Virus record (IMG/VR): IMGVR_UViG_3300034082_000817
Coordinates: 1-27,727 of that record
Direction: 5' to 3' (one strand)
Source of the DNA: a virus
DNA: 27,727 bases
Shown here: positions 1 through 27,727 of the stretch, one piece after another
How positions within the stretch are numbered: the first letter of the stretch is position 1
Layout: each line of letters begins with the position of its first letter
Notes under the pieces: generated by a model
What the model was told of the DNA's origin: nothing
Databases searched by the model: none
Seen by the model: only the letters and a program-made list of their open reading frames with translations
Position numbers and translations under genes: made by a program

Positions 1-545
1 TCCCAACTATCATTATAAATTACTTCACCTTTTTGAATTTTAACTTGACCAGCAAAACCCATTCCAGGTTCTTCAAAATACAAATTAAAATTTAATTCTG
101 GGAATTGAGAACAAAGAGCATTAGAAATTTCATCACTACCTGGAGCCCAAGCAGTATCATAATAAAAATGAACATATGAATTACTCGTATCTTCAATAGC
201 ATTATCATAATCTTTAATACCATCTTCCTTAAATGGATAAGAGTATTGAACTAAATTAGCAAGGTCACTTTTAGTGATATCATAATCACCCCATTTAGTT
301 CCCCAATTATTATTGCACCAATCATACCAATTATCAGTTCCATACTTCTTAATTAACTCTTCATTGCTTGATTTAGATGGTGAAACAGTTCCTTCCAATT
401 CTTCTGGCATTGGCATTAAACTTTTAAATAGCTGATACTTATTTTGTTCCTTATCTTCACCTTTATTTGTTACAAATTCTACAAACTTCTCTACATCGGA
501 TGTCTTACCTAAGACACCCAATGTGTTATTACAATGATTTGGCAT
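1..545 (-). CDS. Api92/YubB-like phage protein (3'-truncated by window edge)
   Basis: The frame opens at an ATG at 545 and stays open to base 1, giving about 181 residues with the C-terminus outside the window. The N-terminus MPNHCNNTLGVLG and the segment NNNWGTKWGDYD (about residue 80-90) match the pattern of the Api92-like/YubB (DUF1281) family, in which 'MPNxCxN' and 'NWGTKWD' are hallmarks of a ferredoxin-like fold. These proteins occur in phages and plasmids and have no agreed function. A GGAG motif lies seven bases before the start, one base past the stop of the preceding gene, so it is probably co-transcribed with it. The family match is by eye and fairly firm; the role is unknown. Confidence 0.75.
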   Translation of the reverse strand, partial: MPNHCNNTLGVLGKTSDVEKFVEFVTNKGEDKEQNKYQLFKSLMPMPEELEGTVSPSKSSNEELIKKYGTDNWYDWCNNNWGTKWGDYDITKSDLANLVQYSYPFKEDGIKDYDNAIEDTSNSYVHFYYDTAWAPGSDEISNALCSQFPELNFNLYFEEPGMGFAGQVKIQKGEVIYNDSW

Positions 546-546
546 T

Positions 547-1254
547 TTAAAACTCCATTTCTAATTGATTAGGATTATTTTTTGATATATCATTTACTAA
601 AAACTGTGGTCTTTCTAAATTATTACGATCACAGAATTCAAACCACTTTACATAACCTGCTGCATTCCAATATTGAAGATTATAAATAGCCTGGATAATA
701 TCTTCATCTTTAGGTGAACCTGAATCTAAATGAAATTCTATATTCATATTGACTTCTAATTCATAAAGAACATCGCCAGCCCAATCTGGATACTTTTCAA
801 TATCAACATAACCAGGACAAATATCAGCCCAAAAATCAAGACTTTCAATATTATCAATATGCATCATAGTTTGATATGAATCTTCATCAGCAACTGGATA
901 GTCATCTAATTTGTCTAGCCATTCCATTGCTAAATAGAATGAAGATGAAATGATCTTTTTATCATCATCATCATAAACACGACAAACTAATCTATCAACA
1001 TTACCAACAGCCCAATGAGCATAATTTTCAATTCTATAATCATCAGGAAAGATATCCATCAACTCTTCAGTAATATATTTAAAATTTGATTTTGCTAATA
1101 CATCAGAATCTCTGTTCTGATCAATATTAGTAAAGCCCCAAGTTTTAAACATATCATCAGAACCCCAATACCCAAAATCATCAGGTCTTGTAGTTGCTTG
1201 TTTAGCATATTTTTCTATGTTGCTAACATAACCGCTTTCGCCAAATTTACTCAT
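547..1254 (-). CDS. Conserved phage protein of unknown function (235 aa)
   Basis: This acidic, soluble protein has no visible signal peptide or membrane segment. A recognisable block is HWAVGNVDRLVCRV (residues 80-93) followed by LDDYPVADED (116-125). The same 'WAxGxVD...LxDYPVxDED' arrangement is familiar from many uncharacterised actinophage proteins, but I can name no biochemical activity for it. The start overlaps the stop of the upstream gene as ATGA, and AGGT in the end of that gene is the only Shine-Dalgarno-like element, so translation is probably coupled. It sits in the left-arm small-gene cluster, which suggests an early or accessory role; that is inference only. Confidence 0.72.
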   Translation of the reverse strand: MSKFGESGYVSNIEKYAKQATTRPDDFGYWGSDDMFKTWGFTNIDQNRDSDVLAKSNFKYITEELMDIFPDDYRIENYAHWAVGNVDRLVCRVYDDDDKKIISSSFYLAMEWLDKLDDYPVADEDSYQTMMHIDNIESLDFWADICPGYVDIEKYPDWAGDVLYELEVNMNIEFHLDSGSPKDEDIIQAIYNLQYWNAAGYVKWFEFCDRNNLERPQFLVNDISKNNPNQLEMEF

Positions 1255-1730
1255 TTGACCTGCAAATCTTTTGCTTTGTCCATAAGTTCAATTATTGCTG
1301 TAGCCATAGTTCCACGAGCATCACCATAATCATATACAGGTGAATCAATATCATCACTAAACAAAATTGAACTACCTACTTGATCATGAATATTTGCTGA
1401 ACTAAGAAGACGAACTCTTCTTTTTTGTGGATGTTGCGATGGTGGTAAATCACTATATTCATCATCATCTTTAGCAACAGGTGCAGCCCAACCATTAGTT
1501 GCAAAAGATATCATATCGTAGTTATTAATTTGGCTTAGTAGTTCATCATTATCAGTATCAAGCATATCGTAAATGTCTGAACTGCTATCAATCTTTTCAA
1601 TCTGAACATTCAATTCTTTATCAATGAGAACGCCAAAGGCTTCACAATGTTTTGAATCAAATGCATAATTGACTGTATTATGAATATTTTCTACTACTGT
1701 TACGAATTGTTTCTTTGATAGTTTTTTCAT
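1251..1730 (-). CDS. Conserved phage protein with GWAAP and PPSQHP motifs (159 aa)
   Basis: The function is not known. The segment ISFATNGWAAPV (about 74-85) and the following PPSQHPQKRRVRL (96-108) form a pattern I associate with hypothetical proteins common in actinobacterial phages. The first 70 residues are rich in Asp and Glu, and there are no membrane segments. The ATG overlaps the upstream stop as ATGA and is preceded by AGGAG at normal spacing, so the start is secure. With its two neighbours it forms a tight three-gene set (2083 to 547) whose members often travel together in such genomes, suggesting a common but undefined job. Confidence 0.72.
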   Translation of the reverse strand: MKKLSKKQFVTVVENIHNTVNYAFDSKHCEAFGVLIDKELNVQIEKIDSSSDIYDMLDTDNDELLSQINNYDMISFATNGWAAPVAKDDDEYSDLPPSQHPQKRRVRLLSSANIHDQVGSSILFSDDIDSPVYDYGDARGTMATAIIELMDKAKDLQVK

Positions 1731-2083
1731 TTTGTTTCTCCTATTTCGGTTTGGCTATTAAGTTTGTTTTTAATTTCTTCTTTAGCTTCTTCATCCCAAT
1801 ACATTGGGAGATTGTGTTCAATATCAATTGCACAATTATATTCAAATTCATTAGCTGTATCAAAATAAATAACAACTTCGGCATAAGTACCGAAGTCGTG
1901 ATTAAATCTTTTAGCAGCAAATTTTAATGAATCTGAATTCTTTACATAAGGGAACATCCTTTCCAGTTGATGAACATATGCATTCAATTCAATTCTAGAT
2001 AACTTATCGTAATTGTCAGAACCTAATTGAGCACAATCTTCATCACTTGGTGATGATCCTATTTCCATATAATCAATACCCAT
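1727..2083 (-). CDS. Conserved phage protein, 'MEIGSSPSDEDCAQLG' family (118 aa)
   Basis: The N-terminus MGIDYMEIGSSPSDEDCAQL and the motif FNHDFGTYAEVVIYFD (residues about 60-75) resemble a small protein family repeatedly seen in actinophages and annotated only as hypothetical. The protein is acidic, with one conserved-looking Cys (residue 17). GGGGAAA lies before the ATG. The start falls inside the end of the 44-aa gene that precedes it (2073-2207), and the stop overlaps the next gene as ATGA. I infer an accessory role from its position in the early small-gene arm; no activity can be deduced from sequence. Confidence 0.72.
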   Translation of the reverse strand: MGIDYMEIGSSPSDEDCAQLGSDNYDKLSRIELNAYVHQLERMFPYVKNSDSLKFAAKRFNHDFGTYAEVVIYFDTANEFEYNCAIDIEHNLPMYWDEEAKEEIKNKLNSQTEIGETK

Positions 2084-2207
2084 TTTTTGTTTCCCCTATC
2101 TCTATGGCTTTCCATACTTCTTCTATATCTTTTTGAATCCAACCTTTATCCTTAGTCCAGTAATACTGAAACTCAGGTTCTTGTTTTATCCATTCATATA
2201 TTTTCAT
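2073..2207 (-). CDS. Small Trp-rich protein (44 aa)
   Basis: A 44-codon frame (start MKIYEWIKQE) lies between two supported genes and fills what would otherwise be a gap. It has four Trp and many charged residues (WTKDKGWIQKDIEEVWKAIE), giving an amphipathic helical look. No clear Shine-Dalgarno is present, but its ATG is only three bases after the stop of the 52-aa gene upstream, so re-initiation is likely. Its end overlaps the next gene by 11 bases. Function unknown. Confidence is moderate because the protein is so short. Confidence 0.5.
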   Translation of the reverse strand: MKIYEWIKQEPEFQYYWTKDKGWIQKDIEEVWKAIEIGETKNGY

Positions 2208-2210
2208 GAA

Positions 2211-2369
2211 TTACCCAGCGCTTTCTGTTTCAAATAATTCAATATCAAGTTTAAACAGTTCAATTTCTGCTTTGATAATTGATTCGTTTAAGTTTTTTAA
2301 TGTGCTAATGATTACTTGCTTTGATTTATCATCAAGATAATCAAGACCAGCTGATTTAAAATCATACAT
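2211..2369 (-). CDS. Small helical protein (52 aa)
   Basis: The frame encodes MYDFKSAGLDYLDDKSKQ followed by a long predicted amphipathic helix (about residues 15-48, with leucine and isoleucine every three to four positions), consistent with a short coiled coil. A strong AGGAGA sits nine bases before the ATG, and the start lies two bases after the upstream stop (2372). This is good evidence that it is translated despite its size. No homology is recognised. It is one of many tiny genes in this arm that may encode host-modulating proteins; that role is inferred from context. Confidence 0.6.
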   Translation of the reverse strand: MYDFKSAGLDYLDDKSKQVIISTLKNLNESIIKAEIELFKLDIELFETESAG

Positions 2370-2371
2370 AA

Positions 2372-2824
2372 CTACTCTCCTTTCCTATAATCATCAATGT
2401 CATCTTCAGGATGAACAATTTTATTATTAATCAAGTTCCAAGACCAATCGCAACAAAACAGATTACCTTTGTTTTTTGCTTCATCTGTTGTTGGATGAGA
2501 TTGTTTTAATTTTTTTGTTTTGTTATACATAGAAAACAATTTGACTACACAATCGTGACAAAGATACAATTGAACTTGTTCATCTTCATCAATAAACATT
2601 TGATCTACAAATTCAGCATATCCACCCATAAGTGAAATAGTAAGTCCACTGTCAATGTTATTAAGCATTCCTTTAGAAAAGTCATTAACTATAACTATTT
2701 GTTCATCAACTGGAACACCATTTTCTGTTTCCCAGAATACAGGCTTTAATGGAACATTACAACCATCACAATTATTCCAATCTTTTTTGTATATTGTTAT
2801 TGTTGATCCATAATATTTACTCAT
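2372..2824 (-). CDS. Putative zinc-binding protein with two CxxC pairs (150 aa)
   Basis: I start this gene at MSKYYGSTI (ATG 2824), not five codons earlier, because GGGAGGA lies correctly spaced before 2824 and the upstream stop overlaps it as TAATG. Two CxxC pairs are visible: CDGC near residue 20 and CHDC near residue 89. They could together bind one zinc ion in a split zinc ribbon. A further Cys pair and Trp-rich stretch (FCCDWSWN) lies near the C-terminus. No enzyme motif or membrane segment is seen. The role is unknown; small zinc proteins like this in phage early arms often bind host nucleic acid or polymerase. Confidence 0.65.
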   Translation of the reverse strand: MSKYYGSTITIYKKDWNNCDGCNVPLKPVFWETENGVPVDEQIVIVNDFSKGMLNNIDSGLTISLMGGYAEFVDQMFIDEDEQVQLYLCHDCVVKLFSMYNKTKKLKQSHPTTDEAKNKGNLFCCDWSWNLINNKIVHPEDDIDDYRKGE

Positions 2825-3195
2825 TATAGTTCCTCCCATATTCTTTGATAGTGAAATACTTCATCATTATTTTTTACAAGATATAGAGATATAACATTTT
2901 TACCCAATTTGCTATCATCAGTTCCAAGATATGGATATATCATTTGAATAGCAAATTTATACTTATTTCTAAAAGCATCAAGTTGCAAATTCTCATCAAC
3001 ATATTTTGTTATGTTATAGTCAGTTGCTAGATACTCTTTGATTTTACCAATGAATACAAATTTAAAATATTCATTTGGAACTGGTCTAGGAGTATAGCCA
3101 TCATTATCATTATCATTTTCAATAAGCCAAAGCCTCTCTAAATGAACTATATATTGACCATCTTCTGTTGTTTTAAACAACTTTAAAATATTCAT
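2824..3195 (-). CDS. Hypothetical phage protein (123 aa)
   Basis: The start is placed at ATG 3195 (MNILKLFKTT), because AAGGGG with good spacing precedes it; a TTG five codons upstream is itself part of that leader. The protein is mixed alpha/beta in look, with aromatic C-terminal strands (NVISLYLVKNNDEVFHYQRI) and no recognisable motif. Its stop shares one base with the next start (TAATG), so the two are coupled. I do not recognise the family. Confidence 0.62.
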   Translation of the reverse strand: MNILKLFKTTEDGQYIVHLERLWLIENDNDNDGYTPRPVPNEYFKFVFIGKIKEYLATDYNITKYVDENLQLDAFRNKYKFAIQMIYPYLGTDDSKLGKNVISLYLVKNNDEVFHYQRIWEEL

Positions 3196-3217
3196 ACTTA
3201 CCCCTTTCAAAAGGTAT

Positions 3218-3472
3218 TTATTTTTTCTTTTTACGAAGAAACTTTTTTATATGTGGAAACTCTTGTTCAGTCATATTTAATTCTTTTTCCCAGGTATTCC
3301 AATCAGGATTCATATCTGTATCTAATGCCCAATCGTATACTTCTTCTTTTTCTGGAAGATCAACTTTATTAACAAAAGCACTTTTATAACCTTGCCTAAG
3401 TTTTTTTATTTCAAGAAATGTTGCTATCTCTTCATCATATTCTTCTTGATTAAATTCTTCATTATCATTCAT
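3218..3472 (-). CDS. Acidic hypothetical protein with basic tail (84 aa)
   Basis: The first 20 residues are mostly Asp, Glu and Asn (MNDNEEFNQEEYDEEIATFL) and the last eight are almost all Lys/Arg (FLRKKKK). The centre holds WALDTDMNPDWNTWEKEL, a Trp-rich segment. The strong charge segregation suggests a nucleic-acid mimic or interaction protein, but there is no family match. The ATG overlaps the upstream stop (ATGA), and GAAAGGTG lies ten bases before it. Confidence 0.58.
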   Translation of the reverse strand: MNDNEEFNQEEYDEEIATFLEIKKLRQGYKSAFVNKVDLPEKEEVYDWALDTDMNPDWNTWEKELNMTEQEFPHIKKFLRKKKK

Positions 3473-3654
3473 TGTGTATCACCTTTCACTAGTAGTTGAC
3501 ATATCATTATTACTTTTTTTAACTTAAGACTATCTGGATTGTTAATTGCTGCGTTACGCAAAAGCCAATTGTAATCTTTTAATCTAGCAAATGGGATATC
3601 CATTTGACTAGTTAATTTTTCTAGTTCATTTAATATTTGGTTTTTATTTTCCAT
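3469..3654 (-). CDS. Small hypothetical protein (61 aa)
   Basis: The start is ATG 3654 (MENKNQILNELEKL), chosen because GAAAGGGG is correctly spaced before it; the TTG at 3669 belongs to the leader. The predicted structure is mostly helical, with the N-terminal half shaped like a short coiled coil and a lysine-rich C-terminal helix (LKLKKVIMICQLLVKG). Function unknown. It is coupled to the next gene through ATGA. Confidence 0.55.
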   Translation of the reverse strand: MENKNQILNELEKLTSQMDIPFARLKDYNWLLRNAAINNPDSLKLKKVIMICQLLVKGDTQ

Positions 3655-3665
3655 TTTTACCCCTT

Positions 3666-3896
3666 TCAATCTGATTGCTCTAATAGATCTGCTCTTACAT
3701 TTAAAGATTTTAATTCTGTTTTCTTAACCCAGAAATAATTACTTTTATGTAATAGAGCAGGTGTATACACTTTTCTAAATGCTCTTTCTGACACATCTAA
3801 ACCAATTTTTTGACAATCTTCATCTAAACAATATTTATATCCTGCTTCAAATCTTTCATCAATAAATATTGATTTACAATATATACACTCAGCCAT
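3666..3896 (-). CDS. Small zinc-finger protein, 'AECIYC...YKYCLDEDC' family (76 aa)
   Basis: Cysteines at residues 4, 7, 23 and 28 (CIYC and YCLDEDC) form a four-Cys zinc site. The framework 'xECxxC...GYxYCxxxxC' followed by a 'LLHKSN' block (residues about 48-53) is one I know from short proteins of unknown function in Streptomyces and other actinophages. No catalytic residues are visible, and a DNA- or protein-binding role is inferred. The start overlaps the preceding stop by one base (TAATG). Confidence 0.68.
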   Translation of the reverse strand: MAECIYCKSIFIDERFEAGYKYCLDEDCQKIGLDVSERAFRKVYTPALLHKSNYFWVKKTELKSLNVRADLLEQSD

Positions 3897-4099
3897 TATA
3901 AAAACTCCAGTAATGCTGTTTCTAATTCAATAATTTTAGATTGCATTTTAACAATCATTGTTTGATTAAATTCAAGAACATCCATAATGCTATTTGTTCT
4001 ATGATTCATTTCAATTGCTAACTCTAATAGGCTAATTTTATTCATAGGAATACAGCCGTGTTCTTTTGTGTCAATTACTACTCCAGATTCAATTTTCAT
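3896..4099 (-). CDS. Small coiled-coil protein (67 aa)
   Basis: After a short N-terminal strand region, residues 22-66 form a continuous predicted helix with heptad-like hydrophobics (LLELAIEMNH to IIELETALLEFL), suggesting a dimerising coiled coil. GAAAGGGG is positioned well before the ATG. No homology is recognised. It may be a partner or scaffold for other small proteins in the cluster; that is speculative. Confidence 0.58.
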   Translation of the reverse strand: MKIESGVVIDTKEHGCIPMNKISLLELAIEMNHRTNSIMDVLEFNQTMIVKMQSKIIELETALLEFL

Positions 4100-4127
4100 T
4101 TTATTCCCCTTTCAAGAGAAGTTGTTT

Positions 4128-4547
4128 TTACTTTGAATTTTCTTTATTGTATTCTTCTAAATTAAACTTACCATTATCCATTAGCCATTGAATATGATTC
4201 ATTTCTTGTTGAATATCAAACAATGACTTACCATTTGATTTTGTGTTTTTAATATTAGTTCCAGCAAACCTATCTTTGTTTATTGTAATAACTTTTGAAT
4301 TAGTTGGAATTAATACTTTATCAAATTCAAATATGATATCGTCTGGTTTATTTGGATTGTAATCAATATCAACAACTTTAAAAGGAATAGCACGATCATA
4401 TTTTAATAAAGTAATTGTATCAAAATGAACTTCTGTACCAGCATCATAAATGCCAATCCAATTAATTATATCACCAACTTCTAAATTAGAAACTGGAGTA
4501 ACATAACGATTGAAATCAACTTTTGTAATTTCAGAATGAGTTTTCAT
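4128..4547 (-). CDS. Hypothetical phage protein (139 aa)
   Basis: The N-terminal 100 residues look beta-rich (VGDIINWIGIYD, AIPFKVVDIDY, KVITINKDRF), and the last 40 are helical and charged. The alternating strands hint at an SH3-like or OB-like barrel but no family is recognised. GAAAGG precedes the ATG at normal distance. The gene stands alone, with short spacers on both sides, inside the left-arm operon. Confidence 0.6.
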   Translation of the reverse strand: MKTHSEITKVDFNRYVTPVSNLEVGDIINWIGIYDAGTEVHFDTITLLKYDRAIPFKVVDIDYNPNKPDDIIFEFDKVLIPTNSKVITINKDRFAGTNIKNTKSNGKSLFDIQQEMNHIQWLMDNGKFNLEEYNKENSK

Positions 4548-4560
4548 TTTATTCCTTTCA

Positions 4561-5082
4561 TTATCTTCTAGTGAATATTTCCATATTTGATCTTACTACT
4601 TTTTCTTTTTCTACATTATCTAACTCTAATTTAGTAATTATCTTTTTGAGACTGTCAATGTTTACATCAGATGCTATTTCTGTGTAACCATCAATGACAA
4701 CATCATCACCTAACTCAAGTAGAGATACGACTACCTTTATTTGCTCTAAACGATTTAGACGAAGAAATAAACGCTCATCAGTAAGATCATATACTTTACC
4801 ACGAGAATTAGCACGAATATATCTAATTCTAATCAAAGACACCATTAGGTTTATTTCTAATTCTGTATCAAATGATACTAGATCAACACCGAGATTATTT
4901 GGTATAGGATCAATTGCTTTACGCTTAGCAAGGCGATGCTGAATATCATTGAGATTGACTTTATTTTTGTTAATGTAACCATCAGGAATAACGATATTAC
5001 GCATAGCATTATTTACTGATTTAGTTGTATATTCAACAGATGCTATTCTAGATTGAATATCTTTAAGATTAATTTTGCCCAT
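4561..5082 (-). CDS. Hypothetical protein with duplicated N-terminal motif (173 aa)
   Basis: The motif INLKDIQSRIA (residues 4-14) returns as VNLNDIQHRLA (42-52), so the N-terminal third is an internal duplication, perhaps two copies of a short peptide that binds the same partner. The remainder contains helical segments ending in KKIITKLELDNVEKEKVV. There are no cysteines, membrane segments or enzyme motifs. GGAAAGGAAA precedes the ATG (5082). Function unknown. Confidence 0.6.
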   Translation of the reverse strand: MGKINLKDIQSRIASVEYTTKSVNNAMRNIVIPDGYINKNKVNLNDIQHRLAKRKAIDPIPNNLGVDLVSFDTELEINLMVSLIRIRYIRANSRGKVYDLTDERLFLRLNRLEQIKVVVSLLELGDDVVIDGYTEIASDVNIDSLKKIITKLELDNVEKEKVVRSNMEIFTRR

Positions 5083-5095
5083 ATTATTTCCTTTC

Positions 5096-5464
5096 CTATT
5101 TTAAATAGTGAGATGGATGTATTTGCGAATGTCCAGTAATAGCAGATGTTTTTGCTTTTCTTTGTGGACCAGTTTTTCTTTTAGAATAATCAGTACCATC
5201 AGGATATACAATTTCTATTCCTGCGTTACGACAATTTATTTGCCAAATGAATGACAATAACTGTACGACATCAAATTCAAAATCAAGATCAGTAACAGCA
5301 CTAACTCTTGTATCGTGATTTGTATACTCATATTTAAAATGAGTAACTATACCGTAATTTTTATTACCAGCACTTATTTCAGTACCGAGCAATTCCAATT
5401 CTTGTTTAGATAACAATGAATTATCGGATGCGATATCGGATGCGATATCAGATGAATTAGACAT
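5096..5464 (-). CDS. First gene of left-arm cluster, hypothetical (122 aa)
   Basis: The start is ATG 5464 (MSNSSDIASD): GAAAGG stands nine bases before it, whereas the alternative TTG at 5470 would have only three bases of spacing. A 12-base tandem repeat near the 5' end encodes SDIASDIASD. The C-terminal tail is basic (YSKRKTGPQRKAKTSAITGH) and may contact nucleic acid. It is the first gene downstream of the control region, so it is probably strongly and early expressed. No family is recognised. Confidence 0.6.
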   Translation of the reverse strand: MSNSSDIASDIASDNSLLSKQELELLGTEISAGNKNYGIVTHFKYEYTNHDTRVSAVTDLDFEFDVVQLLSFIWQINCRNAGIEIVYPDGTDYSKRKTGPQRKAKTSAITGHSQIHPSHYLK

Positions 5465-5515
5465 AATCAATTTCCTTTCAGATAGAGATAAAGATATGAT
5501 ATATTATACTATTTA

Positions 5516-5569
5516 TTAGAATATGTTTATTCCAATAACAATGCTAATATCTGTCCAAAGATCGGGCAT
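5516..5569 (-). CDS. Possible leaderless 17-aa leader ORF
   Basis: An ATG at 5569 lies exactly seven bases after the -10 box of the promoter at 5577-5605, so the transcript could begin at or next to the start codon. The frame encodes MPDLWTDISIVIGINIF and stops at 5516. Leaderless initiation is common in actinobacteria. The peptide is hydrophobic, and the 5464 gene lies about 50 bases further on, so it could act as a leader peptide. The evidence is positional only; such a short frame could be chance. Confidence 0.25.
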   Translation of the reverse strand: MPDLWTDISIVIGINIF

Positions 5570-5576
5570 TAGATAC

Positions 5577-5605
5577 ACACTATCACAGTCTAATTGCTAA
5601 GTCAA
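5577..5605 (-). promoter_or_regulatory. Sigma70-like promoter for the left-arm cluster
   Basis: On the minus strand TTGACT (5605-5600) is followed after 17 bases by TAGTGT (5582-5577), with a TGa extended -10 directly before it. This is the best promoter match I found in the window. Transcription would start near 5570 and run into the genes at 5464 and beyond. Confidence 0.65.
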
Positions 5606-5661
5606 GTCACACGCTAAAAAGTATTTATTGATAGGGGTAATAGATCTTAGGGAATGTTTTA

Positions 5662-5699
5662 GCTAACATTTTAGGTAACATCTTAGCTAAAATGTTAGC
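5662..5699 (-). repeat. Perfect 13-bp inverted repeat (stem-loop)
   Basis: GCTAACATTTTAG at 5662-5674 is exactly complementary to CTAAAATGTTAGC at 5687-5699, with a 12-base loop. No U-run follows on either strand, so it is not a standard terminator. It lies downstream of the 5803-5831 promoter and would be present in that transcript. It could be an RNA structure, a protein-binding site or a replication-related hairpin. Confidence 0.6.
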
Positions 5700-5802
5700 G
5701 ATCACAGATCGGGGTATATAGCGAACAACATAGTGCTTGATATAGTTTGCAATATAGCATATGTTGCGCCAACGCATTTGAATGTAATATAGAGAAAACT
5801 TG

Positions 5803-5831
5803 AGTATACATTTTTGCTCAAGACATAACAA
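5803..5831 (-). promoter_or_regulatory. Sigma70-like promoter with repeated -10 motif
   Basis: TTGTTA (5831-5826) and TATACT (5808-5803) are separated by 17 bases on the minus strand. The -10 and its upstream A-tract are part of a 13-base sequence repeated at 5892-5904. The core AGTATACAT recurs at 6774-6782, where it precedes a gene. A transcript from here would cover the 5662-5699 hairpin. Confidence 0.5.
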
Positions 5832-5891
5832 ATTCTAAAAATAATAATATAGGTACTGCGCCTATGTTTATGTTTATATTTATAGAAATTT

Positions 5892-5904
5892 AGTATACAT
5901 TTTT
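5892..5904 (-). repeat. Second copy of the AGTATACATTTTT motif
   Basis: It is identical over 13 bases to 5803-5815. On the minus strand it presents the -10-like TATACT preceded by AAAAATG, but no convincing -35 is seen 16-18 bases upstream. It may be a weaker promoter or a regulator binding site. Confidence 0.4.
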
Positions 5905-5948
5905 TGAGGATACAAGCTTCTAGATTTTTTTACGAATGTCTAACCGAT

Positions 5949-6767
5949 TTACGGTTTATCAACGATCTTAGCATTCTCTTCAATAAAGGACATCATTGTT
6001 CCAGTATATTTCATACGACCAAGATGACCTAAAGTAATAGCAGGATCTACCCAAACTTTCCCACCTATATTTTGCCAATATCTACAGAAGCCATAGTCCT
6101 CAGATAAGAATCTATTTTTATGGGCATCAATATAAGAATTAAAAAATGCATATGTCCAAGGCTTTTCATTTTTAGCAAGAGAGCCAGTATCATCATCATA
6201 CTTTAATTCAGGGTGAGCTTCTATAAGCTTTAAAAATGTCTCTCTTTTTATGAGCATAAAGCCAGTACCAGCATCAAATATTTCAATTGCCCCATTTTCA
6301 ACATTTAAAGTAGTTTGATCTTTAACTGGATTAACAACAAATCTAACACTCTTGGCTGCAAGATCTTCAACAGCAACTCCATCTTTTACATTCTTAGCTA
6401 CTTTTTCCCAATCAATTGATTTAATAGGATAAGCAGCAGTCATTACTTCTTTATCATGCCATAGCAATTTTATGATATCTTCAGGCTCCCAGGATATATC
6501 TGCATCAATAAACATCATATGAGTAAATTGCTCATTACCCATAAATTTAGCCGACATATTATTCCTAGCACGATTAATCAATGAATCAGTAATAGTTGCT
6601 ACTGCAAACTTCATGCTATGATCTCTAAAATACATTAGAGTTTTAATTAGACTCATCATTGTTGGTTCTGATATTTGCTGATCGTAACAGGGAATGGCAA
6701 AAAGAACATTCCATTTTGCTAATTGATCAGATGAGATTTCTATTGATTGTGTTTCAAAAAGTGCCAT
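5949..6767 (-). CDS. GT-A glycosyltransferase-like protein (272 aa)
   Basis: The segment FTHMMFIDADISW (residues 81-93) has the DxD metal/nucleotide-sugar site (DAD 88-90) typical of GT-A enzymes. It follows a Rossmann-like start, VLFAIPCYDQQIS (21-33). Later blocks IFDAGTGFMLIKRETF (163-178) and LSEDYGFCRYWQ (221-232) fit the acceptor side and catalytic base (E223/D224) of phage GT2-like proteins. I start at ATG 6767 (MALFETQ): the longer ATG at 6782 sits on the terminator's T-run, and TATACT stands six bases before 6767, so the message may be leaderless. No Shine-Dalgarno is present at either start. Substrate is unknown. Confidence 0.75.
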   Translation of the reverse strand: MALFETQSIEISSDQLAKWNVLFAIPCYDQQISEPTMMSLIKTLMYFRDHSMKFAVATITDSLINRARNNMSAKFMGNEQFTHMMFIDADISWEPEDIIKLLWHDKEVMTAAYPIKSIDWEKVAKNVKDGVAVEDLAAKSVRFVVNPVKDQTTLNVENGAIEIFDAGTGFMLIKRETFLKLIEAHPELKYDDDTGSLAKNEKPWTYAFFNSYIDAHKNRFLSEDYGFCRYWQNIGGKVWVDPAITLGHLGRMKYTGTMMSFIEENAKIVDKP

Positions 6768-6773
6768 GCCTAT

Positions 6774-6779
6774 AGTATA
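6774..6779 (-). promoter_or_regulatory. Leaderless-type -10 element before the GT-A gene
   Basis: TATACT (6779-6774) is followed by ATAGGC and then the ATG at 6767, which places the expected +1 on or beside the start codon. It shares AGTATACAT with the two motifs in the 5.8-5.9 kb region. The -35 region is occupied by the terminator hairpin and matches poorly. Confidence 0.45.
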
Positions 6780-6782
6780 CAT

Positions 6783-6820
6783 AAAAAAAAGGGCTGAGAT
6801 TGCTCCCAGCCCTTTTTTTA
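6783..6820. terminator. Bidirectional intrinsic terminator
   Basis: GGGCTG (6791-6796) pairs with CAGCCC (6807-6812); after one mismatch two more pairs extend the stem around a four-base loop. Eight A's precede and seven T's follow, so a U-run is made on either strand. On the minus strand it lies just after the stop of the 115-aa gene (6829) and ends the packaging-gene transcript. Confidence 0.85.
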
Positions 6821-6828
6821 TTTTTATA

Positions 6829-7176
6829 TTACTTCTTTCTTACAACCGTCTTGACATTTTTAATGTCTTTTGATTTGACAACTTCACCTTTAGGCTCAAT
6901 AGTGGTCTCTAATTCTGAGACATTTGGTACTCTAAAGTAAAGAGTTTCATTTGTCTTATCATAGTGAATTTCAACATTAAGGTTTAATTTTCTTGCTTGA
7001 GCACGAATTCTTTGTTGCATTGAATTGTACTTCTTACCAGCTTCAATTGCAGTAATTGAAAACGGTGTTCCAGTCTTACTAGACATGGTTAATGTTTCAA
7101 TAATCATTTGCAATTCAGCAGATGTGCGACCACTTCTTGAGATTACTGGAAAGTGACTGGCTTCTTTAATTTGCAT
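6829..7176 (-). CDS. Conserved basic phage protein (115 aa)
   Basis: The first half has SRSGRTSAELQMIIETL (residues 13-29) and IEAGKKYNSMQQRIRAQARKLNL (44-66), a positively charged helical block likely to touch DNA. Strand-like EIHYDKTNETLYFRV follows at 69-83, and the C-terminus is Lys/Arg-rich and disordered. I associate this pattern with uncharacterised actinophage proteins. AGGAG is well placed before the ATG, and the bidirectional terminator follows immediately. The position after terL suggests a late or packaging-associated nucleic-acid-binding protein, which is inference. Confidence 0.6.
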   Translation of the reverse strand: MQIKEASHFPVISRSGRTSAELQMIIETLTMSSKTGTPFSITAIEAGKKYNSMQQRIRAQARKLNLNVEIHYDKTNETLYFRVPNVSELETTIEPKGEVVKSKDIKNVKTVVRKK

Positions 7177-7285
7177 TATATGCTCCTGTTTTCTTTGGTT
7201 TGGGTTATGCCGTTTGGCTTGACATTAAGTTATCAGACAAAAATGCCAGTTGCAACCATTTGGGCGTTTTTTATTTAAAAATGTT

Positions 7286-7426
7286 TTAAGATTTTTTAAG
7301 TAGGCTTTCAATTTGTGCAGACAAAACTGCATTCTGAACTACCAATTCAGCTATCTTTGCAGCAAGGTTTTGCACAATCTTGTTGACATCAACAGGATTA
7401 TCATTTGCTATATATTCTCCATCCAT
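7286..7426 (-). CDS. Small coiled-coil protein downstream of terL (46 aa)
   Basis: A 46-codon frame starts MDGEYIANDN and continues with a helix, VNKIVQNLAAKIAELVVQNAV, that has a clear leucine/alanine heptad pattern. AGGAGGTG, one of the strongest ribosome sites in the window, lies five bases before the ATG, inside the end of terL. The gene overlaps terL by 19 bases. The arrangement strongly supports expression. It may be a small structural or packaging accessory protein; no homology is recognised. Confidence 0.65.
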   Translation of the reverse strand: MDGEYIANDNPVDVNKIVQNLAAKIAELVVQNAVLSAQIESLLKKS

Positions 7427-9141
7427 ATTCCCACCTCCTCTACTGGAATTTGTGTTTTATTAAAACCTGGCACATATGCATTCATATCACGATTATATAC
7501 TGTTACTGTACCATAATCCTCAAAATCTTCACCATCTGGGGCATCAATACCTAATATTTCTATTTCAACTTCTTGTTCAACACCCATATTCTGTACAGAA
7601 TTAAACACTGACCCAGCAAGGGCATCAGCTAAATCTTTAGACCCCGCATTAGGGTGATCTATTTTATTGTTACTAAATAATCTTAATTTTAGCAATTCTT
7701 CTTCAACAAGAACATGATTCCAATACCCACGAAGCCTTGTGTCGTAAATAGATGTCATCAATGTATCATAGTCAGTTTTCTTAACGCTATGAAAATCTGC
7801 ATTGATACCTTGAGCTTTCAAGCTCTGAATCATTTCAATAGATTGCCATCTATCAAATGTAACTAGAGCAACATTAAATCTTCTACAAAGATCAACGATA
7901 AGCTGTCTCACAGAGGCAAAGTTAATTTCTTTACCAGGTTCAGCTTTCCAGGAATGTATTAAATCAACATTAATAACTGGGAGTCTTTCAACACCCATTG
8001 ATGTAACTATTTCTTTAAATCCAGAACAATGCGTCATACACAATGCTGTTCTATCTCTTTTAAAACCTAAGTCTATATGAATGAATCTTTGATGACCATC
8101 AGTATTATTAAACCACGGCTTATATCTACCTTCTTCATCCATAGGGTCATCTGAATATATAAAAGCTTTTCTTACTAATTCTTCATCTCTAAAATAAGCA
8201 TCTTCCATTGTTGGAGGTTCACATTCAAAACGAGATGCAGCTTCAATTGGATTTCTAATATATTCCGATTCTAATTGCTCTCTTTTAATTGTTGGATTAA
8301 CTTCCCATGTTGCTGCTTTAATTGACCAAGTTTTAGGTTCTTTTTTTTCTCTGGAGCTAAAATATCTCTGCTGAATAAAGTCACCTTTATAGCGAGGGAA
8401 TGATAATAAAATAACTTTACCAATCTCTGGGAATCGTGACATTACAGATAGCTTACTCATGTTATAGATCGCAGATGCTGATCCTTTTGATCTTACTTCA
8501 CCTTTTAATTCACTATCTGTTTTAAAGGCTGAGATTTCATCAAGAATAACTGTCATTACTTCATAACCTTCCCAACCTTCAGATTCAGAGTGACCAGAGA
8601 ATAATCTTACAGGTCTAGAAAAGAAAAATATTTCAGATACTCTAGGTTCAAATCCAACATTATTAAAATAAGGAGATGATAGCAATAAGTTCTTTAATGG
8701 TTCAAAGAACACTCTCTGAGCTTGCTGAGCGTTTACAGCAAGGTTTAGAAGGTCAATATAAACACCATGAGCTTTACCATAATATCCAAGAGGATCTCTT
8801 AGGCAATGTAATAGATATACGGTATATGCCATAGATATACGGGCACAATGGTCTTTACCAGATCCCTTGCCGAGCATACAAATCACTTCATTATCTGTAT
8901 ACTTCTTATAAATTTCTTTTCCCTCTTCTTCGCCATATAATTTTATTAAAGTGTGTTCTTTGAATATTTGGGTGCTATGCTTTACAATCTCAAGTTGAAT
9001 ATCAGATAAAGGAGGGAGTCCAAGGTAATGTTTATCAGCAACGAAAGTTTCAATGGACACAGGTTCTTCCATAAATTCATCTTGTCTAAGCAATCTATCA
9101 AAGGCTGCATAATCAAGATTGACTCCAAGAAAATCAGACAT
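7408..9141 (-). CDS. terL: Terminase large subunit (ATPase and nuclease)
   Basis: This is the packaging motor that translocates and cuts phage DNA at the portal. The ATPase domain shows Walker A GKGSGKD (residues 91-97) and Walker B VILDE (198-202, with the catalytic Glu at 202). The RNase H-like nuclease domain shows FIHIDLGF with D357, VTFDRWQS with D430 and KDLADALAG with D503/D506, the three acidic motifs expected. The length of 577 aa is normal, and the protein appears intact. There is only weak Shine-Dalgarno sequence before the ATG. The putative small subunit lies upstream, separated by 112 bases that contain palindromic iterons. Confidence 0.95.
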   Translation of the reverse strand: MSDFLGVNLDYAAFDRLLRQDEFMEEPVSIETFVADKHYLGLPPLSDIQLEIVKHSTQIFKEHTLIKLYGEEEGKEIYKKYTDNEVICMLGKGSGKDHCARISMAYTVYLLHCLRDPLGYYGKAHGVYIDLLNLAVNAQQAQRVFFEPLKNLLLSSPYFNNVGFEPRVSEIFFFSRPVRLFSGHSESEGWEGYEVMTVILDEISAFKTDSELKGEVRSKGSASAIYNMSKLSVMSRFPEIGKVILLSFPRYKGDFIQQRYFSSREKKEPKTWSIKAATWEVNPTIKREQLESEYIRNPIEAASRFECEPPTMEDAYFRDEELVRKAFIYSDDPMDEEGRYKPWFNNTDGHQRFIHIDLGFKRDRTALCMTHCSGFKEIVTSMGVERLPVINVDLIHSWKAEPGKEINFASVRQLIVDLCRRFNVALVTFDRWQSIEMIQSLKAQGINADFHSVKKTDYDTLMTSIYDTRLRGYWNHVLVEEELLKLRLFSNNKIDHPNAGSKDLADALAGSVFNSVQNMGVEQEVEIEILGIDAPDGEDFEDYGTVTVYNRDMNAYVPGFNKTQIPVEEVGIWMENI

Positions 9142-9175
9142 TACTTAGAGAATTTCCCTAGGGCGACAAAAAGCG

Positions 9176-9277
9176 GTCTCAAATTCTGAGACAAAAAATG
9201 CAACGCCGCCAAAAAACCGTCTCAAATTATGAGACAAAAATGCAATGGCGAAATTAATCGGTCTCAAATTCTGAGTC
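9176..9277. repeat. Three palindromic iterons between terS and terL
   Basis: Three copies of GTCTCAAATTCTGAGAC or a one-base variant lie at 9176-9192, 9219-9235 and 9261-9277, spaced 43 and 42 bases apart. The arms GTCTCA/TGAGAC are perfect in the first two; the third has TGAGTC and lies inside the end of the upstream gene. In copies 1 and 2 the repeat continues with an A-tract and TGCAA. Repeated sites next to a small terminase gene are typical of pac or cos recognition, so terminase binding is the leading guess. An operator is the alternative. Confidence 0.7.
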
Positions 9278-9862
9278 ATTCTGTATAATCTCCTGCCTAT
9301 TAGCTTTAACCATAGTGGTTCCGCCGTTCATTATTTCAAATGCAATTTCTAATTCCTTACGCACTTCTTCTGCGATTGATGGATGCTTGGAGATAACATC
9401 TCTTAATATTTTTGATAAAATTTGATTGACATTCTCAGCCTTTTGCATTCTGGCAATGTATTCACCATCTGTTTGATTTCCACCCATGAGCTTGTGTAGT
9501 TGTGCTTTTTTGGTAGCAAGATCCCCAGCCAGCTTAATTGCTTGAATCCTAGCAGCAACCATTCCATTATCTGTAGCTATGTTAATCGTTTCCCAAGCTT
9601 CCTTGCTTAGTTCATCAAATTCAGTAAGAGCCTTGATCGTATTAAATTGAACTTTTTCAAGAAAAAATGGATCTTCCTGAATCGTTTGGTTCAATATTAA
9701 TTTGTATTCATCTATATAATCTTTAATATCATTAATTGGTAATGTCATTAATGAGGAAATCTCTCTCATTGAATAACCTTTTACATGCAAAAGACCTACT
9801 TGTTCAACATCTTTAATCTTCTCTACTAAGCTTTTTTGTTTAACATGTTCAATATTTGACAT
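9254..9862 (-). CDS. Putative terminase small subunit (202 aa)
   Basis: The gene lies immediately before terL on the same strand. The N-terminal part contains a helix-turn-helix, GLLHVKGYSMREISSLMTLP followed by a second helix NDIKDYIDEYK (residues 23-54). The rest is helical, with basic positions in the centre (AIKLAGDLATKKAQLHKL) that would suit oligomerisation. HTH followed by a helical core is the usual small-terminase plan and the length fits. There is no sequence-specific signature, so another DNA-binding protein remains possible. Its ATG overlaps the GT4 gene by 37 bases and lacks a Shine-Dalgarno, suggesting coupling. Confidence 0.55.
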   Translation of the reverse strand: MSNIEHVKQKSLVEKIKDVEQVGLLHVKGYSMREISSLMTLPINDIKDYIDEYKLILNQTIQEDPFFLEKVQFNTIKALTEFDELSKEAWETINIATDNGMVAARIQAIKLAGDLATKKAQLHKLMGGNQTDGEYIARMQKAENVNQILSKILRDVISKHPSIAEEVRKELEIAFEIMNGGTTMVKANRQEIIQNDSEFETD

Positions 9863-10884
9863 AATCTATCTACATAGTCCTTTGTTACTTTGTCCCAAGT
9901 CATATTCTCATTTATGTACTTAGCACCTTCTAGTGTCTTATTTGAGACATCATCATAGTTTTTAACTACATATAACATTTTATCACACAAATCATCAAAA
10001 CTTGGCTCTGCCCACTCTCCAGTATCTTTGTATACACCATCCATGTTCTTTCTAGACCATTTGTAATCTAGAGGTACAGACATTTCTGCATACTCTTCAC
10101 AGGCAGTAGCGTTAGTGCAGATCGTTGGAATACCTTTTGCTATCGCTTGGAATGGTATCAACCCCCATCCTTCGCCACTTGTTGGGTACAGTAGACAGTC
10201 TGCTTCATCGTATAGTGCAGAAAGGAGGCTTTCACTTAACTTCCAATCTATAACTTCAATACGAGGATGCCCGTGAATAGATGACTGATCGCTCGTACCT
10301 TTATGAAAACGAGCGTCTGGGGGTCCATTAGATTTGTAAATGAGTTTATAATTTTCATCACGACCAAAAAGATGCATGAATGCATCAACAGACATTTGAG
10401 AATTCTTCCTCGTTGAAGGAGATCCCATGCTTAAAAATGTAAACGGCTTATGAGGTTTCCTTTTATAAGGAAAGTAAAGATCTGGATTAACACCCAGATT
10501 GAAAGCGTACACTGGCTTAGTCACACCAGAGTTTATAAATACATTTTTCATAAACTCAGATGTAGTCCAAATCTCATCCATCTGGTTCATTCCGTCAACG
10601 CTGTCATCGCTTATACGATTGGTTTCCCAATATGTAAAGCCAATTGAATACTTGGAACCAATAACATAATATTCAGGTAGTGTATTATTAATAACAACAG
10701 GATTAGTAAACTTAGTATTCCTTAACGAATACCCAACTCCAGGAATTTCTGGAGCAAGATGCTCAACATATGTCTTGGAGACCAATCCATTTTTGGATAG
10801 CGCTTCGTATATAGGGTAGGCAGCATCAGCGTACCCAGTGCCCGCTACATGGGAGCCTGCGTCATTCCACTCTACTTCACTCAT
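9826..10884 (-). CDS. GT4-family glycosyltransferase (352 aa)
   Basis: This is a GT-B-fold sugar transferase. The C-terminal donor domain begins at FTFLSMGSPSTRKNSQMSVD (148-167) and carries LLYPTSGEGWGLIPFQAIAKG (231-251), the nucleotide-sugar site of GT4 retaining enzymes. The usual E-x7-E motif reads E238-x7-Q246 here. The N-terminal domain contains the acceptor region and FTYWETNRISDD (83-94). No signal or membrane segment is seen, so it should act in the cytoplasm. It overlaps the YkgJ-like gene upstream by eight bases. The acceptor could be virion protein, phage DNA or cell-envelope glycan; sequence does not decide. Confidence 0.85.
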   Translation of the reverse strand: MSEVEWNDAGSHVAGTGYADAAYPIYEALSKNGLVSKTYVEHLAPEIPGVGYSLRNTKFTNPVVINNTLPEYYVIGSKYSIGFTYWETNRISDDSVDGMNQMDEIWTTSEFMKNVFINSGVTKPVYAFNLGVNPDLYFPYKRKPHKPFTFLSMGSPSTRKNSQMSVDAFMHLFGRDENYKLIYKSNGPPDARFHKGTSDQSSIHGHPRIEVIDWKLSESLLSALYDEADCLLYPTSGEGWGLIPFQAIAKGIPTICTNATACEEYAEMSVPLDYKWSRKNMDGVYKDTGEWAEPSFDDLCDKMLYVVKNYDDVSNKTLEGAKYINENMTWDKVTKDYVDRLCQILNMLNKKA

Positions 10885-11632
10885 CTACAGAAAAAGCAAT
10901 TTTCTTTCCTGCGTTTTCGGCAGCTGATCTTAATTTAGGTAATGGCAGACCGTGAACTTTTGTATATTCAACTCTGTAATTGTACCAACCTTCAACCGCT
11001 CGCCAAATGCTTGGGTCGGTAGTATCCGCTAGCTCTTGAAGATCTTCCGTTGTTAAGAGAAAACTTAAAACACCCAAAGGCATATACACAACAACATCGT
11101 AATTTTCACCTTTGTCTTTTGAATACTTTTCCAATACATCTTGATATTGGCGAACCATGCCTTCAACTGGCGTACCAGAGAAGAAATCAACATTGCCATA
11201 AATGTTTCTTTCCCGAGGGCACACATCATCAACTCCAACAAATGCTCCGTAGCTTCTGCAAACTAATGGTCTAAAACCATAAATAGTACAACCACCTTTA
11301 TAGAAAGCGCACTTGCGAGTTGTTTCACCTCCAAATTTGAGATCTTTATCATGCATTGCATCTTTTAAGGAATCAGTAACAGACTTAAACCATTCATTAG
11401 CATAATCATGACCTTTATCTTCTAAATATAGATAAAATTGCTGGGTCAAATTAAAAGCAATGTTTGCGCATTCCGCCATCGGGATTGTTAATCCAATAGT
11501 GCAGCAATGCCCAGAGCCCAGACATTTATACCTAGTCTTGTTCTGGTTTGCCTCAATTACCCGAGCCTGGTTATATACAATATTCAACTCAGCGAATAAA
11601 CCTAAATCTTCTGCCGTAATACTTCTTTGCAT
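10877..11632 (-). CDS. YkgJ-family cysteine-cluster protein (251 aa)
   Basis: CLGSGHCCTIG (37-47), C55, C108, GCTIYGFRPLVCRSYG (114-129) and DVCPRE (136-141) reproduce the CxxxxxCC...C...CxIYxxRPxxCRxY pattern of the YkgJ (PF03692) family. These proteins are thought to bind an Fe-S or zinc cluster, and some are linked to oxidoreductase or modification chemistry. The rest is helical, without a second catalytic domain. It lies directly upstream of a glycosyltransferase (eight-base overlap), which suggests a shared pathway. The family call is firm. The reaction is unknown. Confidence 0.8.
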   Translation of the reverse strand: MQRSITAEDLGLFAELNIVYNQARVIEANQNKTRYKCLGSGHCCTIGLTIPMAECANIAFNLTQQFYLYLEDKGHDYANEWFKSVTDSLKDAMHDKDLKFGGETTRKCAFYKGGCTIYGFRPLVCRSYGAFVGVDDVCPRERNIYGNVDFFSGTPVEGMVRQYQDVLEKYSKDKGENYDVVVYMPLGVLSFLLTTEDLQELADTTDPSIWRAVEGWYNYRVEYTKVHGLPLPKLRSAAENAGKKIAFSVDE

Positions 11633-11925
11633 TATCTACCCATACCTTTCTTCTGAATGTCTCGTTGCTTTCTTAATTCACGCTTCCTACGCTCAGCTGC
11701 TTGCTGCATAGGTGATTTTGGTTTCTTAGAAGTTACAGCAAGGTTTCTGCCTTTACCTCTAAATTTTAATAAATCATATTTTTTGCACCAGTTATACAAA
11801 CCTTGCGGTGATATTTCAACATTGTAAGTTTGCTTTAATAACTTACAAACATCGGTTAAGTTCATTCTCTTCTTGACATAGTGCTCGTACAGCCAAGACT
11901 TATCTTTGTACGGCTCAAGAGCCAT
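11632..11925 (-). CDS. HTH DNA-binding protein (97 aa)
   Basis: Residues 10-53 read as a homeodomain-like or resolvase-type HTH: WLYEHYVKKRMNLTDVCKLL, a turn, then ISPQGLYNWCKKYDLL as the recognition helix. The tail (54-97) is very basic (GKGRNLAV..., RRKRELRKQRD), adding nonspecific DNA affinity. It starts inside the RuvC gene (11-base overlap) and ends on the next start codon (TAATG). It could be a transcriptional regulator or a replication or packaging accessory factor. There is no catalytic domain. Confidence 0.7.
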   Translation of the reverse strand: MALEPYKDKSWLYEHYVKKRMNLTDVCKLLKQTYNVEISPQGLYNWCKKYDLLKFRGKGRNLAVTSKKPKSPMQQAAERRKRELRKQRDIQKKGMGR

Positions 11926-12478
11926 GAGAAACCGCCATTAGATAATACCAAAGACCAATGCCTACTGCATCAACAATATCATCATCTGCTAGGTCTTCAT
12001 TTGACATATGGAAGTATTCTATCACAATTTGCCGAACACGATCTTTCCTTTCCTTCTTTTTCTTTGCTTCCGTATTCAATTCTATCTTATCATTCTTGGA
12101 TATATTCTTATATCCAATGCCCCGTTTCCACAAAATTGGGTTAATATCAATTACTTTGAAACAGTAAGTCTGAACAATTCCCCAGGTGTAACCGATTATG
12201 TAAGATATAACACGGCTTGTTTGGAAGTTTTGAATGTAAACTGATTGTTCAATTACACAAACAGATGGGTTATGTTCCTTGCATATTTCTTTAATGCCAG
12301 AATTAATCTCATTAAATTTAATTGAAATATCATTAGTTTTTGTAAACTTTATTTTACCGCAATCTACTAATTTAAGACCGCTACTAAAATCAATAACTGC
12401 CCACCCTAAAGAGTGAGATGACGGATCTATTGATAACACCTTGCTATCGTTCTTGTGTACAATATTCTTAAGGTTCAT
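11915..12478 (-). CDS. RuvC-like Holliday junction resolvase (187 aa)
   Basis: LSIDPSSHSLGWAVID (residues 15-30, D18) is the first strand motif of RuvC nucleases, CVIEQSVY (74-81, E77) is the second, and DLADDDIVDAVGIGLW (162-177, D167 and D170) is the third. The complete acidic set predicts an active two-metal nuclease. Length is close to that of bacterial RuvC (about 170 aa). A lysine-rich loop (KKKKERKDR, 139-147) probably grips branched DNA. In a phage it would resolve replication or recombination intermediates before packaging, which fits its position between recombination genes and terminase. Confidence 0.88.
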   Translation of the reverse strand: MNLKNIVHKNDSKVLSIDPSSHSLGWAVIDFSSGLKLVDCGKIKFTKTNDISIKFNEINSGIKEICKEHNPSVCVIEQSVYIQNFQTSRVISYIIGYTWGIVQTYCFKVIDINPILWKRGIGYKNISKNDKIELNTEAKKKKERKDRVRQIVIEYFHMSNEDLADDDIVDAVGIGLWYYLMAVSHGS

Positions 12479-12786
12479 TACATGCCATCTCGTACTTTGG
12501 TCTCATCCCAACCCCAGCCGACTAATCGTTGAACAAACCTTTCTCGTTTACATTTTTCACAAATTAATTCTTTATTGTATACAGAAAGAACAACAGTGCA
12601 TGTTTTTGTTTTACAAATTCTTTTTTTATTCTTATTAGCTTTCTTTTCGTAATAATTTGCTAATAATTTTTTGTTAGTAATAATCTTTCTGCATTCAGCA
12701 GAGCAATAGATACTATTATAAACTTTTGCTATAAATTTCTTTGCGCAATCTGGATTGCTACAAATTCTTTTTTCTTCATTAACCAC
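12478..12786 (-). CDS. Double zinc-ribbon protein (102 aa)
   Basis: Eight cysteines form two four-Cys sites: C9/C14 with C28/C32 (ICSNPDC...YCSAEC) and C58/C63 with C76/C79 (ICKTKTC...ICEKC), linked by a basic helix. A longer frame to 12918 exists, but its extra part is antisense-like overlap with the Cas4-like gene. I place the start at GTG 12786 after GGGGAG, with spacing of only three bases, so the exact start is uncertain. Similar 'NPDC...YCSxEC' proteins occur in other actinophages without known function. Nucleic-acid binding is likely. Confidence 0.68.
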   Translation of the reverse strand: MVNEEKRICSNPDCAKKFIAKVYNSIYCSAECRKIITNKKLLANYYEKKANKNKKRICKTKTCTVVLSVYNKELICEKCKRERFVQRLVGWGWDETKVRDGM

Positions 12787-13507
12787 TTTCTCCCCAGCAT
12801 AAAGCAGCAACATTACAATCAGAACAATGCTTAGATGTTCTCTTGTACGGTCTGTCGGGGATGTCACCGCTTGTGTAACTCCCATAAATAGTTCTATATT
12901 TCTTAAATAATTTATCAATATAGTCTTGATCTTTTTTTATAAAAATAGGCAGAATTTCTTGATTATTCTTACATTCATAAATAACAAAACCGCTATCAAG
13001 ATTTAAACATTCCATATAGATTTGCGCTTGTCTATAGTGCTCATCCTTTGGTTTGTTATGAAGCTTCCTGTAATGAAAGCCCTCGGAGCTAATTGATTTT
13101 AATTCAATCAATTTTTCCCCGTACCAATTGATAATACCGTCAGCTGTGCCTTCAATTGGTGGTGATGAATACGATACTGGGATTTCCTCTTGAACAAGGA
13201 TGCCCATGTCTCTAAAGTATTTATAAATTCTGTCGTGAACTGCATGACCATTATCAAAGATACGATAAGTTTGCGGTCTGAAGTCTGGAGTGACGCTCAC
13301 GCCAGTAAACAAATAATTCCAGTACCTCGGGCATTGGTTCGTATAGCTTGGATGAAATCCATTGACTTTTTTAAATTCAGGCTGATTACGCTCTGCCAAT
13401 GAATCATCAATTGCTTTATTTAGACTATCCACTAGATCTGCATCTGAAAATTCCTCAGCAACAACTGCAATCTTTTTTGGTTGTTTAAGCACCTTCAATG
13501 ATTTCAT
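12779..13507 (-). CDS. Cas4/RecB-like PD-(D/E)XK exonuclease (242 aa)
   Basis: The nuclease core reads IEGTADGIINW (D123), KLIELKSIS (E135, K137) and HYRQAQIYME (Q160), the D...ExK...Q set of RecB-family enzymes. C59 (NQCPRYW) together with C228, C231 and C237 (HCSDCNVAALCW) forms the four-Cys [4Fe-4S] clamp of Cas4/AddB-type proteins. Length is right for phage Cas4-like exonucleases. There is no CRISPR array or other cas gene here, so it belongs to recombination: resecting ends for the RecA-like protein encoded about 3 kb upstream in the same operon. The start overlaps the upstream stop region. Confidence 0.85.
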   Translation of the reverse strand: MKSLKVLKQPKKIAVVAEEFSDADLVDSLNKAIDDSLAERNQPEFKKVNGFHPSYTNQCPRYWNYLFTGVSVTPDFRPQTYRIFDNGHAVHDRIYKYFRDMGILVQEEIPVSYSSPPIEGTADGIINWYGEKLIELKSISSEGFHYRKLHNKPKDEHYRQAQIYMECLNLDSGFVIYECKNNQEILPIFIKKDQDYIDKLFKKYRTIYGSYTSGDIPDRPYKRTSKHCSDCNVAALCWGESG

Positions 13508-13824
13508 TAATATCCGCCTTTCCCAGCGAGTTTTAGAGCATTTATGTTTTCCGCTAATGCTTCATACATTGTTTTCCATATGTCATTAACAAATTTGTCT
13601 TGATCATTCATAACAGCAGACTTTCTTTTAAAAGCTTGCGATTTTACAATCATTAGTGTTCTATACGCTGCTAATATATTAGCATACTTGACAGCCTGCA
13701 TTCCTAAATAGTGATCAGGATTTTCAATTATATCTTCAACTATACGAAGACATTCCATGAATTCTTCTGCTTTATCACCCATTTGCTCCAATAGCATCTC
13801 TTTATTAATTATGATATCAGCCAT
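13507..13824 (-). CDS. Conserved helical phage protein (105 aa)
   Basis: It is all helical in appearance. Residues about 37-60 (PDHYLGMQAVKYANILAAYRTL) resemble 'HYxGxxAxxxAxxLAAxRT' segments in short actinophage proteins that sit among recombination genes. No enzymatic motif is seen. AAGGAAG lies before the ATG. It stands directly upstream of the Cas4-like exonuclease, which it touches by one base, so a partner role for that nuclease is possible but unproven. Confidence 0.6.
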   Translation of the reverse strand: MADIIINKEMLLEQMGDKAEEFMECLRIVEDIIENPDHYLGMQAVKYANILAAYRTLMIVKSQAFKRKSAVMNDQDKFVNDIWKTMYEALAENINALKLAGKGGY

Positions 13825-13825
13825 A

Positions 13826-14167
13826 TTATTTCTTCCTTAAATCTTCAGTAACAACCATAGCCTGTTTCATTTCATTCTCTTCACGGTAAAGTGCAAGAGC
13901 AATAATTGCGTATGATGCAAGGTCTATAAGGGAATCCTCAACGCCTTCATTAACTAATTTACTCCCCTTAGCGGCACTTTGCAGGCGAATTACTTTATCA
14001 TTTGCTCGGATTAATGTACCAACCCAGCCTGGAACGCCCCAGTCAACTGACGCACGAACATTGGCAAGAGGATCACTCGCAGTGCCATAGTCCTGCCCTT
14101 TCTTTGTGTGGAGCGCTCGTAGCTCCTCTAAGATCTGAAAGAACATTGGGTTCCCGTACTGATTCAT
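13826..14167 (-). CDS. MazG/Nmad1-like (DUF1599) protein (113 aa)
   Basis: The motifs KKGQDYGTASDPLANVRAS (22-40), ANDKVIRL (54-61) and VEDSLIDLASYAIIALALY (76-94) match the all-alpha NTP-pyrophosphatase relatives known as DUF1599 or nucleotide-modification-associated domain 1. MazG-like enzymes hydrolyse nucleotide triphosphates; members of this branch often accompany DNA base modification systems in phages. The expected acidic residues on the metal-binding helices (E77, D78, D82) are present. The ATG overlaps the 49-aa gene as ATGA. The family is fairly clear; the nucleotide substrate is not. Confidence 0.7.
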   Translation of the reverse strand: MNQYGNPMFFQILEELRALHTKKGQDYGTASDPLANVRASVDWGVPGWVGTLIRANDKVIRLQSAAKGSKLVNEGVEDSLIDLASYAIIALALYREENEMKQAMVVTEDLRKK

Positions 14168-14313
14168 GCTTCTACCTTCTTTCTTTGAATTCCGACCATC
14201 CAGAACAATATATACAATCCGATATATCCATCATCATGCCCAATGCCGAAACCAATTGATTTATAACCAGACAACTTGTCACAAAATAAACTATATTTAT
14301 ATTTTTTACTCAT
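14164..14313 (-). CDS. Small protein with hydrophobic C-terminal segment (49 aa)
   Basis: The frame encodes MSKKYKYSLFCDKLSGYKSI, a glycine-rich centre and YIGLYILFWMVGI (residues 30-42), which could be a short membrane segment or buried strand. A good GAAAGGAAG lies before the ATG. The gene overlaps both neighbours, by eight bases upstream and as ATGA downstream, and fills the gap exactly. Function unknown. Confidence 0.58.
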   Translation of the reverse strand: MSKKYKYSLFCDKLSGYKSIGFGIGHDDGYIGLYILFWMVGIQRKKVEA

Positions 14314-14605
14314 ACTCGCTTCCTTTCACCAGCTCTTGGAACACTTCCCAGTCTATTATAGCAACCTTTGTCTCGGAGTTCTCACCAAATACAACAGAAA
14401 TGCATGGATATTTATAATTAGCATTCCATGCATCTTTGCGCATTTTGTTCCAAGCTTTTAATGTAAGAGTAAAAGTTCTTTCGTTATGTTTGTAATCAAG
14501 TAAGAATTTATTCAACGAAGCATCGCCCTTTCTTAGACCACGACCAGAGTTCTTTACAGCCTTCGCTTTGTCTCTCTTGATCTCTTCCTGTTCAGTTCTT
14601 TTCAT
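14306..14605 (-). CDS. Putative PD-(D/E)XK-like endonuclease/resolvase (99 aa)
   Basis: NSGRGLRKGDASL (19-31) is followed by FLLDYKHNERTFTLTLKAWN (34-53) and VAIIDWEVFQEL (81-92). The D-x-K (D37, K39) and K50 arrangement with a C-terminal strand resembles small phage resolvase-like nucleases of the PD-(D/E)XK type. The protein is short and the motif loose, so this is a tentative call. It stands close to the RecA-, Cas4- and RuvC-like genes, which suits a recombination role. Its ATG overlaps the microprotein stop (ATGA). Confidence 0.5.
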   Translation of the reverse strand: MKRTEQEEIKRDKAKAVKNSGRGLRKGDASLNKFLLDYKHNERTFTLTLKAWNKMRKDAWNANYKYPCISVVFGENSETKVAIIDWEVFQELVKGSEYE

Positions 14606-14676
14606 AGAAACATCTTAATAAGAAAAAATAAATAAACAATAGCTCCAACAACAACAACAATATTATGCTTTTTCAT
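14602..14676 (-). CDS. 24-aa single-pass membrane microprotein
   Basis: The frame encodes MKKHN followed by 16 hydrophobic residues (IVVVVGAIVYLFFLIK) and a short tail, a textbook single membrane helix with a positive N-terminus. GGAG lies seven bases before ATG 14676; a second in-frame ATG at 14682 would have no room for it. It overlaps the 121-aa gene by 14 bases and the nuclease gene as ATGA. Position, spacing and composition all support expression. The role is unknown; tiny membrane proteins in phages often affect the host envelope or superinfection. Confidence 0.55.
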   Translation of the reverse strand: MKKHNIVVVVGAIVYLFFLIKMFL

Positions 14677-15028
14677 AGCCATACTCCGACATCACTTCTG
14701 TAGACAGGGTTTTCATCCACCCGCCTTTCCCTTTAGCCAAGACTCCAGGTTCTCCAGTGTATTCACATGTTTGCAAAGAAAGACTTTCAAACTTGTTAAT
14801 TACATCACGCATCGCATAATAATCTTTTGAATTTGAATCTATATAATACCTTAACCCACCAAACTTCTCTTTGACTTGGTAAAGCTTATAATCAGGATCA
14901 ATAGCAGACAGCTCTCTATGGCAATCAACAATCAGTTGATGCCATCCTTGATTACAATCAATGCTCTGGAAGTACGGCTCAGAAATGTATGACCGAACTT
15001 CTTCAATTTCATCTTCTAGGTAACTCAC
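14663..15028 (-). CDS. Conserved phage protein, 'GWHQLIVDCHRELSAIDPDY' family (121 aa)
   Basis: GWHQLIVDCHRELSAIDPDY (28-47) followed by VKEKFGGLRYYID (52-64) and CEYTGEPGVL (88-97) is a block found in many phage and prophage proteins of unknown function. The conserved His and Cys and the 'EKFGGLRYY' strand might form a metal or ligand site. The start is GTG 15028 with AAGGAGAG correctly spaced, and it overlaps the GT4 stop as GTGA. No membrane or signal sequence. The family is recognised by pattern only. Confidence 0.7.
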   Translation of the reverse strand: MSYLEDEIEEVRSYISEPYFQSIDCNQGWHQLIVDCHRELSAIDPDYKLYQVKEKFGGLRYYIDSNSKDYYAMRDVINKFESLSLQTCEYTGEPGVLAKGKGGWMKTLSTEVMSEYGYEKA

Positions 15029-16263
15029 CGCTCTCTCCTTATTTCTTGATCTGTTGGGTCTCTGAAGTTAGGATTTCTAATCAACCAATTATACTCATCA
15101 TTAGATACTCTCTGTACGGGGTTCTCCCTTGAGAAGACAATACCAGATCCAGTAATGTAACCAGTGCCATTTTGAAAACATATATATTTGTCCCTATCCA
15201 TTGCTTCAACTGGCTTAAACATGGATACCCCCACACGCTTAATTAAAGAGTTAAGCATCTTGTTACACTGTTTTTGCCAGTTATATTCTTTAATAACCGC
15301 AGGAGCCTGCTTATAGTAGTAATCACACTGAGCATCAAAATTCTCTACTGCATTCCTCATAAGTTCAACAGTTGAATCAAAATCTGGAAGAATAACATCC
15401 CCAGTGTGATAACCAGTGTGCTGTGTCCTACCCAGTGTTGATTCAATGATATTGTTACCAAGATATTTTTCATACGAACACCACCGACTTGTTGATATTG
15501 TTGGCATACCCGTAGCTAAAGCTTGCAGAGGTATTAGCCCAAACCCTTCACCCTCTGTAGGGTAAATTAAAATATCGTGGTCATGGTAAAGTTTAACCAT
15601 GTCAGGTTGACTCAATGTTTTATGAATCCTTATAATATTTTTACTGGAGGACTCTTCTATCTTAAACAAGTCCATGACGCTCATCTCATTGCTGTCATGA
15701 TACTTAAGCGTAAGCGTAATATCATTTCTTTCCTTAAACAGAGTGGTAAATGCCTTCTCAACTAAATCCGCCCTCTTACGGGGGCTACCTGAATCAACAT
15801 GAAGAAACCGAATCTTTCCCCGATTACCTCTTTTAAAAGGTGTCCACATATCATCAATACCTAATTCAAAAATATATGTAGGTGTATCAACACCAGAGTT
15901 AGCAACTGCATCTGCAGAGAATTGATTGCCTACCCAGATTTCGTCAAATGACTTCATGGTAGGAATCCACCAATCCCAAGCCCGAGTAGCCTCTAGGTAT
16001 GTACCATTAATCTTATATTGATGGTCATAATGTTTTTTAAAACCAGGCTGGCGAAAATCTTGACCAGTTACAGGATGATGCCATTCAGGTTCCATGTAAA
16101 ACATTTGTATCTGAGCAGCAGGATCATTCTCAACGACCTCTAACTGCTTACCACGATAAGTGAACTGATTAAAATGTTTTACAATATTGGTATAGCCATA
16201 GGCATAGCCAAAAATATTTACAGCGTCTTTAATATGCTGATCGGTATGAACCGAAAAGATCAT
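15025..16263 (-). CDS. GT4-family glycosyltransferase with extra C-terminal domain (412 aa)
   Basis: This GT-B enzyme has the donor-binding segment ILIYPTEGEGFGLIPLQALA (231-250) and the domain-opening FLHVDSGSPRKRADLVEKAF (153-172). As in the other GT4 here, the second Glu of E-x7-E is Gln (E239-x7-Q247). Residues about 350-412 go beyond the usual length and hold aromatic strands (KYICFQNGTGYITGSG, EYNWLIRNPNF), possibly a targeting or acceptor-binding module. It directly follows the RecA-like gene (ATGA overlap), so it is expressed together with replication genes. The sugar donor and acceptor are not evident. Confidence 0.85.
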   Translation of the reverse strand: MIFSVHTDQHIKDAVNIFGYAYGYTNIVKHFNQFTYRGKQLEVVENDPAAQIQMFYMEPEWHHPVTGQDFRQPGFKKHYDHQYKINGTYLEATRAWDWWIPTMKSFDEIWVGNQFSADAVANSGVDTPTYIFELGIDDMWTPFKRGNRGKIRFLHVDSGSPRKRADLVEKAFTTLFKERNDITLTLKYHDSNEMSVMDLFKIEESSSKNIIRIHKTLSQPDMVKLYHDHDILIYPTEGEGFGLIPLQALATGMPTISTSRWCSYEKYLGNNIIESTLGRTQHTGYHTGDVILPDFDSTVELMRNAVENFDAQCDYYYKQAPAVIKEYNWQKQCNKMLNSLIKRVGVSMFKPVEAMDRDKYICFQNGTGYITGSGIVFSRENPVQRVSNDEYNWLIRNPNFRDPTDQEIRRER

Positions 16264-17174
16264 TCCTTGATAAGCTTTTGAATTTCCTTGACTTGCTTCT
16301 CAGTCAATTCAATAGCTCCCATGCCGTTCCACTTACTATCCTCATAAGTATACCAAGCGCCCTTACGAACAATAACATTCATCTCAATCGCAATATCAAT
16401 CAACTCACGCCGACTATCAATCTGCCCTAATTGGGGGAGGACATAATAATAACCAGTAGAGCCAATAGTAGGTAACTGCTTAGTTTTTTCAATAGTCCAC
16501 ACAGCCCGTTGCGAAGTAATCATATTATTCGCCTCACGCTCCATCTCTCCTTTAGACATAGAAAGAAAAAGCTTAATGACATTATGCATGTTGTGATGCA
16601 CAACATTACCCATCTTAGCCTTAGTGATTGCGAACATACCACTCAAGTCAACCGTTTGATGAGCAACAAACAGCATGATGTTACGCTCTTTATGGAGATA
16701 GTTCACAAGCTTCTGAAGGAAGTAGCCCTGCGAGCGAGCAGACAAGCCCATCGCCTTACCACCTTCGGGCTTATCATAAAACTCTTCCTTCACGATATTA
16801 GACAACGAATCAAACAAGAAAATATGTTTTTCTTTATCATCAGTCAAATACCCGATCAAACTTTTCATAATATCTTCAACAATAGTAGACTGAATTACCA
16901 CCACATCGGAAATATCTAGACCACACTTCTCTGCATACACATCACTGTACGAAGACTCAGAATCAACAATGACTGGGCGATACCCCATCTTCTGCGCCTC
17001 AGCCATAATTCTAAAGCACATAGTTGTTTTGCCCACAGAAGGTGTACCCCAAAATAGATGAGTCGCACCAGTATTTAATCCACCACCTAATGCACGATTA
17101 AGCCCAACGCTAGGTGTTGGAATAACATCATGGATCGGCATTGTATCGCCTTTTCTTTTATCTACAAGTAACAT
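16260..17174 (-). CDS. RecA/UvsX-like recombinase (304 aa)
   Basis: This is a strand-exchange ATPase. Walker A is GTPSVGKTT (43-51), VDSESSY (70-76) carries the catalytic Glu region, Walker B is IFLFD (118-122), and VAHQT (170-174) fits the sensor Gln motif. GAWYTYEDSKWNGMGA near the C-terminus corresponds to the RecA 'GAWYSY' strand. It is shorter than bacterial RecA (about 350 aa) but normal for phage homologues. AAGGAG precedes ATG 17174; a second possible start lies at MPIHD (17141). It would coat DNA resected by the Cas4-like exonuclease and yield junctions for the RuvC-like enzyme. Confidence 0.88.
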   Translation of the reverse strand: MLLVDKRKGDTMPIHDVIPTPSVGLNRALGGGLNTGATHLFWGTPSVGKTTMCFRIMAEAQKMGYRPVIVDSESSYSDVYAEKCGLDISDVVVIQSTIVEDIMKSLIGYLTDDKEKHIFLFDSLSNIVKEEFYDKPEGGKAMGLSARSQGYFLQKLVNYLHKERNIMLFVAHQTVDLSGMFAITKAKMGNVVHHNMHNVIKLFLSMSKGEMEREANNMITSQRAVWTIEKTKQLPTIGSTGYYYVLPQLGQIDSRRELIDIAIEMNVIVRKGAWYTYEDSKWNGMGAIELTEKQVKEIQKLIKE

Positions 17175-17183
17175 ATTTCTCCT

Positions 17184-17618
17184 TCATTGAAACATCCTGT
17201 CTAGTATTCTTGATTTAATAATTGTTGTTGAAATCTCTTCTGTATACGGAACGAACATCACTCCGATATTATTCTCATCAAGCCATTCTTGCGTGAATCC
17301 CATTTGCTTATAGTAATCTTTGCTTTGCCAGTCGGAACCAACAATTACAAGATCAGCTTTTGCCTCTATGATAGCAGGTTTAGAATCAGCACCGCCCGAG
17401 TTTACAATTACTTTGTCCACCCATTTGCACGAAGAAACAACTTCCATTCTTTCAGCTAAACTGCAGATTGGAGGCTCTTTATATTGAGAGCAAAACTCAT
17501 CGGGGTTGACGGACACGACCAAGTAGCCATCGCCACCAGCCGCCTTCTTACATCTCTCCAACAATCTAGCATGACCCGAGTGAAATAAATCAAATGTCCC
17601 ACCTGTATATACAATCAT
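17184..17618 (-). CDS. TagD-like cytidylyltransferase (144 aa)
   Basis: YTGGTFDLFHSGHARLL (4-20) contains the HxGH nucleotide-binding motif (H13, H16), and EISTTIIKSRI (128-138) is the matching ISTTxIxxRI motif. Length is typical of glycerol-3-phosphate cytidylyltransferase (TagD/GCT). Such enzymes make CDP-glycerol or a related CDP-alcohol; RfaE/HldE-like nucleotide-sugar adenylyltransferases share the fold, so the alcohol is not certain. It is flanked by two glycosyltransferases in the same operon, which suggests that it supplies or primes an activated donor. GGAGG precedes the ATG at 17618. Confidence 0.85.
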   Translation of the reverse strand: MIVYTGGTFDLFHSGHARLLERCKKAAGGDGYLVVSVNPDEFCSQYKEPPICSLAERMEVVSSCKWVDKVIVNSGGADSKPAIIEAKADLVIVGSDWQSKDYYKQMGFTQEWLDENNIGVMFVPYTEEISTTIIKSRILDRMFQ

Positions 17619-18337
17619 CTTGCCTCCACTGATGCATTAACGAAATTCCATTTATTAGCATTATGAAATGTAAACTTCTCAACACCATCAATACTGGATA
17701 GAGCATCACAGTACTCAAACATTACAGTATCAAATTCTTTAAACTGAAAGTGATTTGTATCATTAACAATGACAGTAGGAACCTCTGGAACGCTTACTGT
17801 TTTGCAACCAATACCAGCCCAAGCTAAAACATTCCTAGAATCAAGATGCTTTACCCCAGTTCTGAAATCCATGACTTCTCTTTTCCATACATTCATGCTC
17901 GCCAATGTTGCAGCAATTACATATGATTTATCGTTAAGATTATTTATCAACTCAATCATTGTACCAGAAAAACCAGGTAATACCTCTCCAGAATACGGAG
18001 AAAATTGCATTACACGATCAACTCCATTGAGCATGGGCATTATAGTGTCAATCGCTCCAGGAATCAACACATCATCATCACCAATAACCCAAACATAGTC
18101 ACCAGAGCCAGCGGTAATGCCATGTAAACAATTACCATCGCAACCAATGTTTTGTTTCCTGATGGAGTAGTCAGATACATAATTCTTATATTTGTAAGCT
18201 ATATCTCTTGCATACCCGTCTTGGTCATTATCAGATACAATAATTTCAATATCAGAATTAGTTTGATATATTATACTGTTTAAACAGTCATCTAAGGAAT
18301 CTCTCCTATATGTCGGGATGTAGATTGTAAGTAACAC
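17615..18337 (-). CDS. GT2-family glycosyltransferase (240 aa)
   Basis: LTIYIPTYRRDSLDDCLNSI (3-22) and IEIIVSDNDQDG (30-41) are the nucleotide-binding start of GT2 enzymes, and YVWVIGDDDVL (81-91) carries the DDD metal site. NVWKREVMDF and the surrounding region form the acceptor side. Length is short but complete for a single-domain GT-A protein. There are no membrane segments, so it should be cytosolic. The start is GTG 18337 after GGAGGT, overlapping the dnaE stop by one base. The pairing with the TagD-like gene suggests transfer of a sugar or sugar-phosphate onto an unknown acceptor. Confidence 0.85.
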   Translation of the reverse strand: MLLTIYIPTYRRDSLDDCLNSIIYQTNSDIEIIVSDNDQDGYARDIAYKYKNYVSDYSIRKQNIGCDGNCLHGITAGSGDYVWVIGDDDVLIPGAIDTIMPMLNGVDRVMQFSPYSGEVLPGFSGTMIELINNLNDKSYVIAATLASMNVWKREVMDFRTGVKHLDSRNVLAWAGIGCKTVSVPEVPTVIVNDTNHFQFKEFDTVMFEYCDALSSIDGVEKFTFHNANKWNFVNASVEAR

Positions 18338-21300
18338 TAGACTGCTACCTCCACTAGATTCTTCCTCTTTATGTAATCATCAATGGGGATAATCTTATCC
18401 GCTGACTCAAGCTTGAAAGAGTCAAGCCTGTTTAAACTGTTCTTATCCTCAACAGCTGTCAGACGAATGGCATACCACATATGCTCTTTCAGCATTTGTT
18501 TTACCTTCTTGTAAACTGCTGCAAATACTACAATCTTAAAGAATTGCTTTCCATCCCAACAGTACACGCTCGCCATTTCTTTTCCAGATGATGTAATGAA
18601 ATTCCTAATGTTGAAAATATATGCAAGAGTTTTTTCATCACTTACATAACCAATACCATGATCGTAAAGCCAAGCATACTTGTGGTCAATACCGTGCTTC
18701 TTAAGCATCATAATGTTAAACAGGTTGGAATCTTCGGCTTCATAGACATCACAGTAAGCATGTAGTGTCCTATCACCGATTAAAGCGTAAACATAATCTC
18801 TCTGCGCTAGCTCGGTATTGCGCTCGCCAAACACGGTGCAAGACCCCGAGTGATCTTCAAATTCAACTCTCAGGTATCCTGTAGCCTTCTTTGTAGAACG
18901 CACCACTGCCTTGATAAGTGTAATGTTTGACATTGTTTCGTGGAACTCATTAGCATCCTCTACGAACTCATCAATCTCTGTTTTATGAGAACTAGCGGCA
19001 ATAGGGAACCCGAGTATAGGTAGGTAATATTTCTCGTGATCAAATTGCGATACATGACCAATAGACTTGAATACACCAACCTTATCAAAGCTTTCCCTTA
19101 GCGGAGCTTTAATAGATGATTTGGAACACTTATTACTAAACTCCTCAAATGAATTAAACGGTCTCTTTTGGAAAATTTCCTTGATAGCACTGCTACCACA
19201 GCCAGTGACATTGGAAAGACCAAAGCGAATACCATCTTCTTCGCCTGGGAGTGACATGGAAAAGAACTCAACAGACTTGTTAATGTCGGGACCATATATG
19301 GTTAACCCCAAACGCTGGGCTTCCATAAGGTATGCAGTGATCTTATCTGACGCTGATTCATTGTATAGTAATGACCAAATGAACTCCAATGGGTAATTCA
19401 CCTTCAACCACATTGTTTGATATGACAACATAGAATAAGCAACAGCGTGAGATTTATTAAACATATACAACGCCGACATTTCAAACTCAGACCAAATCTT
19501 TTCCGATTGTGCTGGGGTGAGATACTTATTGTTTAGGAACTTCTCCTTGTATTTATCAAAGCCAGCAGCATCACGCTTCTTACCAATGATCTTACGCAAC
19601 GAGTCGGCTTCCGACCAAGTGAAATCTGCCAGCAACACGGACATCTGCATCAACTGCTCTTGGAAGATCACCGTGCCATAAGTTTCTTCAAGAATAGGTT
19701 TTACAATATCATTTGGATACTTAGGCTTAGCGTTACCTTTCTTGCAATCAATATATCTTTGTCCTTGAGATAACAAAGCACCAGGACGAACCAATGCGTT
19801 GGACACAACTAAGTCGCTAAAGTTATCAATACCCATTCTCTCTATAAGGTTACGATAGGCTGCAGCATCTGCCTGAAACACACCAACGGTGTTAACATTA
19901 TTAAAGTTTTCAAACACTTTTGGATCATCAAGTGCCAACGATTGCGCCCTCACATCAATCCCTAGACGCTCTGTAATCTTCGCTAAGCAATCTTTAATCA
20001 CAGATACGGTCTTTAGACCCAAAACATCTATTTTAATAAGCCCAACCGCTTCGGCATCTTCCATAGCGAAAGCTGTAACCGCCGAACGACCCCCATTTTG
20101 GGAATCCTTGCGAGACTCAACAGGACAAACATCGGTCAACGGAACGGACGAAACAACCATGCCAGCCGCATGAACCCCAGCGGTACGAATACGATCTTGC
20201 AACCTTGAAGCCAACGGAACAATATCGGGATACTTCTTAATAAAAATCTTTCCCTTATCGGTGGCTTTAAGTTCCTCAATAGTTTCAAAAAACGGCGTGA
20301 TGCCATTGATCTCGGCAAACGGAACTTGCAACACACGAGCAACATCCTTGACAGCACTCTTAGGTTTAAAAGTACCATAAATAGAAATCGCAGCAACATT
20401 ATCCTTACCCCAACGAGTGGCAAGATAAGTTTTAACCTCATCACGGCGCTTGTCCTCAAAGTCCAAGTCAATGTCGGGATAGTCATTACGCTCAGGATTA
20501 ATAAACCGAGCAAACAACAAATCATATTTAATCGGATCAACCTTGGAAATGTCCAACAAAAACGCCAGCAGACTACCGCCAACAGAACCACGACCAGTAC
20601 CACGACCAATATCATTACTATCAGCCCACTTCACCAAATCCCAAACAATCAAAAAGTAATCGGCAAAACCGAGTTGCTTGATAATCCCCAGCTCCTCATC
20701 CAACCGTTGCGTATACACATCATCGGTATACCCCAACTCTTGCAAACGAAACTTTGTAATCTCAGCCAAGTAATCATCCGAATTCATCGCCTTCATAAAC
20801 TTCGGCAACAAATTCTTCCGCTTCTCCATCCGAGCCGTACACTTCTCGGCAACCTCCATCGTATTCTCCAGAATATCCAAACGATCATAACCCGCATCTT
20901 TAAACCAAGAAGCCACCTCATCAGCGCCAGCCACATACGGATTAATATCATCAAACCTAAGATTCCTGTTAGGATACATGTTGTTGATTTTCGCCACCAT
21001 ATCAAAAGAAGGATTATGCAAGCAATCAGCATGATCCTTGGCATGGCGTTGATCGGCTGGAGAGATACTTGGGAACTGGGAAAGCATCAATAGGATCTCT
21101 TCGCATCCCTTATCTTTCTTACTAGGAAAGTGACAATCAGCAGTAGCTAATACAGGTCTACCATAAGCGTTTGCTAAATCAATTAACCCGTCATTTAACT
21201 GCTTAGGGTTCCATGATTGCATCTCATAATAGAAATCATCTTTAAATATCTTTATAAACTTCTCAGACAACTGCTCTGCCCGAGCCGTATCGCCAGCCAT

Positions 21301-21738
21301 GATTGCTTTAGAGATTGCACTACCCATACAACCCGATAGAGATATGATATCCCCATCAACTAACTCTTCTAATAGTTCAAAGTCAATCCTAGGTTTATAA
21401 TAGAAATTGTCAGTCCAAGCCGTTTGATTCATCTTAAATAGCTTCTTAAGACCTTCATTGTTTTTAGCCAGCAATATTAAATGGAAACGCTCGCTTCTAT
21501 CTTCCGAGTCGGACTTGATAGACGGAACGAAGTAAGCCTCTACACCGAATAAAGGCTTTACATTATTGGCTAGGCAGGCATCTTGAAATTTCAATACACC
21601 GCCCATTGTGCCGTGGTCTGTAATTGCTGCTGCAATCTGACCGTTGGTGCTTGTTATCTTGGCAATCTCCTCGGGAGTTGACATTCCGTCAAGCAATGAA
21701 TATTCTGAGTGGCAATGCAAGTGAACAAAATCGGTCAC
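18337..21738 (-). CDS. dnaE: DnaE-type DNA polymerase III alpha subunit
   Basis: This is a full-length (1133 aa) C-family replicative polymerase. The N-terminal PHP domain has HLHCHSEYS (6-14), TDHGTMGG (40-47) and ATADCHF (198-204), so its metal residues appear kept. The palm shows GRGSVGGSL (383-391), PDIDLDF with D424 and D426, and KIDVLGLKT with D571, the catalytic triad of E. coli D401/D403/D555. The C-terminal part holds the tandem HhH and an OB domain (about residues 950-1020). The start is GTG 21738 after GGAG. No separate beta clamp or epsilon is in the window. The residue 250-540 section has distinct codon choice. Confidence 0.95.
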   Translation of the reverse strand: MTDFVHLHCHSEYSLLDGMSTPEEIAKITSTNGQIAAAITDHGTMGGVLKFQDACLANNVKPLFGVEAYFVPSIKSDSEDRSERFHLILLAKNNEGLKKLFKMNQTAWTDNFYYKPRIDFELLEELVDGDIISLSGCMGSAISKAIMAGDTARAEQLSEKFIKIFKDDFYYEMQSWNPKQLNDGLIDLANAYGRPVLATADCHFPSKKDKGCEEILLMLSQFPSISPADQRHAKDHADCLHNPSFDMVAKINNMYPNRNLRFDDINPYVAGADEVASWFKDAGYDRLDILENTMEVAEKCTARMEKRKNLLPKFMKAMNSDDYLAEITKFRLQELGYTDDVYTQRLDEELGIIKQLGFADYFLIVWDLVKWADSNDIGRGTGRGSVGGSLLAFLLDISKVDPIKYDLLFARFINPERNDYPDIDLDFEDKRRDEVKTYLATRWGKDNVAAISIYGTFKPKSAVKDVARVLQVPFAEINGITPFFETIEELKATDKGKIFIKKYPDIVPLASRLQDRIRTAGVHAAGMVVSSVPLTDVCPVESRKDSQNGGRSAVTAFAMEDAEAVGLIKIDVLGLKTVSVIKDCLAKITERLGIDVRAQSLALDDPKVFENFNNVNTVGVFQADAAAYRNLIERMGIDNFSDLVVSNALVRPGALLSQGQRYIDCKKGNAKPKYPNDIVKPILEETYGTVIFQEQLMQMSVLLADFTWSEADSLRKIIGKKRDAAGFDKYKEKFLNNKYLTPAQSEKIWSEFEMSALYMFNKSHAVAYSMLSYQTMWLKVNYPLEFIWSLLYNESASDKITAYLMEAQRLGLTIYGPDINKSVEFFSMSLPGEEDGIRFGLSNVTGCGSSAIKEIFQKRPFNSFEEFSNKCSKSSIKAPLRESFDKVGVFKSIGHVSQFDHEKYYLPILGFPIAASSHKTEIDEFVEDANEFHETMSNITLIKAVVRSTKKATGYLRVEFEDHSGSCTVFGERNTELAQRDYVYALIGDRTLHAYCDVYEAEDSNLFNIMMLKKHGIDHKYAWLYDHGIGYVSDEKTLAYIFNIRNFITSSGKEMASVYCWDGKQFFKIVVFAAVYKKVKQMLKEHMWYAIRLTAVEDKNSLNRLDSFKLESADKIIPIDDYIKRKNLVEVAV

Positions 21739-22274
21739 ATATTCTCCAAATCTATATCTAGTAGAGAGTTTACTCTATCCATCTGTTTCCAGTAACCAGC
21801 ATTGTACCATGCATTCTTTAGAAAACATTTGATTCCAGCATCTTCAAGAATTTCAATTTCAGATGGATTATCCTCTACAACAAACATTGGATTTAAACCT
21901 TTTATAATATCAACCTTTTCACCAAACTTAGAGAAATATGGAACAGTGGTGCTTATATTCCATTTGTCCAGCCAAGGGATTGTTTCTGCGACTGCAGCAG
22001 GTCTTCTTCTTGCAGTAACCACATGAACATCAATCCCTAAATTAAACCAGTAGTTAACTTGAAAGAAAGCATCTTCAAATGGTTTTAAATTTTTCCAAAA
22101 CAATGCATTTGAAAATAACTTTAAAGCTTCTTCGTCTTGGGTATCTGTCATCAACCAATCTTTATAATCAACATCAACACCGCAAACATATTGTAAATAG
22201 TCAGATATGCCTGTGTCTATATCAGCGATAACGCCATCTAAATCCAAAACAATTGATTTATTTTTATAATTCAT
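21735..22274 (-). CDS. HAD-family phosphatase/5'-nucleotidase-like (179 aa)
   Basis: IVLDLDGVIADID (8-20) has the catalytic D11 and D13 of HAD phosphatases, VHVVTARR gives motif II, and MFVVEDNPSEIEIL gives the acidic motif IV. The pattern resembles 5'(3')-deoxyribonucleotidases, so it may tune nucleotide pools. I start at ATG 22274 (MNYKNKS) because AGAGGA lies before it; a longer frame to 22316 would run through the terminator hairpin. It overlaps dnaE by GTGA. The location directly upstream of the polymerase fits nucleotide supply or handling of a modified base. Confidence 0.8.
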   Translation of the reverse strand: MNYKNKSIVLDLDGVIADIDTGISDYLQYVCGVDVDYKDWLMTDTQDEEALKLFSNALFWKNLKPFEDAFFQVNYWFNLGIDVHVVTARRRPAAVAETIPWLDKWNISTTVPYFSKFGEKVDIIKGLNPMFVVEDNPSEIEILEDAGIKCFLKNAWYNAGYWKQMDRVNSLLDIDLENM

Positions 22275-22293
22275 ATTAATTCCTCTCGGTAAA

Positions 22294-22324
22294 TTAAAAA
22301 ACGCTGGGGCTTTCACCCCAGCGT
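22294..22324 (-). terminator. Strong intrinsic terminator after the SSB gene
   Basis: ACGCTGGGG (22301-22309) and CCCCAGCGT (22316-22324) form a perfect nine-pair GC-rich stem with a six-base loop. The minus-strand transcript continues with six U's. It lies 13 bases after the SSB stop, and only about 20 bases remain before the next gene, too few for a separate promoter. It therefore probably lowers rather than abolishes expression of the HAD-dnaE genes. Confidence 0.85.
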
Positions 22325-22337
22325 GTCTTAAGTTCTT

Positions 22338-22973
22338 TTACCAGCTGTCTTTCATTTCACCAGTGGTTAGGTACATTTGTTGCTTTTCGTATGGCAACAA
22401 CATATACACCGAATCAAGCTCATGCATTGGCATTGACTTAATAGCATCTGTTTCAGGAGATGTGTCTAGTGGAATTAATGAATAGTTAGTGTCGGATGCT
22501 GCCGAACCAGTTCTTGAATACTTATAGAATCTGTCAGTAATAGTTCCAAATTCTTTTGCGTATTCAATCAATGTCAAACCGATATGGCGCTGATTAAATG
22601 TTGTATCAAGAACTCGTGGTTCCCATACACCTGGCTCTAGCTCAACCGCAATATTGATAAGCAAATGCGGCTTTGCTCGCCATGCCTTATCAACTGCTGC
22701 TTGCTCAGTACCCCAGCAACGGTAGTTGTACTTTTCCATTCCCGATGTAGAAGCGATTCTCCACTTCCAGTTGATTGGTGAAGTGACTACTGGAACATTG
22801 ATTGCTGTTCCAATTGCTTCGGAAAAGTTTTTTGAGTCTTCTGTCAGTTCTTGACGGAAACGAATTCTGTATGATTGACCAGATTGTACCGTGAAGAATT
22901 TCTTCGGACCGCTTTCTTTCTTTGTTACAGACTTTTCAAGGTCTTTTAATGATTTTAATGATGAAAATGACAT
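22338..22973 (-). CDS. Probable ssDNA-binding protein (211 aa)
   Basis: The protein starts with Ser/Lys-rich MSFSSLKSLKDLEKSVTKK, followed by SYRIRFRQEL (34-43), WKWRIASTSGMEKY (69-82), KPHLLINIAVELEPGVWEPR (101-120) and LIEYAKEFGTITDRFYKYSR (135-154). This order matches a conserved actinophage protein described as ssDNA-binding, with a central OB-like barrel. A strong AGGAGGA precedes the ATG, and a strong terminator follows, suggesting a high-level product as expected for SSB. There is no acidic C-terminal tail like that of bacterial SSB. The call rests on pattern memory and context (next to primase). Confidence 0.6.
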   Translation of the reverse strand: MSFSSLKSLKDLEKSVTKKESGPKKFFTVQSGQSYRIRFRQELTEDSKNFSEAIGTAINVPVVTSPINWKWRIASTSGMEKYNYRCWGTEQAAVDKAWRAKPHLLINIAVELEPGVWEPRVLDTTFNQRHIGLTLIEYAKEFGTITDRFYKYSRTGSAASDTNYSLIPLDTSPETDAIKSMPMHELDSVYMLLPYEKQQMYLTTGEMKDSW

Positions 22974-22985
22974 ATTTATGTCCTC

Positions 22986-23906
22986 CTATAATGTTATGGT
23001 TTTGTTATTAATTGCATTTATTATTTGCTCTTTAGTCATTTCGGCAGGGTCTTTAACTCCTTCCGAAACGCTTGCTACCGAGATTTGTTTGCCTCGGCAC
23101 ATCTCTATCATAGCACACCCCATTGCTACGCCTGCATCATCATTGTCACAAAATAAAGTTATTTTATCAAAGAACTTTCTGATCATTTGACCTTGATTTT
23201 TAGATACAGCAGCGCCTAAAGTTGCTACAACATTAGGGTATCCAGCTTGATGTACAAACATGGCATCAATACTACCCTCTACGATAATGACAGATTCATG
23301 ATGCTTAGCGTTATTGATATTAAACAACTCATCAGCACGCTTAAAGCCTTTATTATACAAATACCTAGGCTGTTGTGATGAATCAATTGCTCTACCGATT
23401 AACCCACTTACCCGATAATCATACGATCTAACTGGTATGACTACTCTATTCTTTTCATAAGAAAATCCAACTTCAAAATGCTGGAGAGTTTCTACAGTAA
23501 GACCTCTTTCAAGCATCGTTGACAGTAGGTTAATATCTTTTTCATAATCTATTGCAAGATTATCTATTGATAGCTCGGTATCCTCCTCAACTGGAGTAAG
23601 GTATCTATTTAAATCCTTATCCATCTTAAACTTATCAAACTCCACATGCTTACTGTAAACCTTGCCTGTTAAGTTAAAATACAGTTGTCTAAAGTTACCT
23701 TTCTTACCACAGGAAGGGTTAAAGCACTGCCATAGACCAGTTTTTGCATTGATGTACATAGCAGCACTATGAGTGTTCTTATGGAAAGGACAGTAGACAT
23801 TTAATTCTTCACTGCTGGCGCTCTGAATCGCCACATTGTAAGTATTAAATAATGATAAAATATCCTCTTCTAGCGAGCTAGATAAGAAGTTTGAATTTGT
23901 AGACAT
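22986..23906 (-). CDS. DnaG-type DNA primase (306 aa)
   Basis: The CHC2 zinc finger is seen at C39, H42, C61 and C66 (YCPFHKN...LWQCFNPSCG). The TOPRIM core follows: VIIVEGSIDAM with E210, LGAAVS, then LFCDNDDAG with D254 and D256. Length is half that of bacterial DnaG (about 580 aa) because the C-terminal helicase-binding domain is absent, which is common in phages. It would make RNA primers on the template unwound by the DnaB-like helicase encoded just upstream. AAGG precedes the ATG, and the start overlaps the 71-aa gene by 29 bases. Confidence 0.9.
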   Translation of the reverse strand: MSTNSNFLSSSLEEDILSLFNTYNVAIQSASSEELNVYCPFHKNTHSAAMYINAKTGLWQCFNPSCGKKGNFRQLYFNLTGKVYSKHVEFDKFKMDKDLNRYLTPVEEDTELSIDNLAIDYEKDINLLSTMLERGLTVETLQHFEVGFSYEKNRVVIPVRSYDYRVSGLIGRAIDSSQQPRYLYNKGFKRADELFNINNAKHHESVIIVEGSIDAMFVHQAGYPNVVATLGAAVSKNQGQMIRKFFDKITLFCDNDDAGVAMGCAMIEMCRGKQISVASVSEGVKDPAEMTKEQIINAINNKTITL

Positions 23907-24093
23907 CTCTACCTTGAATGTAATCTGTTCTTAGGAATGTTTTGTCAAAGTTACCATAGACATCTCTAGCCTCATCTTCCATCCACGGTCTCAGTCTGTT
24001 CAATGTTTCTATATCAACAACTTCTCCTCTTACAATAACCTTTTTGCCTAAATGTCCCACTCTTCTACCCACTTTCCTGTTTCTAGGTTCCAT
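23878..24093 (-). CDS. Small basic hypothetical protein (up to 71 aa)
   Basis: The N-terminus is very basic (MEPRNRKVGRRVGHLGKKVI), and the C-terminal half is mixed (RPWMEDEARDVYGNFDKTFL). The frame overlaps the helicase gene by 46 bases and the primase gene by 29, and no Shine-Dalgarno precedes ATG 24093. A GTG at residue 8 or 12 might be the true start. It bridges a 141-base gap between two certain genes that would otherwise be empty, which favours it being real. It could assist helicase-primase contact; that is only positional inference. Confidence 0.5.
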   Translation of the reverse strand: MEPRNRKVGRRVGHLGKKVIVRGEVVDIETLNRLRPWMEDEARDVYGNFDKTFLRTDYIQGRDVYKFKLLI

Positions 24094-25262
24094 CGCAAAT
24101 AAAAACCAAAGTGCGATGCTCTTCTTACTTTTCTTGATACAACTTGAAATAGATCAGAAGACAAATCTCTGTGTATTGCAAGAACAAGATCTGCGTCATA
24201 AGCCAATTGCTTACTCCATGCTACTTCTTCAAGCTCTGGCGGTCTCTCAGAGTGTCCGTCTGCCATTGTAACGGCAGCAACATCTATGATAGGCAGTCCA
24301 TTCTTAACAGCGATTCTCTTAAAAGCTTTAGAAAGGTTCTTTGCTTTTTCAGTTTCATTCTTAGCACCGCTTGAATCATCAAAAAGGCTGTGGTAGTCAA
24401 GAATTACCATATCGGGGTGATACTGGTCAATCTTAGCCTGCACCATGTTTTGATCTGCCGAGTCAAGACCTTCGGATGTAACCAAGTGGATAGCATGCTT
24501 GCCTTCAAATGTAGCCTCTGCCCACTTTTCATATGAATCAACAATGTCAGGGTTTGCTTTTACAAGATCGGTATTAGTAAAGTGACCTTCACCATTGTTA
24601 AGCAAAGTATCTAATCTCTGTCCCTCTTGTTGCTTATTCATCTCCAATGAGATAATAAGTGGTCTATAGCCAGCCTTCCATGCATTAACTGCGAACAGTC
24701 TTGCAATAAACGACTTGCCAACACCAGTCCAACCGAGCAGAACAATAAAGTCTCCAGATTGCCAACCCCCGAATACTTTATCAATAACATCAATACCGCT
24801 AGGGATTCCAGCAATAGCTTTAGGGTTTAATGATCGTGCTCGTAGACTTTCTACACGGTCTTTCCACTCGCCAGCAAGATCTGTATCTTTAAGGTTTGAA
24901 GAGAACTTATATAGCTTAGATGACTCTTCCATTAAGAAAGATATTGCATCCTTAGGACCAGCCTCATTAATTAGATTATGAGCCTTAGCGACAATACCTC
25001 TAGCTTGGTATGCCAACGACTCTCTCTTAGCCTCATCAATGTAATACTTAATAGGCTCTGGAGTAATGATAAACTCAAAATCCTGGTGATGTTGCTTGAT
25101 TGTTTCCTTTGACGGTACTTTGCTATGTGTTTCGTAGTGAGAAACTATAAAATTCCAAACATCACGGTATTCAAGAAATACATTCTCAACACCGCCATTC
25201 ACCGCCCCTACATAATCTTGAGTATCAACAATTGAATTCAGAAGTCTAACTTCGTAGTTCAT
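24048..25262 (-). CDS. DnaB-type replicative helicase (404 aa)
   Basis: The RecA-like C-terminal domain has Walker A GWTGVGKS (177-184), the catalytic E207 in SLEM, and Walker B VILDYHSL (286-293). IAGIPSGIDVIDKVFGG (150-166) is the DnaB pre-Walker block. SRKVRRASHFGFYLRWNLE near the end fits the arginine-finger and C-terminal strands. Residues 1-120 form a short helical N-domain that would bind primase. The protein is somewhat short for DnaB (about 450 aa), as in many phages. It starts as TAATG after the 100-aa gene and is the motor of the replisome with primase, SSB and DnaE. Confidence 0.9.
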   Translation of the reverse strand: MNYEVRLLNSIVDTQDYVGAVNGGVENVFLEYRDVWNFIVSHYETHSKVPSKETIKQHHQDFEFIITPEPIKYYIDEAKRESLAYQARGIVAKAHNLINEAGPKDAISFLMEESSKLYKFSSNLKDTDLAGEWKDRVESLRARSLNPKAIAGIPSGIDVIDKVFGGWQSGDFIVLLGWTGVGKSFIARLFAVNAWKAGYRPLIISLEMNKQQEGQRLDTLLNNGEGHFTNTDLVKANPDIVDSYEKWAEATFEGKHAIHLVTSEGLDSADQNMVQAKIDQYHPDMVILDYHSLFDDSSGAKNETEKAKNLSKAFKRIAVKNGLPIIDVAAVTMADGHSERPPELEEVAWSKQLAYDADLVLAIHRDLSSDLFQVVSRKVRRASHFGFYLRWNLETGKWVEEWDI

Positions 25263-25564
25263 TACGACTCCAATCTTTTCTTCGTTTCTTGGACAATGGA
25301 TTTAAATTTATCATTAGATTTCTTATCAAACTCTGCTTTATCAACAAAATTTCTTGATTCTATTGCAAAATCAAATATCAAAAATGGACCAGTTCTATTT
25401 TTGATAAAATATTCTATCCCAGTAGAGAGGTTATCTGTTTTATAAAACTTAGATAAAGCATCTGCTACCGCCTCTTGTCTAGGAGAATCTGGAATAAATA
25501 ACTTACTGTGCTTTTCGCAACAGCTTTTGAAGAAGTCTATCAGTTCTTGACCAGTTGTTATCAT
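25262..25564 (-). CDS. Small protein upstream of helicase, possible loader (100 aa)
   Basis: A helical protein with ELIDFFKSCCEKHSKLFI (7-24), IEYFIKNRTGPFLIFDFAIE (50-69) and a charged tail ending KKRLES. I do not recognise a family. It lies directly before the DnaB-like helicase with a one-base TAATG overlap, the place where helicase loaders are often encoded, so that role is a guess. It overlaps the WhiB gene by 62 bases, and its own ribosome site is weak, so it probably depends on translation of WhiB. Confidence 0.55.
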   Translation of the reverse strand: MITTGQELIDFFKSCCEKHSKLFIPDSPRQEAVADALSKFYKTDNLSTGIEYFIKNRTGPFLIFDFAIESRNFVDKAEFDKKSNDKFKSIVQETKKRLES

Positions 25565-25793
25565 TTTCTTTTTTTGCTTTCTTCCATGTTTCTAATAAAA
25601 TATCATACTCGGAGAAACCGCCATTTACGCCATAAGCAGGATTTGATTCCCACATATTTAATAGACATTCTTTTCTTACTGTACAGGATTTGCAAACATT
25701 TTTGGCATACTGAACATCGCTGTACTTATAGGAAAACCAATATTCACCATTGGCATCTATTGCGCAAAGGGCTAGGTCTCGCCAAGATGTCAA
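25503..25793 (-). CDS. WhiB-like [4Fe-4S] transcription regulator (96 aa)
   Basis: C10, C34, C37 and C43 (LCAIDANG...VCKSCTVRKEC) form the WhiB iron-sulfur ligand set, and NPAYGVNGGFSEYD (51-64) corresponds to the GV/IWGG turn (here GVNGG). The C-terminal tail is basic (KKAKKEN...RLLQKLLRKAQ), as expected for DNA contact. WhiB proteins are restricted to actinobacteria and their phages; mycobacteriophage TM4 WhiB inhibits host WhiB2 and blocks superinfection. Start is TTG 25793, the only option near the first Cys, immediately after the previous stop. This is the best host marker in the window. Confidence 0.88.
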   Translation of the reverse strand: MTSWRDLALCAIDANGEYWFSYKYSDVQYAKNVCKSCTVRKECLLNMWESNPAYGVNGGFSEYDILLETWKKAKKENDNNWSRTDRLLQKLLRKAQ

Positions 25794-26000
25794 TTACTTT
25801 TCTGCATCAAGTTCTTGGAGCTTTGCTTCAATTTGTGAGTCAATAGCATCCCACAATTTATTCCAAGACTGATCGTCATCAATACTGGTGCATACAACTC
25901 TCGCACCAGCGTCAAGACGAAGTGATTCATAATTTCCTAAGTTCTTCGTAATACCAACCGAAGCCCATAGTTCAACTTGATTCTCATTTAGCTGTGTCAT
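25794..26000 (-). CDS. Conserved small phage protein, 'VGITKNLGNYESLRLDAG' family (68 aa)
   Basis: WASVGITKNLGNYESLRLDAGARV (12-35) followed by an acidic helical tail (WNKLWDAIDSQIEAKLQEL) matches a short family I have seen in phages and plasmids: two strands with 'xGxTKNxGxYxSLRxDxG' and a helix. No activity is known to me; the strands suggest a small beta-sheet binding fold. AGGAAAG lies before the ATG. It sits between the MerR-like and WhiB genes in the early replication operon. Confidence 0.68.
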   Translation of the reverse strand: MTQLNENQVELWASVGITKNLGNYESLRLDAGARVVCTSIDDDQSWNKLWDAIDSQIEAKLQELDAEK

Positions 26001-26002
26001 TT

Positions 26003-26437
26003 TTATCTCTTTCCTAGTTTTATTTTTTGGGATATTCTAATTACTCTTGCTTGTGCTTGCCCAGTAGTAACTGGTCTCCCTGGGGTTCTCCCACTGAAGA
26101 ATGTTACCATATCATAGACATCTTGTCTTTCATAGTAGCGCCAACTTTTGTAACTTTCACAAGTTTGGCTGAATTTCTTTCCACTTGGTATCAACTCTCG
26201 TTTTTCATATTTACGAATAGTATCGGGTCTTTTTTCAACAATCTTAGCTACTTCACCAATGGTATAAATTCTGTGCATAATTAACTCAGCACCTTCATAC
26301 GGCATGATAATTTCTTCTTTTGTCGTTAAATCAATAACATAAATTTTATTAAGATTTTTTGTTATTTTTTTAATCTTTACAATTGTATCTGAATACTTGT
26401 AAAATTTATTTAAAATTATTTTCGTCTGCAAATTCAT
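26003..26437 (-). CDS. MerR-like HTH regulator with N-terminal extension (144 aa)
   Basis: RIYTIGEVAKIVEKRPDTIRKYEKRELIPSG (56-86) followed by SWRYYERQDVYDMVTFF (98-114) is a winged helix of the MerR/excisionase type, with the second helix contacting DNA. Before it, residues 1-53 are strand-rich and may be an SH3-like domain, which is unusual since MerR HTHs normally begin the protein. The C-terminal tail is short and basic, with no long dimerising coil. AGAGGA precedes the ATG at 26437. It may regulate this operon or act on DNA architecture. Confidence 0.75.
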   Translation of the reverse strand: MNLQTKIILNKFYKYSDTIVKIKKITKNLNKIYVIDLTTKEEIIMPYEGAELIMHRIYTIGEVAKIVEKRPDTIRKYEKRELIPSGKKFSQTCESYKSWRYYERQDVYDMVTFFSGRTPGRPVTTGQAQARVIRISQKIKLGKR

Positions 26438-26633
26438 AGCGTTCCTCTATTGTTTTAAAACTAAAGGCTCTTAGTATTTTATTCAACTTCCTTACTTCAA
26501 TGTCTGCGCTATCGGAACAATTTATACATGTTATATCTACCCAATTTTTCTGCATGGCATAATATTGGCTTCCGATCATCTTTTTACCACCACAAAAGGT
26601 GCATCTAAAGTCTTTCAATTTAATAACTTTCAT
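26406..26633 (-). CDS. Zinc-ribbon protein (75 aa)
   Basis: CTFC (11-14) and CINC (36-39) form one zinc-ribbon site. The remaining helix (VRKLNKILRAFSFKTIEERYEFADE) is charged. I start at ATG 26633, which overlaps the upstream stop as TAATG, rather than at a TTG five codons earlier; there is no Shine-Dalgarno, so expression likely depends on the metallophosphoesterase gene. It overlaps the MerR-like gene by 32 bases. A nucleic-acid-binding or polymerase-associated function is plausible but unproven. Confidence 0.6.
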   Translation of the reverse strand: MKVIKLKDFRCTFCGGKKMIGSQYYAMQKNWVDITCINCSDSADIEVRKLNKILRAFSFKTIEERYEFADENNFK

Positions 26634-27727
26634 TAGTTTAACCAGCAATTATATTCTGCTGTTACCATGCCTTTCTCGGGGTGAACAAAGTAAAGCGACT
26701 GAGATGGTCTGCCAGCAGCAGCAAGTACTTCTGCAGCATATGTATTGACCGACTCGGGGCTGCCTGAGATTCTCAACTGAACTGTATTGAATGTCATTTT
26801 GGTAGGAGTGTGGAAGTGACCGATATAGATATCATCAAAATCCTCATTTAAAGCACCAATCTTCCAGCCGTATGCTTTCTTTTGGAATGTATGAAATGAT
26901 GAAAGGCTATTAAACTGATCACCATGACATAGCAAAGCTTTGTAATTACCAATCGTGTCAATAGCATACCAATGCCTCTCTCCACGACCATCTGGTATTT
27001 CAAACTTGATTCTTTTTTCTTTTTCAAACATCAGCTGAGTAATGCGGTAAAGCATTCTGTCACCATTGGTTTCAGGATCATGGTCTCTTCTTGCACGACC
27101 ACCGATAGAACCATGATTACCAATAACACCGACAAATGTTACCTTTTCAAAATTCTCCAACATCATGTTAATAAAGTTCTTCATAATGCGTGGACCATCA
27201 ACAGTAATCTGTCTATACAGACCGCCATCAATTAAGAATGATTGACCAGGAAATATAAGCTCCCCTTCTATAATGTCACCAAGAGCCCAAATTCTTAACT
27301 CTTTGACTGGGTGATCTTGTCTTTGAATATTGGTTAATTCAACAATCTTCTCCGCAAACTTATAAATTCTTTCTTCGCAGACAAGGGAATTATAATCTGG
27401 AGTAATTTTAGCTAATTGCCAGTCTGCGATTACAGCGACAGCAACTTCTTCTCCACCTTTTTGTTTCTTAAAGACTGGCTTTGCAATTGGCTTATTCTTA
27501 TTATCAGCAATATCTTCTTTCACTGCTTGATAAACAGCACTCGCTAAATCGTCATTTTTTGTTTTAAGTTTATTATATTCCTGTTGCAACCTAGTGAACG
27601 CTATACGCAATTCAGGGTCTGATACGGGGGTTTCCCCAGTTACTGGATCTTTAGGCACTTGAAATAGACCTTTCTCTCGTCTAAATTTGCACAAACCAGA
27701 GCTGTCAATTGATCTACGACATTCTTT
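26633..27727 (-). CDS. Mre11/SbcD-like metallophosphoesterase (5' end outside window)
   Basis: The calcineurin-type motifs are in order: VIADWQLAK (first Asp), WALGDIIEGE, VIGNHGSIGG, LLCHGD and IGHFHTP. Together they build the two-metal site of Mre11/SbcD nucleases and other phosphoesterases. The first metal ligands are D-x-Q rather than D-x-H, a variant also seen elsewhere. A coiled coil (LQQEYNKLKTKNDDLASAV) precedes the domain. The frame is open through the window end, adding 11 residues with Cys (KECRRSIDSSGLC), so the TTG at 27694 is probably not the true start. Likely a DNA-end processing enzyme; there is no SbcC partner in view. Confidence 0.8.
   Translation of the reverse strand, partial: KECRRSIDSSGLCKFRREKGLFQVPKDPVTGETPVSDPELRIAFTRLQQEYNKLKTKNDDLASAVYQAVKEDIADNKNKPIAKPVFKKQKGGEEVAVAVIADWQLAKITPDYNSLVCEERIYKFAEKIVELTNIQRQDHPVKELRIWALGDIIEGELIFPGQSFLIDGGLYRQITVDGPRIMKNFINMMLENFEKVTFVGVIGNHGSIGGRARRDHDPETNGDRMLYRITQLMFEKEKRIKFEIPDGRGERHWYAIDTIGNYKALLCHGDQFNSLSSFHTFQKKAYGWKIGALNEDFDDIYIGHFHTPTKMTFNTVQLRISGSPESVNTYAAEVLAAAGRPSQSLYFVHPEKGMVTAEYNCWLN

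Follow-up and report, generated by a model that had tools for sequence, protein, structure and literature searches.

What is the function of the 478-nt gap that lies between a glycosyltransferase-like gene and a small gene, here called gene X, in a viral genome whose genes are otherwise closely packed? The window, meaning the whole stretch of 27,727 bases that was analysed, is a virus record with a G+C content of 36%, and its minus strand carries nearly all of the genes. An initial sequence-only reading had described the genome as gapless apart from this locus, which was slightly overstated, as further gaps were found at 7177-7407 and 9142-9253. A 42-nt tandem repeat of 2.6 copies was also observed upstream of the terminase gene (9164-9275); each unit holds the palindrome GTCTCAAATTCTGAGAC, followed by a U-run on the minus strand, and similar motifs occur in two relatives (G001 near 10855 and G008 near 45151). 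Family searches showed that the window encodes a terminase and a WhiB-like protein, and inspection of the translations added a DnaE-type polymerase, a DnaB-type helicase and a primase. MerR-like (26003-26437) and HTH (11632-11925) genes are present besides the WhiB-like gene (25503-25793). The best terminase relatives, at about 42% identity, belong to Streptomyces phages of the Stanwilliamsviridae; therefore, the virus is likely to be an actinobacterial phage and its host an actinobacterium.

We fetched related loci using the glycosyltransferase-like gene as the anchor and obtained 73 viral loci, all of them on metagenomic contigs. The gene order, the gap and gene X were kept in most of the 73. 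At least 22 lineages share one layout, namely the gene, a sequence box M1, usually a second box M2, a periodic stretch, a promoter P3 and gene X (Table 1). When a collection of phages was searched with the region, no DNA match was found. The sequence-only reading had proposed a control or switch region, and the relatives support this proposal well: position and design are conserved between the same two genes, the -10 element of P3 is conserved, and the DNA is non-coding.

Table 1 Features of the gap and its flanking genes, with positions in the window
Feature	Positions	Strand	Remarks
Glycosyltransferase-like gene	5949..6782	-	phrog_1574, weak Anp1; upstream of gap
Gap between genes	5471-5948	read on minus strand	478 nt; glycosyltransferase-like gene to gene X
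Box M1, AAAAAATGTATACTAAATTTC	5885..5905	-	every lineage examined, 28 distinct sites
Short conserved block after M1, GGCGCAGTACC (family CGGGTAGTTC)	5852..5862	-	22-lineage alignment
Box M2, CAAAAATGTATACTCAAGTTT	5796..5816	-	second copy, 89 nt from M1
Short conserved block after M2, GCGTTGGCGCAA (family CCGTTCCCGCAA)	5764..5775	-	22-lineage alignment
Degenerate 12-nt tandem array, ATATGCTATATT ... TTAGCTAAGATG TTACCTAAAATG TTAGCTAAAACA TTCCCTAAGATC	5643..5762	-	10 units
Perfect 13-bp stem, GCTAACATTTTAG / CTAAAATGTTAGC	5662..5699		12-nt loop; neighbouring 12-nt units
Promoter P3, TTGACT (5605-5600), TAGTGT (5582-5577)	5577..5605	-	17-nt spacer
5'UTR of X with second 12-nt periodicity	5477..5576	-	out of phase; z 10.6 at lag 12, 12 clades
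Possible leaderless mini-ORF, MPDLWTDISIVIGINIF	5516..5569	-	start 7 nt past P3 -10
GAAAGG ribosome-binding site and ATG of X	5462..5479	-
Gene X	5096..5464	-	122 aa, conserved small protein; heads run of small genes

Promoter-like matches were no more frequent than expected by chance (16 against 17.6 expected, and 26 against 27.8 in a second scan), and their meaning must therefore come from the relatives. Tandem promoters had been proposed for the gap. Both matches are present, but the spacing of the upstream one, TTGTTA-17-TATACT at 5831-5803, is inconstant in relatives, and this half of the proposal was not sustained. The P3 -10, in contrast, was recognisable in all 22 lineages checked, as the types GATAG-CT, GATAAACT and GATACAAT, the positions of P3 in relatives being set from such visible -10 motifs. 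A TTGAC or TGGAC -35 was seen in about half of the lineages. The distance from P3 to X is mostly 77-114 nt, with 130 in L067 and 219-233 in the L054, L058 and L062 lineages. P3 conforms to a sigma-70/sigma-A promoter in that its hexamers are 17 nt apart, inside the expected 16-18 nt, and recur at this place in relatives. Taken from these comparisons, TTGACT-17-TAGTGT is the best-supported candidate promoter of the region. A start codon 5-7 nt past the -10 was seen by eye in roughly 8 of 13 clades, and the peptide of the mini-ORF is not conserved; a leaderless mini-ORF directly after P3 is suggestive only. In the 5'UTR of X in L054 and L058, a longer ORF (MAIFIVRKLRIKLFVKLAIKLV... and MAILISQKLQIKLVSKL...) runs from the leaderless position through a 12-nt array as a 4-residue repeat.

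The identical 13-mer AAAAATGTATACT at 5803-5815 and 5892-5904 had been reported as a repeated -10 motif. We confirmed the repeat, which arose in only 2 of 200 dinucleotide shuffles of the region. It proved to be the core of a longer element that had escaped the sequence-only reading, the 21-bp box M with the family consensus GAAAAATATATACTCAATTTC. M1 lies about 0-75 nt past the stop codon of the glycosyltransferase-like gene in the lineages examined. Its distance from M2 is 87-89 nt in 18 two-copy lineages and 78 nt in four related ones that form one clade, and M2 is missing from the L004, L022/L026, L066 and L067 types. Over the 28 distinct M1 sites, positions 4-6 (AAA), 12-14 (ACT), 16-17 (AA) and 19 (T) are invariant, and five central positions change by transitions only (YRYRY). 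In a sigma-70-type -10, the second base has to be A and the sixth T, and conservation would be confined to the -10 and -35. Position 2 of the candidate hexamer is G in 4 of the 28 sites, and the strongest conservation (AAA, AA, TT) falls outside the hexamer. The transition-only centre and the G for A in four sites therefore argue that M is better read as a protein-binding site, putatively with a centre that is read by shape, than as a -10.

Matches to M recur through the genomes of the relatives. The window itself has two occurrences of the pattern, where column-shuffled versions gave 0.0, and its 15-position form occurred 15 times in a 109-kb relative, G003 (0.3 column-shuffled), 14 times in G006 and 11 times in G008. 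Across the relatives' genomes, nearly all copies lie on the majority gene strand. Other roles for M were tried and rejected. As a promoter for a T7-like polymerase, M would call for a protein with PF00940, which had no match in ten relatives, although the search control was silent and this absence is weak evidence; PF04542 (sigma-70 region 2), searched for a phage sigma factor, likewise had no match in ten relatives. Looping between M boxes in helical phase was considered for the spacings of 78, 88 and 98 nt, but phasing is not needed because the M spacing in arrays equals the length of one unit made up of M and a hairpin.

The arrays in question consist of cassettes of about 500 bp in five relatives (G001, 34-40 kb; G002, 45-50 kb; G003, 58-62 kb; G006, 61-65 kb; G008, 16-21 kb). 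Each cassette comprises an M pair with an imperfect inverted repeat, a -10, a 5'UTR hairpin (TGTCAAGG..CCTTGACA) adjoining the ribosome-binding site, a small gene and a terminator, and the cassette genes are oriented against the majority strand. In all five genomes, M stands in reverse complement 20-21 nt ahead of each cassette -10, and the second copy is typically 95-99 nt farther upstream, with the imperfect inverted repeat between the copies. The placement of the reverse M is the one that an activator or operator site would have. The M pair of the window is a divergent member of the same family, and M as an antisense promoter in the window was rejected since no -10 stands at the cassette distance on the antisense strand.

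In T4 middle promoters, the MotA box, an activator or operator site, takes the place of the -35. The cassettes resemble this type in that the reverse M has a fixed distance from the -10 without a normally spaced -35. They differ in that the window lacks an antisense -10 at that distance, the sequence is unrelated, and a MotA-like protein was not identified. A cultured member of the Stanwilliamsviridae, the Streptomyces phage LukeCage, also has numerous small genes, many of which carry a promoter of their own (-10 like TTAGACT), a related terminase, and a motif shared upstream of the small genes. However, the motif shared in LukeCage is GCCGCCCCGG...AAAAGATCTTGA, and over the 45 kb that were read M did not exceed controls. 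The sequence ATAACGGTCCTAA, about 95-240 nt downstream of an M box, was observed in five relatives (G001:40323+, G002:50224+, G003:57789-, G005:18335- and G008:16346-), where it sits in a conserved non-coding block of about 200 nt closing the small-gene arrays. It resembles a universally conserved stretch of 23S rRNA, CTATAACGGTCCTAAGGTAGCGAAA, in the region of the I-CeuI site. In G008 the rRNA-like match runs on through TAGCGAAATTCGCTGCC. The block is possibly an rRNA-mimic RNA, a decoy or an attachment site.

Between M2 and P3, the gap contains a degenerate 12-nt tandem pattern that had gone unnoticed, including the fact that the hairpin reported at this place is part of it. In the window, the self-match at lag 12 had z=5.1. 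When 13 clades were combined, z reached 12.1 at lag 12, 6.5 at lag 24 and 3.6 at lag 36, with no other lag above 2.3; these combined values, including those below and in Table 1, are inflated because the clades share ancestry and are not independent tests, and control stretches within the neighbouring gene reached 5.6 at other lags. No other place in the window is as 12-periodic as the array, and the same holds for the records G000, G001, G002 and G009. The periodicity recurs beyond P3 in the 5'UTR of X and again over the opening 66 nt of gene X (combined z 9.3), and the phase is not continuous across P3. In some other intergenic DNA, lag 12 was mildly raised (z up to 3.7), and it was weak at other gene starts. 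Within a genome the units are only about 50% alike, they differ between lineages, and the period persists where the sequences no longer align. In the N-terminal codons of X (5396-5461), the 12-nt repeats encode DIASDIAS, and 4-residue repeats of different sequence (NVDNNVDN) occur in other lineages.

In most close pairs, the adjacent gene changes at least as fast as the array; in L013/L016, the array differs by 7% and the gene by 24%. Substitutions in the array are, in most pairs, flat over the codon positions, whereas the neighbouring gene has a strong third-position excess in all pairs. Slow change without a general codon-position bias therefore points to an array that is constrained and non-coding. 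A 68-aa ORF on the minus strand (5625-5831) could be taken for a small protein gene that explains the region, and it does stay open because the unit length, 12 nt, is divisible by three. No recognisable ribosome-binding site precedes it, and the substitutions that separate the window from L009 are not concentrated on third positions. With no third-position excess in most array pairs, a small protein gene as the explanation of the region is extremely improbable.

The sequence-only reading had further suggested that a structured RNA lies between the two promoters. The perfect 13-bp stem-loop without a U-run at 5662-5699 is present as described, and no 13-bp stem was formed in 200 dinucleotide shuffles (mean longest 7.3, maximum 11). 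Among the relatives, however, only the 96%-identical L009 keeps it. On its sequence, the hairpin is a by-product of TTAGCTAA palindromes in neighbouring 12-nt units. RNAalifold gave 0 pairs for 22 aligned lineages, the folding energy against shuffles had a mean z of -0.85, and Rfam had no match in the region. For a structured RNA in the stretch between M1 and M2, a long-range pairing of CGGGT with CCCGC (ACGGG/CCCGT against GCGGG/CCCGC) seemed promising at first and was also rejected; its right side is near-constant and its left side varies, RNAalifold returned no such pair, and the pairing is broken in L003, L018 and L054. Neither RNAalifold nor comparison by eye supported the short block after M1 as a pairing partner for the next block. 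In one subclade (L013, L016 and L024), folding is better than in shuffles (z -4.6, -2.8 and -2.5), and this subclade could possess an RNA structure of its own. For the family at large, these results leave a riboswitch-like or otherwise structured leader very improbable, in spite of the stem in the window and the fold of the subclade.

The main rival to a protein-bound operator takes the periodic stretch for a Rho-utilisation (rut) region, which would end transcription that arrives from upstream and leave P3 alone to set the level of the X operon. Among the features of rut sites are bubbles of C>G and YC dimers at N9-13 spacing (PMC9160355), and the 12-nt period would then follow from Rho contacts with YC dinucleotides at regular intervals. 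In the array, the sense strand is indeed C-rich and G-poor, with a C/G of 1.36 against 0.67 in the upstream and 0.77 in the other flanking gene, and the regular spacing is within 11-13 nt. In the window, the record has its strongest C>G bubble at this place (top 0.04%), relatives ranking within about the top 0.1-4%, and no intrinsic terminator, the 13-bp hairpin included, was found between 4500 and 7500 of the window. The period, however, is not mainly one of YC: the lag-12 autocorrelation was 0.13 for YC against 0.27 for purine/pyrimidine, with 0.21 for A and 0.23 for T. Furthermore, the periodicity runs past P3 and into the coding sequence of gene X, where a terminator makes little sense. 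We consider termination by Rho unlikely on balance, with some chance left to it.

Two other explanations are less likely possibilities. The 12-bp units may be iterons that seed a filament at a nucleoprotein assembly site for replication origin, partition or packaging-related purposes, with M as an accessory; 12-bp-scale iteron-like arrays adjoin AT-rich DNA, and the 12-periodicity peak is unique or near-unique in several genomes. In parC/ParR, omega repressor parS and tubC/TubR, tandem repeats at a promoter are bound by a small oligomerising repressor (PMC5016525), and the present locus is similar in having short tandem direct repeats whose period is constant before and after a promoter. Typical iterons are nevertheless not as dissimilar as the units found here, neither a binding-protein gene nor a motor gene was found, partition genes were not seen nearby, and a partition function is not expected in a presumably lytic phage. 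A replication origin was rejected since GC skew does not change sign at the locus. An assembly site thus appears doubtful. Still more doubtful is the view that the pattern is a functionless mutational by-product, left by old slippage duplications in a poorly constrained spacer. The occurrence of 12-nt repeats in the variable N-terminus of X, as 4-residue repeats, accords with slippage. On the other hand, the array changes as slowly as the adjacent gene or more slowly in most pairs, and the period outlasts the alignability of the sequence and is weak elsewhere in these genomes.

Taken together, these findings lead us to propose, with a probability of roughly 0.4, that the gap serves as cis-regulatory control region for the operon of small genes headed by X, comprising P3, the M boxes and the 12-bp sites of an oligomerising protein. 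Judging from the conserved -10, a host-type RNA polymerase would start at P3. A phage-encoded or host DNA-binding protein would recognise the paired M boxes, here and at other loci. A second, oligomerising DNA-binding protein would fill the degenerate 12-bp sites on either side of P3 and into the start of X, and the occupancy of these sites would set when the operon is on or off; this step is proposed because the 12-nt period is conserved before and after P3, in stretches of DNA that differ in kind. Gene X itself was tried as a known regulator and rejected: no family matched, no PDB entry was better than E=0.6, and its structure model is modest (pLDDT 69). Several observations speak against the operator. 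The 12-bp spacing does not match the 10.5-bp turn of DNA, M2 is lacking in some lineages, and the C-rich, G-poor sense strand of the array fits Rho as well. A bolder form of the proposal, which we hold to be rather improbable, is that the conserved property is the 12-nt spacing and not the sequence, the array being part of a set of numerous weak, fast-drifting sites, kept in 12-nt register around P3 and into the opening codons of X, for an undescribed oligomerising protein of phage or host that acts alongside a phage-wide M.

If the proposed control region is real, this group of phage lineages would share a regulatory code that combines a genome-wide 21-bp box with a multi-site operator based on register. 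The operator could then drift in sequence while its spacing stays, which would make it a testable case of regulation by spacing. The hosts of the group are probably uncultured aquatic actinobacteria, and the elements described here would serve as bait sequences in the search for regulators of phages without a cultured host.
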